From positions 1 to 64,000 of the forward strand of contig NZ_JAGFVL010000063.1 in NCBI RefSeq assembly GCF_017599345.1: a DNA stretch of 64,000 nt. The letters are read 5' to 3'. Position numbers and translations under genes: made by a program. This document shows, piece by piece, positions 1 through 64,000 of the stretch. Position 1 is the stretch's first letter, and every line of letters begins with the position of its first letter. Below the pieces are notes generated by a model. The model was not told where the DNA came from, did no database searches, and was given only the letters and a program-made list of their open reading frames with translations. This DNA is from Gracilibacillus suaedae (GTDB lineage Bacteria; Bacillota; Bacilli; Bacillales; Amphibacillaceae).

Positions 1-2
1 GA

Positions 3-320
3 GAACATCGGCAAAGATACAGTGAAGAGTTTAAAAGAGAAACGGTAAAGTTTGCGCAAGAGCAAAAGCAAAAGAAAACCATGACAGAGATTGCGGAAGA
101 TATCAAGGTTCCACTAAGTTGTCTGCATGAATGGATGAGTAAATATCGCGAATTTGAAAACGAACCGGTGGTGGTGGAAGAACGTTTAAAGAAACTGGAG
201 CGAGAACTAAAGGAAAAAGAACGGGAACTAAAGGCAAAAGACAAGAAAATAGCGGAGACCGAGGAAGAATTGGCTATCGTAAAAAAGGCGGTGCACATCT
301 TCAGCAGACCAAAAAAATGA
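3..320 (+). CDS. IS3-family transposase OrfA (5' partial)
   Basis: The open frame runs in from the window edge and reads RYSEEFKRETVKFAQEQ before the first internal ATG at 81, the typical start of an IS3 OrfA DNA-binding helix-turn-helix protein. The C-terminal half (about residues 55-95) is a Lys/Glu-rich leucine-zipper-like coiled coil, as expected for OrfA multimerisation. It ends TGA at 318-320, overlapping the ATG of OrfB. In this family OrfA binds the terminal repeats and is the N-terminal part of the OrfAB transposase made by frameshifting. Confidence 0.85.
   Translation, partial: EHRQRYSEEFKRETVKFAQEQKQKKTMTEIAEDIKVPLSCLHEWMSKYREFENEPVVVEERLKKLERELKEKERELKAKDKKIAETEEELAIVKKAVHIFSRPKK
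311..320 (+). promoter_or_regulatory. Candidate programmed -1 frameshift site of the IS
   Basis: Seven A residues (311-317) sit in the OrfA frame as A AAA AAA directly before the TGA stop. Slipping back one base moves ribosomes into the OrfB frame, which is exactly -1 relative to OrfA. This is the known IS3-family way of making the OrfAB fusion transposase. The same bases give an ATGA stop-start overlap, so reinitiation at the OrfB ATG is also possible. Confidence 0.6.
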
Positions 321-1192
321 AGTTTCTATTCATTGAAGACAATCGCTCGGTGTTTTCAGTGGAGAAGATGTGTAAAGTATTAGAGGTGTCTACGAGCGGT
401 TATTTCAAATGGAGAAAGCATAAGCCGAGTCCACAAGAAATACGTAGGGAAGCCATAAAGAAACGAATTAAATACCATTATTACGATGCTGACAGTATAT
501 ATGGTAGTCCCAAAATCACAAAGCTATTAGTCCAAGAAGGATATCAAGTAACAGAAAGAACCGTTAGTGTGTACATGAAAGAACTAAACTTACGATCTTG
601 TGTATCTAAGCCATATAAAGTATCTACAACGCATTCAAATCATGATGATCCTGTAGCACCTAATAGGTTAAATCAACACTTTACAGCACCAGAACCAAAC
701 AAGATATGGGTAGCTGATATCACCTATATCCCTTGTCGACAAGGGCGCTTATATTTAGCTGCGATTCTGGACTTATATACTCGTGAAATAGTTGGTTGGC
801 GCTTAGATGGACATATGGAAACGTCATTAGTTCTTCAAGCACTAGAAGATGCTTATACGTTAAGAAACCCAGAAAAAGGCTTGCTTCACCACTCCGACCG
901 TGGTACACAATACGCTTCTACGGAGTACCGGGACAAACTGAAAGAATTTGGTATGGAGGCAAGCATGAGTCGTACAGGAAATTGTTATGATAATGCTTGT
1001 GCAGAATCGTTCTTCAGCCTAATCAAAAAAGAATTAATGAGAGGTCAACGATTTCAAACGAAGGAGCAAGCTTACGCGGAGATTTATCGTTATATAGAGC
1101 TTTTCTATAATCGAAAAAGAATACATGGATCCATTGGTTTTATATCTCCGGTAGCGTTCAAGCAAAAATACGATAGGCAGCATGCGGCATAA
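317..1192 (+). CDS. IS3-family transposase OrfB (DDE integrase)
   Basis: The 291-residue protein has the IS3 OrfB organisation: an N-terminal helix-turn-helix region and an integrase core (about residues 125-285). The DDE triad is visible: the Asp in WVADITY, the Asp in HHSDRGTQY and the Glu in NACAESFFSLIKKE, with the spacing typical of DD(35)E. The family's C-terminal HGSIGFISP-like motif is also present. The protein catalyses strand transfer when fused to OrfA by frameshifting. The frame is intact, with no internal stop. Confidence 0.92.
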   Translation: MKFLFIEDNRSVFSVEKMCKVLEVSTSGYFKWRKHKPSPQEIRREAIKKRIKYHYYDADSIYGSPKITKLLVQEGYQVTERTVSVYMKELNLRSCVSKPYKVSTTHSNHDDPVAPNRLNQHFTAPEPNKIWVADITYIPCRQGRLYLAAILDLYTREIVGWRLDGHMETSLVLQALEDAYTLRNPEKGLLHHSDRGTQYASTEYRDKLKEFGMEASMSRTGNCYDNACAESFFSLIKKELMRGQRFQTKEQAYAEIYRYIELFYNRKRIHGSIGFISPVAFKQKYDRQHAA

Positions 1193-1444
1193 AAGAAAGA
1201 GCACTTATCGAAGCAGTAAGTTGCCTTTTCATCACTTAGCGACTAGCCAGATGATTCCGTGGAGGGGTCAAGTGGTTTGGGCTTGATGCCTCCGCGGTAT
1301 CATCTATCATTTGAAAAGTGAAGAAAAGGCTACGGTAATCTGACATGTATTCGTTATTTAGGTGTCCACTTTCTTGACAGAAGTCCATCCGTTCCGTTAT
1401 TTTAGTAAAAAGCGTTCAATAGAAGCATAATTTCGGTGAATAAA

Positions 1445-1511
1445 GGAATAGATGTCCGTTACAAGCCTTGAATTCCCCTTTTTTATGCTATTTAACGGAA
1501 CAAATGTCCGC
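1445..1511. repeat. Intergenic repeat with paired GGAAyrrATGTCCG motifs, copy 1
   Basis: GGAATAGATGTCCG (1445-1458) and TAACGGAACAAATGTCCGC (1493-1511) are spaced by about 48 bases. The same two motifs in the same order and nearly the same spacing recur at 4082-4147, while the sequence between them differs. A further GTTCCGTTATTTTAG at 1390 is an inverted piece of the same motif. The element lies between the IS right end and the nuclease-like gene. Its function is unknown. Confidence 0.6.
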
Positions 1512-1526
1512 AAGAAATTCATAGAC

Positions 1527-2171
1527 TTACTTTAGTTGATAAGTCCGTATTCTTTCTTTGCCACTTGCTATTTTTAGAATCTGGGAATCAACCATTTTGT
1601 GCAAAAGGCGTCTTGCATGGCGATCACTTATATGAAGATGTTGTGCTATTTCTTGAGGTGTAAAGGGGCGTAATACACGTTGAGCATATCGGATAATTTC
1701 TGATTCGACCCAAGTTAAAGAAGAAGGGGTTTCAATTGAAATGAATTTTCCTATGAAAGAAAGGATAAGCTGTTGACATTTTCTAGGTTCATCTTTGATG
1801 GATAAATAAGCAATAGGGAGGAATATCCAACCATCTAGAGCTAATAAAGAATGACGCCAACATAAATCTTTAAATCTTCTGACATCTAGGTCTCTAGCAT
1901 GGGGCCCGTATCCTTGAATTTCGATTCCTCCCTTAGCTCCACCTGGCATATAGGCGAGATCTAGATAGCGATATCCATTATTGAAATCTCGAACTTCCCA
2001 TTCTGGATATAAATCATCAAAATTACCTACAGTGGGATACCAAATACAGCGGAGAAATTCAACAGTTCCATGTCCCAATCCTTTCTTCAATATTTCTCGT
2101 CTCCTGTGATTTTTTTCTTCAGCGATATTCTTGTGTATCCATTCTTCGATAGCTTGATTAAATGGTTGCAT
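1527..2171 (-). CDS. PD-(D/E)XK-like / winged-helix two-domain protein
   Basis: No gene name is recognised. The 214-residue protein seems to join two parts. Residues about 30-135 resemble the Vsr/DUF559-type nuclease fold, with E38, D71 (YLDLAY), E84-x-Q86 (GIEIQG) and H91. This is the spacing of the D...ExK catalytic set, but with Gln in place of Lys. Residues about 150-205 form a winged helix-turn-helix (FTPQEIAQHLHISDRHARRLL). Similar Bacillaceae proteins are usually just called transcriptional regulators, as far as I recall. It could be a DNA-binding regulator using a dead nuclease fold or an active nuclease. It is transcribed away from ytoI and sits next to the IS. Confidence 0.6.
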   Translation of the reverse strand: MQPFNQAIEEWIHKNIAEEKNHRRREILKKGLGHGTVEFLRCIWYPTVGNFDDLYPEWEVRDFNNGYRYLDLAYMPGGAKGGIEIQGYGPHARDLDVRRFKDLCWRHSLLALDGWIFLPIAYLSIKDEPRKCQQLILSFIGKFISIETPSSLTWVESEIIRYAQRVLRPFTPQEIAQHLHISDRHARRLLHKMVDSQILKIASGKERIRTYQLK

Positions 2172-2551
2172 GTAAACACATCCTTTTCAAAATAAACATG
2201 GGTTTTTAATAATAAGTGTGGGTAGTAGTAGAGAGTAGGGGAACAAAAACTATTAGATATTTGTATAGTACCTTAAGTATGCTTAATAAGCAATAAGAAG
2301 TTTACGTAAGGCAGTGCAACAACCAACAATCGCAAAAGTCAACAAACTTATATTCTGTTAATCTAAGAAAAACACATCATTTGTTAATTAATACAGATAA
2401 TTAACAAAAGATAAAACAGTACAAATTGATTATTTAATAAACGTAAGAAATGCATAATATTTCAAGAATAAATTGAATATTACAACGAACAACTGTATAA
2501 TTATAGTAGAGGAAAATATACTAGTACAGATGAAAGAATGGTGAAAAGCGA
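2172..2551. other. Divergent intergenic region upstream of ytoI
   Basis: This gap of about 380 bases separates the divergent nuclease-like gene and ytoI. It is very AT-rich and has no plausible gene. Apart from the ytoI promoter candidate, the only notable item is TAGTACCTTAAGT near 2267, which recurs exactly near 3977 in the gap after ytoI. Confidence 0.5.
2473..2501 (+). promoter_or_regulatory. Sigma-A-type promoter candidate for ytoI
   Basis: TTGAAT (2473-2478) and TATAAT (2496-2501) are separated by 17 bases, close to consensus and about 50 bases upstream of the ytoI start. Confidence 0.6.
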
Positions 2552-3865
2552 TTGGCTACAAAACATGAACAAATTCTATCCTTTATTGAATCCTTAAAAG
2601 TAGGAAATAAAATATCTGTAAGGCAAATTGCTAAAGAGCTAAATGTAAGTGAAGGAACAGCTTATCGTGCCATAAAAGAAGCAGAAAACAAGGGGCTGGT
2701 TAGTACCATTGAGCGCGTAGGAACCATTCGAATCGAACGCAAACAAAAAGAAAACTTTGAAAATCTAACCTTTGCCGAAATTGTAAGTATCGTAGATGGA
2801 CAAGTACTTGGAGGAAGAGACGGCTTATACAAAACATTAAACAAGTTTGTTATCGGTGCGATGAAGCTTGATGCAATGATGCGCTATACGGAAAAGGATT
2901 CTCTTTTGATAGTTGGTAATCGTACAGAAGCCCATCAATTAGCATTAAAAGAGGGTGCGGCTGTACTTATTACTGGTGGATTTGATACGGATGATATAAC
3001 CAAGCAATTAGCAGATCAGAAACAGTTACCAATTATATCAACTAGTTATGATACATTTACAGTAGCTGCGATGATTAACCGAGCTATATATGACCAGCTA
3101 ATAAAGAAAGAGATTGTTCTGGTCGGTGATATTTATACCTCGGTAGAAGATACATATTTCTTAATGACAAAAGATCAAGTTGCCAAATGGTATGAATGGG
3201 AAGAAAAAACAACACACAGCCGGTATCCTGTAGTGGATGAAAAAAATAAAGTAGTTGGGATTGTTACATCAAAAGATGTAATTGGACGAAAGATGGATAT
3301 GTTAATCGAAAAGGTGATGACCAAAAATCCGTTAACCGTGATGAAAGAAACCTCGCTGGCATATGCGGCACATATGATGGTGTGGGAAGGTATAGAAATC
3401 ATGCCTGTTGTGGATCATCATCATCAATTGGAGGGGCTTATTTCTCGTCAAGATGTGTTGAAAGCACTTCAGCACATTCAAAAACAGCCACAAGTTGGTG
3501 AAACAATTGATGACATCGTTTCAAACTATTTTGATCATTCACCTACAGACCCACAACATTCTACTTACCATGCCGAGATCACTCCGCAAATGACGAATCA
3601 GTTAGGAACGTTATCATATGGAGTATTTGTTTCCTTTGTTATTGAAGCCGCGCGTAGATTGTTGCGGCATCAGAAGAAAGGTGACTTGGTTGTAGAGAAT
3701 ATAACGGTATATTTCATAAAACCTGTTCAATTAGAAACGACGGTTACCTTTCAACCAAAAATTATCGATGTTGGCAGAAAGTCGGCAAAAGTAGATATCG
3801 AGGTATATCATGAGAAAAAAGTAGTCGGAAAAGCGATGCTGATGGCACAGTTAATTGATCGTTAA
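2552..3865 (+). CDS. ytoI: YtoI: HTH-DRTGG-CBS-hotdog protein
   Basis: The 437-residue protein has four visible parts: an N-terminal helix-turn-helix (VRQIAKELNVSEGTAYRAIKEA, about residues 22-45), a DRTGG domain (about 70-180), a CBS pair (about 190-310; VVGIVTSKDV and LEGLISRQDV mark each half) and a C-terminal hotdog/PaaI-thioesterase-like domain (about 325-437). CBS pairs usually bind adenine nucleotides. This architecture is the conserved Bacillus YtoI, whose function is unknown. The frame opens at TTG (2552), about 7 bases after GGTGA. Conserved synteny with ytpI and nrnA supports the call. Confidence 0.88.
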   Translation: MATKHEQILSFIESLKVGNKISVRQIAKELNVSEGTAYRAIKEAENKGLVSTIERVGTIRIERKQKENFENLTFAEIVSIVDGQVLGGRDGLYKTLNKFVIGAMKLDAMMRYTEKDSLLIVGNRTEAHQLALKEGAAVLITGGFDTDDITKQLADQKQLPIISTSYDTFTVAAMINRAIYDQLIKKEIVLVGDIYTSVEDTYFLMTKDQVAKWYEWEEKTTHSRYPVVDEKNKVVGIVTSKDVIGRKMDMLIEKVMTKNPLTVMKETSLAYAAHMMVWEGIEIMPVVDHHHQLEGLISRQDVLKALQHIQKQPQVGETIDDIVSNYFDHSPTDPQHSTYHAEITPQMTNQLGTLSYGVFVSFVIEAARRLLRHQKKGDLVVENITVYFIKPVQLETTVTFQPKIIDVGRKSAKVDIEVYHEKKVVGKAMLMAQLIDR

Positions 3866-4330
3866 TCAAAGTAGAGCATTGCCCAAACCGTTTTTAGCCA
3901 TCAATAGGATAAAAACTTTGAACTTGTGAAAATTTTCAGTGACATCACGAGAGAGCTATGTGGTAGGCGGACATTTAGTACCTTAAGTGCCTCGATAATC
4001 CCATTTTTTCGATGTGGGCGGACAATCAATCCCTTATTTGATAACTTTTGACAAAAAATAGTGTTATTTCTGATGAATTGCGGAATAGATGTCCGACAAC
4101 ATGACAAAAACGGCACTTTTGTCACAAATAACGGAACGAATGTCCGCCTCATGGCGAGGTTCTTGAAGGAGTATATTGCACCACTAACCAAACTTCGGAA
4201 TGAAAGAAAAGTACTTCGAAGCTTATCACAGAGCTAATCGCCTTTTAGCCCCCACTTCAAGCTTCAAGTGTTTAGGGATAATAATAGACGTTAACACCTT
4301 GAAAAGTTTCACTAAGCATAGTCTCACTTT
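3866..4330. repeat. Intergenic region with second copy of the ATGTCCG repeat
   Basis: No convincing gene is present. GGAATAGATGTCCG at 4082-4095 and TAACGGAACGAATGTCCGC at 4129-4147 repeat the pair seen at 1445-1511. GGCGGACATTTAGTACC near 3967 and GGGCGGACAATC near 4015 are inverted copies of the same core, so four motif instances fall in about 190 bases. The arrangement suggests a structured or protein-binding intergenic element. Confidence 0.5.
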
Positions 4331-4336
4331 ATTAGA

Positions 4337-4366
4337 AAAGCAAACTACCTTATGGTAATTTGCTTT
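4337..4366 (-). terminator. Terminator of ytpI
   Basis: AAAGCAAA.TACC, a TTAT loop and GGTA.TTTGCTTT form a hairpin just past the ytpI stop. On the minus strand it is followed by a short T-rich run. Confidence 0.6.
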
Positions 4367-4376
4367 CGTTAAAACG

Positions 4377-4676
4377 TTATTGATTCGTTTGTGCTCTTTT
4401 TTGATATTCTTCCTTATAATGAGACAACCGTTTAATCCCGCCGTAACCTTGTACAATTCCAAAGAAAAGAAATACAAGTGTTATAAATAATGCAAGCTGT
4501 GTTTGATAAAATAAGTATTGATTGACACCAAAAACGCTGATAAAAATACCCAACGCTATTCGAGCTTTTGCATTTTTAATCTCTTGCATCAGTGGATCAC
4601 GATCCCTTATTATCATTACTTTATAATAAATATACATCATAAACGATAAGATAATCATGATTGGGAAAATAACCAT
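4377..4676 (-). CDS. ytpI: YtpI-family membrane protein
   Basis: This small membrane protein of 99 residues is conserved next to nrnA in Bacillus; its function is unknown. Three hydrophobic segments are visible: an N-terminal anchor (MVIFPIMIILSFMMYIYY), a second around ALGIFISVFGV and a third around LALFITLVFLFFGIV. The frame is open further upstream, but a strong GGAGG lies directly before the ATG at 4676, and this start gives the roughly 100-residue length I recall for the family. It is divergent from nrnA. Confidence 0.78.
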   Translation of the reverse strand: MVIFPIMIILSFMMYIYYKVMIIRDRDPLMQEIKNAKARIALGIFISVFGVNQYLFYQTQLALFITLVFLFFGIVQGYGGIKRLSHYKEEYQKRAQTNQ

Positions 4677-4826
4677 AGTAAAACCTCCAATAACATAACG
4701 AGCTATATCCATCAGTGGGGTATTACGGACGACTAGCACCGTGATAAAAATACCTTTCTATTGTATCGTGACTATAATAGAATTGCTAGTGAAAAAGGAT
4801 AATAGGTACAAAAAAGGAGTATGTAT

Positions 4827-5771
4827 ATGTCAGTAATGTTGCAAATATTTGAGAAAATAAAACAGTACGATACGATTATCATTCACCGCCATGTTCGTCC
4901 TGATCCTGATGCATATGGGTCTCAAAGTGGACTTGCGGAAATTATTAAAGTAAGCTTTCCAGCCAAACATGTATATGTAGTTGGTGAAGAGGAAGCCTCT
5001 TTATCATTTTTAGCAACAATGGATGTTATCGAAGATGGTGTTTATTCAGATTCACTTGTTATTGTTTGTGATACAGCAAACCAAGAAAGAATTTCTGATC
5101 AACGCTTCGAGTTAGCTAAGGAAGTGATTAAGATCGATCACCATCCAGCAGTGGATGCATATGGAGATTTGCAATGGATAGATGTAGATGCAAGTTCTAC
5201 AAGTGAAATGGTTTACCATTTTTATACAGAACAGAAAGGCAACGGGATAAAAATGACTGATAGAGCTGCCTTTCTTTTATATAGTGGAATAGTAGGTGAC
5301 ACTGGTCGCTTTTTATTTCCGAGCACTACTGAAAGGACTTTTCGATATGCCTCAGAATTAGTTGTTTATGATTTCGACCGCACTGAGATGTACGAAGAAA
5401 TGTACAAAACAAGCTTAAACATTGCCAAATTGAAAGGCTACATTCTTCAAAATATTTCTGTATCAGAAGCCGGTGTAAGCTATGTTAAATTAACAAAGGA
5501 TATTTTAAATGAGTTTGAAGTAGAGGCATCGGAGACTAGTTCTGTGGTAGGGGTGTTAGGAGATATTGAGGGGATCAAAGTATGGGTGATATTTGTCGAA
5601 GAAGACGATGTTATTCGTGTTCGAATTCGCTCCAAAGGCCCCGTTATTAATCAAGTAGCAGCAAATTACGAAGGTGGCGGACATCCGCTTGCATCAGGTG
5701 CTAAAATTCATCAGTGGGAGACAGTAGACAATGTTTTGGCTGATTTAGAAGAAGTTTGTAAAGAGCAATAA
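4827..5771 (+). CDS. nrnA: NrnA: oligoribonuclease / pAp phosphatase (DHH family)
   Basis: NrnA degrades 2-5 nt RNA remnants and dephosphorylates 3'-phosphoadenosine-5'-phosphate in the cytoplasm. The DHH domain shows HRHVRPDPDAYGSQ (metal ligands), a VCDTAN motif and the signature IDHHP. The C-terminal DHHA1 domain has the substrate-binding GGGHPLASGA. Two in-frame ATGs exist; AAGGAG is 7 bases before the one at 4827 and only 1 base before 4821, so 4827 is chosen. This gives 314 residues, like B. subtilis YtqI/NrnA. Confidence 0.93.
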   Translation: MSVMLQIFEKIKQYDTIIIHRHVRPDPDAYGSQSGLAEIIKVSFPAKHVYVVGEEEASLSFLATMDVIEDGVYSDSLVIVCDTANQERISDQRFELAKEVIKIDHHPAVDAYGDLQWIDVDASSTSEMVYHFYTEQKGNGIKMTDRAAFLLYSGIVGDTGRFLFPSTTERTFRYASELVVYDFDRTEMYEEMYKTSLNIAKLKGYILQNISVSEAGVSYVKLTKDILNEFEVEASETSSVVGVLGDIEGIKVWVIFVEEDDVIRVRIRSKGPVINQVAANYEGGGHPLASGAKIHQWETVDNVLADLEEVCKEQ

Positions 5772-5786
5772 TCTTAAAAGCCTATC

Positions 5787-5814
5787 TCTCAAGGTCAATT
5801 GTATGACCTTGAGA
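5787..5814. terminator. Bidirectional terminator between nrnA and ytrI
   Basis: TCTCAAGGTCA and TGACCTTGAGA form a perfect 11-bp stem with a 6-base loop between the convergent ends of nrnA and ytrI. The T-runs on either side are weak. Confidence 0.65.
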
Positions 5815-5819
5815 AATAA

Positions 5820-6332
5820 TTAGGATTCTGCCATTTTAAGTTCAATCGATAAATATACTGTCTCTGTCACAATTATTCTGCGAACTTCTGCTTGAAACCT
5901 AAAATCATCTATATTAATGGTTTTGTTTTCAATGGTCGAAATAAGTAAATCTATTGAATTGATAATCTCATCAACGCTTTTTCCGATAGCATGAGATGCT
6001 TCAGTTCGAACAGCATCTTCTAATTGTTGAATCATAATTCGATCAGAGTCTATATTTAATTCCTCCAGATTTAGGAATTCAATATTAATTTCTCCAACTT
6101 GCAAACCTTTTTTGGTTTGCTGATCGAGTGCCTCGTGATTTTTTCGTAAATTTTCGTAGCTCTGTCTAAGGTCCTGAAGATCTCCGCGCAATGCCAGGTT
6201 TTCTTCAATCCACTTTTCTTGTAATTCGCCAAACATGTAAATAAAAATAATATAGCCGATAATCGTGCCAATCGCAACACCGGCCAGAAATCGTTGCCAT
6301 GATGGACGTTTGTAATACGGTGGAATGTGCAT
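5820..6332 (-). CDS. ytrI: YtrI sporulation membrane protein
   Basis: The protein has one transmembrane segment near the N-terminus (about residues 15-35, FLAGVAIGTIIGYIIFIYMF) and a long, partly coiled-coil extracytoplasmic part. The N-terminal MHIPPYYKRPSWQRF matches the conserved start of Bacillus YtrI, a mother-cell sporulation protein. A longer frame exists, but GAGGAGAT lies just before this ATG. The gene overlaps the ytrH stop by one base (TAATG), so the two are translationally coupled. Confidence 0.85.
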   Translation of the reverse strand: MHIPPYYKRPSWQRFLAGVAIGTIIGYIIFIYMFGELQEKWIEENLALRGDLQDLRQSYENLRKNHEALDQQTKKGLQVGEINIEFLNLEELNIDSDRIMIQQLEDAVRTEASHAIGKSVDEIINSIDLLISTIENKTINIDDFRFQAEVRRIIVTETVYLSIELKMAES

Positions 6333-6664
6333 TATTGTATCTCCTCTTGAATAATCCATTCGATGATTAATATTGCAGTATGTGCACCGCCCATTGCAGT
6401 AATAATTAGTAAAATTTGTTTGACTAAATCGATAGTAGACCCTTCGTAGATACCCCTTTCAAAATTATAAATGGCATCAAAGGTCCCCCCGATTGCTGCA
6501 ACAATAGCCCAAATACGTAAATTTTTAGCGATCCGGTTTATATGTGTGAATGGAGCATCACCAGCTACAAATGCACCTATACTTCCAATGATTGAACCAC
6601 CAATCATTACACCAAAAGCGATAAAATAACATTGAATCATCGTTGCCATGAAGCGTTCTTCCAT
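6332..6664 (-). CDS. ytrH: YtrH sporulation membrane protein
   Basis: The 110-residue protein has about three hydrophobic helices (YFIAFGVMIGGSIIGSIGAF; WAIVAAIGGTFDAIY; ILLIITAMGGAHTAILIIEW). It matches Bacillus YtrH, which is made in the mother cell under sigma-E and contributes to normal spore formation. GGGAGGGGTGTGA lies before the ATG at 6664. It is first in a two-gene unit with ytrI and divergent from dnaE. Confidence 0.87.
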   Translation of the reverse strand: MEERFMATMIQCYFIAFGVMIGGSIIGSIGAFVAGDAPFTHINRIAKNLRIWAIVAAIGGTFDAIYNFERGIYEGSTIDLVKQILLIITAMGGAHTAILIIEWIIQEEIQ

Positions 6665-6702
6665 TCACACCCCTCCCGCGAATTAATTTAATCCTCAATT
6701 AA

Positions 6703-6732
6703 AATATATGGCAAACTTGTCTACTATATGTT
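6703..6732 (-). promoter_or_regulatory. Possible sigma-E promoter for ytrH-ytrI
   Basis: Read on the minus strand, AACATATA (-35, 6725-6732) and CATATATT (-10, 6703-6710) are 14 bases apart. This resembles the sigma-E consensus (roughly KCATATT, 14-15 bp, CATACANT). Known sigma-E control of ytrHI in B. subtilis makes it plausible. Confidence 0.4.
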
Positions 6733-6738
6733 TACTAA

Positions 6739-6767
6739 CTTACAAGTTGCACAAGGTCTGATATAAT
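6739..6767 (+). promoter_or_regulatory. Extended -10 promoter candidate for dnaE
   Basis: CTTACA (6739-6744), a 17-base spacer and TATAAT (6762-6767) preceded by TGA form an extended -10 promoter about 45 bases upstream of dnaE. Confidence 0.5.
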
Positions 6768-6811
6768 AAAGAAACAAAACATTTGATCGCATTGCATCAG
6801 GAGGTGATAAT

Positions 6812-9800
6812 ATGTCGCACTTATCTGCACTTCAAGTGAAAACTGGCTACTCATTAATGAATAGTACGATCCAAATTGAACCATTGGTCAAACAGGCGAA
6901 GAGCTATGGCTATCAGCACCTGGCATTGACGGACGAAGGAATTATGCATGGAGCGATTCCTTTTTATCAAGCATGTAAGAAGGCAGGCATTAATCCGATA
7001 CTCGGGCTTTCCTATCGTGTTGAACTCCATGAGCATTCAGTTGCCGTTATTGCCTTAGCTAAAAATGCAACAGGCTACCAGCATTTGTTGCAAATAAGTA
7101 CTGCACTGCAGCACGGGGAAAAAATAACGATTGATACGATGAAGAACCACGATGAGTCTCTTTTTACCATTTTACCTGCCGAACAGTGGCAAGTAGAACA
7201 ACTAGAAACGAATCTCCAACAAATTAGATCACAAAGTGGTTGGAACAATATTTATCTTGGTGTATCAGAGCAATTAGTCGATCAGCGAAACACATTGGAA
7301 CAACTGAATATTAAGAAGGTCGCTTTGTCGGATGTAAGGTATTTGAATAAGCAAGAAGTTGTTGCTTATAGTAGCTTGCGGGCTATGGATCAAGGCGTGA
7401 AATGGAACAAGGAAATGCTAGAGGAGTTGGCAGGCACTTATTTAAAATCTGCTGAAGAATTGAACATAGCTTTTCGAGCATGGCCAGAATTACTGACCGA
7501 AGCTAATCATTTAGCAGCACAGTGTCATATTGAGCTTCGTTTAGAACAAAGATTATTACCTAAATATCCTGTCCCAGCTGGTATGCATGCCGATCAATAT
7601 TTAGAGGAATTGTGTGAAGAACAAATACCTGATAAATATTCACATGTGACTGACGAGATTACAGATCGCCTCCACTATGAAATCGATGTTATTCAATCGA
7701 TGGGCTTTAGTGATTATTTTCTTATTGTTTGGGACTTTGTCAATTATGCAAAAGAAAATCAAATTATGGTTGGACCAGGTCGTGGGTCAGCTGCCGGTTC
7801 ACTTGTCGCCTATCTTTTAGGGATTACAGATGTCGATCCAATTCAATATAATTTGTTATTTGAGCGTTTTTTAAACCCGGATCGTGTGACGATGCCTGAT
7901 ATCGATATAGACTTTTCCGATGAGAAGAGAGATCAAGTGATTCGTTATGTTGTAGAGAAATATGGGAGTGATCATGTAGCACAAATCATTACTTTCGGCA
8001 CATTTGCGGCACGATCTTTGTTAAGAGAGCTTTTTAAGGTATTAGACATCCCTGATAACGATCAGGCTTATATTTTAAAATCATTGCCAAAGGATAGTAA
8101 TAGTAGTATTGCGGCATTATTAAAGCAAACACCGGAGTTAACGGAGTATGTAAAACAATCGGATCAGTTGAAACGTTTATTTAAAATTGCTAATCAGCTT
8201 GAAGGGCTCCCACGGCATGTATCGACACACGCTGCCGGCGTTATTATCAGTGATCAAGAGATGACACAACACGTCGCAACGATGCCGTCTCAAAGTAATG
8301 TCTCGTTAACACAATATCCAATGAATGATCTGGAGAAAATCGGTTTATTAAAAATTGACTTTCTTGGGTTACGTAACTTGACATTGATTGAAAAGATTTT
8401 AAAACAAATTGAATATCATCAAAAGAAATCTGTTTCTTTAAAAAATATTCCTTTTGATGATGAAAATACCTATAAGCTATTACAAAAAGGTGAAACAAAT
8501 GGCATCTTTCAATTGGAATCACAAGGGATGCAAAAAGTTTTACGGGAATTACGCCCGACTAATTTTGAGGATATCGTAGCAGTAAATGCTCTGTATCGAC
8601 CAGGTCCAATGGAGTTTATCCCAACCTATATCGAACGTAAACATAAAAAGAAGGAAATCCCCCACCTTCATCCTGATTTAGCCTCGATATTGGAAAAAAC
8701 ATATGGCGTGCTCGTCTATCAGGAACAGATTATGCAAATTGTTCATAAAATGGCTGGTTTTACATATGGTGAAGCAGATATTCTTCGAAGGGCAGTCAGT
8801 AAGAAAGATAAAACTCTTTTAATGGAGAATAAACAAAAATTTATCAATGGAAGTTTGCAAAATGGGTACGATAGCCAGACAGCAGAAGAAGTGTTTGATT
8901 GGATTGTCCGATTCTCTAATTATGGATTTAACCGAAGTCACGCTGTTGCCTATAGTGTTATCGCCTATCAATTAGCATACCTAAAAGCAAATTACCCTGT
9001 TGCCTTCTTTATTGAAATGTTGAGTATGCATATGGGGAATGCTGAAAAAATCCAAAATTATTTACGAGAAGCGAAAAACAGAAATATTGTGGTTTTACCA
9101 CCATCGATTAATCACAGTATAGGTAAATTCAAAGCAGAAGACGGTGGTATCAGAATTGGCTTAAATATCATTAAAGGAATAGGATTTCAAGCTGTACAAA
9201 CGATATTAGATGCCCGTAAAAATCAACGGTTTAAAAATTTATTTGATTTTTGCTTACGTGTCCCGTTGCAAAAAATCAATCGGACAATTATTGAGTCACT
9301 AATATTAGCTGGAGCATTTGATGAGTTACATGACAACCGTGCCACCTTGTTAGCTAGTCTTGATGAGGCAATGGAACAAGGCGAATTATTTAGAGAATTT
9401 GATGATCAAATTCATTTCTTTGAGGGGGATTTAGCGTTAGATGTTTCTTATACCGAGACAGATCCATATCCAATTATGAAGCAATTGATGATGGAGAAAG
9501 AAGTGATAGGATTCTTTGTATCTACTCATCCATTAGCCCAGGTACGCGATAAAATTCGCAAGTATGGATATATTTCGATTCAACAAACACACCAACTCAA
9601 GAAGAAAAAGATAAAGATAGCTGCAGTAGTCCAATCGCTAAAAGTTATCCGAACTAAAAAAGGCGAAACAATGGCTTTTGCAACGATCTCGGACGAATCT
9701 GGTGAAATGGAGACAGTATTATTTCCTAATGTGTTTCGACAAGTAAATCATTGGCTTGAAGAAGATAGTTTTGTTTTTGTTGAAGGGAAATTAGAAGAAC

Positions 9801-10099
9801 GAAATGAAAAAAAACAACTGATTGTGAATGATATTCAACCATATCAGTTGGAGGAGAAGCAACTAACCACAGACAGTGTATATATTAAAGTACTAGACGA
9901 GAAAGAAGAATCATTAGAGAAACTGCAAGAGTTAGCAACGAAGTTTCCTGGGTCTTCAACTGTTTACCTTTATCAAGAAAATCAACGACAATTGTTTAAG
10001 TTATCAACTAACTATAATTTGGATAGTGCGTGGAATGTTGTAAAAGAGTTAAAACAATATTTTGGGGAAAATAATGTAGTGATTAGGCATTCTTCATAA
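6812..10099 (+). CDS. dnaE: DNA polymerase III alpha subunit DnaE
   Basis: The 1095-residue replicative polymerase is of the DnaE type that extends RNA primers in Firmicutes, which also use PolC. Domain order is an N-terminal PHP domain, a family C polymerase core with GPGRGSAAGSLVAYLLGI and the catalytic MPDIDIDFSD, a helix-hairpin-helix region, and a C-terminal OB fold (about residues 935-1010). The PHP motif reads LTDEGIMHGA with Glu where metal-binding PHP domains have His, so it is probably not an active nuclease, as in B. subtilis DnaE. CAGGAGGTGATAAT precedes the ATG. The malic-enzyme gene that follows dnaE in many bacilli is absent here. Confidence 0.96.
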   Translation: MSHLSALQVKTGYSLMNSTIQIEPLVKQAKSYGYQHLALTDEGIMHGAIPFYQACKKAGINPILGLSYRVELHEHSVAVIALAKNATGYQHLLQISTALQHGEKITIDTMKNHDESLFTILPAEQWQVEQLETNLQQIRSQSGWNNIYLGVSEQLVDQRNTLEQLNIKKVALSDVRYLNKQEVVAYSSLRAMDQGVKWNKEMLEELAGTYLKSAEELNIAFRAWPELLTEANHLAAQCHIELRLEQRLLPKYPVPAGMHADQYLEELCEEQIPDKYSHVTDEITDRLHYEIDVIQSMGFSDYFLIVWDFVNYAKENQIMVGPGRGSAAGSLVAYLLGITDVDPIQYNLLFERFLNPDRVTMPDIDIDFSDEKRDQVIRYVVEKYGSDHVAQIITFGTFAARSLLRELFKVLDIPDNDQAYILKSLPKDSNSSIAALLKQTPELTEYVKQSDQLKRLFKIANQLEGLPRHVSTHAAGVIISDQEMTQHVATMPSQSNVSLTQYPMNDLEKIGLLKIDFLGLRNLTLIEKILKQIEYHQKKSVSLKNIPFDDENTYKLLQKGETNGIFQLESQGMQKVLRELRPTNFEDIVAVNALYRPGPMEFIPTYIERKHKKKEIPHLHPDLASILEKTYGVLVYQEQIMQIVHKMAGFTYGEADILRRAVSKKDKTLLMENKQKFINGSLQNGYDSQTAEEVFDWIVRFSNYGFNRSHAVAYSVIAYQLAYLKANYPVAFFIEMLSMHMGNAEKIQNYLREAKNRNIVVLPPSINHSIGKFKAEDGGIRIGLNIIKGIGFQAVQTILDARKNQRFKNLFDFCLRVPLQKINRTIIESLILAGAFDELHDNRATLLASLDEAMEQGELFREFDDQIHFFEGDLALDVSYTETDPYPIMKQLMMEKEVIGFFVSTHPLAQVRDKIRKYGYISIQQTHQLKKKKIKIAAVVQSLKVIRTKKGETMAFATISDESGEMETVLFPNVFRQVNHWLEEDSFVFVEGKLEERNEKKQLIVNDIQPYQLEEKQLTTDSVYIKVLDEKEESLEKLQELATKFPGSSTVYLYQENQRQLFKLSTNYNLDSAWNVVKELKQYFGENNVVIRHSS

Positions 10100-10110
10100 A
10101 AGGGTGCCCC

Positions 10111-10138
10111 TTTACATCATTTATTGATCTGATATAAT
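10111..10138 (+). promoter_or_regulatory. Promoter of the FadR-type regulator gene
   Basis: TTTACA (10111-10116) and TATAAT (10133-10138) are 16 bases apart, with TGA in front of the -10 (extended -10). A small AAAGGG/CCCTTT hairpin just upstream may end dnaE transcripts. Confidence 0.6.
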
Positions 10139-10150
10139 GTAATAGTTAAT

Positions 10151-10161
10151 TGGTCTGACCA
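10151..10161. promoter_or_regulatory. GntR/FadR-type operator palindrome
   Basis: TGGTCTGACCA is a perfect palindrome around a central T, placed about 13 bases after the -10 element and before the regulator gene. It matches the TGGTC-n-GACCA form bound by FadR/PdhR-type GntR proteins. The position suggests that the regulator represses its own gene, and possibly accDA downstream. Confidence 0.6.
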
Positions 10162-10187
10162 GTAAAGACTTTAACAGGGGGAAAGTG

Positions 10188-10754
10188 ATGTCAGAGCGCA
10201 GTAAAGTATATCAGCAAGTGCTAAGTGAAATTCAGCGCCTTATCAAAGAAGATGGGTATTTACCTGGAGATAGACTGCCGTCAGAAAGGCGGTTATCTGT
10301 GCAATTAGATGCAGCTAGATCCTCTGTTAGAGAAGCTTTAAGAGCTATTGAATTATTGGGAATAATCGAGACAAGGCAAGGGGAAGGTACGTATTTAAGG
10401 GATTATCAAACGTTCCAAGCCGTAGAATTGTTAGCATCATTTGTCTTACAAGATTCCCGAATAAAAGAAGAATTACAGCAAGCGAAAAAAATATTAGAAA
10501 ACCATGTATTATCCGTTGATTCGCTTTCAGATCAACAAATAAGACAGTTAATGGAGATTTTAGCTGATTCATCTTTATCGACAGAGGAAAAACATCATCG
10601 TTTTTTTCTTGTCTTTTTTAAAGCAAACGGCAATCAGCTTTTGTTAAGAATATGGCGTCTTATGCAAGACTTTTCAGAGAATATTGAGCAAGATGCTTAT
10701 TCTGATCAATATTATTATGATATGTTAAAAAAATACAAAAAAACAATTGAATAA
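10188..10754 (+). CDS. GntR/FadR-family transcriptional regulator
   Basis: The N-terminal winged helix (about residues 5-70) carries the GntR signature LPSERRLSVQLDAARSSVREALRAI and GIIETRQGEGTYL. The C-terminal helical part (about 90-188) is the expected place for a short FCD-like ligand domain, but I see no clear metal ligands. AGGGGGA lies 5 bases before the ATG at 10188. It sits directly before accD-accA, with a FadR-like palindrome in its promoter region. I infer control of fatty-acid precursor supply. The effector is unknown. Confidence 0.8.
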   Translation: MSERSKVYQQVLSEIQRLIKEDGYLPGDRLPSERRLSVQLDAARSSVREALRAIELLGIIETRQGEGTYLRDYQTFQAVELLASFVLQDSRIKEELQQAKKILENHVLSVDSLSDQQIRQLMEILADSSLSTEEKHHRFFLVFFKANGNQLLLRIWRLMQDFSENIEQDAYSDQYYYDMLKKYKKTIE

Positions 10755-10806
10755 GCAATTTTAGATTTGAATACATTGTAGTGTAATGAAGAAGGAGGAA
10801 TCTTCC

Positions 10807-11685
10807 TTGTTGAAAGATTTGTTCGGAAAAAAGAAAAAATATGCATCCATTCCTGGTGAGAATGCCAAAAAAGATGTCCCCGAAGGTTTGATGCAAAAAT
10901 GCGGTGGATGCAAAAAAATATTTTATCAAAAAGAGCTTATTAAAAATTTAAATGTTTGCCCGGAGTGTGGACATCATCATCAAATTTCTGCCTATGACCG
11001 TATTCACATTCTATTTGATGAAGGTAGTTTTGAGGAATGGGATAAAGACTTGTTATCGCAAAATCCACTACAATTTCCTCAATATGAAGAAAAATTAGAA
11101 AAAGATAGAATAAAAACAGGATTAAATGAAGCTGTAGTAACTGGTGAAGGTAAAATTCATGAGAGCAGAACGGCAATCGCAATAATGGATTCACGTTTTC
11201 GAATGGGAAGTATGGGATCTGTTGTAGGTGAGAAAATTGCTAGAGCGATAGAACGTGCTCGTGAAGAAAAAATGCCGATTATTATTTTTACTGCATCAGG
11301 TGGCGCACGTATGCAGGAAGGTATATTAAGTTTGATGCAGATGGCAAAGACATCCATTGCCATTCAGCGCTTGCATAGGGAAAATGGTTTATTTATTTCT
11401 GTGATGACAAATCCTACTACAGGTGGAGTATCTGCTAGTTTTGCTTCGATCGGGGATTACCATTTCGCAGAACCAGGTGCACTAATTGGTTTTGCTGGTA
11501 GACGAATTATCGAACAAACCATTAGGGAAAAACTACCGAAAGATTTTCAAACTGCTGAATTTCAGTTGAAACACGGACAAGTCGATAAAGTAATCCCTCG
11601 TGGAGAGATGCGAGATACACTAGGAACGATACTAGACATCCATGGATTTGGAGGTGAAACAGTTGAATCAAGTGCTGGAGTTTGA
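10807..11685 (+). CDS. accD: Acetyl-CoA carboxylase carboxyltransferase beta subunit
   Basis: AccD with AccA transfers the carboxyl group from carboxybiotin to acetyl-CoA to give malonyl-CoA for fatty-acid synthesis. A four-Cys zinc ribbon (KCGGCKK...VCPECGHH) lies about residues 30-55, followed by the crotonase-like carboxyltransferase core with GGARMQEG and [12 protein letters not shown]. An in-frame ATG exists at 10786, but the AAGGAGG lies inside that extension, 7 bases before TTG at 10807. The resulting [15 protein letters not shown] matches the family N-terminus. The 3' end overlaps accA by 23 bases. Confidence 0.95.
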
Positions 11686-12637
11686 GAAACCTGTTATTGA
11701 ATTACGTGAGAAAATTGAAGAATTAAAAGCTATGACAAAAGACAGCGATATAGATTTATCTGATGAAATAAGTAAAATGGAAGAACGGTTAGCAAAACTA
11801 GAAAATGATATTTATGGGAAGTTAAAACCTTGGGATCGTGTACAAATCGCTCGTCATGCCAACCGTCCCACTACATTACAATATATTGAGCAATTATTTA
11901 CTAATTTTATTGAATTTCATGGTGATCGCCTCTTTGGTGATGATGCAGCAATGGTGGCCGGTATTGCAAAATACAAAGGTAAACCTGTTACCATAATTGG
12001 GCATCAAAGAGGAGAGAATACAAAAGAAAATTTAAAACGTAATTTTGGAATGGCACATCCTGAAGGCTACCGTAAGGCATTGCGTCATATGAAACAAGCA
12101 GAAAAGTTCAACAGACCGATCATTACTTTTATAGACACCAAAGGTGCTTATCCAGGTAAAGCGGCAGAAGAGCGTGGCCAAAGTGAGGCTATCGCAAGAA
12201 ATTTGATGGAGATGGCTGGAATTAAAGTTCCTATTATCTGTGTGGTAATTGGTGAAGGTGGAAGCGGTGGTGCTTTAGGTATTGGTGTAGGAGACCGAAT
12301 TCACATGCTAGAGAATTCAACTTACTCCGTTATCTCTCCAGAAGGTGCTGCAGCATTGCTTTGGAAAGATTCAGGACAAGCAGAGAAAGCTGCAAAATCG
12401 TTAAGAATAACCGCTCCTGATTTAAAAGAATTAGATGTTATTGATGAGGTGATACCAGAACCACTTGGTGGAGCACACCGTGATATGGTTACCCAAGCAT
12501 TAAGCATCAGCAAAGTATTAGATAAATCATTAAGAGAGTTAGAAGAGGAAAATGAAACCTCCTTACTCGAAAAACGATGGGAAAAATACAAACAAATCGG
12601 CGAAGTTCAATCATCAATAGAAAAAGTAGAAGTCTAA
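11663..12637 (+). CDS. accA: Acetyl-CoA carboxylase carboxyltransferase alpha subunit
   Basis: The 324-residue partner of AccD forms the other half of the carboxyltransferase active site. [17 protein letters not shown] near the N-terminus and the core motifs [22 protein letters not shown] and [15 protein letters not shown] are typical. The start is TTG at 11663, 5 bases after GGAGGTGA. It lies inside the accD 3' end, implying translational coupling and balanced subunits. A rho-independent terminator follows. Confidence 0.95.
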
Positions 12638-12646
12638 ACGCACATA

Positions 12647-12674
12647 AACCTCTCCAACTTCAGGAGGGGTTTTT
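12647..12674 (+). terminator. Terminator after accA
   Basis: AACCTCTCC and GGAGGGGTT form a 9-bp stem (one G-T pair) with a 7-base loop, followed by a T run. Confidence 0.8.
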
Positions 12675-12680
12675 CTAACT

Positions 12681-12935
12681 TGTAAGGAAAGTATATAAAC
12701 ATTGGTATCATAACTTTTTTAGAGGTTTCAATGCTATATTTTAGCGTTTTTATGGAATAATAATCCAAGTTTCTAGCTCTGACATATGTTGTAGAACAGT
12801 ATTTAGCGTAGGCCGCCCACTTTCACTCCTGTGAGAATTGTTTGGCCTGAAGATCCACTTTTTCGAGCGGTTTTTGCTCGAAAAAGTTAGCTGAAGGACA
12901 AACCCCACGGAATGGGAAGTGGACAGCCGGAGTGG
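12681..12935 (+). repeat. Dispersed repeat: family A copy 1 with 130-bp upstream flank
   Basis: The 125-bp core (12811-12935) begins GGCCGCCCAC and ends GCCGGAGTGG, with a central 11-bp hairpin (CTTTTTCGAGC/GCTCGAAAAAG, 12858-12886). The outer arms also pair (GCCCACTT with AAGTGG.C). The 130 bases upstream are nearly identical to those before copy 5 at 59265, so the shared unit is about 255 bp, and in both places it starts right after a terminator. No gene is present; the minus-strand frame across it is an artefact of the repeat. Confidence 0.8.
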
Positions 12936-13190
12936 AGGTAAGCAGTTGATATAACTCCATAATGGCCGCTAGAGGAAGCGTGAATCTTGAGCATTTAGTG
13001 ATAAGGATGGAGCGAATTTTGCTCAGTTTTTCTTCATTGCACTGGTGAAAATAGTGCATACATATACTACGACGTAAAGTGACATAGATTTGCTCTCTTT
13101 AGATGAGTGGATGATCGTCGTTGCGGAGTATTCTGTCTCGGTATTCTAGTACTTCCTATGGAAAGAATGGATGAAAGTCTCACTTTCAAA
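12936..13190 (+). repeat. Repeat A downstream flank and degenerate composite unit
   Basis: Bases 12936-13030 (AAGCAGTTGATAT ... GAGCGAATTTTGCTCAG) recur after copy 2 at 21677-21770 and end in a terminator-like GAGC/GCTC hairpin with a T run. From 13072, ATATACTACGACGTAA resembles the terminal inverted repeat of the composite units at 27.3 and 33.8 kb. It is followed by a shortened family-B-like segment to about 13178, so this looks like a decayed copy. Confidence 0.5.
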
Positions 13191-13247
13191 ATTTTCACCT
13201 GATTCCCAGTATGTATCTAATACGATTTATTATAAAGATAAATAGAG

Positions 13248-13288
13248 AGTTTTTTTGTATTTGATAAACGATAATAAACAAAAAAACT
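13248..13288. other. AT-rich inverted repeat upstream of pfkA
   Basis: AGTTTTTTTGT (13248-13258) and ACAAAAAAACT (13278-13288) form a perfect 11-bp inverted repeat with a 19-base gap. It lies about 160 bases before pfkA, with a TATAAT at 13354-13359 in between as a possible -10. It could be a terminator for upstream transcripts or a regulatory structure. Confidence 0.35.
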
Positions 13289-13364
13289 TTCAATGTGAAG
13301 AGAAATGCGCTAAAATTATAATGTTTAGGGGTGAGTTTCGTTTTTATTTCATGTATAATCTTAG

Positions 13365-14408
<1,044 letters not shown>

Positions 14409-14466
14409 TTTACTATATCGAAACGTTTAGTCATAATAGGGTTTAGAGATTGAAGGAGGAAGCAAA

Positions 14467-16227
14467 ATGAGAAGAACTAAAATCGTTTGTACGATTGGAC
14501 CAGCATCAGAGGCAGAAGAAAAGTTAGAACAATTGATTGAGGCAGGGATGAATGTTGCCCGTTTAAATTTCTCTCATGGAGATTTTGATGAGCATGGAGC
14601 AAGAATTAAAAATATCCGTAGTGCTGCAAAAAAATTAGGGAAAACAGTTGCCATTTTATTAGATACGAAAGGTCCTGAAATTCGTACAGGAACTTTGAAA
14701 GATGGAAAAGCTGATATTGTTAAAGGAAATACCGTGTATGTTTCAATGGATGATATTGAAGGAAATGAAGAACGTATTTCAGTAACTTACCCGCAACTAA
14801 TTCATGATGTCGAAGTCGGATCTAAATTACTATTAGATGATGGATTAATAGCTCTAGAAGTTACAGAAATCCTTAAAGATAGAAATGAATTAAAAACAGT
14901 AGCACTAAACTCTGGATTACTTAAAAATAAGAAAGGTGTTAACGTTCCGAACGTAAGTGTAAACCTACCAGGTATCACAGATAAAGATGCAGCAGATATT
15001 AAATTTGGAATTGAGCAAGGCGTTGATTTTATTGCCGCTTCTTTTGTTCGTCGCGCATCAGATGTGTTGGAAATTAGAGGATTATTGGAAGAACATAATG
15101 CAACACATATTCAAATTATTCCTAAAATAGAGAACCAGGAGGGTGTCGATAACTTAGATGCCATTCTCCAAGTAAGTGATGGTTTAATGGTTGCACGTGG
15201 TGACTTAGGTGTTGAAATTCCACCAGAGCAAGTTCCACTTGTTCAAAAAGAAATGATCTATAAATGTAACAATGCTGGTAAACCAGTTATTACAGCAACT
15301 CAGATGCTTGATTCTATGCAGCGTAATCCAAGACCAACAAGAGCTGAAGCTTCAGACGTTGCCAATGCGATTTTAGATGGAACAGACGCAATTATGCTTT
15401 CAGGTGAGACTGCTGCTGGTGACTATCCAATCGAAGCGGTAGAAACAATGAGTAATATTGCGAAGAAAGCAGAAACAGCGATTGATCATAAAGCAATGCT
15501 AGACCTTCGCTCCAAAGCGTCTGATTTAACCATTACCGATGCGATTAGTCAATCTGTTAATCATTCAGCGATGAACCTAAATGTTGATGCCATTTTAACA
15601 CCAACGGTTAGTGGCTTTACAGCTCGAATGATCTCGAAATATCGTCCGGAATCACCTATTATTGCCGTAACTTTTGATGAACAAGTAAGCAGAAGGTTAG
15701 CGTTAGTATGGGGTGTTGAAACAATTGTTGGTACACTAGCACATACTACAGATGACGTGTTGGAAGAAGCAATTGAACAAGGATTGAAAACTAATCATTT
15801 CAAACGTGGCGACCGTGTCATCATTACTGCAGGTGTTCCGGTTGGTGAAAGTGGTACAACTAATTTGCTGAAAATCCATGTAATTGGAGATGTATTGGCT
15901 AAAGGACAAGGTGTTGGTAAAGGTAGTACTTACGGGCGCGCTGTAATTTGTAAAGATGCAGAAGAAGCCAAGTTAAAAGTAAAGCAAGATGATGTTATTA
16001 TCACTTATGGTACAGATAAAGACATGATGCCATCGATCGAAAAAGCCAGTGGAATTATTACAGAAGAAGGCGGATTGACTTCTCATGCAGCAGTTGTTGG
16101 TCTAAGCTTAGGTATTCCGGTTATCGTTGGGGTAGAAAGAGCGATTGAATTAATTAATGACGGACAAGACATTACGATTGATGCTCAAAAAGGTGATATT
16201 TACGCTGGTCATGCTAGTGTATTATAA
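14467..16227 (+). CDS. pyk: Pyruvate kinase with C-terminal PEP-utiliser domain
   Basis: Pyk makes pyruvate and ATP from phosphoenolpyruvate and [23 protein letters not shown], the catalytic [24 protein letters not shown] and ATQMLDSM are visible in the barrel. Residues about 475-586 add the phosphohistidine swivelling domain found in bacilli ([21 protein letters not shown]). The 586-residue length fits this extended type. A strong GAAGGAGGA precedes the ATG, and a strong terminator follows, ending the pfkA-pyk unit. Confidence 0.96.
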
Positions 16228-16236
16228 AAGTGAACC

Positions 16237-16270
16237 AATAGAGAAGAAGGCTGCCTTCTTCTCTATTTTT
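16237..16270 (+). terminator. Terminator of pfkA-pyk
   Basis: AATAGAGAAGAAGG and CCTTCTTCTCTATT form a perfect 14-bp stem with a CTG loop, followed by a T run. Confidence 0.9.
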
Positions 16271-16354
16271 ACACTTCGAGAGATGAAGAATGTTAGTATA
16301 AGAAAACGAGATTTTGTGTACATGTCGGTAAGCCAAATTTTCTTGATAAGTAGA

Positions 16355-16470
16355 AGATGTCTAGCTCTAATCCCCAAAAACTAGGCGACTTCCCTAAACG
16401 TGCTACAATATCGGTTCGCTTATCTTCGTGATTCCTTTATCTCATTTGCTTCAGTTCATTCACTAAGTTT
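16355..16470 (+). repeat. Dispersed repeat family C, copy 1
   Basis: This segment (TAGCTC ... TTCCCTAA.CGTGCTAC.AT ... CGGTTCGCTT ... GTGATTCCTTTATCTCA) recurs at 51025-51150 in the same orientation, with scattered differences and a small deletion here. It fills the gap between pyk and fxsA and has no coding potential. It resembles intergenic repeats known from other Bacillaceae, from memory only. Confidence 0.6.
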
Positions 16471-16494
16471 GTCTAATTGGAAAAGGGTGATATT

Positions 16495-16887
16495 ATGTTT
16501 CGTTTGTTACTTTTATTTATTTTGGTAGTCCCGGCTTTAGAAATTGGTATTTTTGTTTGGGCTGGTGGCTATATAGGGCCATGGTGGCTTATTGTATTGA
16601 TTATATTCACAGGAGTGTTGGGTGCTTGGTTAGCTAAGCAACAAGGTTTAGAAACATTACGAAAGGCACGAGAATCCATGAGCATGGGATATGCACCGCA
16701 AGAGACGGTTTTTGACGGTATTTGTATTTTGATTGGTGGCATCGTACTGTTAACCCCAGGATTTATAACAGATGCTATCGGTTTTTGTCTATTAATTCCT
16801 TTTACGAGAAGACCGTTTAGAAATATGTTTCAAAACATCGCACGTAAATGGATGGATAGTGGGAGATTTACGATTTATCGACGCTAA
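16495..16887 (+). CDS. fxsA: FxsA family membrane protein
   Basis: The 130-residue membrane protein is of the FxsA (suppressor of F exclusion of phage T7) family. It has an N-terminal hydrophobic pair (LLLLFILVVPALEIGIFVWAGGYIGPWWLIVLIIFTGVLGAWLA, quoted here as a region, residues 3-47), the conserved GLETLRKAR segment and a third hydrophobic region ending LLTPGFITDAIGFCLLIP. Its cellular role in bacilli is not established. AAGGGTGA precedes ATG 16495; a longer TTG-started frame lacks such a site. Its 3' end overlaps the convergent ytvI by 20 bases. Confidence 0.85.
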   Translation: MFRLLLLFILVVPALEIGIFVWAGGYIGPWWLIVLIIFTGVLGAWLAKQQGLETLRKARESMSMGYAPQETVFDGICILIGGIVLLTPGFITDAIGFCLLIPFTRRPFRNMFQNIARKWMDSGRFTIYRR

Positions 16888-17992
16888 TTCGATTATGCTT
16901 AATGTATTGCCAAAGTATATGGAACAGCTTGGCTTCACTACATGCTTTTCCGATAAATAGGATAGCAGGTCCTAGCCAAATTCCTTTCACACCAAATAGT
17001 TGAAAACCTAAGTAAATGGTTATAATAGTTAAGATTGGATGAATCCCCAAAGCATTGGAAACGATTTTTGGCTCCAATAGTTGTCTTTGTAGAATAACGA
17101 ACAAATAAAGTGAAAATAAGCAGATTGCCAAAGTCGTTTCTCCTGTCATAAACAAATATAAACTCCATGGTACAAAGATGATTCCAGTTCCTAATATAGG
17201 TAACAGATCTACTAATGCCATTAGAAGAGCTATTGTAAAAGCATGTTTGATTTGAAATAAGCTTAACCCTATCAGGATAATAATGAAAGTAATGGAAATC
17301 AGTATTAATTGCGCTTTTATATACCGAATGATCTTTGTCCGTATTTGTTTAGAAACAGTTTGTGTAATTTCGATGTATGGTAAAGGTACTCTTTTCAAAA
17401 CATATTGATAGAACTTGTCCCAGTCTTTGCAGATAAAAAAAGTACACAAGAAAGAAAAGATTAAAATCATTACAGATCCGGGTAAACTCGATATTTGGTT
17501 TCCAAGCCAGTTCAATATGATTTCTAATAAGTAGGCGATTTGATCGGCAATACTTATACTTATTTCGGCTAATTGTTCTTCAATAACAGTATGTTGTTCT
17601 TCAGGAAGACTATGGATATATTGATTAGCTTTTTGAATGAGTGGTTGGATCCATTGATTAAAATGATTCATAGACTGTTCCAGTAAAAAGCGGAGATTAT
17701 CCGGAATCCATTTTGCTAAATAAATAATTCCTTGCAATAATTCTACACCAATAAAAAAAAGCGACATAATCGTGCTAACGATGGCGATTAATATTCCTAA
17801 TAGACAGCTGAGAACATAAGGAATTTTTAAATGAATATGCATCAATTGAATAATGGGATATAAAATAACGGCAAATATACAAGCTAAAAAAAAGGGAAAT
17901 AGAAATTGGATAATCAGATAAACAGTTAATAATAACGCAGAAAGAATAGCAATCAGGTAAAAGGTCCTTAATAACATTTGCTTGTTCAGCAT
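16868..17992 (-). CDS. ytvI: YtvI, AI-2E-type transporter family permease
   Basis: This is an integral membrane protein of 374 residues with about 7-8 transmembrane segments in the AI-2E/PerM arrangement: two N-terminal helices, an amphipathic stretch (about 80-150), then a hydrophobic C-terminal block ending in the family's ILGTGIIFVPWSLYLF and QLLEPKIVSNALGIHPILTI motifs. Substrates of this subgroup are unknown; related proteins include sporulation-linked YtvI and Na+/H+ antiporters. GGAGATTTCAAT lies before ATG 17992, so the longer TTG-initiated frame was rejected. Confidence 0.85.
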   Translation of the reverse strand: MLNKQMLLRTFYLIAILSALLLTVYLIIQFLFPFFLACIFAVILYPIIQLMHIHLKIPYVLSCLLGILIAIVSTIMSLFFIGVELLQGIIYLAKWIPDNLRFLLEQSMNHFNQWIQPLIQKANQYIHSLPEEQHTVIEEQLAEISISIADQIAYLLEIILNWLGNQISSLPGSVMILIFSFLCTFFICKDWDKFYQYVLKRVPLPYIEITQTVSKQIRTKIIRYIKAQLILISITFIIILIGLSLFQIKHAFTIALLMALVDLLPILGTGIIFVPWSLYLFMTGETTLAICLFSLYLFVILQRQLLEPKIVSNALGIHPILTIITIYLGFQLFGVKGIWLGPAILFIGKACSEAKLFHILWQYIKHNRISVDKS

Positions 17993-18087
17993 ATTGAAAT
18001 CTCCTTTGAAGTTAGAGGTTATTTTTTTCAAAATTTAGCACTTTGTGATAAGATATGCATTGGTTAGAATGCAGTGGAGGACATGTT

Positions 18088-18558
18088 ATGTTAAGTAGTT
18101 CAACAATATTTTTACTCATATTATTTTTGCTAGGATACATTGCAAAAAATCAGGCTATTATGGTAGCTGTATACATACTTTTTGGCATGAAATTATTAAA
18201 AATCGATGACAAGCTTTTTCCATACATACAAGACAAAGGAATTGGCTGGGGTGTCATCATTATCACAGTTGCTGTGTTAATCCCGATTGCAACAGGCGAG
18301 ATTGGATTTAAAGATTTATTACAAACCGTGAAATCATACCATGCTTGGGTCGCTCTTTTTGCTGGTATCTTTGTAGCAGTCGTTGCCAGACATGGACTTT
18401 CATTGTTAGCAAATGATCCCGAGATCACAACTGCATTAGTAATAGGTACTATTATTGCTGTTGTAGCGTTTCAAGGTGTTGCAGTAGGTCCGTTAATCGG
18501 CGCAGGAATTGCATATGTTATTATCAGAATGCTTGATGCACTTCCATTTCTTAAGTAA
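18088..18558 (+). CDS. ytwI: YtwI, UPF0756 (DUF441) membrane protein
   Basis: The small hydrophobic protein of 156 residues has about four transmembrane helices and matches the UPF0756/DUF441 family of unknown function. AGTGGAGGA precedes ATG 18088. A longer frame starts 33 bases upstream, but it runs through the Shine-Dalgarno site. It is divergent from ytvI and upstream of citZ, as in B. subtilis. Confidence 0.85.
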   Translation: MLSSSTIFLLILFLLGYIAKNQAIMVAVYILFGMKLLKIDDKLFPYIQDKGIGWGVIIITVAVLIPIATGEIGFKDLLQTVKSYHAWVALFAGIFVAVVARHGLSLLANDPEITTALVIGTIIAVVAFQGVAVGPLIGAGIAYVIIRMLDALPFLK

Positions 18559-18605
18559 GGAAAGGTAATACAAGCTATGAGAGAAAACAAGATTATATGA
18601 TAAAT

Positions 18606-18648
18606 TTTAATCGTTTTCATTTACTATCTTTTTTTGTTTGTTTATAAT
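18606..18648 (+). promoter_or_regulatory. citZ promoter with overlapping cre-like site
   Basis: TTTACT (18620-18625) and TATAAT (18643-18648) are 17 bases apart. Immediately upstream and touching the -35, the minus strand reads ATGAAAACGATTAAA (18606-18620), which fits the CcpA cre consensus TGNAANCGNWNNCW except at the final C. CcpA repression of citZ is known in B. subtilis. Confidence 0.5.
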
Positions 18649-18737
18649 AGGCATGGGGATGTTCAAAAGCACCATTATTTTTGTCGCTTGGACGATAGAA
18701 ATAAAAGCAATTTGGATAAGAAAAGGAGAGGGATGTT

Positions 18738-19853
18738 ATGTCAACAACGAAAGGACTGGAAGGGGTAGTAGCAGCAGAGTCAAAGGTAAGTTCCATTATT
18801 GATGACCAGCTCACATATGTCGGTTATACAATTGATGACTTGGCAGAAAATGCTAGCTTTGAAGAAGTTGTTTTTTTATTATGGAATAAAAGGCTACCAA
18901 ACAAAGAAGAGTTAGCTGAGCTGGAAAAAGACTTAACTGAAAATATGACACTACCAGATGGGGTAGTAGAACATTTTAAGTCTTATGATATACATAATGT
19001 TCATCCAATGGCTGCTTTAAGAACAGCTGTTTCGCTACTTGGATTATATGATCCGGAAGCTGACGAGATGACTGATGAGGCAAACAAACGTAAAGCTGTA
19101 CGATTGCAAGCAAAGGTAGCTTCTGTTGTAACTGCTTTTTCTCGTATTCGCGATGAAAAGGATATCATACAACCAAAACAAGGCTTAAGCTATGCAGCAA
19201 ACTTCCTTTATATGCTGAATGGAAAAGAGCCAAGTGAGTTAGAAACAGAAGCGATTAACAAGGCATTAGTGCTTCATGCAGACCATGAATTAAATGCATC
19301 TACATTCACTTCACGTGTATGTGTTGCGACATTATCTGATATTTATTCAGGTATTACTGCTGCAATTAGTGCACTTAAAGGGCCGCTCCATGGTGGTGCT
19401 AATGAGCGTGTAATGGAAATGCTGCTTGAAATAGGGGAAGTCGATAATGCGATTCCATATGTAAAAGAAAAAATGGCTAATAAAGAAAAGATCATGGGAA
19501 TGGGCCACCGAGTTTACAAGACGGGCGACCCACGTGCAAAACATTTGAAAAAAATGTCCAAAGAACTAACTGCACGTCAAGGAATGGAAAAATGGTATGA
19601 AATGTCTGAAAAGATTGAAGAATACATTAAATCGGAAAAAGGCTTGCCTGCCAATGTTGATTTCTATTCCGCTTCGGTGTACCATAGTTTAGGGATTAAA
19701 CATGATCTTTACACACCAATTTTTGCGATGAGTCGTTTCTCGGGTTGGATTGCACATATTTTAGAACAATATGAAAACAACCGTTTAATCAGACCACGTG
19801 CAGAATATGTAGGTCCACAAAAACAAGTATATGTGGATATCAATCAGCGTTAA
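18738..19853 (+). CDS. citZ: Citrate synthase
   Basis: CitZ condenses oxaloacetate and acetyl-CoA to citrate at the start of the TCA cycle. The short 371-residue Gram-positive form carries the catalytic residues in LHGGANERVM, the second His in MGMGHRVYKTGDPRAK and the Asp in VDFYSASVYHSLGI. AAGGAGAG lies upstream of the ATG. icd follows after 55 bases, so the two are likely one operon; the mdh gene that is third in B. subtilis is missing here. Confidence 0.95.
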   Translation: MSTTKGLEGVVAAESKVSSIIDDQLTYVGYTIDDLAENASFEEVVFLLWNKRLPNKEELAELEKDLTENMTLPDGVVEHFKSYDIHNVHPMAALRTAVSLLGLYDPEADEMTDEANKRKAVRLQAKVASVVTAFSRIRDEKDIIQPKQGLSYAANFLYMLNGKEPSELETEAINKALVLHADHELNASTFTSRVCVATLSDIYSGITAAISALKGPLHGGANERVMEMLLEIGEVDNAIPYVKEKMANKEKIMGMGHRVYKTGDPRAKHLKKMSKELTARQGMEKWYEMSEKIEEYIKSEKGLPANVDFYSASVYHSLGIKHDLYTPIFAMSRFSGWIAHILEQYENNRLIRPRAEYVGPQKQVYVDINQR

Positions 19854-19908
19854 CCATTTTCTTTTGAAAATGATATAAATATTAATGAATCTAGGAGGAA
19901 TTTGAATT

Positions 19909-21174
19909 ATGGGTGAAAAAATTACTGTAGAAAATGGTGTTGTGCAAACACCTAATAAACCAGTTATTCCTTTTATCGAAGGGGACGGAACTGGTCCAGA
20001 TATTTGGGCTGCTGCTAGCCGTGTTTTAGAAGCTGCTGTTGAAAAAGCTTATAACGGTGAAAAGGGTATCGAATGGAAAGAAGTTCTTGCTGGTGAAAAA
20101 GCATATAACCAAACAGGTGAATGGTTACCAGAAGAAACACTTGATGTAATTCGTGACTATAAAATTGCAATTAAAGGACCTCTTACTACGCCAATCGGTG
20201 GAGGTATCCGCTCCTTAAACGTAGCACTACGTCAAAAGTTAGATCTATTTACTTGCTTGCGTCCAGTTCGCTGGTTTGAAGGTGTACCATCTCCTGTTAA
20301 GCGTCCTGAAGATACAGATATGGTAATCTTCCGTGAAAACACAGAGGACATCTATGCTGGTATTGAGTGGCAAGAAGGATCTGACGAAGTGAAAAAAGTA
20401 ATCGACTTCCTTCAAAATGAAATGGGTGTTGAAAACATTCGTTTCCCTGAAACTTCTGGACTAGGTGTAAAACCAGTATCCAAAGAAGGTACTAGCCGTC
20501 TTGTGCGTGCTGCCATTGATTACGCAATTAATGAAGGACGTAAGAGTGTTACGCTAGTACATAAAGGTAACATTATGAAATTTACAGAAGGTGCTTTCAA
20601 AAACTGGGGCTATGAATTAGCCGAAAAAGAATACGGTGACAAAGTATTCACATGGGCTGAATATGACAAGATCGTTGAAGAACAAGGCCGTGACGCAGCT
20701 GATAAAGCACAAGCTGACGCGGAAGCAGCTGGTCGTATCATCGTAAAAGATGCGATTGCGGATATTTTCTTGCAACAAATTCTTACTCGTCCAAAAGAAT
20801 TTGATGTAGTTGCAACAATGAATTTGAATGGTGACTATGTATCAGATGCACTAGCTGCACAAGTTGGAGGTATCGGTATTGCGCCTGGTGCAAACATTAA
20901 CTATGAATCAGGTCACGCTATTTTTGAAGCTACGCACGGTACTGCCCCTAAATATGCTGGTCTTGATAAAGTCAACCCATCTTCAGTTATTCTTTCTGGT
21001 GTATTAATGCTTGAACACCTAGGGTGGAGAGAAGCTGGTGAGTTAATCCTTAAATCTATGGATAAAACAATCGGTTCTAAAGTAGTAACATATGATTTCG
21101 CACGCCTAATGGATGGTGCAACAGAAGTGAAAACATCAGAATTTGCTGATGAATTAATCAAAAATATGGACTAA
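19909..21174 (+). CDS. icd: Isocitrate dehydrogenase (NADP+)
   Basis: Icd oxidatively decarboxylates isocitrate to 2-oxoglutarate. [14 protein letters not shown] at the N-terminus, [13 protein letters not shown] (substrate phosphate binding and regulatory Ser), [14 protein letters not shown], the catalytic [15 protein letters not shown] and the cofactor region [11 protein letters not shown] are all present. The length of 421 residues is normal for the homodimeric NADP enzyme. TAGGAGGAA precedes the ATG, and a strong terminator follows the stop directly. Confidence 0.96.
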
Positions 21175-21175
21175 G

Positions 21176-21206
21176 AAAAAAGCACCGGATAATCGGTGCT
21201 TTTTCT
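21176..21206 (+). terminator. Terminator of citZ-icd
   Basis: AAAAAGCACCG and CGGTGCTTTTT form a perfect stem with a GATAAT loop right after the icd stop, followed by T residues. Confidence 0.92.
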
Positions 21207-21300
21207 ATGTTAAAAGGTAAGGAAGTATATAATCAGCGCAATGACCATGTTTAACGAAGTAGTTATTTTGATATATTTTATGTGTGTTAGCCAACGCTCC

Positions 21301-21414
21301 GACTAATTACTTCGCTTTCCGTGGGCACGGCCTCAACTAACTTAGCAAAGAAAAACACTTTACAAAGTGGATTTTCGACTCGCGCTATTCCCGCAGGAGT
21401 CTCCGTAATTAGTC
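21301..21414 (+). repeat. Dispersed repeat family B, copy with variant terminal stem
   Basis: GACTAATTAC (21301-21310) and GTAATTAGTC (21405-21414) are perfect inverted ends around a conserved middle (TTCGCTTTCCGTGGGCACGGCC ... GCAGGAGTCTCC). An inner CACTTTACAAAGTG is also palindromic. The copies at 27.4 and 33.8 kb have a different but equally paired end (GCAGAATAC/GTATTCTGC). Confidence 0.7.
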
Positions 21415-21547
21415 TCCGCTATGAGGAGGTGCAGCAATTCTTGTCAGAAGTAATAGGTTGACTTTTTTTTACAATGGACCGCTATCCGTGAGTATAAAAG
21501 CAGCTGTGTTACTTCATGCTAGCGTTGTAGAGCCTGATAATAGCGAA

Positions 21548-21770
21548 GGTCGCCCACTTCAACTCCTGTGGGAATTGTTTGACCTGAAGATCCACTTTTT
21601 TGAGCGGGTTTTGCTCAAAAAAGTTAGCTGAAGGACAAACCCCACGGAAAGGGAAGTGGGTAGCCGGAGTGGTGATCAAGCAGTTGATATTATTCCATAA
21701 TACCACTAGAGGAAGCGTAAATCTGAGCATTTTGTGATAAGGACTGAGCGAATTTTGCTCAGTTTTTCCT
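21548..21770 (+). repeat. Dispersed repeat family A, copy 2, with shared 3' flank
   Basis: The 125-bp core runs 21548-21672. Its central hairpin reads CTTTTTTGAGC/GCTCAAAAAAG: both arms carry a matched change relative to the other copies (C-G to T-A), keeping the stem intact. The flank to 21770 repeats that after copy 1 and ends in ACTGAGC/GCTCAGT plus T run, which could act as a terminator on the plus strand. Confidence 0.75.
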
Positions 21771-21791
21771 ATTTCAATTGAAAGAAAGCTA

Positions 21792-22811
21792 TTAATTAGA
21801 TATATCTGCGACTTTTACTAATAGTTTCCCGATGTTGTTGCCTTTGAATAGATCTAGGAATGCGTCGGGAATATTTTCAAAGCCTTCTTTGATTGTTTCT
21901 TGATATTGTAATTTCCCTTCATTTAGCCACTTCGCAAGTTCAGCTGTACCATCAGGGAATTGATTGGCAAAATCTCCTACAGTAAAACCTTGCATGAAAG
22001 CACTTTTCTTAATAAGCGTCGTTTGTACACGTGGACCAACATCCTCGCCTTCAAGATTATAACTGGATATGGCACCACAAACTGGAATGCGTGCGAATTT
22101 ATTTAAGTGTGCATGTACTGCATCAGAAATCTCTCCACCAACATTATCAAAGTAAACATCTACTCCATTCGGACAAGCACTTGCCAAATCATCCTTAAGA
22201 TTAGATGTTGTCTTGTAATTAATCGCTTCGTCGAATTGCAATTCTTCTTTTAAGTATTGAAGCTTCTCATTTGAACCAGCAATTCCAACAACTCGTGCAC
22301 CTTTGATTCGGGCAATTTGTCCAACTACAGATCCAACAGCTCCTGCTGCGCCAGAAATCACAACCGTTTCGTTCTTTTTTGGTTTACCAATATCAAGTAA
22401 TCCAAAGTATGCCGTTAACCCAGTCATGCCTAAAATTCCTAAATGAGTAGATATTGGAGCAATATCTTGATCTATTTTTCTAACTTCAGTTGCTTTTGCG
22501 GTGTAATATGTCTGCCAACCAAATCCACCGATAACAATATCCCCTTGGTTCAATTGGTCTGTTTTAGATTCCAGCACTTCTCCTATTACTCCACCTTCTA
22601 TAACTTCATTTAGTTGAAAAGGAGCTACATAAGAAGGAGCATCAATCATTCTTCCGCGCAAGTACGGATCAACAGAAACATATAAAGTACGAATAAGCAC
22701 TTCGCCGTTTTCAGGCTGTTTTATATCTGATTCTATGACTTGAAATGAGTCACTATCAGGCGTTCCTTTTGGCCGTTTTACTAATAAAATTTGTTTATTC
22801 TTTTCGTTCAT
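21792..22811 (-). CDS. NADP-dependent oxidoreductase (MDR, YfmJ/leukotriene B4 dehydrogenase type)
   Basis: The zinc-free medium-chain dehydrogenase/reductase has 339 residues. The N-terminal GroES-like half includes YVSVDPYLRGRM, and the Rossmann half shows VVISGAAGAVGSVVGQIARIKGARVVGIAGS and DVYFDNVGG, typical of prostaglandin/alkenal reductases such as B. subtilis YfmJ. It likely reduces alpha,beta-unsaturated carbonyls with NADPH; the natural substrate is unknown. GGAGGG lies 6 bases before ATG 22811, so the upstream TTG start was dropped. It stands where mdh would be expected. Confidence 0.85.
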   Translation of the reverse strand: MNEKNKQILLVKRPKGTPDSDSFQVIESDIKQPENGEVLIRTLYVSVDPYLRGRMIDAPSYVAPFQLNEVIEGGVIGEVLESKTDQLNQGDIVIGGFGWQTYYTAKATEVRKIDQDIAPISTHLGILGMTGLTAYFGLLDIGKPKKNETVVISGAAGAVGSVVGQIARIKGARVVGIAGSNEKLQYLKEELQFDEAINYKTTSNLKDDLASACPNGVDVYFDNVGGEISDAVHAHLNKFARIPVCGAISSYNLEGEDVGPRVQTTLIKKSAFMQGFTVGDFANQFPDGTAELAKWLNEGKLQYQETIKEGFENIPDAFLDLFKGNNIGKLLVKVADISN

Positions 22812-23074
22812 TCTCATCCCTCCAGTCAATTTCTTACTTATTCAACATAACAAAATAGGAGAGCTGTATGAAATTAGATGCTCACTCGTTGACTATATTT
22901 ATTTAATTTCAGTAACAAGTGGACATTCTAACTTTTATTGTTAAAATAAAATTAATAATGTTAAGAAAAATTTACATGTAAATGGAATTTTTGTAGTATA
23001 AAGCTATTCACATTAGATACACGTACATGTATGATTAAGGTAATATAGATAAAATAAGATGGGGTGCTTTATTA

Positions 23075-23770
23075 ATGGAAGAGAAAGTATTAATCGTTGA
23101 TGATGAACAATCTATTGTAACTTTATTGCAATATAATATTGAAAAATCTGGTTTTAAAACGGATACTGCTTTCGATGGAGTAGAAGGCTTACATAAAGCG
23201 GCTACAGGAGAATTTGATTTAATTGTTTTAGATTTAATGTTACCAGGTATGGAAGGTACGGAGGTATGCAAAGCGCTGAGACAGAAGCAAATAGATACCC
23301 CTATTTTAATGTTAACGGCAAAAGATGACGAATTTGATAAAGTATTAGGATTAGAACTTGGTGCTGACGACTATTTAACAAAGCCATTTAGCCCGAAGGA
23401 AGTAGTTGCGAGAATTAAAGCAATCCTACGAAGAACAAGAAAACAAGAAGGGGCGGCAGACCAGCCGTTTATTAAAATTTCTGACTTACTTATTTATCCG
23501 CAACAATATGAAGCTACAATCAAAGGAGAGCAGTTAAGCTTTACTCGCAAAGAATTTGAGCTATTACACTATCTTTCTAAACATAAGGGTAAAGTATTGT
23601 CACGTGACCAATTACTTAGTGCAGTTTGGAATTATGATTTTGTTGGTGATACAAGAATTGTAGATGTGCATGTTAGCCATTTGCGTGAGAAAATTGAACC
23701 GGATACGAAACATCCAGTCTATATTAAAACGATTAGAGGGCTCGGTTATAAAATGGAGGAGCCTTATTAA
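23075..23770 (+). CDS. phoP: PhoP response regulator
   Basis: The OmpR/PhoB-type regulator has a receiver domain (residues 3-115) with acidic pocket VDDEQ, phospho-acceptor Asp in LIVLDLMLPGMEG, and LTAKDDEFDKVLGLELGADDYLTKPF. The C-terminal winged helix (about 135-228) shows FTRKEFELLHYLSKHKGKVLSRDQLL and the DVHVSHLREKIE recognition helix. It closely resembles B. subtilis PhoP, which controls phosphate-starvation genes. It overlaps phoR by one base (TAATG). Confidence 0.93.
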   Translation: MEEKVLIVDDEQSIVTLLQYNIEKSGFKTDTAFDGVEGLHKAATGEFDLIVLDLMLPGMEGTEVCKALRQKQIDTPILMLTAKDDEFDKVLGLELGADDYLTKPFSPKEVVARIKAILRRTRKQEGAADQPFIKISDLLIYPQQYEATIKGEQLSFTRKEFELLHYLSKHKGKVLSRDQLLSAVWNYDFVGDTRIVDVHVSHLREKIEPDTKHPVYIKTIRGLGYKMEEPY

Positions 23771-25149
23771 TGGACGCCAAAAAAAGAATAAATTTGTTTT
23801 ATCGCTACATTTTAATGACTGCTTCTGTATTTATTTTAATAGGTATTGTTATTCTGCCTCTTACATCTGGGGAAGAACAATTTTTTGTACTATTTTCTTT
23901 AATTATTGGATTTATCATATTATTAATATTAATATATCATATGTTTGAAAACTATGTGCGTCCAATTCGTGCTTCCATTAATGTTACAAATGAACTTGTT
24001 AAAGGGAATTATAATGCCCGAACATATGTAAAGCCGTATGGAGAAGCACAACAGCTGAGTAATACAATTAATGTGCTAGCCCGAAATTTACAAGAAATGT
24101 CCATTCAAGAAAAAATGCAAGGAAGTCAGTGGAAAACAGTGATGAATAACATGGAGAGCGGCTTGATGTTAATTGATGAAAGAGGATACGTCCATTTGAT
24201 CAACCGCAAATTTATGCAAATGTTTGGGAGAAATTCTGTTGACTATATTGGATTCTTATATTATGACGTGTTAAAGGATAAGACGATTCATAAAGTAGTG
24301 CAGGAAACTTTCTTGTATGAAGAAAAAATGACCGGTAATATTACCAAGACTATAAATAGTGAAAAACACTATTTTGAAGTAGTAGGTGCACCAGTTATTA
24401 ATGATGTAAAGGATTTAAAGGGAGCAGTCCTTGTTTTTCATGATATAACAGATTTGAAGCGAGTCGAAGAAATGCGAAAAGACTTTGTAGCAAATGTGTC
24501 TCATGAATTAAAGACACCGATAACATCAATTCGAGGTTTTGCTGAAACATTATTAGAAGATGAAATGGCAGACGACGGAATTAAAGAACAATTTTTAACG
24601 ATCATTTTAAAAGAAAGTACTCGATTACAATCGTTAGTACATGATTTACTAGAATTGTCCAAAATAGAAAAAGAAGAAATGAAGCTTTCAACCAAACTCA
24701 TTGAAGTGGACGAATGGTTGCACAATAGTTTGACGTTAATTGAGCAACAAGCAAGTAAAAAATCACTGGAATTCACCAAAGAAATAAAACCAAACATTTC
24801 CTTTCATGGTGATCCTGACCGCTTACAGCAAGTGGTACTAAATTTAATGTATAACGCGATTAATTACACTGCTGAAGAAGGAAGTATTTTCCTTCGAATT
24901 GATGAAAATGATCATGAAGTGATAATCGAAGTGGAAGACACTGGGATAGGCATACCGGATGAAGCCAGACAACGTATTTTCGAAAGATTTTACCGTGTAG
25001 ATAGAGCAAGAAGCCGTAATACCGGAGGTACGGGATTAGGCTTAGCCATTGTAAAACACATTATCGAAGCACACCAAGGCACGATAACAGTAACAAGTGA
25101 AATGGGAAAAGGATCGTGCTTTACCGTGAAAATACCGAAAAAGTGGTGA
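23770..25149 (+). CDS. phoR: PhoR-type sensor histidine kinase lacking a large extracellular domain
   Basis: Domain order is TM1 (about residues 13-31), a six-residue loop, TM2 (about 37-57), HAMP (about 58-105), PAS (about 115-225), HisKA with phospho-acceptor His in FVANVSHELKTPITSIRGF, and HATPase with LMYNAINYT, DTGIGIPD and GTGLGLAIV. At 459 residues it is much shorter than B. subtilis PhoR (about 580) because the roughly 120-residue extracytoplasmic domain is missing. It pairs with the overlapping phoP. The likely signal is intracellular or membrane-borne. Confidence 0.9.
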   Translation: MDAKKRINLFYRYILMTASVFILIGIVILPLTSGEEQFFVLFSLIIGFIILLILIYHMFENYVRPIRASINVTNELVKGNYNARTYVKPYGEAQQLSNTINVLARNLQEMSIQEKMQGSQWKTVMNNMESGLMLIDERGYVHLINRKFMQMFGRNSVDYIGFLYYDVLKDKTIHKVVQETFLYEEKMTGNITKTINSEKHYFEVVGAPVINDVKDLKGAVLVFHDITDLKRVEEMRKDFVANVSHELKTPITSIRGFAETLLEDEMADDGIKEQFLTIILKESTRLQSLVHDLLELSKIEKEEMKLSTKLIEVDEWLHNSLTLIEQQASKKSLEFTKEIKPNISFHGDPDRLQQVVLNLMYNAINYTAEEGSIFLRIDENDHEVIIEVEDTGIGIPDEARQRIFERFYRVDRARSRNTGGTGLGLAIVKHIIEAHQGTITVTSEMGKGSCFTVKIPKKW

Positions 25150-25232
25150 GGGAATAGAGGAGATTCTTTCATCACTTTTTTACTATTACTTTATATAAGA
25201 TTTTAGTGAAAGTAAATTATTTGTTAAGAAAA

Positions 25233-25259
25233 TGAAACCTTTCTGTAATATATTACGTA
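25233..25259 (+). promoter_or_regulatory. Sigma-W-like (ECF) promoter upstream of hflK
   Basis: TGAAAC (25233-25238) and CGTA (25256-25259) are separated by 17 bases; the sigma-W consensus is TGAAAC-N16/17-CGTA. It lies about 50 bases upstream of hflK. An identical arrangement precedes ysdB at 51.7 kb. Confidence 0.5.
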
Positions 25260-25308
25260 TGTACTGAATATATGGTAAAGTTGCAAAGGAAGTAAGGGGG
25301 GGAATAGA

Positions 25309-26316
25309 ATGACTTTAAAACAAATATACAGCTGGATCGGGATTGTGATAGCTGTAGTTGTCTTAGGTTTATTTGCGGCAACTAGCTGGTATACCGTAGA
25401 TGAATCAGAGCAAGCTGTTTTAATTACATTTGGTAAAGCAGAAGAAGGAACAACTGAACCAGGTCTGCACTTTAAATTGCCTTGGCCGATACAAACAGTA
25501 GAAACCTTATCAAGGGAGACTTTCAGTTTGAACTTTGGATATGATTCAGAAAACGAAGAAAATGCTGATGTTGTTCGAATGATTACCGGAGATGAGAATA
25601 TTCTTCAAGCAGATTTAGTTGTTCAGTGGAAAATCATTGAACCGGGCAAATACTTATTTAATTCAGATGATCCACAACAAGTGCTTTATAATGCGACATC
25701 GGCATCTTTAAGAAGTATTATTGGATCTTCTACGATTGACGATGCACTTACAGACGGGAAAGCAGAAATCGAGAACGAAGTATTGGACTTATTAGTAACG
25801 CTTATGGAAGATTATGAAGTTGGAATTGCGATACAGGATGTCAAACTGCAAGAAGTTGATTTGCCTAATGAAGAAGTGCGTCAGGCTTTTATGAAAGTAA
25901 CCGATGCACGAGAAACGATGAATACCAAGAAAAATGAAGCAGATAAGTATCGTAATGAGATTTACGAGGAAGCTCAGGGGGAAAAGGATGCCATTATCTC
26001 AAGAGCTGAAGGTGATAAAATTGAAAGAATTGAAACAGCGAGAGGAAATGTAGCAGCATTCAACGCATTATATGATGCATATGAAAGTAATCCTGATATA
26101 ACAAGGCAGCGGTTAGTGTTAGAAACACTTGATCAAGTCTTGCCAGATGCCAACATTTATATTATGAACGATGATGGAAATACATTGAAATATTTACCGT
26201 TAGGAGAAAACACATCATCCACAATACCACCAGCAACGGACTCCTCCGAAAATAATCAATCAGATAGTGACACTGAGGATAGTGAGGAGGAAAAAAATAA
26301 TGACAGATCAGAATAA
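25309..26316 (+). CDS. hflK: HflK, SPFH-domain membrane protease modulator
   Basis: The 335-residue protein has one N-terminal membrane anchor (about residues 8-27) followed by an SPFH/band-7 domain (YTVDESEQAVLITFGKAEEG ... TEPGLHFKLPWP), a Glu/Lys/Arg-rich coiled coil (about 195-245) and an acidic Ser-rich low-complexity tail. HflK and HflC form a cage around the FtsH protease in E. coli; the same is presumed here. It overlaps hflC by 17 bases. AAGGGGGG precedes the ATG. Confidence 0.88.
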   Translation: MTLKQIYSWIGIVIAVVVLGLFAATSWYTVDESEQAVLITFGKAEEGTTEPGLHFKLPWPIQTVETLSRETFSLNFGYDSENEENADVVRMITGDENILQADLVVQWKIIEPGKYLFNSDDPQQVLYNATSASLRSIIGSSTIDDALTDGKAEIENEVLDLLVTLMEDYEVGIAIQDVKLQEVDLPNEEVRQAFMKVTDARETMNTKKNEADKYRNEIYEEAQGEKDAIISRAEGDKIERIETARGNVAAFNALYDAYESNPDITRQRLVLETLDQVLPDANIYIMNDDGNTLKYLPLGENTSSTIPPATDSSENNQSDSDTEDSEEEKNNDRSE

Positions 26317-27232
26317 TGTCTACGAAATGAAGAAAATGACACCGAAAGAAATAAGAAGATTAATCAAGATTGGTCTTGCCATTTTACTAACAGTTGTGCT
26401 AATAATCGTTTTTATGAGTAGTATGTTTGTTGTCAAAGAAGGAGAATACAAAGTTGTTCGTCAGTTTGGCGAAGTGGTTAGCATTAAAGATGAACCAGGC
26501 CTGAAATTTAGGATACCAATATTACAATCAGTTACAACACTGCCTAAGAAAAAGCTAATATACGATGTAACGGAGCGTGAAATCAATACGTTAGATAAGA
26601 AACGTATGATTATTGATAATTATGCGATTTGGGAAATTACGGATCCTGCTTCGATGATTGCAAATGCTCGAACAGAAATGGGTGCAGAAGCAAGAATGGG
26701 AGAGTTTATCTTTTCAGTAATTCGATCCGAACTTGGATCCATGGATTATGATGAAATTATTAATGATGAAGGAAGCACAAGAGGTGACCTTAATGAAAGA
26801 GTTACGGATCGTGTTAATACGCTGTTAGAAAGGGATAATTATGGGGTTCAGGTAGATGATGTTCGTATCAAACGGACGGATTTGCCAGAAGAAAATGAAC
26901 AATCTGTATTTAACCGGATGATCTCTGAACGTGAATCACAAGCTCAGCAATATTTATCCCAAGGGGAAGCGGAAAAAAGCAGAATTACTGCCAATGCTGA
27001 CCGTGATGTAACAGAAATGTTATCGAAGGCAAATGCTGAAGCAGAAGAAATCCGCGCTGAAGGTGAATTGGAAGCTGCCGAAATGTATAACGAAGCATTC
27101 TCTCAAGACGCAGAATTCTATCAGCTATATCGAACACTTGAATCATACAAAGAAACAATTGGTGACGAAACGACTATCATTATCCCACAAGGATCACCAT
27201 ATGCTGATTTATTGCTAGGATATATCGATTAA
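26300..27232 (+). CDS. hflC: HflC, SPFH-domain membrane protease modulator
   Basis: This is the partner of HflK (310 residues): a single anchor (about residues 25-45), an SPFH domain starting FVVKEGEYKVVRQFGEVVSIKDEPGLKFRIP, then an Ala/Glu-rich coiled coil (AEKSRITANADRDVTEMLSKANAEAEE, quoted as region 230-256) and a conserved C-terminal tail. The start at 26300 follows GTGAGGAGGA and lies within the end of hflK, so translation is coupled. The longer frame starting at 26267 has no such site. A terminator follows. Confidence 0.88.
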   Translation: MTDQNNVYEMKKMTPKEIRRLIKIGLAILLTVVLIIVFMSSMFVVKEGEYKVVRQFGEVVSIKDEPGLKFRIPILQSVTTLPKKKLIYDVTEREINTLDKKRMIIDNYAIWEITDPASMIANARTEMGAEARMGEFIFSVIRSELGSMDYDEIINDEGSTRGDLNERVTDRVNTLLERDNYGVQVDDVRIKRTDLPEENEQSVFNRMISERESQAQQYLSQGEAEKSRITANADRDVTEMLSKANAEAEEIRAEGELEAAEMYNEAFSQDAEFYQLYRTLESYKETIGDETTIIIPQGSPYADLLLGYID

Positions 27233-27242
27233 TTAATACTTA

Positions 27243-27288
27243 GACCAACCTGTGTCCACTTATGTGGAGTCGGGTTGGTCCTATTTTT
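27243..27288 (+). terminator. Terminator of hflKC
   Basis: GACCAACC (27243-27250) pairs with GGTTGGTC (27273-27280), with an inner CCAC/GTGG stem, and is followed by CTATTTTT. Confidence 0.8.
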
Positions 27289-27316
27289 AGTGAATTTTAA
27301 ATTGATGAACAAAATT

Positions 27317-27895
27317 TATAAACTACGAAGTAAAGTGGACATGGATTTACTCTCTTCCGATCTGTTATTTTGAGAAGTGTTGTCATTCGCTACAGCAGAA
27401 TACTGCGCTTTCCATGGGCACGGCCTTAGTCTCCTCGGAAAGCAAAAGTCACTTTCCTGCGGGGTCTTCGGCACGTGCTGTTCCCATAGGAGTCTCCGTA
27501 TTCTGCCTCCGCTATTTTTGTTCACTGATTATAGAAAGCATTGAACTCATGGAACTAAACTTTTCTGTTTTAATCGGCTGTAAATCCCTCTTGAGCATAG
27601 TCGCACCCTATTGCTCATATGGTGGAGAAATCGATTGGTTGATTACGGATTAGTGTTGTGGAGCAAATATTAACGGAGGCCGCCCACTTCAACTCCTGTG
27701 GGACCTGTTTGGCCTGAAGACCCACTTTTTCGAGCGGTTTTTGCTCGAAAAAGTTAGCTGAAGGGCAAACCCCACGGAAAGGGAAGTGGGCAGCCGGAGT
27801 GGCGGTTATGATCACGATACATGTCAAAATTATTTCATAGGTGACTGTACATTTAGTTTCGAACAAACAGTGTTTTCATTACTTCGCTGTATATA
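27317..27895 (+). repeat. Composite repeat unit (B + A) with terminal inverted repeats, copy 1
   Basis: Ends of the type TATA...CGAAGTAA (27317-27333) and TTACTTCG...TATA (27880-27895) are inverted. Inside are a family B element (27395-27506, ends GCAGAATAC/GTATTCTGC), a linker, and family A copy 3 (27678-27802). The whole arrangement recurs at 33761-34275 with long matching linkers and right flank. It fills the gap between hflC and polA; no gene is supported. Confidence 0.75.
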
Positions 27896-28021
27896 TCTAT
27901 TTTACATCAGTTAATTGGACTAGACGTAAGACGTTTAAGAGGAGTTACGAAAATTTTTATTATCACTTGTAATCATGGTAAAATATAAGCAATGTATTGA
28001 ACCAAAAAGGAGATCGGTAAA

Positions 28022-30661
28022 ATGACGAATAAATTAATATTAATTGACGGCAATAGTATCGCCTATCGTGCATTTTTTGCATTACCATTGTTAAATAATG
28101 ATAAAGGCGTATACACGAATGCGGTATATGGCTTCACCACCATGTTATTACGAATCTTGGAAGAAGAACAGCCTACACACATGCTAGTTGCGTTTGATGC
28201 TGGGAAAACGACATTCCGCCATAAAACATACAAGGAGTATAAAGGCGGACGCGAGAAAACACCTTCTGAATTAAGTGAACAGTTTCCCGTTTTGCGCCAA
28301 CTATTAGATGCCTTTAACATTAAACATTATCAACTAGAAAACTATGAAGCAGATGATATTATTGGTACGATTGCTAATCAGACAAAAGATAAGGATTGGG
28401 AAGTTAAAGTAATTTCAGGTGATAAGGACTTGCTACAGCTAGTTTCAGACAAAGTCGATGTCAAGCTAACGAAAAAAGGTATTAGTGATGTCATGACCTA
28501 TACACCAGAAACATTGAAAGAAGATATGGAAGTTACACCGAAACAAATCATTGACCTGAAAGCATTGATGGGAGATAAATCAGATAATATCCCAGGTGTT
28601 CCAGGTGTTGGAGAAAAAACAGCTGTCAAACTAATCAAACAGTTTGAAACAGTGGAAAATTTATATGAACATTTGGATGCAGTATCTGGGAAAAAATTAA
28701 AAGAGAAGCTAGAAGCAAATAAAGAAGAAGCTTTTATGAGCAAAGAGCTTGTAACGATAAATCAACAATCACCAATCGAAATAGTAGCAGATGATACAGT
28801 GTACGAAGGATACGTCGATCAAAAGGTAAAAGAAATCTTTCTAGACTTAGGCTTCCAGTCATTATTAAATCGGATAGACGGGGATGTGGAAGAGGCTGAT
28901 CAGTCAGAAGCATTAGAAGATATTACATATGAAAATCTGACAGAAATTAAAAAGGATATATTTACAGGGTATGATGCATTTGAAATAGAAATATTAGATG
29001 AAAATTATCATGCTGAGAAGATGATTGGTGCTTCATTGGTGAACGACAATGGCAAGTATTTTATTCCGATTTCTATACTTGAAAATTCAAAAGTGTTCAA
29101 AGAATGGGCAGAAGATGAAGCCCAGAAGAAATATGTGTTTGATGCTAAGAAAATTACCGTTCTATTAAATCGATTATCGATTTCAATCAAAGGTATTGCC
29201 TTTGATACCCTGTTAGCATCCTATTTAATTAATCCATCTGAAAATAATCATGACATTCCTGCGATAAGTCATCGATTTGGTCAAAAAAACGTATTGTTTG
29301 ATGAAGAGGTCTATGGTAAAGGAGCAAAGAAAGGTTTACCTGAAGAAAGCAAGCAATGGGAAGAGCATATTGTCCGGAAAACGAATATGATTTATCAACT
29401 GAAAGAACAGATGGAACATGCATTAAAAGAGAATAAGCAATTGGCATTGCTCATTGATTTGGAGTTACCACTTGCGCTTGTCTTAGGTGAAATGGAAGCA
29501 ACTGGTGTAAAGGTGGACAAACAGCGTCTCATTGATATGGGTGAAGAATTAAAAGCAAGCCTCGCTACTTTAGAAAAAGAAATTTACGAGTTAGCAGGGG
29601 AAGCATTTAATATAAACTCACCAAAACAACTTGGTCCGATTCTTTTTGAAAAATTAGAATTACCTGTGATTAAGAAAACAAAGACGGGATATTCTACAGC
29701 CGCTGATGTATTAGAGCAATTACAAGGAAAACATGCGATTATTGACAAGCTCTTATTATACCGTCAATTGAAAAAAATAGACTCTACGTACATCGCAGGG
29801 TTATTAAAAGTAATTCATGAAGACACTAGTAAAATTCATACTCGTTTCAATCAGGCACTAACACAGACTGGAAGACTAAGTTCAATTGATCCTAACTTGC
29901 AGAATATCCCAATCAGAATTGAGGAAGGTCGTAAAATCCGTCAAGCATTTATTCCATCTACTGCAGGTTGGAAGATGATTGCAGCAGACTACTCGCAAAT
30001 TGAATTACGAGTGCTAGCACATATTGCTAAGGACGAAAGATTACAGGATGCGTTTAAACAGGATAAGGATATTCATACCCAAACCGCGATGGATGTATTC
30101 CATGTGACAGAAGAGGAAGTCACTTCCAATATGCGGCGTCAAGCAAAGGCGGTAAACTTCGGTATTGTTTATGGTATAAGTGATTATGGGCTATCACAAA
30201 GTCTAGGGATTACAAGAAAAGAAGCAAAATCGTTTATTAACCGTTATTTGGAAAGCTACCCAGGTGTAAAAGAATACATGGATGAAATTGTCCAAGAAGC
30301 AAAGCAACATGGTTATGTAACAACGATTATGAACAGAAGAAGGTATTTGCCTGACATTACGAGTAGAAACTTTAATCAGCGAAGTTTTGCAGAGCGAACA
30401 GCCATGAATACCCCAATTCAAGGAAGTGCCGCTGATATTATCAAGTTAGCAATGATTGAGTTAGATCAGCAGCTCAAAAAAGAAAACTACCAAGCAAAAT
30501 TGTTATTACAAGTACACGATGAATTGATTCTGGAAGTACCCGAAGAAGAATTAAGAGCGATATCCGAGCTTGTTGTGGATGTCATGGAAAATGCGATTGA
30601 ACTAAGTGTCCCTTTGAAGGTGGATGTTGAACAGGGAGACACTTGGTATGATGCGAAGTAA
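28022..30661 (+). CDS. polA: DNA polymerase I
   Basis: The 879-residue repair and Okazaki-processing polymerase has three parts. The N-terminal 5'-3' exonuclease (about 1-290) shows LIDGNSIAYRAFFALP, FDAGKTTFRHK, YEADDIIGT and DKSDNIPGVPGVGEKTA. The middle 3'-5' exonuclease-like domain (about 310-470) lacks the usual catalytic carboxylates, as in B. subtilis Pol I. The polymerase domain carries motif A (DYSQIELRVLAHI), motif B (RRQAKAVNFGIVYG) and motif C (QVHDELILEV). AAAGGAGAT precedes the ATG. mutM follows after 13 bases. Confidence 0.97.
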   Translation: MTNKLILIDGNSIAYRAFFALPLLNNDKGVYTNAVYGFTTMLLRILEEEQPTHMLVAFDAGKTTFRHKTYKEYKGGREKTPSELSEQFPVLRQLLDAFNIKHYQLENYEADDIIGTIANQTKDKDWEVKVISGDKDLLQLVSDKVDVKLTKKGISDVMTYTPETLKEDMEVTPKQIIDLKALMGDKSDNIPGVPGVGEKTAVKLIKQFETVENLYEHLDAVSGKKLKEKLEANKEEAFMSKELVTINQQSPIEIVADDTVYEGYVDQKVKEIFLDLGFQSLLNRIDGDVEEADQSEALEDITYENLTEIKKDIFTGYDAFEIEILDENYHAEKMIGASLVNDNGKYFIPISILENSKVFKEWAEDEAQKKYVFDAKKITVLLNRLSISIKGIAFDTLLASYLINPSENNHDIPAISHRFGQKNVLFDEEVYGKGAKKGLPEESKQWEEHIVRKTNMIYQLKEQMEHALKENKQLALLIDLELPLALVLGEMEATGVKVDKQRLIDMGEELKASLATLEKEIYELAGEAFNINSPKQLGPILFEKLELPVIKKTKTGYSTAADVLEQLQGKHAIIDKLLLYRQLKKIDSTYIAGLLKVIHEDTSKIHTRFNQALTQTGRLSSIDPNLQNIPIRIEEGRKIRQAFIPSTAGWKMIAADYSQIELRVLAHIAKDERLQDAFKQDKDIHTQTAMDVFHVTEEEVTSNMRRQAKAVNFGIVYGISDYGLSQSLGITRKEAKSFINRYLESYPGVKEYMDEIVQEAKQHGYVTTIMNRRRYLPDITSRNFNQRSFAERTAMNTPIQGSAADIIKLAMIELDQQLKKENYQAKLLLQVHDELILEVPEEELRAISELVVDVMENAIELSVPLKVDVEQGDTWYDAK

Positions 30662-30674
30662 GGAGTTATAGAAA

Positions 30675-31502
30675 ATGCCGGAATTACCTGAAGTAGAAAC
30701 GATTAGACAGACCTTAAAACAATTAGTAATAGGCAAAACCATTCAATCCGTTGATGTATTTTGGCCGAAAATCATTCAAGAGCCAGATGATGTCGAGCAA
30801 TTTATGGCATTAATCCAGAAACAAACGATCTATGATATTCGCAGGAAAGGTAAATTTTTATTGTTTGATTTGGACGAATATGTCTTAGTATCTCATTTAA
30901 GAATGGAAGGGAAATATGGTGTGCATGATCGTAAAGAAGAAGTTGTGCCACATACACACGTTATTTTCCGTTTTACAGATGGAACAGATCTACGCTACCA
31001 GGACGTTCGTAAATTTGGAACGATGCATTTGCAGGAAAAAGGAACGGAAATAGGAAAGAAACCACTTGTTTTGTTAGCAAAAGACCCACTAGAAGCTGAT
31101 TTTTCCTTGCAAGTATTTCAAGAGAAAGTGCAAAAGAGTGAGCGTAATATTAAAAATATATTATTAGATCAATCGGTTATTGCAGGTTTAGGTAATATTT
31201 ATGTAGATGAAACCTTGTTTTTAGCAGGAATTCACCCATTAACCAAAGGTATAAGTCTAACAAATGAACAAATCATTAAAATTAAACAAGCAGCTGTTCT
31301 GACATTAGAGGATGCTGTAAAACAAGGCGGAACAACGATTCGTTCGTATGTCAACTCTCAAGGGCAAATTGGCATGTTTCAACAAAAGTTAAACGTGTAC
31401 GCGCAAAATGAAAAGCCGTGTAGTAAATGTGAAGATACCATTATGAAAATAAAAGTAAATGGCCGTGGGACACACTATTGTCCAACGTGTCAGCCGATTT
31501 AG
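30675..31502 (+). CDS. mutM: Formamidopyrimidine-DNA glycosylase (Fpg)
   Basis: Fpg/MutM removes 8-oxoguanine and other oxidised purines, with AP-lyase activity. The processed N-terminus PELPEVETIR supplies the catalytic Pro and Glu. The helix-two-turn-helix residues lie in DQSVIAGLGNIYVDE, and the C-terminal zinc finger CSKC-x16-CPTC is complete. The 275 residues are standard. The gene is tightly linked to polA, presumably co-transcribed as in other bacilli. Confidence 0.96.
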   Translation: MPELPEVETIRQTLKQLVIGKTIQSVDVFWPKIIQEPDDVEQFMALIQKQTIYDIRRKGKFLLFDLDEYVLVSHLRMEGKYGVHDRKEEVVPHTHVIFRFTDGTDLRYQDVRKFGTMHLQEKGTEIGKKPLVLLAKDPLEADFSLQVFQEKVQKSERNIKNILLDQSVIAGLGNIYVDETLFLAGIHPLTKGISLTNEQIIKIKQAAVLTLEDAVKQGGTTIRSYVNSQGQIGMFQQKLNVYAQNEKPCSKCEDTIMKIKVNGRGTHYCPTCQPI

Positions 31503-31570
31503 CTTTCTCACATCTTCTTTCCTTACTCCATATAATACAGAAACGACGTATGAAGGAGTAATGAAAGAAG

Positions 31571-32311
31571 ATGATGTTAACCATTCTTATAATAGCAATT
31601 AGCATTGATAGCTTTTTAGTAGCATTTACGTACGGATTAAGAGGATTGACGTTACCTGTTAGAGCGTTGCTGTTAATTTCGGCAACGGTCGGGATAACCT
31701 TTACCATATCAATGCTATCAGGTTCGATCTTATCTTCTGTCATCTCGATGCGTTCCACAGAAATAGTTGGAGGATTTATTTTGGCGCTCGTAGGTGTTGT
31801 CTTATTAACTTCACTATTTCAGGAAAAAAAGAAGAAAGCACCCTCTTTTCTAAGCAGAAAAGAAAGTGGATATCTGTCTAGCTCCGGTCTCATAGAAACT
31901 AGTCGACTTAGTGAATCACCCTATGAGAGGTCATTATCGATTCGTAAATTCACCGTGATTCCTTTAAATCAGTTGATTCGCTCCAGTCGCTACGTTTGCG
32001 CATTTCTAATTAAAATTCTAAAGAAGCCAATGGAAGCTGACATTGATCGTTCTGGAAAGATTAATGGTGTGGAACCAATTTTAATTGGAATCGCCTTATC
32101 CTTAGACTCATTTGGTGCTGGAATCGGGATTTATATGCTGGGAGCTTCCCCGATTTTTACACCACTATATGTCTTCTTCATAACTATTGTCTTTTTGTTG
32201 TTAGGTGTGAATGTTGGTAAATATTGTGCAAATATTAAAGGTTTAAAGAAAATGTCGTTTATCCCAGGATGCCTACTTATTATTATTGGGATATGGAAAA
32301 TGGTCGTTTAA
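31571..32311 (+). CDS. ytaF: YtaF sporulation membrane protein (MntP-like fold)
   Basis: Six hydrophobic helices in two similar halves resemble the MntP/YtaF family. A cytoplasmic loop of about 70 residues (about 84-155) separates the halves. Residues 157-168 (DIDRSGKINGVE) match an EF-hand calcium loop: acidic or polar ligands at positions 1, 3, 5 and 9, Gly at 6, Ile at 8 and Glu at 12. Each half starts with a SIDSF/SLDSFG motif that may bind metal. It belongs to the mutM-ytaF-coaE neighbourhood of bacilli. The transported ion, if any, is unknown. Confidence 0.8.
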   Translation: MMLTILIIAISIDSFLVAFTYGLRGLTLPVRALLLISATVGITFTISMLSGSILSSVISMRSTEIVGGFILALVGVVLLTSLFQEKKKKAPSFLSRKESGYLSSSGLIETSRLSESPYERSLSIRKFTVIPLNQLIRSSRYVCAFLIKILKKPMEADIDRSGKINGVEPILIGIALSLDSFGAGIGIYMLGASPIFTPLYVFFITIVFLLLGVNVGKYCANIKGLKKMSFIPGCLLIIIGIWKMVV

Positions 32312-32333
32312 AAAAGACACACCATTCCATATG

Positions 32334-32425
32334 AAAAGGGTTTTTAGTTTTATTCTGCAACTGGGATATACGAAACTGAAATGAAAGTGCGTATATCCTA
32401 GTGCACTAGCTATCTTAACCCTTTT
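32334..32425 (+). other. Nested hairpin between ytaF and coaE
   Basis: AAAAGGGTT (32334-32342) pairs with AACCCTTTT (32417-32425), enclosing GGATATACG (32363-32371) paired with CGTATATCC (32390-32398). The structure ends about 45 bases before coaE. No T run follows, so it is not a plain terminator. Confidence 0.45.
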
Positions 32426-32471
32426 GATGGATAAAGTTGGACAAGGTGTCAGTAAAAAAAGGGTGAAAGAA

Positions 32472-33080
32472 TTGATTATTGGATTAACAGGTAATATAGC
32501 AACAGGGAAGTCAACTATTAGTAAAATGATACAGGAAAAATATCAGATTCCCGTTATTGATGCTGATATCGTTTCGCGTGAAGTAGTAGAACCGGGAGAA
32601 CAAGCCTTAGAAGAAATAGTAGCAACATTTGGTGAAGAAATCTTACTCGAAGATGGTACGCTAGATCGTAAGTTGCTTGGATCGATCATATTTCAGGATC
32701 TGAGCAAGAGAGAACAATTAAATGCTATTGTCCATCCTGCTGTTCGAAAAAGAATGCTTTCCAAAAAAGAAGAGCTGCTTCAACAGGGAAACCAGTCGAT
32801 AGTAATGGATATCCCGCTATTATTTGAAAATAAGCTTACATATTTAGTCGAGAAAACGATAGTAGTTTATACAACAGAGGATGTGCAACTACAGCGTCTT
32901 ATCGAACGAAACCAGCTGACTGAGAAAGAAGCGAGAGATCGGATGAACAGTCAAATGAATATGGAAAAAAAACGGGAACTTGCTGATGCGATTATTGATA
33001 ATAGTGGCTCTATAGAAGAGTCAGAAAATCAATTAATAAACATCTTTGAAAAATGGGGATTAGCCGATTTACTATTGTAA
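32472..33080 (+). CDS. coaE: Dephospho-CoA kinase
   Basis: CoaE phosphorylates dephospho-CoA, the last step of coenzyme A synthesis. The P-loop GLTGNIATGKST opens the protein, followed by DADIVSREVV, the CoA-site LNAIVHPAVRKRM and DIPLLFE, and the lid RNQLTEKEARDRMNSQM. The frame is open upstream, but AAGGGTG lies about 7 bases before TTG 32472, giving M-I-I-G-L-T-G and 202 residues, which fits the family. Confidence 0.94.
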   Translation: MIIGLTGNIATGKSTISKMIQEKYQIPVIDADIVSREVVEPGEQALEEIVATFGEEILLEDGTLDRKLLGSIIFQDLSKREQLNAIVHPAVRKRMLSKKEELLQQGNQSIVMDIPLLFENKLTYLVEKTIVVYTTEDVQLQRLIERNQLTEKEARDRMNSQMNMEKKRELADAIIDNSGSIEESENQLINIFEKWGLADLLL

Positions 33081-33106
33081 AAAATACAAAGACAACTAAA
33101 TTTGTC

Positions 33107-33135
33107 TTGTCAAAGTCGACAAAAGTAGATATAAT
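33107..33135 (+). promoter_or_regulatory. Promoter of speD
   Basis: TTGTCA (33107-33112) and TATAAT (33130-33135) with a 17-base spacer. TTGTC/GACAA half-sites are repeated around the -35: AAGACAA, TTGTCTT, TTGTC, GACAA between about 33090 and 33122. These could be a regulator site or part of a weak coaE terminator. Confidence 0.65.
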
Positions 33136-33143
33136 CTTTTTGC

Positions 33144-33290
33144 AGCTAAATCATTAAAAGGAATGATTAGCTAGAAACAAGAACTTTTGAATAATGGCAA
33201 CCGAATGAGTGCTTAAAGGGTTAGGACCTCTTTGGACTAACTTTCCCCCGAGGCATATCAGGCATTATTATTTGAAAGAATTAGTGAACA
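33144..33290 (+). other. Structured leader upstream of speD
   Basis: A hairpin AGCTAAATCATT/AATGATTAGCT (33144-33172, one bulge) lies just after the promoter. A second, GTTAG/CTAAC with flanking AAAG/CTTT pairing, lies about 33218-33245. This makes a leader of about 165 bases before speD, long for a single enzyme gene. No known riboswitch is recognised. Confidence 0.4.
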
Positions 33291-33304
33291 AGGGGGAGAA
33301 ATAT

Positions 33305-33682
33305 ATGGATACAATGGGAAGACATGTAATAGCTGAATTATGGGAATGTAATATTGACATGTTAAATAATATGGAACTTCTCGAAAGAACTTTTGTGAAT
33401 GCTGCACTTAAAGCAGGAGCTGAGGTGAGAGAAGTTGCTTTTCATAAATTTGCACCTTTTGGCGTAAGCGGTGTGGTCATTATTTCAGAGTCCCATTTAA
33501 CGATTCATAGTTTTCCGGAGCATGGTTATGCAAGTATTGATGTATATACTTGTGGTGATATTATTGATCCTAACGTTGCGGTTGCATATATTGAAGAACA
33601 ATTAGAAGCCAAATCGGCAGAAAAAATGGAAGTGCCTAGAGGTATGGGTGCTGTCCAAATGAAAAATATAAAAGTACAATAA
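33305..33682 (+). CDS. speD: S-adenosylmethionine decarboxylase proenzyme (short form)
   Basis: SpeD makes decarboxylated AdoMet, the aminopropyl donor for spermidine. The 125-residue prokaryotic class 1B proenzyme self-cleaves before the Ser in [16 protein letters not shown] to make its pyruvoyl group; the His in TIHSFPEHG and Cys in DVYTCGD complete the active site. GGGGGAGAA precedes ATG 33305; the longer upstream frame overlaps the leader and was rejected. A terminator follows. Confidence 0.95.
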
Positions 33683-33700
33683 GCAGGCTGAAAACGAGAG

Positions 33701-33733
33701 AACCCGTTTCGAGAACCAATGAAACGGGTTTTT
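33701..33733 (+). terminator. Terminator of speD
   Basis: AACCCGTTTC and GAAACGGGTT form a perfect 10-bp stem followed by TTTAC. Confidence 0.85.
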
Positions 33734-33760
33734 ACTTTTGAAGAATGATGAACAACATTT

Positions 33761-34275
33761 ATATACTGCGCAGTAACGTGCATGGATTTACTCTTCTCCC
33801 GTACTGCATTTAGATGAGTGCTGTCATACGCTTCGGCAGAATACTGCGCTTTCCGTGGGCGGTTTTTAGCTAACTTTGCAAAGAAAACCACTTTGCAAAG
33901 TGGATCTTCAGCTCTCACTGTCCCACAGGAATCTCCGTATTCTGCCTACGCTATTGTTGTGCTCTGGTTATAGAAAGGATAGAACTCATGGAAATACATA
34001 TGGTGGAGAAATCGACTGGTTGATTTCGGATTAGCGTTGTGGAGCAAATATTAACGAAGGCCGCCCACTTTCACTCCTGTGGGAATTGTTTGACCTGAAG
34101 ATCCACTTTTTCGAGCGGTTTTTGCTCGAAAAAGTTAGCTGAAGGGCAAACCCCACGGAAAGGGAAGTGGGCAGCCGGAGTGGCGGTTATGATCACGATA
34201 CATGTCAAAATTACTTCATAGGTGACTGTACATTTAGTTTCGAACAAACAGTATTTTCATTACTTCGCAGTATAT
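33761..34275 (+). repeat. Composite repeat unit (B + A) with terminal inverted repeats, copy 2
   Basis: ATATACTGCGCAGTAA (33761-33776) and the inverse of ATATACTGCGAAGTAA (34260-34275) are 16-base inverted ends with one mismatch. Family B lies at 33835-33946 (ends GGCAGAATAC/GTATTCTGCC, inner palindrome CCACTTTGCAAAGTGG) and family A copy 4 at 34059-34183. Linkers match those of the copy at 27317. No open frame here is convincing; the unit occupies the gap between speD and the next gene. Confidence 0.75.
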
Positions 34276-34445
34276 ATCTACTATCTATTAGAGAACGGGG
34301 TAGGGGCGTATATTATTGTCATGGTCATTTAATGAGAGTTGTAATCATTAGGTAATTGGCTGTTTCTAATGGAGATTAATCGTTTTCTTTTTAAAAACAT
34401 GTTACAATTAAAAGTAAACAATAATACATAATGAGGTGTAAGTTT

Positions 34446-34835
34446 ATGTCATTTCGTAACACGTTGAATAAGAATTTTAATAATCATTCAGAAACGAGAG
34501 ACAAGCATTGGGACCCTGCACTGCAAACACACTATTTTAAAACAACAAAAGATAAAGCATTCGATAAATTAGAGCCACTTTTCCGTAATATGAAAGAATG
34601 TCAAATTGTTGGTATCTCAAAGGATCATGGGGAAATTAGCTTTAATTATAAGGCAGGTAGAAAAGTGTTTGTAATCATGACTATTATTATGGTAAAGCCT
34701 TATCGTACGGCCATTGATATTTCAGCTACAACAGAATCAGCCATTCCATTTGATTTTGGATACAGCCATAAATTAATTCCTAAACTTTATGATAAAATAA
34801 AAAAAGAGCTAGACTTTATTGGTACGAAAGAATAA
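34446..34835 (+). CDS. Conserved cytosolic protein of unknown function
   Basis: I do not recognise a named family. The 129-residue protein is soluble and moderately charged, with no signal peptide or membrane segment. It has an N-terminal polar stretch, then an alpha/beta-looking region (about 25-125) with QIVGISKDHGEISFNYKAG and a hydrophobic strand VFVIMTIIMVKPYRTAIDIS. GAGGTGTAAG lies before ATG 34446. It sits 21 bases before nrdR and may share its transcript. A DUF1499-like cytosolic protein is one possibility, held weakly. Confidence 0.65.
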   Translation: MSFRNTLNKNFNNHSETRDKHWDPALQTHYFKTTKDKAFDKLEPLFRNMKECQIVGISKDHGEISFNYKAGRKVFVIMTIIMVKPYRTAIDISATTESAIPFDFGYSHKLIPKLYDKIKKELDFIGTKE

Positions 34836-34856
34836 TGTAACGAAGGATGATTGAGA

Positions 34857-35330
34857 TTGCGCTGTCCACATTGTCACTATAAAAATACAAAGGTTTTAGA
34901 CTCCAGGCCAATTGAAGAAGGACGTTCGATTCGACGAAGAAGAGAATGTGAATCATGTAATTTTCGTTTTACTACTTTTGAACGTATCGAAGAAGTACCG
35001 TTAATTGTAGTTAAAAAAGAAGGTACAAGGGAAGAGTATAGTCGTGATAAGTTAATGCGCGGCTTAATACGAGCATGCGAAAAACGTCCTGTAGCACTTG
35101 AACAGTTAGAACACATCGCAGTGGAAATTGAAAAGGAATTACGTAACAGAGGAACATCCGAGGTGAAAAGTGATGAGATCGGTGAAATGGTAATGGATCG
35201 CTTGGCTGATGTTGATGAAGTAGCTTACGTGCGATTTGCATCTGTATATCGTCAGTTTAAAGATATCAGTGTATTTTTAGATGAATTGAAGGACCTAATA
35301 CGTAATGATAATAATGATAAGAACGATTAA
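34857..35330 (+). CDS. nrdR: NrdR, ribonucleotide reductase repressor
   Basis: NrdR represses ribonucleotide reductase genes when its ATP-cone binds dATP/ATP. The N-terminal zinc ribbon MRCPHC ... CESCNFRF and the conserved [11 protein letters not shown] stretch are followed by the ATP-cone (about residues 49-139; [19 protein letters not shown], 19 residues shown). AAGGATGA lies 6 bases before TTG 34857, which gives a family-like MRCPHC start. The gene precedes dnaB-dnaI, as in most bacilli. Confidence 0.95.
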
Positions 35331-35352
35331 TGGATAGGAAGGGGCTATGTAT

Positions 35353-36720
35353 ATGGAACTCGGCGACATCGGAAAAATACTACCATCAGAACTATATATA
35401 GTCGAAATGTCTCAGGAACTGCCACTATCCTATACCAATGCATTAACACACTTGTATCAACCTCTTATCGGTATTGATGCGCTATCCCTTTATCAAACAC
35501 TGTACACTGAGTCGACATTATCTACTACCTTCCAAACACATCATATGTTGATGAATTATATTGGTTTACCACTCGATCGTATTTATAGAGCGAGAAGAAA
35601 ACTAGAAGCAATTGGCTTATTGCAAACATTTGAACAAGAACAACAAGAACATAAGGCTTATCATTATCTGTTACATCCACCTCAATCACCAGCTCGTTTT
35701 TTTGAGAATGATTTTTTAAGTCACTTATTATATCATCAGCTTGGCAGTGATAAGTTTAAAAAGGTAAAACATGCTTTTGTTAAACAAGAAGGTGAAAGAA
35801 GAGAAGAAAAAGAAACGACGGCAAGGTTCGAGGAAGTATTTCAACTTGTTGATCAACAACCAAATCCGTCTGATTTGCAAGCGGGAGAGCAAATTGTGGA
35901 AGTGCCAATACAAGAGAAAGTGGACTTTGAATGGTTAGAGCAAATGTTAAAACAACGGATGTTGCCTGTTCAATCGATCTTAACTCCGGTAGCAAGGAAA
36001 CTGATTAATCAAATGTATGTTGCATATGATTTACACAATCAAGATATAGAAAAAGCATTGCTTTGGTCTATCAATGACGCAAACGAGTTACAAACTGAAG
36101 AATTTAAAAATGCTTGTATGGATCTTATTAGCGGATCCAACAAACAAGTGTCTATCCAAATTAGTTCTGACAAACAAAAAATACCTAAAAAATCGTCAAA
36201 AACAACGAAAAAATCAAAAGAAGAACAATTCATTGAAATGCTAGAACACATTTCACCAAGACAACTATTAGAAGATCTTGCAGATGGAAATCAGGCATCA
36301 CAACAAGACTTGAAAGTGATCAGTGAAGTTATGACAAGCCAGGGCTTAAACCCAGGTGTCATGAATGTTCTAATTCATTATGTTTTATTAAAAACAGATA
36401 TGAAGCTTTCTAAAAGTTATTTAGAGAAGATCGCCAGTCATTGGGCGCGAAAAAATGTAAAAACAGTCAGACAAGCTATGACACTTGCCAAGTCTGAAAA
36501 CAAGAAATATCAGCAATGGACCAATAATTCAAAAAGTAATCAAAGATTTTCATATAAAAATACCAAAAAAGACATTGTACCTGATTGGTATAAAAAACAA
36601 AAACAGCAAACTAAGCAACAGACAAAAAAAGAAACTTCGACAGAGGAAAAAGAACGCCTTGCTAAAGAAACGGATGAAATGCTTGCACAATATTTAGCGC
36701 AGCAAGCGAATGAAGAATAG
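35353..36720 (+). CDS. dnaB: Replication initiation and membrane attachment protein DnaB
   Basis: The Firmicute DnaB (not the helicase) co-loads the replicative helicase with DnaD and DnaI at oriC and during restart. The 455-residue protein has two DnaD-like parts: a winged N-terminal domain (LTHLYQPLIGIDALSLYQTL) and a C-terminal DnaB-2 domain (about 300-400; NVLIHYVLLKTDMKLSKSYLEKI shown as region), then a Lys/Gln-rich tail. GGAAGGGG favours ATG 35353 over 35347. dnaI follows after 10 bases. Confidence 0.92.
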   Translation: MELGDIGKILPSELYIVEMSQELPLSYTNALTHLYQPLIGIDALSLYQTLYTESTLSTTFQTHHMLMNYIGLPLDRIYRARRKLEAIGLLQTFEQEQQEHKAYHYLLHPPQSPARFFENDFLSHLLYHQLGSDKFKKVKHAFVKQEGERREEKETTARFEEVFQLVDQQPNPSDLQAGEQIVEVPIQEKVDFEWLEQMLKQRMLPVQSILTPVARKLINQMYVAYDLHNQDIEKALLWSINDANELQTEEFKNACMDLISGSNKQVSIQISSDKQKIPKKSSKTTKKSKEEQFIEMLEHISPRQLLEDLADGNQASQQDLKVISEVMTSQGLNPGVMNVLIHYVLLKTDMKLSKSYLEKIASHWARKNVKTVRQAMTLAKSENKKYQQWTNNSKSNQRFSYKNTKKDIVPDWYKKQKQQTKQQTKKETSTEEKERLAKETDEMLAQYLAQQANEE

Positions 36721-36730
36721 GGTGATAATC

Positions 36731-37666
36731 ATGGAACCAATTCAATCTGCCATGAAAAAATGGATGAAAGAAAATAAAAAAATGAAAGATAATTTTACCG
36801 AACAACGGAATAAAGTTATCAATGATCCAGAAATCAAACAAAAATTAAGTGAACATGTTGAAATAGATGAACAAGATATTAACCGCAATTTAATGAAATT
36901 ATACGAATATCAACAGGCATCTAAAAATTGTGCGGATTGCCCTAACCTAGAAGGTTGTAAAAATATCCTAAAAGGTTATACGCCTCATTTAGATATTGAC
37001 GGCAAAGATATCTCTTTGCGATACGACAAATGTAAAAATAAAGTCCATGAGGAAGCACAGCTTGCAAAAGAATCATTGGTTCGTAGTTTATATATACCGA
37101 AACAGATTAAAGAAGCTGACTTAGCAAATATGGATCGTAATGCTTATGAGCGCCAGGAAGTCATAAGAGAGATTATTGAGTTCGTACAAAATTACTCTAA
37201 AGGGGAATTTCGTCGAGGCTTATATATTCATGGACCTTTCGGAACGGGGAAATCTTATATACTTGGTGTTATTGCTAACGAGCTCAAAAAACAATACATT
37301 CAATCAGACATTATTTACATGCCGGAGTTTGTAAGAGAGATAAAGGCCTCCATTGGAAATGACAGTTTTCAGTCGAAAATTGAAAGTTTTAAAAAAGTAC
37401 AGGTTCTCATGTTTGATGATATTGGGGCTGAGTCGATATCACCTTGGTTCCGAGATGAAGTGCTTGGCGCTATCTTGCAATATCGGATGATGGAAGAACT
37501 ACCTGTTTTCTTTACTTCAAATTATAATTTAGAACAATTAGAGGATCATTTATCTACTTCTAACAGAGGAGATGTAGAAACGATAAAAGCAGGAAGAATC
37601 ATTGAGCGAATTACCCAGCTTAGTAAACCAATGGAATTAACGAATCGTTATCGAACGAATGAATAA
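36731..37666 (+). CDS. dnaI: DnaI helicase loader
   Basis: DnaI is the AAA+ ATPase that loads the replicative helicase. The N-terminal helicase-binding domain (about 1-100) contains a Cys cluster (CADCPNLEGC plus CKN). The C-terminal ATPase has Walker A GPFGTGKSY, Walker B VLMFDDIGAE, sensor 1 FFTSNYN and the arginine GRIIERI. The length of 311 residues equals B. subtilis DnaI. AGGGTGAT precedes ATG 36731; the frame is open slightly further upstream into dnaB. Confidence 0.95.
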   Translation: MEPIQSAMKKWMKENKKMKDNFTEQRNKVINDPEIKQKLSEHVEIDEQDINRNLMKLYEYQQASKNCADCPNLEGCKNILKGYTPHLDIDGKDISLRYDKCKNKVHEEAQLAKESLVRSLYIPKQIKEADLANMDRNAYERQEVIREIIEFVQNYSKGEFRRGLYIHGPFGTGKSYILGVIANELKKQYIQSDIIYMPEFVREIKASIGNDSFQSKIESFKKVQVLMFDDIGAESISPWFRDEVLGAILQYRMMEELPVFFTSNYNLEQLEDHLSTSNRGDVETIKAGRIIERITQLSKPMELTNRYRTNE

Positions 37667-37671
37667 CCATG

Positions 37672-37708
37672 ACTTCTGTCTAATCCTTGGACAGAGGTTA
37701 TTTTTTTT
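37672..37708 (+). terminator. Terminator of dnaB-dnaI
   Basis: CTTCTGTC pairs with GACAGAGG (one G-T pair) across a 9-base loop and is followed by eight T residues. Confidence 0.8.
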
Positions 37709-37759
37709 CATCATCATCCATATAATATACCAGTTCGATGGTGGTGAGGGTGATGATAT

Positions 37760-38608
37760 GTGTTAGAAGTATATTTTGAGCATGACAACGAAGCAGAGGT
37801 GTTTTATCAGTTAGCAAAACAAAATGACAATTGGAAAGCTACACGTAAACGAACCAAAAAAAATCTTGTAGAGCTTAACCTGTTGCAAGACTTGAATTGG
37901 GAGGAAACAAAAAAACATCTTGCTCCGTTGTTAAGTATGGTATTTATTCAGTGTCGCGAAACTTCTATGATTCAGCATATATTAATGAAAAAGTATTATT
38001 TTTCAAGTGAAGAGGAGATCGAGAGAATAACAGCCATTGCCAGATCTTTATTGGAAAAAGATGAATCTGTTTATGAGGACCGAATCCATCAACATGAATT
38101 GCGAGACACGTTAACGACGATTTTCTCCTTACAAATAGACTCTTCTTTTATCCGCTTTGATTCGATTGTTCATTTCAGATTACATCACTATATCGACCAA
38201 TTAACGGAAATGGTCGGTCTGGCAATAGATGAATTTAAGAGAGAGGAAGAGTATCAAGATTTTATTCACTCGATTAGAGAGTTTGTCAGACGCAAGTCAC
38301 CGGAAGAAGAGGTTGTTCATGTATTGCAAGGTGAAAGGTTCCGAATTTTCAGGGATAATGGGGAAGTCTATACAATGGAAGATTTACAACAAGTAAAATC
38401 ACGCTTTCCGTTATTTATTTTCGGTTTAGAACAAGAAGAATGGGATATTTCGCCACTAATTATGTTGGCGCCAAGCCATATTTATATGTATGGGGAAGAT
38501 CAGGCAGAATCGAGAACTCATACGATAATCACTATATTTCAAGAAAGATGTTCGTTTTATCCGACTGAATATTTTCCTTTTTATCATGCTGATGAAAAAG
38601 AATCTTGA
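37760..38608 (+). CDS. ytxC: YtxC-family protein (putative sporulation protein)
   Basis: The 282-residue soluble protein matches Bacillus YtxC in length, position (between dnaI and thrS) and general sequence; its function is unknown. It is rich in Glu, His and aromatic residues with no membrane segment. The middle carries helical stretches (FDSIVHFRLHHYIDQLTEMV, 20 residues) and a C-terminal beta-rich part. The start is GTG 37760 preceded by GAGGGTGAT. Its stop overlaps the -35 of the thrS promoter. Confidence 0.8.
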   Translation: MLEVYFEHDNEAEVFYQLAKQNDNWKATRKRTKKNLVELNLLQDLNWEETKKHLAPLLSMVFIQCRETSMIQHILMKKYYFSSEEEIERITAIARSLLEKDESVYEDRIHQHELRDTLTTIFSLQIDSSFIRFDSIVHFRLHHYIDQLTEMVGLAIDEFKREEEYQDFIHSIREFVRRKSPEEEVVHVLQGERFRIFRDNGEVYTMEDLQQVKSRFPLFIFGLEQEEWDISPLIMLAPSHIYMYGEDQAESRTHTIITIFQERCSFYPTEYFPFYHADEKES

Positions 38609-38633
38609 TTTTTTCGTCGACAATCGTTATAAT
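38605..38633 (+). promoter_or_regulatory. Promoter of thrS
   Basis: TTGATT (38605-38610) and TATAAT (38628-38633), 17-base spacer, directly upstream of the T-box leader and overlapping the ytxC stop. Confidence 0.7.
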
Positions 38634-38639
38634 AAATCG

Positions 38640-38911
38640 CATAACATTAATAAACATGCGAAGATGAGGACACAATAGCGTGTATGGCATACGGATAAGA
38701 GAGGGAAGCCCTGGCTGAAAGCTTCCTGTATGACCGCATTCTATTACCACCTCTAAGCACTACTAAGGAATGCTTGAGCTAGTAATTAGTAGCGATTCAT
38801 CATCGTTATCGATTGTCAATGAGCTACACGTTTAAGTGTGGAAAATTGGGTGGAACCACGGGTATAACGCTCGTCCCTTTACTTTTTTCGTAGGGGGACG
38901 GGCGTTTTTTA
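38640..38911 (+). ncRNA. T-box riboswitch leader of thrS (Thr-specific)
   Basis: The leader has the T-box core GGGTGGAACCACG (38848-38860) within the antiterminator. A strong terminator follows: CGCTCGTCCC and GGGGACGGGCG, then TTTTTT, 38868-38910. The likely specifier is ACC (38746-38748), a Thr codon followed by A, in agreement with thrS downstream. Uncharged tRNA-Thr would stabilise the antiterminator and allow thrS expression. Confidence 0.9.
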
Positions 38912-39000
38912 ATGTTCAAAAGTTTTGAGTGATCAACACTTGAAGACTTGAAGGCCCACAATTACTTATATCAGTTTAATATAAAAAGGAGAGTGTACAA

Positions 39001-40944
39001 ATGAGTAAGATTCATATTACGTTTCCAGATGGAACTGTAAAACCCTTTGATCATGGAACAACTGGTGAAGAGATTGCTGCATCGATTTCACCAGGTCTAA
39101 AAAAGCAGGCATTAGCGATTAAATTGGATGATACGCTTTACGATTTGCGTACACCATTAGCGACTGATGGTGCAATCGAGATCATTACCATAAAAACGGA
39201 TGAGGGCCTAGATATTTTAAGACACTCGACAGCTCATCTTATGGCACAAGCAATTAAACGCTTGTATGATAATGTTAAGCTAGGTGTTGGACCAACCATT
39301 GAAGATGGCTTTTATTATGATATTGATATGGACGAAACCATTACACCTGAAGACCTTCCACGTATTGAAAAAGAGATGAAACGAATTGTTGATGAGAATT
39401 TAGAAGTAGTTCGTAAAGAAGTAAGTCGTAATGAAGCAAAAGCCATCTATGAAGAAATCGGCGATGAATTAAAGCTGGAACTGCTGGATGCGATTCCTGA
39501 GGATGAAACAGTAACTATTTATGAGCAAGGAGAATTCATTGATCTTTGCCGAGGTGTCCATGTACCACAAACAAGTAAGATAAAAGTATTTAAATTACTT
39601 AGCATTTCCGGTGCCTATTGGCGTGGTGACAGTAATAATAAAATGCTGCAACGTATTTATGGTACAGCGTTCGAAAAACAAAGCCAGCTAGACGAATATT
39701 TACGCTTGCGTGAGGAAGCAAAAGAGCGTGATCACCGTAAACTAGGTAAAGAACTTGGTATTTTTACAGTATCCCAAAAAGTAGGACAAGGATTACCATT
39801 ATGGTTACCAAATGGTGCAACAATACGCCGTACTATTGAACGTTATATCGTTGATCTTGAAGAGCGTCTTGGTTATAACCATGTTTATACACCAGTACTT
39901 GGTAGTAAAGAATTATATCAAACAAGTGGACACTGGGATCATTATAAAGATGATAATTTCCCCCCAATGGAAATGGATAATGAAGAATTAATCTTACGCC
40001 CAATGAATTGTCCGCACCACATGATGATATATAACCATGAGTTGCACAGCTATCGAGATCTACCAGTGCGGATTGCTGAATTGGGTATGATGCACCGCCA
40101 TGAAATGTCAGGTGCATTGGCAGGATTGCAACGTGTTCGCGCTATGACCTTAAATGACGCACATATTTTTGCTCGACCAGATCAATTGAAAGAAGAATTT
40201 ATTCGTGTTGTGAAATTAGTGGAGAATGTTTATAAAGACTTTGGTATTGATCAATACTATTTCCGCTTGTCTTATCGTGATCCTAAAGATACAGAAAAAT
40301 ATATTGATAATGATGAAATGTGGGAGAAAGCACAAGGATTATTAAAAGAAACAATGGATGACATGAATCTTGAATATGTAGAGGCTGAAGGTGAAGCGGC
40401 TTTTTACGGGCCGAAGCTAGACGTTCAGGTGAAAACAGCACTTGGTAAGGACGAAACCTTGTCTACTGTACAGTTAGATTTTAACTCACCAGAAAAATTT
40501 GACTTAACCTATATCGGTGAGGATGGTAAAGAACACCGTCCAGTGGTCATCCACCGTGGAGTTGTATCGACTATGGAGCGTTTTGTTGCCTTCTTAATCG
40601 AAGAATATAAAGGTGCCTTCCCAACATGGTTAGCACCGATCCAAGCACGTGTGATCCCAGTTTCTGCGGAAGTACATGCTGACTATGCGAAAAAAGTAGA
40701 GGATGAATTACGCATGAGTGGTGTTCGTGTCGAAGTAGATCACCGTGATGAGAAAATTGGTTATAAGATCCGTGAAGCACAAACTGCCAAAATTCCGTTT
40801 GCTTTGATCGTTGGTGATAAAGAAGTAGGAGCAAATGCCGTTAACGTCCGTCGCTACGGAGAAAAAGATTCAGAAACAATTGAGCTTGATACATTTAAAT
40901 CATTGATCACTGATGAAATTCAAAATAAAAAATTGCGCAAGTAG
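39001..40944 (+). CDS. thrS: Threonyl-tRNA synthetase
   Basis: The 647-residue class II synthetase has an N-terminal TGS domain (1-60), an editing domain (about 65-240) with [10 protein letters not shown] and the zinc-like H-x3-H plus CRGVH motif, a catalytic core (about 270-535) with [27 protein letters not shown] and [14 protein letters not shown], and a C-terminal anticodon-binding domain. AAAAGGAGAG precedes the ATG. It is controlled by the T-box leader just upstream. Confidence 0.97.
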
Positions 40945-40953
40945 TTATGGGAA

Positions 40954-40988
40954 TGGTCCAAATCGAGAGTGATTTGGGCTATTTTTTT
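40954..40988 (+). terminator. Terminator of thrS
   Basis: GGTCCAAATC and GATTTGGGCT form a stem with two G-T pairs and a GAGAGT loop, followed by seven T residues. A 94-residue frame drawn across this hairpin is therefore not a gene. Confidence 0.8.
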
Positions 40989-41235
40989 GAATGTTGGGCA
41001 CGATTACGGAGAATTCATTGGATTTATTACGGTGCTAATCATTCTTCACTTTATTTGGCGATCATCAGTGAACTTACCAGTTGGATCACTCGGATTAAAT
41101 CCTATATTTACCGAACAGAATTAGATTTCTCGCACCTCACTTTTGACATGCGAAAAACAGATGTTGAAGTTTCTATTATGGTATTTTATGTTAAAATAAA
41201 GAGGTATGTAGTTGGTGACAGGTCGAAGTAGAAGA

Positions 41236-41379
41236 ATGGAATTAACAGTAGCTGCTTCAAACAGATCGGCGGTGGCACTATATAAAAAAATAGGTTTTGA
41301 AATAGAAGGAACAAAGCGAAAAGCATTGTTGGTTGAAAACGAATATCTTGATGAATATTACATGGCCAAACTACTATAA
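41236..41379 (+). pseudogene. C-terminal remnant of a GNAT acetyltransferase
   Basis: The frame encodes 47 residues matching only the end of a GNAT domain: MELTVAASNRSAVALYKKIG and FEIEGTKRKALLVENEY, ending KLL. The ELTV..N..A..LYKK.GF.EG pattern is the C-terminal acetyl-CoA-binding motif. No start, Shine-Dalgarno site or N-terminal half is present upstream, so this is a gene fragment. A full GNAT gene of a different subtype follows 70 bases later. Confidence 0.75.
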
Positions 41380-41450
41380 GTCTGAATCGCCCCTCAAATT
41401 TTCACTGACGGAAGTCTCATTTTATGCTACACAAGGAGGAGGAAAAACTT

Positions 41451-42011
41451 TTGCAAATGGATAGAATAAAAGGGAATAAAATTACTTTGGAGCAGCCAAC
41501 TAGTAGTGACATAGATATACTTTACTATTGGAAATACGTCGAACCTAACCAAGAAGCCAAGAAGTGGAATGGACCATATATTCCAGAAGAGAACATACCT
41601 AAAGAAGAGTACCGAATGAATTGGAAACAAGAGATCGTGCAAGGAATTCCAGCGGCGCTAGTGATCAAATGTGATGACAAAGCAATTGGGTATGTTGGTT
41701 CCTATTGGATAGATAAACAGACAAACTGGCTTGAAACAGGAATTGTCATATATGATAGCAACTATTGGAACGGTGGTAATGGCAGTGACGCGTATAAACG
41801 TTGGATTGATTATATTTTTGAGTCTGTGGACATACATCGTTTAGGTATGTCTACATGGTCTGGAAATACAAGAATGATCAAAGTTGCTGAAAAAGTTGGA
41901 ATGAAAGAAGAAGCAAGAATTAGGAAAGCACGTATAGTGAATGGGGAATATTTTGATGCTATTAAGATGGGCATCCTGCGTGAAGAGTGGGAGGAAATCC
42001 AAAATTATTAA
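41451..42011 (+). CDS. GNAT-family N-acetyltransferase (RimJ/RimL type)
   Basis: The 186-residue protein resembles RimJ/RimL-like acetyltransferases. It starts with MDRIKGNKITLEQPTSSDID-like strand/helix order and has the acetyl-CoA region WLETGIVIYDSNYWNGGNGSD and the C-terminal HRLGMSTWSGNTRMIKVAEKV (each within family motifs). The acceptor is unknown. AAGGAGGAGG lies 8 bases before TTG 41451 and 14 before ATG 41457; an ATG at 41424 lies upstream of that site. It sits between thrS and infC, where bacilli usually have no such gene. Confidence 0.8.
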   Translation: MQMDRIKGNKITLEQPTSSDIDILYYWKYVEPNQEAKKWNGPYIPEENIPKEEYRMNWKQEIVQGIPAALVIKCDDKAIGYVGSYWIDKQTNWLETGIVIYDSNYWNGGNGSDAYKRWIDYIFESVDIHRLGMSTWSGNTRMIKVAEKVGMKEEARIRKARIVNGEYFDAIKMGILREEWEEIQNY

Positions 42012-42035
42012 TTGGATTTTGTCTTGAGCTAACTA

Positions 42036-42064
42036 TTGACATGGAATATTTCAGATGATAATAT
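42036..42064 (+). promoter_or_regulatory. Promoter of infC-rpmI-rplT
   Basis: A consensus TTGACA (42036-42041) is followed by GATAAT (42057-42062, 15-base spacer) or TAATAT (42059-42064, 17-base spacer). Confidence 0.6.
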
Positions 42065-42079
42065 GTATAAAGTGAATTA

Positions 42080-42218
42080 AATATGATCACAAGAGACAAG
42101 TAGAAGCACCCGCTTCTCACCTGATTGACGCACAACTGTAGTTGACAGGTACAAATCCGACTTATTTGTAATGAAATTTAGGATGTGTGGGTGCAGTATG
42201 TGTACCGACACTTTTTTT
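42080..42218 (+). ncRNA. L20 leader (autoregulatory) upstream of infC
   Basis: The leader shows GAAGCACCCGCTTCTCACC near 42103 and GTGTGGGTGC near 42185, whose GCACCC/GGGTGC arms pair. A GTGT-ACCG-ACAC hairpin plus seven T residues (42200-42218) acts as the terminator. This is the arrangement of the Bacillus L20 leader, where excess ribosomal protein L20 causes premature termination. Confidence 0.8.
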
Positions 42219-42292
42219 ATGAATATTTTAAACTTGTCTAGTTAAAATGATCATGTTTCATTACGCTTTTTATTAAATTTCGGAGGTGGCTG

Positions 42293-42814
42293 ATTATTAG
42301 CAAAGATATGAATGTCAATGAGAGTATTCGTGCACGTGAGGTGCGTCTCATTGATTCAAATGGGGATCAATTAGGAGTAAAATCTCGTCAAGAAGCGTTG
42401 GACATTGCTCAAACACGAAACCTTGATTTAGTATTGGTGGCACCAAAAGCAAAACCACCTGTATGTCGTATCATGGACTACGGTAAATACCGTTTTGAGC
42501 AACAGAAGAAAGAAAGAGAAGCACGTAAAAAACAAAAAGTAATTAACGTGAAAGAAGTACGTTTAAGCCCAGGTATTGAAGAGCATGATTTCAATACGAA
42601 GCTTCGTAACGCGCGTAAATTCTTAACAAAAGGAGACAAAGTAAAAGTCTCTATTCGCTTCCGTGGACGTGCGATTACCCATAAAGAATTAGGTCAAAAA
42701 GTATTAGAACGTATGGCAGAAGAATGTAAAGACCTTTCCACTGTTGAACAGAAAGCAAAAATGGAAGGTCGCAGTATGTTCATGATGCTTGCACCTGTAA
42801 ACGAAAAGAAATAA
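42293..42814 (+). CDS. infC: Translation initiation factor IF-3 (ATT start)
   Basis: IF-3 checks initiator tRNA and start codons on the 30S subunit. The frame contains an ATG at 42308, but CGGAGGTGG lies 6 bases before ATT 42293, which gives M-I-S-K-D, the family N-terminus, and 173 residues. Rare ATT/ATC starts in infC are a known autoregulatory device. The N-domain ([13 protein letters not shown]), linker and C-domain ([19 protein letters not shown], 19 residues) are complete. It leads the infC-rpmI-rplT operon behind an L20 leader. Confidence 0.92.
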
Positions 42815-42864
42815 CTAGCTCAAGCGGTGAGTTAAATAGATTTAGTTTCAAGGAGGAAGTAATA

Positions 42865-43059
42865 ATGCCAAAAATGAAGTCACACAGCGGAACAGCTAAA
42901 AGAATGAAAAAGACAGGTTCTGGGAAGGTAAAACGTTCCCACGCATATACAAGTCACATGTTTGCAAACAAGTCTCAAAAACAAAAGCGTAAACTTCGTA
43001 AGTCCGCTCTTGTATCAGCTGGAGACTACAAACGCATTAAACAAATGCTACCTAAATAA
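42865..43059 (+). CDS. rpmI: Ribosomal protein L35 (bL35)
   Basis: The 64-residue, very basic protein matches L35: [20 protein letters not shown] at the start and [19 protein letters not shown] at the end. It is the second gene of the infC operon with AAGGAGGAAG before the ATG, and a component of the 50S subunit. Confidence 0.97.
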
Positions 43060-43118
43060 GGTCGATTATTTACTAAACCATTTACAACAGATTCGTTGAT
43101 TTATAGGAGGGAATTATT

Positions 43119-43475
43119 ATGGCACGTGTTAAAGGTGGAACAGTTACACGTAAACGTCGTAAACGTATATTAAAGCTAGCTAAAGGTTATTATGGTTCAA
43201 AACATTCATTGTTTAAAACTGCAAAACAACAAGTAATGAAATCAGGTCAATATGCATATCGTGACCGTCGTCAGAAAAAACGTGATTTCCGTAAACTTTG
43301 GATTTCTCGTATCAATGCTGCGGCACGTATGAACGACCTTTCTTACAGCCGTTTCATGCACGGATTAAAGCTTGCTGGTGTTGAAGTAAACCGTAAAATG
43401 CTAGCTGACTTAGCTGTAAATGATGAAAAAGCATTTGCACAATTAGCAGACCAAGCAAAATCTGCTTTAAAATAA
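43119..43475 (+). CDS. rplT: Ribosomal protein L20 (bL20)
   Basis: The 118-residue basic protein has [20 protein letters not shown] at its start and the conserved [15 protein letters not shown]20 is needed for early 50S assembly and also represses this operon through the leader upstream of infC. TAGGAGGGA precedes the ATG, and a strong terminator follows. Confidence 0.97.
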
Positions 43476-43492
43476 GATAGTTACAGATGATT

Positions 43493-43526
43493 ACGGATAG
43501 TTCTGATAACGGAGCTATCCGTTTTT
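43493..43526 (+). terminator. Terminator of infC-rpmI-rplT
   Basis: ACGGATAG and CTATCCGT form a perfect 8-bp stem, with inner TTC/GGA pairing, followed by TTTT. Confidence 0.85.
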
Positions 43527-43614
43527 AGTACTATAAAAAATTTAAACCGTGATATAGAAACAGAAATCGATCAATTATATCCATAATTACAAACAGGCTA
43601 AGGTTGTGAAGCAA

Positions 43615-43866
43615 ATGTTAATATATTTAGCAATTATTAATATCATATCGTTATTTACTATGTGGATAGACAAAAGGAAAGCAAGAAAGAATAAATGGCG
43701 TATACCGGAAGGACGAATTTGGTTCTTTGCTATTATTGGTGGAGCACTGGGAGCGACTATCGGGATGTATGTATGTCGACATAAAACGAAACATCCATTA
43801 TTTCTAATCGGTTTACCTTTTATTGCGATTATTCAATGGATATGGATCATCATCTTTTTCATGTAA
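43615..43866 (+). CDS. ysdA: YsdA-like DUF1294 membrane protein
   Basis: The small membrane protein has about 83 residues. MLIYLAIINIISLFTMWIDK is the first helix, followed by the DUF1294 signature KRKARKNKWRIPEG and GGALGATIGMYVCRHKTKH, then a C-terminal hydrophobic segment. The function is unknown. The frame also opens at GTG 43606, but AAGG at 43600 is too close to it; the ATG at 43615 is preferred, not proven. In B. subtilis ysdA is followed by ysdB; here about 7 kb of other genes intervene. Confidence 0.82.
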   Translation: MLIYLAIINIISLFTMWIDKRKARKNKWRIPEGRIWFFAIIGGALGATIGMYVCRHKTKHPLFLIGLPFIAIIQWIWIIIFFM

Positions 43867-43921
43867 TGGCTGTCATAAAGGCTCGTCTCTTGTCATATAG
43901 TTTTGTAGAAGGAGCTGATGA

Positions 43922-44500
43922 ATGATGCCAATTGAAATGCTTAGCCAAATAAAAGTAATGGAAAGCTATGCATTTGTAGCCCCTGTGCTTTTTATTATGG
44001 TTCATATCCTTCGCCCACTATTTTTTATTCCAGTCTTGCTGCTGTGTATTACCGGTGGGCTTGTGTTTGGCTTGTTAGCTGGCACGATATATTCCATTAT
44101 TGGTTTAATGATTTCGAGTATTATCTTTTACCTGATCATTCATTTGTTGCCTGCCATTGAAAAACGCTGTAAACGGTTGGAAGAAAAGTTGTTAGGTAAT
44201 GAACTATCGTTAAATACCATTCAAATTATGTTATTAAGAATGCTGCCATTTATCCACTTCCACCTTATGTCCTTCTGCATATATAAAAAATCCGTAAGTT
44301 TTTCCTCTTATTTAAGGACAACATTTTTAACGGTTATACCTGTAGCTTGTTTTTATACTACTTTAGGTAAAACGATCCAAGAAATATCCATCTATTATGC
44401 GATTCCACTTGTAGTAATGGTATTAATTCTTGCCTATTTAGTCAGAAGAAAACAGGTAATTATTAAATGGCAAACCTTTTTTCAGCAAAATACAGCATAA
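43922..44500 (+). CDS. VTT-domain (TVP38/TMEM64, DedA-like) membrane protein
   Basis: The 192-residue protein has about five hydrophobic segments. It carries the VTT-type features RPLFFIPVLLLCITGGLVFG and LGLL-like GTIYSIIGLMISSIIFYLI (as region 55-75), then the LLRMLPFIHFHLMSF and SSYLRTTFLTVIPV motifs. Related proteins are membrane scramblase-like or undecaprenyl-phosphate recycling proteins; the role of this one is unknown. GAAGGAG lies 6 bases before ATG 43922. It is the first gene of the accessory block between ysdA and ysdB. Confidence 0.75.
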   Translation: MMPIEMLSQIKVMESYAFVAPVLFIMVHILRPLFFIPVLLLCITGGLVFGLLAGTIYSIIGLMISSIIFYLIIHLLPAIEKRCKRLEEKLLGNELSLNTIQIMLLRMLPFIHFHLMSFCIYKKSVSFSSYLRTTFLTVIPVACFYTTLGKTIQEISIYYAIPLVVMVLILAYLVRRKQVIIKWQTFFQQNTA

Positions 44501-45180
44501 GAATACATAGGTGCAATTTGTCTGTAAATCAAAAAATAAATGAGGCTAACACTTGATAAGTTTAGTAGATCACTGATGGAAGATTCATCTAATAGAGAAA
44601 GCATCAATAAAGGAGTCCATGCTAGATCAACGGTTAGTGTGGATCCTTAATTTTTATCAAGATGTAAACGTCTGTACTCCTTCCACTTTAAAAATCTGGC
44701 ATAAGCAAAGAAGCTAAGTGGGGGAATAAACAAATGCTAACTTCCTGCTATTCCGCTATTGCTTGATCTACACTGGTTTGTTAGAGGCAGGATATTGATT
44801 TTGTATCTATTATTTGTGATATTAAATGATAAATTGCCTTCTCCATGGTAGAGTAATGCAAATGGAATTATCATATTATCACCATCTAAGGATTTGAAAG
44901 ATCATACGAATGATGTAACACAGGGGGCAAGGGATTATTTCCTTGCCTCTACTAGGTGATGCTCAAAAGTCCAATAAAAAAGGTGCACTGAGTTCCACAT
45001 TGGCGATATGATAGGACGTAATCGTTACATTGTAGCAAAAAAATATCGATGGGACGAGCAATTGCTGTCCCAGAACGTTGCAAATTTAACCGAGTTGATC
45101 CTTTTTATCGAACTTTTGGTACGACCACTATATAATGTTAATTTAACTATCTCAGAAAAATTTTAAGAAATGTCAATAAA
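44501..45180. other. 680-base region without a supported gene
   Basis: No frame of useful length has family resemblance. Two hairpins are visible: GGCAAGG/CCTTGCC (about 44927-44948) without a T run, and GGGAC.AGC/GCT.GTCCC (about 45051-45071). A 32-codon frame at about 44621 has AAAGGAG before its ATG but no recognisable product. A TATAAT at 45131-45136 may be a -10 for the PTS operon, but no good -35 accompanies it. The region may hold decayed genes. Confidence 0.4.
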
Positions 45181-45200
45181 TTGACCGTTGCAACGGTCAA
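45181..45200. promoter_or_regulatory. Perfect 20-bp palindrome upstream of the PTS operon
   Basis: TTGACCGTTG is followed directly by its complement CAACGGTCAA, a 10+10 perfect inverted repeat with no spacer. It lies 61 bases before the regulator gene. Size and symmetry suggest a dimeric repressor or activator site, most simply for the regulator it precedes. Confidence 0.55.
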
Positions 45201-45260
45201 AGACTAGTGAAACGTTTTCTATAAATTGAGTTATTATAAAAAGTAGGAAGGAGGGGGGCT

Positions 45261-46754
45261 GTGAGTTCAAAAGATAATCGTGAACAAAAGCTATTACTGT
45301 TTCTTTCAAAAAATCAAGATTACGTAAAATCAGAGAATTTAACAGAAATATTAAATGTTTCTCAAAAAACAGTATATCGTCTTATTAAAAAAATAAATGA
45401 TGATCATGAAGGAGGTTCATTAATTCTATCTGAAAAAGGGAGAGGGTATAAACTAGATTACGAAAAATTCATTAATTATCAAAAAATCAATAAGAAGTAC
45501 AAAGAGAATCAGTTTTCTCCTTCAGAGAGACGTAAACGAATTATGGAAGAATTATTATTGTATTCACCTAAACCTATCAATATATATCGCTTATTTAACA
45601 AATATTATGTAGGTGATTCAGTTATCTTTAATGATGAACAAGTAATGAGTGAAGAACTGAAAAAGTACAATTTAACTTTAGAACGAAAAAACAAAACGCT
45701 AGCAATACTAGGGGAAGAGTTTAATATTAGGAAGGCTATAAAGGACATTATTGAGATATTTAATATTATTGATATTGATGATTTAAAGAATAATAAAGAA
45801 CTTAATTTCAATAAGTACGACGTTTTGTTTATATTGGATCAATTAAGAAATATTGAGGAATATTTAGCTATTACCATTCCCTATCCATATAATGTAAACA
45901 TTTTCTCACACTTGTATATATTACTAAGTCGTTCAAGAAAAATTCCTGCTTGCAACTTTACTGATGAAATGGCTAAAGATGGAATAAAAAATATGGAAAA
46001 TGATCCCGTTTTGTATGGGGTTGCAAAAGTCATAGTCAATAATATTAAAAAATATCTAAACAGTGATTTACCAGATATTGAGATTTATTTTCTTTATCAA
46101 TACTTAGTTTCATCAAGGATGCAAGGATCTTTTGTACAAACAACCACTCTTTCATCCGAAGTTATTCAAGTGACGAAAGTATATATTGAAGAAATGAGTA
46201 TTAAATTAGGGATTGATATAGAAAAACAGTCTATATTTATTGATTTAGCCAACCATATTAAACCAATGCTTAATAGGTTAGAACATAAAATTCGAATTAG
46301 AAACAACTTATTAAGCGAAATTAAGACAACCTATGAAGAGATATTCGTGGATGTAACGAACGTATCTAAATTTGTAAGTGAAAAATTCAGCTTACCGACG
46401 ATTAATGACGATGAAAACGGTTTTATAACTCTGTATTTTGCTAAAATTATTGAAACGAGCCAATATCAACGGCCTATCAAAACACTTATCATGTGTACTA
46501 CTGGAATTGGAACCTCAGACCTTTTAAAAGTAAAAGTATCAAAAAAATTTCCTGAATTAGAGATCGTTGATGTAATGGCAACTCGTAATATGCAAATGAT
46601 TAAAGAGAAACACGCCGATGTTGAATTGATCTTAAGTACAGTTCATATGGAGGCTGAAGTGCCTATTCATTATTTATTGGTAAGTGCGTTATTTACAATG
46701 GAGGATCAAAAGAGACTTCAAAAAAAGATAGAGGAGATTTACCTTGAACGATAA
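45261..46754 (+). CDS. PRD-type PTS transcriptional regulator (HTH-PRD-EIIB)
   Basis: The 497-residue regulator has an N-terminal DeoR/Mga-like helix-turn-helix (about 15-60; ENLTEILNVSQKTVYRLIKK), PRD-like helical regions (about 190-395) and a C-terminal EIIB-like domain with a phospho-acceptor Cys in LIMCTTGIGTSDLL (about 410-420). Such proteins sense PTS phosphorylation and activate sugar operons. Homologues usually also carry a C-terminal EIIA domain, which here is a separate overlapping gene. The start is GTG 45261 after AGGAGG. It heads the PTS operon. Confidence 0.85.
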   Translation: MSSKDNREQKLLLFLSKNQDYVKSENLTEILNVSQKTVYRLIKKINDDHEGGSLILSEKGRGYKLDYEKFINYQKINKKYKENQFSPSERRKRIMEELLLYSPKPINIYRLFNKYYVGDSVIFNDEQVMSEELKKYNLTLERKNKTLAILGEEFNIRKAIKDIIEIFNIIDIDDLKNNKELNFNKYDVLFILDQLRNIEEYLAITIPYPYNVNIFSHLYILLSRSRKIPACNFTDEMAKDGIKNMENDPVLYGVAKVIVNNIKKYLNSDLPDIEIYFLYQYLVSSRMQGSFVQTTTLSSEVIQVTKVYIEEMSIKLGIDIEKQSIFIDLANHIKPMLNRLEHKIRIRNNLLSEIKTTYEEIFVDVTNVSKFVSEKFSLPTINDDENGFITLYFAKIIETSQYQRPIKTLIMCTTGIGTSDLLKVKVSKKFPELEIVDVMATRNMQMIKEKHADVELILSTVHMEAEVPIHYLLVSALFTMEDQKRLQKKIEEIYLER

Positions 46755-47181
46755 TTCATTCTATCAAGTTTACTTTAATTGTGAGTTAGAAACAAAGAAA
46801 GAAGTACACAATTTTATTTCTAACATTGTATGCCAAAATAACATTTCTATCAAAGAGGAAGTTGTCAATCAACTTATTAGAAGAGAAAAAGCAGGTAGTA
46901 CATTAATAGCTGAACACGTAATGTTACCTCATATCGAAAGCGATCATGTAAAGAATAGTCAAATTATATTCATTCGCTTAGCTAAGCCAATATTGACTTG
47001 GGATGATCATATAGAAGATATTCGCTTATTAATTGTTCTTTTATTGAAGAGAAGCGAAAGTGAGCATATAAAGAAAAAAATATCCCTATTTACTAGGACA
47101 TTAGCAGATGAAGAGTATTTAAACCGATTATTGAATAGTAAGGAAAAATATAATTTTGAACAAGAAATTATAAGAATATAA
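46744..47181 (+). CDS. PTS EIIA-like protein (mannitol/fructose type), split from regulator
   Basis: The 145-residue EIIA type-2 domain has the active-site His in VMLPHIESDHV and a conserved GSTLIAEHV stretch upstream. The gene starts at TTG 46744, preceded by GAGGAGAT, and overlaps the regulator's stop by 11 bases. This is the position the EIIA domain would take in a fused regulator. I infer that it acts with the PRD regulator as a phosphorylation-dependent partner rather than as the transport EIIA, since a second EIIA follows. Confidence 0.75.
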   Translation: MNDNSFYQVYFNCELETKKEVHNFISNIVCQNNISIKEEVVNQLIRREKAGSTLIAEHVMLPHIESDHVKNSQIIFIRLAKPILTWDDHIEDIRLLIVLLLKRSESEHIKKKISLFTRTLADEEYLNRLLNSKEKYNFEQEIIRI

Positions 47182-47273
47182 GAGTTGTTGTAAGTACTGT
47201 TGGAAACGCACACATGTGTATTGCACTAGAAAGGTATCAAATATCACAATTAAAAGCAGGAGGAGAGAAAAAG

Positions 47274-47726
47274 GTGGAAATAGATAATATAGTAGATTTA
47301 GAAACGATCAAAACCAATATGCATGCGAAAAATAAAGATGATGCATTAAAAGAATTAGCAGAATTATTATTACAAAATGAATACATTAGCGATGTTAATG
47401 GTTTCATGACAGACATTTATGCGAGAGAAGCAGAGGGCCAAACTGGTATCGGTAATTATATTGCTATTCCTCATGGAAAAAGTAGTTTTGTGAAAAAAAT
47501 AGGAGTAGCTATAGGGATTAATGAGGATGAAATCCCGTGGGAAACCTTGGATGGAAATGGAGTAAAAGGGGTCATCCTTTTTGCTGTTGGAAATGACAAT
47601 GATGGAGCACAAAATCATTTAAAATTATTATCATTATTTGCGAGAAAATTAGGAAATGATGAAGTAGTTGAAAACTTGTTACAGTCAAAAAATGCTGAAG
47701 ATGTAAAAGAAGCTTTCGGTCAATAA
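47274..47726 (+). CDS. PTS fructose-family EIIA component
   Basis: The 150-residue EIIA-Fru protein is phosphorylated by HPr on the His in GIGNYIAIPHGKS and passes phosphate to EIIB. The helix following (NHLKLLSLFARKL) and overall length fit the family. An upstream ATG at 47214 opens a longer frame, but CAGGAGGAG lies about 8 bases before GTG 47274, giving a natural N-terminus (MEIDNIVDLETI). EIIB and EIIC follow closely, forming a separate-subunit fructose-type PTS. Confidence 0.88.
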   Translation: MEIDNIVDLETIKTNMHAKNKDDALKELAELLLQNEYISDVNGFMTDIYAREAEGQTGIGNYIAIPHGKSSFVKKIGVAIGINEDEIPWETLDGNGVKGVILFAVGNDNDGAQNHLKLLSLFARKLGNDEVVENLLQSKNAEDVKEAFGQ

Positions 47727-47742
47727 AAAGGAGGAAATATTT

Positions 47743-48078
47743 ATGAATATAGTAGGAGTTGCTGCTTGTACTGTCGGAATCGCACACACATATATTGCTC
47801 AAGAAAAATTAGAAAATGCCGCAAAAAAAGCAGGTCATGAAATTGCCATAGAAACACAAGGAACAATAGGAACAGAAAATGAGTTAACTGCAGAACAGAT
47901 TGCTGAAGCTCATGTTGTTATTCTAGCAATCGATGTTAAAATCTCAAATCGAGAACGTTTTGAAGGAAAGCGGATTATTGAAGTTCCCACTGAAGTTGCT
48001 GTGAAATCACCGAATAAACTGATTGAAAAAGTAGAGAAAATTGTTGAACAGAGTTATCAAGAGAGGGAAAGCAAATGA
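47743..48078 (+). CDS. PTS fructose-family EIIB component
   Basis: The 111-residue EIIB-Fru protein has the phospho-Cys at residue 9 in VAACTVGIAHTYIAQEKLE, and GHEIAIETQG follows as usual. It takes phosphate from EIIA and phosphorylates the sugar carried by EIIC. A strong AAAGGAGGAAA precedes the ATG. Its stop overlaps the EIIC start by four bases (ATGA). Confidence 0.92.
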   Translation: MNIVGVAACTVGIAHTYIAQEKLENAAKKAGHEIAIETQGTIGTENELTAEQIAEAHVVILAIDVKISNRERFEGKRIIEVPTEVAVKSPNKLIEKVEKIVEQSYQERESK

Positions 48079-49175
48079 AAAAAATCAAAGAATTGAATCT
48101 TAAAGGTCATTTACTGACTGCGATTTCCTATTTGATTCCAATTGTGTGTGGAGCGGGTTTTTTAATAGCAATTGGGATGGGCTTTGGAGGTACTAGTCAA
48201 GATCAATTAATACAAGGTGAATTTTCCTTTTGGGATGCTTTAGCAACAATGGGGGGAGCGGGTTTAGGTTTACTACCCGTAGTCATTGCTACAGGTATCT
48301 CTTACTCCATCGCAGGAAAACCCGGGATAGCTCCAGGTTTTATCATTGGTCTAACAGCTAATGCAATTGGTGCTGGATTCATCGGTGGAATTTTAGGAGG
48401 ATTCTTATCGGGGTATCTTGCGGTTGCCATTTTGAAATATTTGAAAGTTCCTAAGTGGGCTAAAGGATTAATGCCAACTTTAATCATACCTTTTTTAACA
48501 TCCATCATTGGTGGGGTAATTATGGTTTACATTATTGGTTCGCCAATTGCTGCTTTTACTTCGTTATTAACCAATGCATTAAACAGCTTAGGCTCTTCTT
48601 CATTATTAGTATTTGGTGGAGTGGTAGGTTTATTGAGTGGAGTTGATTTCGGTGGTCCAATTAATAAAACTGTGTTTGCCTTTGTTTTGACCATGCAAGC
48701 AGAAGGTATTAATGGACCAATTACAGCATTACAATTAGTCAATACAGCAACACCAATTGGCTTTGGATTAGCTTATTTTATAGCAAAATTGTTTAGAAAA
48801 AATATTTATACAACATTAGAAACGGAAACATTGAAATCAGCAGTTCCAATGGGTGTTATTAATATTGTTGAAGGTGTCATTCCAATTGTGATGAATGATA
48901 TTATTCGCTGTGTGATTGCAACAGCTGTAGGTGGTGCGGCAGGTGGTGCTGTATCGATGTTGTTAGGAGCAGATGCAACCGTACCATTTGGTGGAGTATT
49001 GATGTTACCAACTATGACGAATCCGTGGACAGGAGTTGTAGCACTACTAGTAAATATTCTTGTAACGGGATTGACCTTGGCTTTAATTAAGAAAAATAAG
49101 ACTCAAGAGGAAATGTCGACGCAAACAGAAACTGAGGAAGACGATATTGATTTAGATGATATTAAAGTCTATTAA
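48075..49175 (+). CDS. PTS fructose-family EIIC permease
   Basis: The 366-residue integral membrane permease has about nine to ten hydrophobic segments and the fructose EIIC features: LTAISYLIPIVCGAGFLIAI at the start, KPGIAPGFIIG, GGVVGLLSGVDFGGPINKTVFAF (as region 185-210) and an acidic C-terminal tail. It starts inside the EIIB stop. It transports and phosphorylates a hexose or ketohexose; the epimerase downstream points to allulose or a related ketose rather than plain fructose. Confidence 0.9.
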   Translation: MKKIKELNLKGHLLTAISYLIPIVCGAGFLIAIGMGFGGTSQDQLIQGEFSFWDALATMGGAGLGLLPVVIATGISYSIAGKPGIAPGFIIGLTANAIGAGFIGGILGGFLSGYLAVAILKYLKVPKWAKGLMPTLIIPFLTSIIGGVIMVYIIGSPIAAFTSLLTNALNSLGSSSLLVFGGVVGLLSGVDFGGPINKTVFAFVLTMQAEGINGPITALQLVNTATPIGFGLAYFIAKLFRKNIYTTLETETLKSAVPMGVINIVEGVIPIVMNDIIRCVIATAVGGAAGGAVSMLLGADATVPFGGVLMLPTMTNPWTGVVALLVNILVTGLTLALIKKNKTQEEMSTQTETEEDDIDLDDIKVY

Positions 49176-49401
49176 TTATAAATATGAGTGTATTTAACTG
49201 AATTTTTTGTTGCAGTAAAAATTGAAGATATTGAAAGATAACAAACTTAAATAAAATTAAAAATTCTGATTAAGTTTAATAGTCGCCTATATTGCTATTG
49301 GGTTAGCTCTATCTTGTTTCGTTTCGGGGCCATTAGCAGTAAAAAATCAAATTGCATAGAAAATTGTTAAATATAATGAATAAAAGGAGAATAAATAGAA
49401 T

Positions 49402-50091
49402 ATGAGAAAAGTAGAATTTTCACCTTCACTGATGACAATGGATTTAGATAAATTTAAGGAACAAATTACTTTTTTAAACAGTCATGTAGATTCTTATCAT
49501 ATTGATATTATGGACGGGCATTATGTTCCAAATATAACCTTATCTCCTTGGTTTATCGAAGAAGTACGAAAAATAAGTGATTTACCTTTATCTGGTCATC
49601 TTATGGTAACTGATCCTAGCTTCTGGGTTCAACAATTAATTGATGTGAAGTGCGATTGGATTTGTATGCATGCAGAAGTACTTGATGGTTTGGCTTTTCG
49701 ATTGATTGATCAGATACATGATGCGGGATTAAAAGCAGGAGTAGTATTAAATCCTGAAACCTCAATTGAAGCGATTTTTCCTTATATTGAATTAGTAGAT
49801 AAAATTACGATTATGACAATTGATCCAGGCTTTGCCGGACAACGATTTATTGAAAGTACACTAGATAAAATTGTAGTTTTAAGAGAATTACGAGAAGAAA
49901 AGGGTTATCACTACGTCATTGAGATGGATGGATCTTCCAATCGAAAAACATTTAAGAGAATTGATGCAGCAGGTCCTGATATTTATATCGTTGGTCGAAG
50001 CGGATTATTTGGGTTAGATGAAGATATCAAAAAATCGTGGGAAATCATGAGTAATGATTACGAAGAAATGACTGGAAAAGTAATATTATAA
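49402..50091 (+). CDS. alsE: D-allulose-6-phosphate 3-epimerase-like protein
   Basis: The TIM-barrel enzyme of the ribulose-phosphate-3-epimerase family has 229 residues. Sequence detail follows E. coli AlsE more than Rpe: FSPSLMTMDLDKFKEQI, SYHIDIMDGHYVPNITLSP, HLMVTDP, LNPETSIEAI, KITIMTIDPGFAGQRFIE and IEMDGSSN. Metal ligands are the His and Asp of HIDIMD, the later His in GHLMV and Asp in MDGS. It would convert allulose-6-phosphate to fructose-6-phosphate. It lies in the PTS operon after a 226-base gap. A chromosomal Rpe elsewhere would support this special role. Confidence 0.8.
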   Translation: MRKVEFSPSLMTMDLDKFKEQITFLNSHVDSYHIDIMDGHYVPNITLSPWFIEEVRKISDLPLSGHLMVTDPSFWVQQLIDVKCDWICMHAEVLDGLAFRLIDQIHDAGLKAGVVLNPETSIEAIFPYIELVDKITIMTIDPGFAGQRFIESTLDKIVVLRELREEKGYHYVIEMDGSSNRKTFKRIDAAGPDIYIVGRSGLFGLDEDIKKSWEIMSNDYEEMTGKVIL

Positions 50092-50166
50092 AAATGAAAT
50101 CATGGTGGTACAAGAACAATAAAAATTTGGTAGCAAATACCTTAGTATATGGAGGTAATGATATAA

Positions 50167-50877
50167 ATGCGAATTGATTCAACGTCTTCAGCAATTTTTT
50201 TCGATTTAGATGATACGTTATATGATTTAATGGCACCATTTGCAAGCGCACTGCAAAAAGAACTGCCTCATATATCACAAACACTGGGCAATGAAATTGA
50301 TTCATTCTTTTCAGCCACTCGACAATATATTGATGGTTTGTGGAAAGAATATCTTAAAGGAGAAAAAACACTTCAAGAAATTAGAATCGAGAGATACCAG
50401 CTTGCTGCCAGGGACTTTAACTTAATAATATCAACGGATGAAGGCAAGCGACTGCAAGAACAATATGAGGCAGAACAAGCTAAAATTTCACTCCCACCTG
50501 ATGTTGAAGCTCTTTTGCGTGAATTGAATGACAAGGACGTGTGCATTGGAATAATTACTAATGGAACAACTGAAGGGCAGACGAACAAAATAAAGACGTT
50601 GGAGTTAGATCAATATTTCTCCGATAACCATATTTTTATATCCAATGAAATAGGTCTCGCTAAACCGCAACCTGAAATTTTCCATTTTGTACATGAGCGC
50701 TGTCAACTAGAGAATTATAGGTGCTATTATATAGGCGACTCATGGAATCTAGATGTGGAAGGTGCTCTTCATACTAATTGGTATCCGATATGGTTCAACC
50801 ACCGCCATCGAGATCCACAACGTCATACAGAAGGTTACTTAGAAATTACTAATCTTAGGCAATTAGATATTGTTTAA
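50167..50877 (+). CDS. HAD-family hydrolase (YjjG-like phosphatase)
   Basis: The 236-residue HAD phosphatase shows motif [12 protein letters not shown], motif II ITNGTTEGQ, motif III Lys in GLAKPQPEIF and motif IV GDSWNLDVEGA. An alpha-helical C1 cap lies about residues 20-100. It likely dephosphorylates a sugar phosphate or nucleotide. Its place as last gene of the PTS operon suggests detoxification of a phosphosugar made by the pathway, an inference. GGAGGTAATG lies before ATG 50167. Confidence 0.85.
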   Translation: MRIDSTSSAIFFDLDDTLYDLMAPFASALQKELPHISQTLGNEIDSFFSATRQYIDGLWKEYLKGEKTLQEIRIERYQLAARDFNLIISTDEGKRLQEQYEAEQAKISLPPDVEALLRELNDKDVCIGIITNGTTEGQTNKIKTLELDQYFSDNHIFISNEIGLAKPQPEIFHFVHERCQLENYRCYYIGDSWNLDVEGALHTNWYPIWFNHRHRDPQRHTEGYLEITNLRQLDIV

Positions 50878-50960
50878 CATGGTACTATTTGTATCTTGAA
50901 TCCTGTTTAATATTCCAGTTGTTATGCTAGTTGTTTAAATGGATTAGTATTCGCTACCTT

Positions 50961-50999
50961 AATAAACGGGGTTTTAAAAATTAAAAATCCCGTTTATTT
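50961..50999 (+). terminator. Terminator of the PTS operon
   Basis: AATAAACGGG with GTTTT pairs with AAAAATCCCGTTTATT, giving a long stem (one bulge) followed by T residues. Confidence 0.75.
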
Positions 51000-51024
51000 C
51001 TTGTCAAAGAAAGTATAAACAGAC

Positions 51025-51150
51025 AGATGTATAGCTCCAAGCGCCATAAACTTGGCGAATTCCCTAAGCGTGCTACGATAAGTCATAATCGGTTCGCTTT
51101 TTTCAGTGATTCCTTTATCTCAGTTGCTACAGTCCAGACACTACGTTTTA
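51025..51150 (+). repeat. Dispersed repeat family C, copy 2
   Basis: The same element as 16355-16470, here more complete (CTCCAAGCGCC ... CTTGGCGAATTCCCTAAGCGTGC ... CAGTTGCTACAGTC). CCAAG/CTTGG forms a small hairpin. It lies between the PTS terminator and ysdB. Confidence 0.6.
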
Positions 51151-51240
51151 AGAGGGCACTTTGCGCTTTTCATATCTTAGAGGGGTTATAGTTTCTCAAT
51201 TTCGCTTTTCATGCTACCTAATGCTTTGAGACCAACCTTG

Positions 51241-51627
51241 TTATGATTTAAAATGTAGTTTGTTAATAGGATATTTCCAATCAATGTTAGCGTGAGGATA
51301 TCGAATCAGTATCTCTTCCTCTAAGAAATAGAGATCCTTGCGCTCAAATCCTTTCAATTTCTCTGGATTTCTCGTGTGCATCACGATGTTAATCACTTCA
51401 AAGGCATCTTCTGTTGTGCCTAAATACTTTTCCCCTTCAAATAAAAAGCCTTTGTACGTAATAAAAAAGTTTTTCTTAATATTATCATTGTAATCAAGAA
51501 AATAGAATTCATTTTTTTCCTGCGCAACTTCCAGTTTCCTCTTTGGATTAACGATATATTTATAGGCAGTATATATTAATACAATCATAGCAATTACTAC
51601 TAAAAAACGAAAAAGAATAACGATCAC
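51241..51627 (-). CDS. ysdB: YsdB, sigma-W pathway membrane protein
   Basis: The 128-residue protein has a single N-terminal membrane segment (IVILFRFLVVIAMIVLIYTA) and a cytoplasmic domain with IVNPKRKLE, FFITYKGFLFEGEKYLG and the C-terminal IRYPHANIDWKYP, closely like B. subtilis YsdB. That protein is linked to the sigma-W response; its exact role is unclear. AGGAG is 9 bases before GTG 51627 and 3 before ATG 51633; GTG is preferred. A sigma-W-like promoter lies upstream. Confidence 0.85.
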   Translation of the reverse strand: MIVILFRFLVVIAMIVLIYTAYKYIVNPKRKLEVAQEKNEFYFLDYNDNIKKNFFITYKGFLFEGEKYLGTTEDAFEVINIVMHTRNPEKLKGFERKDLYFLEEEILIRYPHANIDWKYPINKLHFKS

Positions 51628-51666
51628 GAACATCAACTCCTAAAATACAAGACTTCTAAATAGGCT

Positions 51667-51693
51667 TACGAATTTATCGATGCTTTGGTTTCA
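51667..51693 (-). promoter_or_regulatory. Sigma-W-like promoter of ysdB
   Basis: On the minus strand TGAAAC (51688-51693) and CGTA (51667-51670) are 17 bases apart, about 40 bases upstream of ysdB. This agrees with sigma-W control of ysdB in B. subtilis. A divergent TGC-TATAAT extended -10 (51714-51719) for the dUTPase gene lies just beyond. Confidence 0.6.
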
Positions 51694-51754
51694 AAAAAAT
51701 AAACCAAACATGCTATAATATGAGAATAAATCCAAAAACTAGAGGGAGAACTAT

Positions 51755-52240
51755 ATGAATTGGCAAACACTTTTTGATATGCAGCGAGAATTAGATAACT
51801 ATATTTTAGCACAACATGATTTGAAAAACGAAAATGTTTTTGATAAAAAGGTATTAGCGCTCTTGGTAGAAGTTGGCGAATTAGCAAATGAAACAAGGTG
51901 CTTCAAGTATTGGAGTGTAAAGCCAGCTAGTGAGAAGGCTGTTATCGCCGAGGAATATGTGGATGGCATTCACTTCATCTTATCATTAGGATTGGAATTA
52001 GGAGTAGATCAATATGAGTCAAGTAATCAAGCTAGTGATGAAGATTTGACATCCTTGTTTCATCACGTTTTCCGTTCCATTTCTGTGTTAAAGGGAGAAC
52101 AGTCGGTTGAAGCGTATAGAGCTGTCTTTGATACATATTTAATTTTAGGCGAAAAATTAGGCTTTTCTGCAAATGATATAAAAAAAGCTTATGTGGATAA
52201 AAATAAAATTAACTTTGAAAGACAAAATCAAGGTTATTAA
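51755..52240 (+). CDS. dUTP diphosphatase (all-alpha, MazG-like type)
   Basis: The 161-residue all-alpha dUTPase hydrolyses dUTP to dUMP, limiting uracil in DNA. The metal-binding helices are visible as LLVEVGELANETRCFKYW (ExxE) and EEYVDGIHFILSLGLELG (ExxD). It belongs to the dimeric dUTPase/MazG superfamily, not the trimeric beta type. AGAGGGAGAA precedes the ATG. ysdC follows after 18 bases. Confidence 0.87.
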   Translation: MNWQTLFDMQRELDNYILAQHDLKNENVFDKKVLALLVEVGELANETRCFKYWSVKPASEKAVIAEEYVDGIHFILSLGLELGVDQYESSNQASDEDLTSLFHHVFRSISVLKGEQSVEAYRAVFDTYLILGEKLGFSANDIKKAYVDKNKINFERQNQGY

Positions 52241-52258
52241 TTTCTAGGAGGAAATTTT

Positions 52259-53341
52259 ATGTCAAACTATGAGCAATTAACGATGTTAAAAGAACTAACA
52301 GATGCACGGGCTATTCCAGGAGATGAAAGAGAAGCACGTGAAGTCATGAAGAAATGGATTTCACCATATGCTGATAAAGTCTATACCGATCATCTTGGAA
52401 GTTTAATCGCCGAAAAGAATGGGGACGAAAACGGTCCAAAAATAATGGTAGCTGGCCATTTGGATGAAGTTGGTTTTATGGTAACACGGATTGATGATAA
52501 AGGTTTTGTCTATTTTCAAACAGTTGGTGGCTGGTGGAGTCAAGTGATGCTGGCTCAACGTGTCACTATTCTAACTAAAAGTGGAGATGTTACAGGGGTA
52601 ATTGGTTCAAAACCTCCTCATATCCTTTCAGCGGAAGCTCGCAAGAAACCAGTGGATATTAAAGATATGTTTATTGACATTGGTGCATCAAGTAAAGAAG
52701 AAGCAGCTGAATTTGGTGTTAAACCTGGCGATTCTGTTGTTCCATACTTCGAATTTACTCCATTGAAAAACGAAAAATTATTACTTGCCAAAGCATGGGA
52801 CAATCGTATTGGTTGTGCAATTGCGATCGAAGTATTACGAAGATTAAAAGGAGAAGATCACCCTAACCGTGTTTATAGTGTTGCAACCGTACAGGAAGAA
52901 GTCGGATTACGAGGCGCAAAAACCTCTGCATATACAATTGAACCTGACATTGGTTTTGCAGTTGATGTTGGTATTGCAGGAGATACACCAGGCGTTTCAG
53001 ATAAAGACGCAGATAGTAAAATAGGTGATGGCCCGCAAATAATTCTGTACGATGCCTCTATGGTATCTCATAAAGGATTAAGAGATTTTGTTGTTGAGAC
53101 AGCAGATCAGCAGCAAATTCCATATCAATATGGCCATTTGGCTGGTGGAGGAACTGATTCTGGTTCGATTCACTTAACTGCAAATGGGGTACCGGCTTTA
53201 TCGATAACCATTGCTACAAGATATATACACACACATGCTGCAATTTTGCATCAAAATGATTTCGAAAATGCTGTACAATTAATTGTCGAAGTTATTAAAA
53301 ATTTAGATCAAGATACGGTAGATAATATTACTTTTTCTTAA
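52259..53341 (+). CDS. ysdC: M42-family metallopeptidase YsdC
   Basis: The 360-residue di-metal aminopeptidase (glutamyl aminopeptidase/deblocking type) shows the metal ligands in [35 protein letters not shown] and the C-terminal THAAILH, with the PDZ-like insertion between. It trims N-terminal residues from peptides in the cytoplasm; M42 enzymes form large tetrahedral assemblies. TAGGAGGAAA precedes the ATG. It is followed by a strong terminator. Confidence 0.93.
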
Positions 53342-53369
53342 TTGTGATCAATCAAAATTGATATACGAC

Positions 53370-53405
53370 AAGCACGAACATCAATTTTGATGTTCGTGCT
53401 TTACT
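53370..53405 (+). terminator. Terminator after ysdC
   Basis: AAGCACGAACATCAA and TTGATGTTCGTGCTT form a long perfect stem followed by TACTTT, between the convergent ysdC and transglycosylase genes. Confidence 0.85.
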
Positions 53406-53450
53406 TTAGAGTTATCAGTAAGTTATTTATGTTTTGTTTACTCATTCTAG

Positions 53451-54080
53451 TTATGCTAAGTATTTGCCCAGTACTTTTTGTACATAGGATTGTGTTTCTG
53501 AGAAAGGGGGAACATCATTATATTTATCAACATTTCCTGGACCTGCATTATACGCAGCTAATGCTAAAGTTTTGTTGCCATCATACCGATCCAACATTTG
53601 TTTTAAATATTTTGCTCCGCCTAAAATATTTTCAACTGGGTCAAATGGGTTTTGAACCCCCAATCCTTTAGCTGTTTCAGGCATTAATTGCATTAAACCC
53701 TGAGCTCCAGCATGGCTGACAGCCTGTTGGTTATAATTTGATTCTGTTTGGATAACCGCATCAATTAATTGTGGATCGACATTATATTGGTTTGCTGCTT
53801 GTTCAATGATAGCAGAAATATCAGAAGTAAATCTCGTATTATCTGATATATCTGTAACTGGGTTGGCATTTAATTGTGACCTTATTGACTGGGCCGTCTC
53901 AGGATTATTAAGAAAGTATTCAGCAGGTATCTCACTCTTGTTAGATGTATCGGAAGAATTTCCGATTAAGGATTGCAATAATTGACTAAAATCAGTCTCT
54001 GTATCATTGGTATTAGAATTACCTGTCAAAGTAGACATCGCCTGCATTTGCATTAAATGATAAATCGATTGTACGTTCAA
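53451..54080 (-). CDS. Lytic transglycosylase, SLT domain (CwlQ/YjbJ-like)
   Basis: The C-terminal SLT domain (about residues 85-209) has the catalytic Glu in VIQTESNYNQ, then AGAQGLMQLMPETAKGLG, NILGGAKYLKQML and LALAAYNAGPGNV. The N-terminal part is a low-complexity Ser/Asn/Thr linker after MNVQSIYHLMQMQAM, which resembles the B. subtilis YjbJ/CwlQ start. No classical signal peptide is visible. It cleaves peptidoglycan glycan strands. AAGGGAGAG lies 7 bases before TTG 54080; the longer frame has no such site. Confidence 0.82.
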   Translation of the reverse strand: MNVQSIYHLMQMQAMSTLTGNSNTNDTETDFSQLLQSLIGNSSDTSNKSEIPAEYFLNNPETAQSIRSQLNANPVTDISDNTRFTSDISAIIEQAANQYNVDPQLIDAVIQTESNYNQQAVSHAGAQGLMQLMPETAKGLGVQNPFDPVENILGGAKYLKQMLDRYDGNKTLALAAYNAGPGNVDKYNDVPPFSETQSYVQKVLGKYLA

Positions 54081-54261
54081 TGAAACGCTCTCCCTTTTTA
54101 GTAAAATATATCTATTATAATAAATATACAATTTATCAGTTGAAAAAGCAATATCTTGAAAAGGAAAGAGCTAAGCTTATGGAAATGTAGAGAATGACTG
54201 ATAAATATTTGAAAGTGACTGATAAAATGAATGGAGCCATTGCTAAACCACGATACCAACA

Positions 54262-54296
54262 CAAAAGTTCCGATCATCGTTTTAGGATGATCGGAA
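54262..54296 (-). terminator. Terminator of sspI
   Basis: TTCCGATCATC and GATGATCGGAA form a perfect 11-bp stem; on the minus strand it is followed by CTTTTGT. Confidence 0.7.
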
Positions 54297-54307
54297 TTCT
54301 TTGGGTT

Positions 54308-54517
54308 TTATTGATTAACTGCTTGTTCTAAAGTATCAAGAACCTCTGATTTTTCTGATTCGTCTGCTTGTTGCCAATATAATTCAAACAAAACACCAAG
54401 ACCAGGAAGCATCTTTTCTTCCCCACTTTGAATCGCATCGACAATAGTAGCTTCTAAATCATTAGCTGAATTACCTGATACATTGGACATGATTGCTTTT
54501 CGTAAATTTAAATCCAT
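54308..54517 (-). CDS. sspI: Small acid-soluble spore protein SspI
   Basis: The 69-residue minor SASP matches Ssp[17 protein letters not shown] at the start and [20 protein letters not shown] in the middle. It is made in the forespore under sigma-G in B. subtilis and packed in the spore core. GGGGTGAT precedes ATG 54517. It is divergent from ysgA, the conserved arrangement. Confidence 0.93.
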
Positions 54518-54613
54518 ATCATCACCCCACATCTTTTACATTTTTCATTATAGTTTGACCTTTATAAAGGATAATATGTATGATAGAAACATCAAAAAAG
54601 AGGAATGAGTTAA

Positions 54614-55354
54614 ATGCTAACATCTGTTAAGAATGAAAAGGTAAAGAATTGGCGAAAATTAAAAAAGAAAAAAGAGCGAGATATCGAGTCGAAATTCATA
54701 ATTGAAGGCTTTCATCTCATTGAAGAAGCACATAAAAGTAATTGGGAAATAACAGAAATTATCTACCAAATGGGAGTAGAGGTTAATCCAGAATGGCAGC
54801 ATTACCCATTATATGAGGTTTCAGATAATGTAATGATTGCTCTAACGGAAACGAAAACACCTCAAGGAATATTGGCAGTGGTGAGGAAGAATGAATCAAG
54901 AGAAAGACATCTTCAACGCGCTTTGTTGGTAGATCGTGTTCAAGATCCAGGCAATCTTGGGACAATGATCCGAACTGCAGATGCTGCAGGATTTGACACC
55001 ATCATTTTAGGAAAAGGTACCGTTGATTTGTTTAATGATAAGGTCATTCGATCTACCCAAGGTTCTATGTTCCATCTTCATATTTATGAAGCAGATTTAC
55101 ATGAGGAAGTCGATCGATTACAGCAGGAAGATACTATAGTATGGTCAACAGGTTTGGACAATGCGACTTTTTATCATGAAATAGATGTACCGGATAAGCT
55201 TGCAATAGTGGTTGGCAATGAAGGATCTGGTGTTGATCCTGATTTAATGAAAAAAGCCACTCAAAATGTTAAAATTCCGATATATGGGCAGGCAGAGTCA
55301 TTAAATGTCAGCATTGCCGCAGCTATTCTTATGTATGAAGTAGCAAAAAATTAA
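54614..55354 (+). CDS. ysgA: YsgA, TrmH/SpoU-family RNA 2'-O-methyltransferase
   Basis: The 246-residue SPOUT methyltransferase has an N-terminal substrate-binding domain (about 1-90; KFIIEGFHLIEEA) and a knotted catalytic domain with motif 1 DPGNLGTMIRTADAAGFDTI, motif 2 VVGNEGSGVD and motif 3 IPIYGQAESLNVSIAAAILM. It probably methylates rRNA; the target site is not known. AGAGGAATG precedes the ATG, with a TTGACC-18-TATGAT promoter candidate at 54555-54584. It is followed by the phe T-box. Confidence 0.9.
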   Translation: MLTSVKNEKVKNWRKLKKKKERDIESKFIIEGFHLIEEAHKSNWEITEIIYQMGVEVNPEWQHYPLYEVSDNVMIALTETKTPQGILAVVRKNESRERHLQRALLVDRVQDPGNLGTMIRTADAAGFDTIILGKGTVDLFNDKVIRSTQGSMFHLHIYEADLHEEVDRLQQEDTIVWSTGLDNATFYHEIDVPDKLAIVVGNEGSGVDPDLMKKATQNVKIPIYGQAESLNVSIAAAILMYEVAKN

Positions 55355-55364
55355 ACAGTTGGAC

Positions 55365-55393
55365 TTGCAACATTTGCAATGCTTGCTTATACT
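55365..55393 (+). promoter_or_regulatory. Promoter of pheST
   Basis: TTGCAA (55365-55370) and TATACT (55388-55393), 17-base spacer, just after the ysgA stop and before the T-box leader. Confidence 0.65.
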
Positions 55394-55399
55394 ATATGA

Positions 55400-55669
55400 A
55401 GTAAAAACATTTATAAAAGCGTCGAAAGAGCTAGTAAATGTGTGACATATCGTTTCAAGGGAAGAAGCATCACAGACTGGAAATGCTTCTAACGATCACA
55501 TGTTGAAATTTCACTCTGGAGCTGGCACTTGGACCTTAGTTGATAAGTAAAGGTGTTCCGGTTTATACCGTTATCTTTTAACTTGAGTGGATATAGTGAA
55601 CTATATCAACAAGGGTGGTACCGCGATACATACAGTCTCGTCCCTTTTTTTAGGGACGGGACTTTTTTA
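55400..55669 (+). ncRNA. T-box riboswitch leader of pheS-pheT (Phe-specific)
   Basis: The T-box sequence AAGGGTGGTACCGCG (about 55610-55624) and a terminator (GTCTCGTCCCT/AGGGACGGGAC plus TTTTTT, about 55634-55667) are clear. The specifier is probably TTC (55510-55512), a Phe codon followed by A. The leader raises pheST expression when tRNA-Phe is uncharged. Confidence 0.9.
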
Positions 55670-55744
55670 ATTGCTTTCCTTTAGGTATACATGCCAAAAA
55701 AGCAGACTGTAATGAGTTTTGAATAAAAGAAGGAGGTTCACAAA

Positions 55745-56779
55745 ATGAAAGAACAATTACAAGCATTAGAAAAAGAAGCACTAGAAAAAGTAGATGATGC
55801 AACATCGCTCAAGGAATTACAAGATGTAAGAGTTGCCTATTTAGGTAAAAAAGGTCCGATCACAGAAGTGTTGAGAGGTATGGGTAAATTATCGAAAGAA
55901 GAACGCCCGGTAATCGGTGAATTAGCTAATAAAGTAAGAGGTAATATTGCAGACGCTATTGATAGCAAAAAGGCATCAATTGAAGCTGCAGAGCTCGAAA
56001 AACAATTGGAAGAAGAAACAATTGATGTTACTTTACCAGGACGACCTGTTCCAACAGGGGGCCCACACCTATTAACAAGTATTGTTGAAGAGATTGAAGA
56101 CTTATTCATCGGAATGGGATTCGAAGTGAGTGAAGGTCCAGAAGTGGAAACAGACTATTATAATTTCGAGGCATTAAACTTGCCAAAAGGACACCCTGCA
56201 CGTGACATGCAAGATTCTTTTTATATAACCGAAGAAATATTGATGCGTACGCATACTTCACCTGTACAAGCAAGAACCATGAATGCGATGGAGGATAAAC
56301 GTCCTGTAAAAATGATTTGTCCTGGCAAAGTGTATCGTCGTGATACCGATGATGCGACACACTCACATCAATTTACGCAAATCGAAGGGCTTTATGTAGA
56401 CAAAAACGTGCGCATGAGTGACTTGAAAGGTGTACTGGACCGGTTTGCGAAGCAGATGTTTGGCCAAGAACGCGAGATTCGCTTACGTCCCAGCTTCTTC
56501 CCTTTTACAGAACCATCGGTTGAGATGGATATTTCGTGTAAAGTATGTAACGGAGAAGGATGCAGCGTATGTAAGCAAACTGGCTGGATCGAAATTCTAG
56601 GTGCCGGAATGGTACATCCCCGTGTATTGGAAATGGCAGGGTATGATCCGAAAGTATACAGTGGTTTTGCATTCGGTATGGGGCCAGAGCGAATTGCGAT
56701 GTTGAAATACGGTGTGGACGATATTCGTCATTTCTATACTAATGATATGCGATTCTTGAAGCAGTATCATCAAGCATAA
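55745..56779 (+). CDS. pheS: Phenylalanyl-tRNA synthetase alpha subunit
   Basis: The 344-residue catalytic subunit of the (alpha-beta)2 enzyme has an N-terminal coiled coil (1-85) that contacts tRNA. The class II core follows: [30 protein letters not shown], motif 2 [19 protein letters not shown] and motif 3 [15 protein letters not shown] Cys-rich [17 protein letters not shown] segment is typical for bacilli. AAGGAGGTT precedes the ATG. pheT follows after 15 bases under T-box control. Confidence 0.97.
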
Positions 56780-56794
56780 GGAGGAGGCTGAAAC

Positions 56795-59221
56795 ATGTTT
56801 GTATCATTAAATTGGTTAAAAAATTATGTAGATATCGATCAATTATCCCCGGAAGATTTGGCGGAACTTATTACCAAATCAGGGATTGAAGTAGAAGGGT
56901 TAGAGCGCTTTGCAAGCCCAGCAAATAATGTCGTTGTTGGTTATGTGGAAAGCTGTGAAAAACACCCGAATGCAGATAAATTAAATCTATGTCAGGTGAA
57001 TGTAGGTGAGGAAACACTGCAAATCATCTGTGGTGCACCGAATATAGCCCAAGGTCAAAAGGTTGCTGTAGCAAAGCCTGGTGCCGTTTTACCTGGAAAC
57101 TTTAAAATAAAAAAAGCAAAACTACGTGGTGTGGAATCCAATGGTATGATTTGCTCCCTGCAAGAATTAGGAGTAGAAGAAAAGTTTGTACCAAAAGAAT
57201 TTGCTAGTGGCATTTTCGTATTTCCGGAAGATGCAGAAATTGGTGCAGATGTAAACGAACTATTGAACCTCGATGATATTATTATGGAACTTGGTTTAAC
57301 ACCAAACCGTTCAGATGCATTAAGTATGCTAGGTGTTGCATATGAAGTAGCGGCTATTTTAGATGTACCAATTCGTTTGCCACACACGAATTACCATACT
57401 GAAGAAGAGAAAGTGGAAAATTATGTTTCCGTCAAAGTAGAAGCTGCAGAGCAAAATCCATACTACGGTGCGTTTTTATTAAAAGATGTAAAAATTGGTC
57501 CGGCACCACTATGGATGCGTAATTACTTAATGGCAGCAGGTATTCGACCAATAAATAATGTGGTAGATATTACGAACTATGTGTTATTAGAATATGGTCA
57601 ACCATTGCATGCATTTGATTTTGATAAGTTTGGTTCAGATGAAGTAGTTATCAGAATGGCGCATGAAGGAGAAAAACTTGTTACACTAGATAATCAGGAA
57701 CGTACATTAACAAGTGAACATTTAGTGATTACCAATGGAAAAGAACCGGTGGCACTTGCAGGTGTGATGGGTGGTGCCGATTCAGAGGTTTCTGAGCAAA
57801 CTACCACGGTATTATTAGAGGCAGCATATTTTGAAGGGCAAACCGTCCGTAAAGCAGCTAAAGATTTTGACTTACGTAGTGAAGCAAGCAATCGATTTGA
57901 AAAAGGAGTAGATCCTAATCGTGTTCAGAAAGCTGGTGAAAGAGCTTGTAAATTGCTACAAGAATATGCAGGAGCAACTGTGTTAAATGGTGTTTTTGAG
58001 TATGATCATTTAGATTATTCAGAGAAAACTGTAACGATTTGGACATCTACGATTAATGATCGCTTGGGAACAAATATTTCTAATGATGATATTGCTGATA
58101 TTTTACGAAAATTAAATTTTAATTATGAGCAGGACGGTGAGACATTTACTGTTTATGCACCAACTCGTCGTCAGGATATTGTTATCTTTGAAGATATGTT
58201 AGAAGAAGTAGCACGAATTTATGGCTATGACAATTTACCTTTCACATTACCAAGTGGAGGTGCACAAGCAGGAGGTCTTACAAAACAGCAAGAACTAAAA
58301 CGCTATGTTAAACGATTCTTAGAAGGTGCCGGCCTATCTGAAACGGTAACCTATTCATTAACAAGTAAGGAGCGAGCAACTGAACTTGTTAGTCCTGAAG
58401 TAGCTGAAGCAATGGTTTCTTCTGTCTCCCTAGCAATGCCGATGAGTGAAGAGCACAGTACTTTACGTTTAAGCATCTTGCCAGAAATGCTATCATCTGT
58501 TGCCTATAACCTAGCTCGTAAGCAAGTAAATGTAGCTTATTATGAATTAGGTAGTATCTTCATTTCAAAAGAAGAAAAAGTGACACGACAACCGGATGAA
58601 AAAGTAAGATTAGCTGGTGCGCTAACAGGAGAATGGCTCACACATCCATGGCAACAAGAGAAAAAAACAGTAGATTTCTTTGTTGTGAAAGGAATTGTAG
58701 AAGCTTTATTTGAATCATTAAATCTTAATGTTACTTTTGTTCAGGCAAAAGTGGACGGAATGCATCCTGGTAGAACAGCTCAATTATTCATAGGTGATCA
58801 GGCAATAGGTTTTGTTGGACAGGTGCATCCGCAATTACAAAAAGAATATGATTTGAAAGAAACATTCGTGTTTGATATCGATTTTGATTACATTCTTAGC
58901 ATCCATGAAAATGAACCTAGCTTTGCCAAGATACCTCGTTATCCAAGTGTAACAAGAGATATTGCAATAGTTGTCGATGAATCTGTCCAGGCAGGTGCAT
59001 TACAAGCAGCGATCGCACATGCTGGCGGAGAATTGGTGAAAGATATTCAAGTATTTGATGTGTACCAAGGCGAGCATTTAGCAGAAGGTAAGAAGTCGAT
59101 TGCTTTCAGCTTATTCTACCAAGACCCTGAACGAACGCTAACAGATGAAGAAGTAGAATCTTCTTACCAAGCGATTCTAGATGCAGTAGCAAACGAACAT
59201 AATGCGGAATTAAGAGGGTAA
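56795..59221 (+). CDS. pheT: Phenylalanyl-tRNA synthetase beta subunit
   Basis: The 808-residue beta subunit shows domains in order: a tRNA-binding EMAP-like domain (about 40-150; VVGYVESCEKHPNADKL), the B3/B4 editing domain (about 210-390; the PLHAFDFDKF and AGVMGGADSEV motifs), B5 (about 405-475), a catalytic-like core and the C-terminal FDX-ACB anticodon domain (about 715-808; RYPSVTRDIAIVVDE). Together with PheS it charges tRNA-Phe and edits Tyr. A terminator follows at once. Confidence 0.97.
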   Translation: MFVSLNWLKNYVDIDQLSPEDLAELITKSGIEVEGLERFASPANNVVVGYVESCEKHPNADKLNLCQVNVGEETLQIICGAPNIAQGQKVAVAKPGAVLPGNFKIKKAKLRGVESNGMICSLQELGVEEKFVPKEFASGIFVFPEDAEIGADVNELLNLDDIIMELGLTPNRSDALSMLGVAYEVAAILDVPIRLPHTNYHTEEEKVENYVSVKVEAAEQNPYYGAFLLKDVKIGPAPLWMRNYLMAAGIRPINNVVDITNYVLLEYGQPLHAFDFDKFGSDEVVIRMAHEGEKLVTLDNQERTLTSEHLVITNGKEPVALAGVMGGADSEVSEQTTTVLLEAAYFEGQTVRKAAKDFDLRSEASNRFEKGVDPNRVQKAGERACKLLQEYAGATVLNGVFEYDHLDYSEKTVTIWTSTINDRLGTNISNDDIADILRKLNFNYEQDGETFTVYAPTRRQDIVIFEDMLEEVARIYGYDNLPFTLPSGGAQAGGLTKQQELKRYVKRFLEGAGLSETVTYSLTSKERATELVSPEVAEAMVSSVSLAMPMSEEHSTLRLSILPEMLSSVAYNLARKQVNVAYYELGSIFISKEEKVTRQPDEKVRLAGALTGEWLTHPWQQEKKTVDFFVVKGIVEALFESLNLNVTFVQAKVDGMHPGRTAQLFIGDQAIGFVGQVHPQLQKEYDLKETFVFDIDFDYILSIHENEPSFAKIPRYPSVTRDIAIVVDESVQAGALQAAIAHAGGELVKDIQVFDVYQGEHLAEGKKSIAFSLFYQDPERTLTDEEVESSYQAILDAVANEHNAELRG

Positions 59222-59224
59222 ATA

Positions 59225-59258
59225 AAAGGCTGCAACGTTGAATAGTTGCAGCCTTTCT
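59225..59258 (+). terminator. Terminator of pheST
   Basis: AAAGGCTGCAAC and GTTGCAGCCTTT form a perfect 12-bp stem; the T run is short. Confidence 0.85.
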
Positions 59259-59264
59259 CACTTT

Positions 59265-59518
59265 GTAAGGAAAGTATATAAACATTGGTATCATAACTTT
59301 TTTAGAGGTTTCCATGCTATATTTTAGCGCTTTTATGGAATAATAATCCAAGTTTCTAGCTCTGACATATGTTGTAGAGTAGTACTTAGCGTAGGCCGCC
59401 CACTTTCACTCCTGTGGGAATTGTTTGGCCTGAAGATCCACTTTTTCGAGCGGTTTTGGCTCGAAAAAGTTAGCTGAATGACAACCCCCACGGAAAGGGA
59501 AGTGGGCAGCCGGAGTGG
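59265..59518 (+). repeat. Dispersed repeat family A, copy 5, with upstream flank
   Basis: The 125-bp core is at 59394-59518 with the CTTTTTCGAGC/GCTCGAAAAAG hairpin and a loop variant. The upstream flank from 59265 is nearly identical to 12681-12810. As at 12.7 kb, the unit begins directly after a rho-independent terminator. It separates pheT from the convergent rnhC. Confidence 0.8.
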
Positions 59519-59586
59519 TGGTGTTACTGTATAAAAATCTCAAAACTATTACATAGGTAAATTGATATCATTTAGAATAAAGCAAC

Positions 59587-60534
59587 TTAACTTTTTATAT
59601 ATTTCAAAGCTTTATCCGTATTAGCAAAGTGCATTTTCGCGACTTGAGATAATGTATCTAACCCATTTTTTTTAATAAAGTATGCTGCAGCTTCATCGAC
59701 TTTACTGGAAGCCCCTTTTGGAATCGTGAAGCCGTACTGCTTGGACATTTGATCCATCTCTTTCACAAACTTAGCACGTGCAATGATCGAGGCAGCGGCA
59801 ACAGAAGTGGAATAACTTTCGGCTTTCGTCTTAAAAAAGGTGTTTTTCTCTAATTTCATGCCCTCTTGACCGATATGTTTTAGGTAGGAGGATGGCTGAC
59901 AAAATTGATCGATTAGGATACCATGGCTAGGTGCTTGCCCGATTTTTGTCAATAATTTTTGGATGGCATGCTGGTGGAGCATGGCCTTCATTTTGCCTTG
60001 ATTCCAGCCTTTTTTCTGCAATTTATTATATTTTGTATTATCTAATGTTAACAAAGTGTAAGGAATCTTCTCTCGGACAATTTCTTTCGCTAGTAAGGCT
60101 ATATTGGCATCTGTTAATGTTTTGGAATCGGTAATGCCCAAGGATTGGAGTAACTGGACTTTTTCCTCTGGGACATAAACAGCACTAACAGTGATCGGGC
60201 CAAAATAGTCACCAGTGCCTGCTTCATCTGTGCCAATATGTGCATGTCTATAAAGTGTTTCAGGTGGCTGATATTCATGCTCGTTAACCGAATCTTTAGC
60301 GCGGTTGGGGGAAGATTGCTGTATAGACTGTGCATTCCATTTCCCTGCTTCTTGTTGAGCATGATCACCTTGAAACATAACCTTTCCGGATTTGTAGGCA
60401 GTAACCGTTACATGGTTAACTTTTGCTAAGAAAAGACTATTTGGCGGAATTTTGGTAATATATTTTTCGTAGTATTCTTTAACCTTAGATAACTCACTTT
60501 TGGAAAATTGTAATACGATATTTGACAACAACAT
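59587..60534 (-). CDS. rnhC: Ribonuclease HIII
   Basis: RNase HIII removes RNA from RNA-DNA hybrids. The N-terminal TBP-like substrate-binding domain (about 1-80) is followed by the catalytic domain with the D-E-D-D set: IGTDEAGTGDYFGPI, the Asp in GITDSKTL, and the Asp in ILIDQFCQP. AAAGGACGA precedes ATG 60534, giving 315 residues, close to the B. subtilis protein; an upstream in-frame start was rejected. It is divergent from zapA. Confidence 0.94.
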   Translation of the reverse strand: MLLSNIVLQFSKSELSKVKEYYEKYITKIPPNSLFLAKVNHVTVTAYKSGKVMFQGDHAQQEAGKWNAQSIQQSSPNRAKDSVNEHEYQPPETLYRHAHIGTDEAGTGDYFGPITVSAVYVPEEKVQLLQSLGITDSKTLTDANIALLAKEIVREKIPYTLLTLDNTKYNKLQKKGWNQGKMKAMLHQHAIQKLLTKIGQAPSHGILIDQFCQPSSYLKHIGQEGMKLEKNTFFKTKAESYSTSVAAASIIARAKFVKEMDQMSKQYGFTIPKGASSKVDEAAAYFIKKNGLDTLSQVAKMHFANTDKALKYIKS

Positions 60535-60694
60535 TCGTCCTTTCTTTAACATAAGAGTATAAAAGAGGAGGCTGTAACTGGGCGCACTCCTTTTTCTATA
60601 AGTATAACAGAGATAGGTTTTATCAGAATAGTTTTCTATTTGGTTGCTTCATGTTAATATTAATTTTAAGGTTATTTGTCTAGAAGGGGGAATC

Positions 60695-60958
60695 ATGGTG
60701 TCCCAGCCAGAAAAATCACGAACAACCGTTGATATATATGGAAGATCATATAATATTGTAGGAAATGAAAAACCTGAACAAATCCGAGCTGTAGCAAATT
60801 TAGTAGATGAAAAAATGCGTGAAATTCATGCTGTGAATAAATCATTAGATTCCACTAACTTGGCTGTTCTGACAGCTGTAAATACAATGAATGATTATAT
60901 GAAACTGAAAGAAGAGTTTGAAGTATTACAAAAATTACTAGAGGAGAAAGAGGAATAA
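60695..60958 (+). CDS. zapA: Cell division protein ZapA
   Basis: The 87-residue ZapA promotes FtsZ bundling at the division ring. RTTVDIYGRSYNIVGNE forms the N-terminal strand region, then VANLVDEKMREI and a C-terminal coiled coil (about 55-87; LKEEFEVLQKLLEEKEE). GAAGGGGG favours ATG 60695 (or GTG 60698) over the longer frame. yshB follows after seven bases. Confidence 0.92.
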   Translation: MVSQPEKSRTTVDIYGRSYNIVGNEKPEQIRAVANLVDEKMREIHAVNKSLDSTNLAVLTAVNTMNDYMKLKEEFEVLQKLLEEKEE

Positions 60959-60965
60959 TTTTGTC

Positions 60966-61517
60966 ATGGTGAACTTTATATTGATTGTTTTATTAATTAT
61001 CGGGGTACTTGTTGGTCTGAGAAGAGGTTTTATACTGCAAGTACTTCATCTTACTGCGTTTATTATTGCTTTTATTGTAGCAGCTACATATTACGATGAT
61101 GTTGCTTCAAAATTAGAATTATGGATACCATATCCTGAGGTAATGTCTGATTCTTCATGGGCTGTCTTTTTAGAGTCATTACCTTTAGAAGCAGCCTATT
61201 ATAATGCGATTGCGTTTGGTGCTTTATTCTTTGTAACTAAAATTATCTTGCAAATCGTAGCAACTATGCTTGATTTTGTTGCGGATTTACCACTGTTGAA
61301 TGTTATCAATAGTTGGCTTGGAGCTATTTTAGGATTTATAGAAGTTTATTTACTTATTTTTGTTACACTTTATATTTTAGCACTTGCACCTGTCTCCGTT
61401 ATTCAGGACTATATTGATGGTTCAAGTATTGCCACTTATATTATTGAACATACACCAGTATTAACGGATAAATTAACAACGTATTGGTTTGAAAATGATC
61501 CATTCAATAATGGTTAA
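60966..61517 (+). CDS. yshB: CvpA-family membrane protein (YshB)
   Basis: The 183-residue membrane protein has four transmembrane segments in the colicin V production/CvpA family pattern (LIIGVLVGLRRGFILQVLHL at the start). Its role in bacilli is undefined; CvpA proteins have been linked to envelope integrity. It is tightly linked to zapA and, as in B. subtilis, followed by polX and mutS2. No good Shine-Dalgarno is seen before ATG 60966, suggesting translational coupling to zapA. Confidence 0.88.
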   Translation: MVNFILIVLLIIGVLVGLRRGFILQVLHLTAFIIAFIVAATYYDDVASKLELWIPYPEVMSDSSWAVFLESLPLEAAYYNAIAFGALFFVTKIILQIVATMLDFVADLPLLNVINSWLGAILGFIEVYLLIFVTLYILALAPVSVIQDYIDGSSIATYIIEHTPVLTDKLTTYWFENDPFNNG

Positions 61518-61525
61518 TCCATCAT

Positions 61526-61558
61526 ATACCCTTGCCATTGGAGTAAGCAAGGGTATTT
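61526..61558 (+). terminator. Terminator after yshB
   Basis: ATACCCTTGC and GCAAGGGTAT form a perfect 10-bp stem with an 11-base loop; the T run is short (TTTC). Confidence 0.7.
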
Positions 61559-61591
61559 CACATGTAGAATAAAAAAAGTGAGGGAATCAAG

Positions 61592-63304
61592 ATGTCTGTT
61601 AACAAAAAAGATGTCATCAAGCTACTAGAAAAAATAGCCACTTATCTCGAATTAAAAGGTGAAAATCCGTTTAAAATCTCTGCTTATCGTAAAGCAGCAC
61701 AAGCACTGGAACGAGATGACCGTTCTCTAACGGAAATAGACGACTTTACTAAATTACAAGGAGTCGGCAAAGGAACGGCAACGGTTATGAATGAGTTTAT
61801 TGACAAGGGTGAATCAGATACTTTAAAACAGTTAGAGAAAGAGGTACCGCAAGGGTTAATCCCGCTGTTAAACCTACAAGGACTTGGGGGTAAGAAATTA
61901 GCTAAGCTGTATCAAGAACTAAATATTATCAATGAACAAACATTAAGAGAAGCATGTGAAAAAGGGGAGATTCGTGGGTTAAAAGGTTTTGGTAAAAAGA
62001 CAGAGGAAAAAATTTTAGAAGCATTAAATAGCGCTGGAGCTCGGCCGGAACGTTTACCAGTATCAATAGTAGTAGCCATTGTTGAGAAGATTGAAGCGTT
62101 TCTTTATACGATTGAAGAGATTAAGCAGTTTTCTATTGCTGGTAGTATGCGACGTTTTCGGGAGACGGTCAAAGATCTGGATTTTATCATTGCAACTGAT
62201 GAACCGGAAATTGTACGTGAAAAGTTATTACGTTTTGAAGACCTCATTGACACAATTGCCGCTGGAGATACGAAGGTTTCGATTGTTGTGGAAGGGCGTT
62301 TCGATATAAGTGTAGATTTCCGCTTAGTTACAGAAAAAGAGTTCCCGACAACACTACATCATTTTACTGGTTCGAAAGACCATAACGTCTTGATGAGACA
62401 GCTGGCAAAAGCACAAGGTAAAAAAATTAGTGAATATGGTGTAGAGGATGTAGATACAGGTGAAGTTGAAACATTTGATACGGAAGCAGCATTTTATGAA
62501 AGTTTTGGACTTCACTACATCCCTCCAGAGATCCGTGAAGGAAAAGATGAAATAGAACTAGCGAAAGCAGAGATAGACTTAGTGGATGAAGCAGCGATTC
62601 GCGGAGATCTGCATATGCACACCACGTGGAGTGATGGTGCACAATCTTTAGAAGAGATGGTGATCCGTGCAAAAGAAAAAGGCTATGAATTTATTGCCAT
62701 CACTGATCATTCCAAATATCTTCGTGTTGCAAATGGCTTAAACGAGGAGCGCTTACGATTACAGCGGAAAGAAATCGATCAAGTACAAGCAAAACATCCA
62801 GATATTCATATTTTTGCTGGTATTGAAATGGATATTTTACCTGATGGACGCTTGGATTTTGATGATGACTTTCTACAAAAACTTGATTTTGTGATCGCGT
62901 CGATCCACTCTAGTTTTCAGCAATCACAAGAAAAGATTCATGAACGTTTACTAAATGCGTTAGAGAATCCGAATGTCGATATGATTGCTCATCCTACAGG
63001 AAGACTTCTAGGCAGAAGAGACGGATATCCAGTTGATGTAGAATGGTTGATCGAAAAAGCAAAAGAAACCAACACCATATTAGAATTAAATGCGAACCCA
63101 AATCGTCTTGATTTAGCAGCTAAGTGGGTGGAGCTTGCCCAACAACAAGGTGTTCCTATTGCGATCAATACGGATGCCCACAGCTATGCTATGTTAGAAG
63201 ACATGACAACAGGGGTAGGAACGGCCAGAAGAGGTAAACTAAAAAAACAAACCGTCGTAAATACATGGACGAAAGAACAATTAATCGAATTTTTAACGAA
63301 ATAA
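61592..63304 (+). CDS. polX: DNA polymerase/3'-5' exonuclease PolX
   Basis: The 570-residue family X repair polymerase has an N-terminal 8-kDa-like and helix-hairpin-helix region (LQGVGKGTATVMNEF; GFGKKTEEKI), a nucleotidyltransferase palm with metal-binding Asp pair in VKDLDFIIA and the Asp in FDISVDFRLV, and a C-terminal PHP exonuclease (about 335-570) with DLHMHTTWSDG, ITDHSKYL, AGIEMDIL and NTDAHSYA. It fills short gaps in base-excision repair and resects 3' ends. mutS2 follows after 19 bases. Confidence 0.95.
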   Translation: MSVNKKDVIKLLEKIATYLELKGENPFKISAYRKAAQALERDDRSLTEIDDFTKLQGVGKGTATVMNEFIDKGESDTLKQLEKEVPQGLIPLLNLQGLGGKKLAKLYQELNIINEQTLREACEKGEIRGLKGFGKKTEEKILEALNSAGARPERLPVSIVVAIVEKIEAFLYTIEEIKQFSIAGSMRRFRETVKDLDFIIATDEPEIVREKLLRFEDLIDTIAAGDTKVSIVVEGRFDISVDFRLVTEKEFPTTLHHFTGSKDHNVLMRQLAKAQGKKISEYGVEDVDTGEVETFDTEAAFYESFGLHYIPPEIREGKDEIELAKAEIDLVDEAAIRGDLHMHTTWSDGAQSLEEMVIRAKEKGYEFIAITDHSKYLRVANGLNEERLRLQRKEIDQVQAKHPDIHIFAGIEMDILPDGRLDFDDDFLQKLDFVIASIHSSFQQSQEKIHERLLNALENPNVDMIAHPTGRLLGRRDGYPVDVEWLIEKAKETNTILELNANPNRLDLAAKWVELAQQQGVPIAINTDAHSYAMLEDMTTGVGTARRGKLKKQTVVNTWTKEQLIEFLTK

Positions 63305-63323
63305 ACAATAAGGAGGTCCGTTT

Positions 63324-64000
63324 ATGAACGAAAGAATTCTTCATGTTTTAGAATTTCATAAAATTATCGATCAACTAGCTGAAAAAGCTGCTTCGTCTCT
63401 AGGTATCGAAAAAATACGTAACTTGAAGCCATCAACGGATCTCGATCAAGTTGTGAATTGGCAAGAGGAAACAGATGAAGCCTATCATGTCATTCGCTTA
63501 AAAGGCAATGTCCCACTCGGTGGCATTTCCGATATCAAACCTAGTGTACAAAGAGCTGTTATTGGAGGGATATTGACTACCCATGAATGTCTGGATGTCG
63601 CTAGTACCATTTATGGTGGTAAACAGTTAAAGCTTTTTATTGATAAATTAGAAGATATCGAAATACCAATTATTCAGAGCTTAGCAGATGAAATTGTCCC
63701 CTTAAATGAACTAGAACGAGAAATCAAAAGCTGTATTGATGATCATGGACATATGATGGATGGAGCAAGTGATAAATTACGGGGATTACGATCTAAAATT
63801 CGTACTAATGAAAATAAGGTGAGAGATCGTTTAGATAATGTTACAAAAACGAAAGCAAAAATGCTGTCAGATGCCATTATTACAATTCGTAATGATCGTT
63901 ATGTGCTGCCAGTAAAACAAGAGTATCGCTCTGCTGTTGGCGGTATTGTTCATGATCAATCTGCATCAGGGCAGACATTGTTTATGGAGCCACAATCAGT
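63324..64000 (+). CDS. mutS2: Endonuclease MutS2 (3' end outside window)
   Basis: The first 225 codons are present and open to the window edge. MNERILHVLEFHKIIDQLAE and the GNVPLGGISDIKPSV motif match the MutS2 N-terminus, and residues about 190-225 (IITIRNDRYVLPVKQEYRS, GGIVHDQSASGQTLF) belong to the core domain. The ATPase and Smr nuclease domains would lie outside. MutS2 acts in recombination control and rescue of collided ribosomes. AAGGAGGTCC precedes ATG 63324. Confidence 0.95.
   Translation, partial: MNERILHVLEFHKIIDQLAEKAASSLGIEKIRNLKPSTDLDQVVNWQEETDEAYHVIRLKGNVPLGGISDIKPSVQRAVIGGILTTHECLDVASTIYGGKQLKLFIDKLEDIEIPIIQSLADEIVPLNELEREIKSCIDDHGHMMDGASDKLRGLRSKIRTNENKVRDRLDNVTKTKAKMLSDAIITIRNDRYVLPVKQEYRSAVGGIVHDQSASGQTLFMEPQS

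Follow-up and report, generated by a model that had tools for sequence, protein, structure and literature searches.

A candidate horizontally moving ketose PTS operon with an AlsE-type epimerase in Gracilibacillus suaedae, probably for D-allulose

Which sugar is served by an operon that joins a fructose-type PTS to an AlsE-type epimerase? The question is raised by a locus of Gracilibacillus suaedae within the 64,000-nucleotide stretch of contig NZ_JAGFVL010000063.1 analysed here (the window). Seven genes, all on the + strand, occupy positions 45261–50877 and encode a PRD regulator, EIIA1, EIIA2, EIIB, EIIC, an AlsE-type epimerase and a HAD phosphatase. Their families were assigned by Pfam and NCBIfam profile searches with curated cutoffs, which bear out the gene set and order proposed in a first-pass annotation of the same DNA. 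The single closing terminator proposed there was found as a terminator-like hairpin at 50961–50998 (+; inverted repeat I6; fold −16.9 kcal/mol, z −5.27), as good a fold being reached by 0 of 200 shuffles; a simple terminator scan did not list it. The 226-nt gap between EIIC and AlsE folds no better than shuffles (z −0.43), and a terminator there is unsupported. In our reading, held with somewhat better than even confidence, the locus is a ketose PTS operon that moves horizontally, and D-allulose is its most likely sugar.

The block at about 44497–51242 is an insertion. A VTT-domain gene flanks it on one side; on the other comes a small ORF on the minus strand, ahead of the dUTPase gene. In a blastn comparison with the empty site of a genome of the same genus, bases 29–984 of that site (G399) match window positions 43541–44496 and bases 989–3088 match 51243–53341. 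The site is empty in all 12 other genomes of the genus that were checked, with the VTT gene within about 0.6 kb of dUTPase, and is filled in G. orientalis. Comparison with these empty sites confirms the earlier description of the locus as an accessory block. The two 160-base block ends share no 9-base word, direct or inverted; no terminal repeat occurs among the direct-repeat families listed (20 of 23), and no mobile-element gene among the proteins covered by general profile searches. The HAD-IA phosphatase (50167–50877, +), whose nearest model in Pfam and NCBIfam is YjjG_YfnB, falls below the cutoff of the YjjG-type nucleotidase model (TIGR02254, 121.3 vs 159.9 bits). Of 17 genomes of the genus, 3 have a copy at least 74% identical, and these are the 3 that have AlsE. 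The gene is carried by the Gracilibacillus version of the operon and stands outside the widely conserved one, a correction to the first-pass annotation.

The epimerase at 49402–50091 (+) belongs by its profile matches to the AlsE type, D-allulose-6-phosphate 3-epimerase, and not to Rpe. It scores 378.6 bits against a cutoff of 271 on the AlsE model NF007266, misses the cutoff of the rpe equivalog TIGR01163 (189 vs 212.6 bits), and has 3ct7, a D-allulose-6-phosphate 3-epimerase, as its best PDB match. Its phosphate loop (VGRSGLF) is one residue longer than that of the Rpe of the same genome (AGSA-IF), as is the loop of E. coli AlsE (VGTSGLF). A specificity rule reportedly set out by Chan et al. 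in 2008 links the longer loop to AlsE rather than Rpe. One loop residue is Arg or Lys in 69 of 70 rows (the window plus 69 related loci), the remaining locus, L068, ending before the loop; the same position holds Thr in E. coli AlsE and Ser in 5/5 AlsEs linked to ABC importers. This Arg or Lys, unlike the residue of E. coli AlsE, could alter specificity.

Regulation of the operon probably starts at a perfect 20-bp palindrome, TTGACCGTTGCAACGGTCAA, at 45181–45200, which is conserved ahead of the PRD gene and is the putative, probable site of the PRD regulator. It occurs with at most 3 mismatches in 57 of 65 loci, compared with 0 of 1300 single-base shuffles, and with at most 2 mismatches in 36 of 37 related genomes, compared with 9 of 37 for a reversed control pattern. 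The conserved operator is new here. The first-pass annotation had begun its feature at 45181, the left edge of the palindrome, without naming the element. Between the operator and the −10 lies a cre-like sequence for CcpA (45207–45220, +), which we take to be a cre; its 12-base core, GAARCGYTTTCT, is present with at most 2 mismatches in 35 of the 53 rows of sufficient length among 58, a count made without a shuffled control. A −10-like element, TATTAT (45232–45237, +), follows, and a loose TANNNT stands at equal distance in 53/53 rows (likewise counted without a control).

Within its own genome the operator has a perfect copy at this site only. One further weak operator-like site (3 mismatches) was considered as a sign of a wider regulon and set down to chance, control hits being equally many. 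More than one operator-like site occurs in 8 of 37 related genomes, and four of these stretches were inspected. The second site of E. avium precedes a paralogous PRD-EIIA-EIIB-EIIC operon. The sites in E. hermanniensis (one within a GHMP-kinase-like ORF, the other with an argininosuccinate-lyase-like gene 40 bases further on) and in Bacillus sp. B15-48 (where an amidase-like ORF begins) were attributed to chance, with gene labels given by eye.

The PRD regulator (45261–46754, +) contains, by Pfam and NCBIfam, HTH_11, an Mga HTH, two PRDs and a IIB-like end, without a IIA domain. Regulators of the ManR/MtlR type have the order HTH, Mga HTH, two PRDs, IIB, IIA. That order is kept here, as in a 642-aa PRD regulator on contig C13 of the same genome, but the IIA lies on a separate overlapping ORF and the single-chain form is lost. 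The regulator aligns with residues 5–491 of the C13 protein, and EIIA1 (46744–47181, +; a PTS_EIIA_2 match) with residues 512–637, its IIA domain. EIIA1 is probably the IIA domain of the regulator, detached as a protein of its own, because the two reading frames overlap by 11 bases and the 57.9 bits of EIIA1 fall short of the fructose-IIA cutoff of 103.5; the first-pass annotation had called it simply an EIIA. His217, His332 and the IIB-like Cys of the regulator are kept in 64/64 aligned sequences, and the EIIA1 His in 58/58.

The transport subunits are fructose-type by domain models. EIIA2 (47214–47726, +; GTG at 47274 appears by eye the more likely start) scores 130.5 bits on TIGR00848, with a cutoff of 103.5; EIIB (47743–48078, +) scores 102.3 on TIGR00829, cutoff 76.85; and EIIC, the membrane subunit (48075–49175, +), scores 201.5 on TIGR01427, cutoff 157.55. 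The EIIA2 His is kept in 70/70 aligned sequences and the EIIB Cys in 76/77, the remaining one being a gap. EIIC has no Pfam match at E 0.001 and no match to PDB sequences at E 0.01; it forms a separate clade in a 25-row tree and is far below the FruA equivalog PRK10712 (209.1 vs 793 bits). The best-scoring NCBIfam equivalogs for EIIB and EIIC are those we take to be of FrwB and FrwC type, after the fructose-like PTS of E. coli, but both cutoffs are missed (EIIB 114.3 vs 135; EIIC 216.5 vs 426 on NF007787). E. coli frwC has the fructose-6-phosphate (F6P) aldolase gene fsaB nearby; the 14 kb examined around it hold no alsE. In E. avium, the sister of EIIC is accompanied by two class II aldolases. 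Phosphorylation at C1 by that sister would suit them, a point against the allulose reading.

Without the HAD gene, the operon recurs in Bacillaceae, Enterococcaceae, Streptococcaceae, Staphylococcaceae and Bifidobacterium. Upstream of AlsE, in the 63 loci with room, EIIC was found in 61, EIIB in 62, EIIA2 in 62, EIIA1 in 58 and the PRD regulator in 61. AlsE passes its cutoff in 14 distinct genomes of those sampled: this PTS accompanies it in 8, an ABC importer with an AlsK-like kinase in 5 and an ascorbate-type (EIIC-GAT) PTS in 1; importer and kinase therefore appear to be swapped around the same epimerase. The 69 related loci hold two weak AlsK-like matches (22–28%), both outside the operon, and RpiB is a truncated remnant in one and without match in 68, some of them cut short. 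In ABC-type loci used as a control, AlsK-like proteins occur in 5/5 and RpiB in 3/5. The lack of an operon AlsK-like kinase and the single RpiB remnant argue for a ketose rather than an aldose substrate.

On these grounds D-allulose, though unproven, is the best-supported sugar. The PRD regulator with its detached IIA domain would sense PTS phosphorylation and turn the operon on at the palindrome lying directly 5′ of the −35 region, binding and sign of action both being predictions; CcpA would probably repress it through the cre-like site. EIIA2, EIIB and EIIC would import a ketose and phosphorylate its terminal carbon, presumably C6 of allulose. AlsE would then invert C3 to give F6P, which the housekeeping PfkA would feed into glycolysis, and the HAD enzyme may dephosphorylate excess sugar phosphate. 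The route from PTS to allulose-6-phosphate, F6P and pfkA appears coherent, since no AlsK-like kinase or intact RpiB belongs to the operon or its relatives and pfkA lies on the same contig (13455–14345, over cutoff).

The strongest case against allulose comes from the neighbours of the operon in other genomes. Of 66 loci, 25 have a transketolase (Tkt) gene starting at most 3.2 kb downstream of AlsE, 10 have a TalC/FSA-family gene, and 27 have one or the other. Tkt appears to have joined more than once, which counts against allulose, as F6P should not need it. These Tkt genes, on which the case against a simple allulose operon chiefly rests, are invisible from the window alone. A C5 or C7 ketose (D-ribulose or a heptulose, for example) might instead be imported as a terminal phosphate and epimerised to xylulose-5-phosphate or sedoheptulose-7-phosphate, for use by transketolase and transaldolase. 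A Tkt tree was made by a quick method with SH-aLRT as sole support measure; it holds 24 of 25 operon Tkts (that of L044, which is split, was omitted) and 19 of 20 other Tkts (L226 gave no long ORF). On it there are 10 changes of operon label, of which starred branches force at least 9, and a single origin is unsupported. As few changes arose in 10 of 500 label shuffles, so the operon Tkts are partly clustered and not every joining is independent; one group of six loci and one of five, both from Bacillaceae, each have an operon Tkt in common. These joinings occurred even though all 17 operon-Tkt genomes checked have a second Tkt elsewhere, in one only as pieces at contig ends. One locus combines AlsE, the rpiB remnant, tkt and a TalC/FSA gene, and the loop Arg or Lys could reach the phosphate of a shorter substrate.

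Against this reading stand the AlsE-length loop and AlsE model score, and neither gene is present in the window or in 39 of 66 loci, where the epimerase product alone should therefore suffice. The TalC/FSA neighbour is ambiguous. First labelled transaldolase by eye in its 10 loci, it was renamed TalC/FSA-family since its representative passes the F6P-aldolase/TalC model TIGR00875 (264.2 vs 245.95 bits). It carries, by eye, what we take to be transaldolase-type residues; an F6P aldolase would suit allulose with F6P as product. The TIGR00875 match therefore slightly raises the allulose reading and slightly lowers the C5/C7 one, which we consider rather unlikely. Equally doubtful in our view is its extension to the whole clade, as a distinct ketopentose or ketoheptose PTS whose Arg/Lys-loop epimerase would have moved off allulose-6-phosphate to feed the non-oxidative pentose phosphate pathway, lineages adding their own Tkt and sometimes a TalC-family transaldolase. 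We know of no characterised fructose-family PTS for a ketopentose or ketoheptose.

D-allose is a considerably poorer candidate, with a small chance of being the substrate. AlsE is common to allose operons (PMC5893763), and the alsRBACEK-rpiB operon of E. coli K-12 resembles the locus in having an AlsE-family epimerase with F6P as expected product. That operon has an ABC importer, AlsK, RpiB and the repressor AlsR (by annotation), whereas here there is a PTS and a PRD regulator; the window block contains no ABC importer, AlsK kinase or RpiB/AlsI isomerase. Allose-6-phosphate needs an isomerase to reach AlsE, unless a housekeeping one serves, and RpiB finds no match in nearly all related loci, as noted above. 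In the Listeria monocytogenes D-allose operon (lmo0734-0739), a PTS gene adjoins AlsE-type and AlsI-type genes, but the PTS is annotated for beta-glucosides, the regulator is LacI and AlsI is present (PMC5893763, PMC5491136). Strains without the PTS gene keep growth on allose, at a slower rate (PMC5893763).

An ordinary fructose or mannitol PTS with an incidental epimerase is just as remote, even slightly more so. EIIA2, EIIB and EIIC do pass the fructose-family domain cutoffs, but the genome already has, on contig C59, a fructose-type IIABC with a 1-phosphofructokinase (TIGR03828, 341.5 vs 292) and a DeoR regulator, as well as two further fructose-family systems. The block lacks a FruK-like kinase ORF, EIIC groups in a clade of its own, and the AlsE linkage is kept over several families. 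The first-pass annotation, right in preferring AlsE to Rpe, had stressed that C1 phosphorylation, frequent among fructose-type EIIs, would not suit AlsE. As an anomaly this is weak, given the separate FruA-FruK system and the fructose-family EII ManP, which serves mannose-6-phosphate: its operon includes mannose-6-phosphate isomerase, with which it is paired in V. cholerae, and mannose-6-phosphate is what its regulator responds to (PMC9392796). The same paper gives the B. subtilis man operon a PRD-containing regulator, ManR, comparable to the one here; ManP systems differ in their mannose substrate and, in V. cholerae, in an AraC-type regulator. EIIC is 34% identical to a ManP-like protein of its own genome (called by eye) and is placed apart from it in the tree. 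That the epimerase is a housekeeping Rpe is scarcely credible: it shares family PF00834 and passes the broader rpe subfamily model NF004076 (184.7 vs 165), but it passes the AlsE equivalog and misses TIGR01163, and the separate rpe that the first-pass annotation had proposed to look for, on contig C32, is the stronger PF00834 match (281.9 vs 183 bits).

Among the systems closest to the preferred allulose reading is the psicose (allulose) locus of Klebsiella pneumoniae, which holds an allulose-6-phosphate 3-epimerase gene and a permease without which growth on psicose is not normal; it differs in using a permease and a ribokinase-annotated kinase where the present operon has a PTS (PMC6020474). 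No description of an operon joining a fructose-type PTS to AlsE was recognised in the open-access literature searched, subscription papers lying mostly outside its scope. If the allulose reading is right, the operon, the operator and the loop signature would mark PTS-based use of allulose in enterococci, streptococci, staphylococci, bifidobacteria and bacilli, by a route distinct from the ABC importer and kinase of E. coli. If the Tkt neighbours mean a C5 or C7 ketose, the operon would represent a new kind of PTS substrate.

The first-pass annotation, which had proposed an allulose-type PTS operon at 45181-50999, named the genes correctly: on the + strand, positions 45261-50877 hold seven ORFs, for a PRD regulator, EIIA1 and EIIA2, EIIB, EIIC, an epimerase of AlsE type and a phosphatase of the HAD-IA family. 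The ORFs are spaced by -11, 32, 16, -4, 226 and 75 bases. EIIA2 probably starts at GTG 47274, because relatives begin there and AGGAGG lies in front of it by eye. A hairpin at 50961-50998 (-16.9 kcal/mol) folds better than 200 of 200 shuffles and was absent from the output of a simple terminator scan. Scanning a contig collection (one genome per species, 84,980 species) with AlsE alone, an approach that recovers close relatives only, retrieved 69 loci. In 63 of them the contig extends 5 kb or more upstream, and there EIIC and PRD could each be assigned 61 times, EIIB and EIIA2 62 times each and EIIA1 58 times; four missed assignments (L055, L060, L062, L067) reflect which ORF was chosen, as a separate gene listing includes the gene. 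Hosts belong to the Bacillaceae, Enterococcaceae, Carnobacteriaceae, Streptococcaceae, Staphylococcaceae and Bifidobacteriaceae. EIIA2 precedes EIIB in nine loci and the window, EIIB precedes EIIA2 in 49, and three are unclassable; eight loci (L025, L034, L036, L042, L043, L046, L065, L069) have two EIIB copies, ordered EIIB-EIIA2-EIIB. The EIIC-AlsE gap of the window is long (49176-49401, 226 nt), folding found no terminator in it, and a TalC/FSA (transaldolase-like/fructose-6-phosphate aldolase family) gene occupies its place in L025, L034 and L043.

Against the model for D-allulose-6-phosphate 3-epimerase, the epimerase reaches 378.6 bits (cutoff 271); with 189 bits it stays under the 212.6 cutoff of the rpe equivalog. 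One of the broader rpe models, the subfamily model NF004076, is also passed (184.7 vs 165). Its top PDB match is the D-allulose-6-phosphate 3-epimerase 3ct7, and a stronger rpe candidate lies on a different contig of the genome. The last strand is followed by a loop with the sequence VGRSGLF (VGTSGLF in E. coli AlsE), one residue longer than in the genome's own Rpe; this extra residue reportedly gives space for hexulose 6-phosphate. At the R of this motif, 67 of 70 rows (the window plus 69 loci) have Arg and two have Lys, while one row, L068, ends before the loop. Arg also occurs there in three additional PTS-linked AlsE proteins, Thr in E. coli AlsE and Ser in all five ABC-linked AlsEs. The Arg/Lys signature marks this clade, and it may tune specificity. 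A different PTS-AlsE arrangement is seen at L165:5432-10972 (G014), where an AlsE with Asn at this position has as neighbours the EIIC of an ascorbate-type (EIIC-GAT) PTS, a gene for a PRD regulator and, by eye, one for a LacI-like regulator.

The genome encodes another PRD regulator at a different place, 642 aa long; the operon's regulator aligns to its residues 5-491, and EIIA1 to its C-terminal IIA domain, residues 512-637. EIIA1 is about equally similar to EIIA2 (29% over 91 residues) and to that IIA domain, so similarity alone cannot settle its role. Because EIIA1 overlaps the regulator gene and scores under the fructose-IIA cutoff, it most likely represents a IIA domain split off from the regulator. 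Its presumed active His is conserved in 58 of 58 aligned sequences, as are two His and an IIB-like Cys of the regulator (64/64). The perfect palindrome TTGACCGTTGCAACGGTCAA has its 3' end 60 bases ahead of the regulator start codon, and its edge coincides with the start at 45181 proposed earlier. The pattern WTGWCCRTTGCAAYGGWCAW, derived from the same, often mutually related loci in which it was sought, occurs at up to three mismatches in 57 of 65 loci with a usable start (300 bases before to 60 after it) and in 0 of 1300 single-base shuffles. Searched genome-wide at up to two mismatches in the genomes of 37 of the 69 loci, it was found in 36, exactly once in 28, and a reversed control pattern matched in 9/37; the window's genome has one perfect and one chance-like site. 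Of 53 rows, 35 show a cre-like core (at most two mismatches) on the 3' side of the operator and all 53 a loose -10, both counted without a shuffled control. The position of the operator upstream of the -35, with the cre-like site over it, suggests a putative activator at the operator plus CcpA repression.

The proposal that the operon lies in an accessory block is borne out by an empty site in relatives and an insertion at about 44497-51242, with edges fixed to a few bases against the closest empty-site genome. The insertion has 33.1% G+C between flanks of 36.4 and 37.2%. Of 17 genomes of the genus, the window's own among them, three have AlsE at E 1e-90 or better, and the same three have a HAD at 74% identity or more, remaining HAD matches being 40% or less; HAD thus moves together with the operon inside the genus. 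The block occupies one common site in the window and G. orientalis, and operon plus HAD lie at another location in G. timonensis. All 12 other genomes of the genus covered by that search lack an insert at this site; G. timonensis counts among the 12, G. orientalis does not. In S. thoraltensis, a 35% identical HAD stands between a TalC/FSA gene and tkt. HxpB is a HAD enzyme. A relief valve for sugar phosphate would be a plausible role for the operon's HAD, since HxpB and other phosphatases gave higher psicose output in E. coli when co-expressed with alsE (PMC10576766).

The operon EIICs form one fully supported clade in a 25-row tree of unsure outer branch order (15 rows of this clade, picked from the 69 loci plus the window). 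Their identity to FruA, FrwC, MngA and FryC of E. coli, and likewise to the genome's three other fructose-family proteins, is 24-36%. The latter three belong to an IIABC with 1-phosphofructokinase and a DeoR regulator, a second set (1-phosphofructokinase/IIBC/IIA/class II aldolase), and an IIBCA beside a full-length PRD regulator, ManP-like by eye; as the genome already has these systems, the operon is unlikely to be its fructose PTS. At L186:1383-6028 (contig C21 of this genome), a fructose-family PTS set comprises genes for an RpiR-like regulator, 1-phosphofructokinase, IIBC and IIA and a class II aldolase-like gene, the first and last labelled by eye. The first-pass annotation had contrasted C1 phosphorylation by fructose-type EIIs with the 6-phosphate of AlsE; the family assignment stands, and the mismatch is not a strong anomaly. 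V. cholerae ManP is a fructose-family EII and mannose transporter that shares an operon with mannose-6-phosphate isomerase, and its regulator responds to mannose-6-phosphate, with a lesser response to fructose-1-phosphate (PMC9392796). By this precedent, a 6-phosphate from a fructose-family EII would not be anomalous. The closest sister EIIC (45% identical) belongs to a paralogous PRD-EIIA-EIIB-EIIC operon of E. avium (L172:660-6267, G443), with a similar palindromic operator ahead of its own PRD gene and two class II aldolase genes in AlsE's stead, so another site could be phosphorylated there.

The best evidence against a plain hexulose substrate is the recurrence of transketolase (Tkt) neighbours; F6P is usable by Tkt, yet Tkt is not needed for it. 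In 25 of the 66 loci that have downstream room, the start of a transketolase lies no more than 3.2 kb from AlsE; a TalC/FSA-family gene occurs in 10, and either in 27; both are absent from the window's operon. Representatives exceed the cutoffs of TIGR00232, transketolase (947.3 vs 682.25) and TIGR00875, fructose-6-phosphate aldolase/TalC (264.2 vs 245.95). By eye, the TalC/FSA residues resemble those of a transaldolase, so the product may be either an F6P aldolase or a transaldolase. A further transketolase exists in all 17 operon-Tkt genomes checked, in one as contig-end pieces only. On a tree built by a quick method from 24 Tkts of operons and 19 others, the operon label switches 10 times, nine forced by starred branches (shuffle mean 14.3; 10 of 500 shuffles as low). 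Operon Tkts are thus partly of common descent yet of more than one origin, the direction of switches not being given by the tree. At L010:6028-6330, a 5'-truncated rpiB remnant has AlsE on one side and tkt plus TalC/FSA on the other, as if a pentose-type segment had joined behind the operon.

AlsE-based use reportedly extends to Clostridium innocuum. E. coli, Klebsiella and Listeria are reported to use allulose or allose by way of AlsE, and a citation and review sentence (Commun. Biol. 2025) place such use in a restricted set of bacteria. In the accessible, incomplete literature, no paper was found that describes AlsE together with a fructose-type PTS. Evenly drawn samples of 398 Bacilli and 398 Bacillota genomes gave 12 and 4 genomes, respectively, in which AlsE exceeded the cutoff, together 14 distinct genomes, the window's own included. 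The importer is this PTS operon in eight, an ABC importer (parts labelled by eye) with an AlsK-like kinase in five, and an ascorbate-type PTS in one. PfkB-type kinases were seen by eye in the cluster neighbouring the operons of L065 and L069. The ABC-type loci carry an AlsK-like kinase in 5/5 and RpiB in 3/5, whereas in the 69 PTS-type loci a search covering AlsK-type kinases gave two weak matches (22-28%), both outside the operon, and the RpiB probe a single 5'-truncated remnant. This contrast indicates that the PTS stands in for importer plus kinase, and makes a ketose a more likely substrate than allose.
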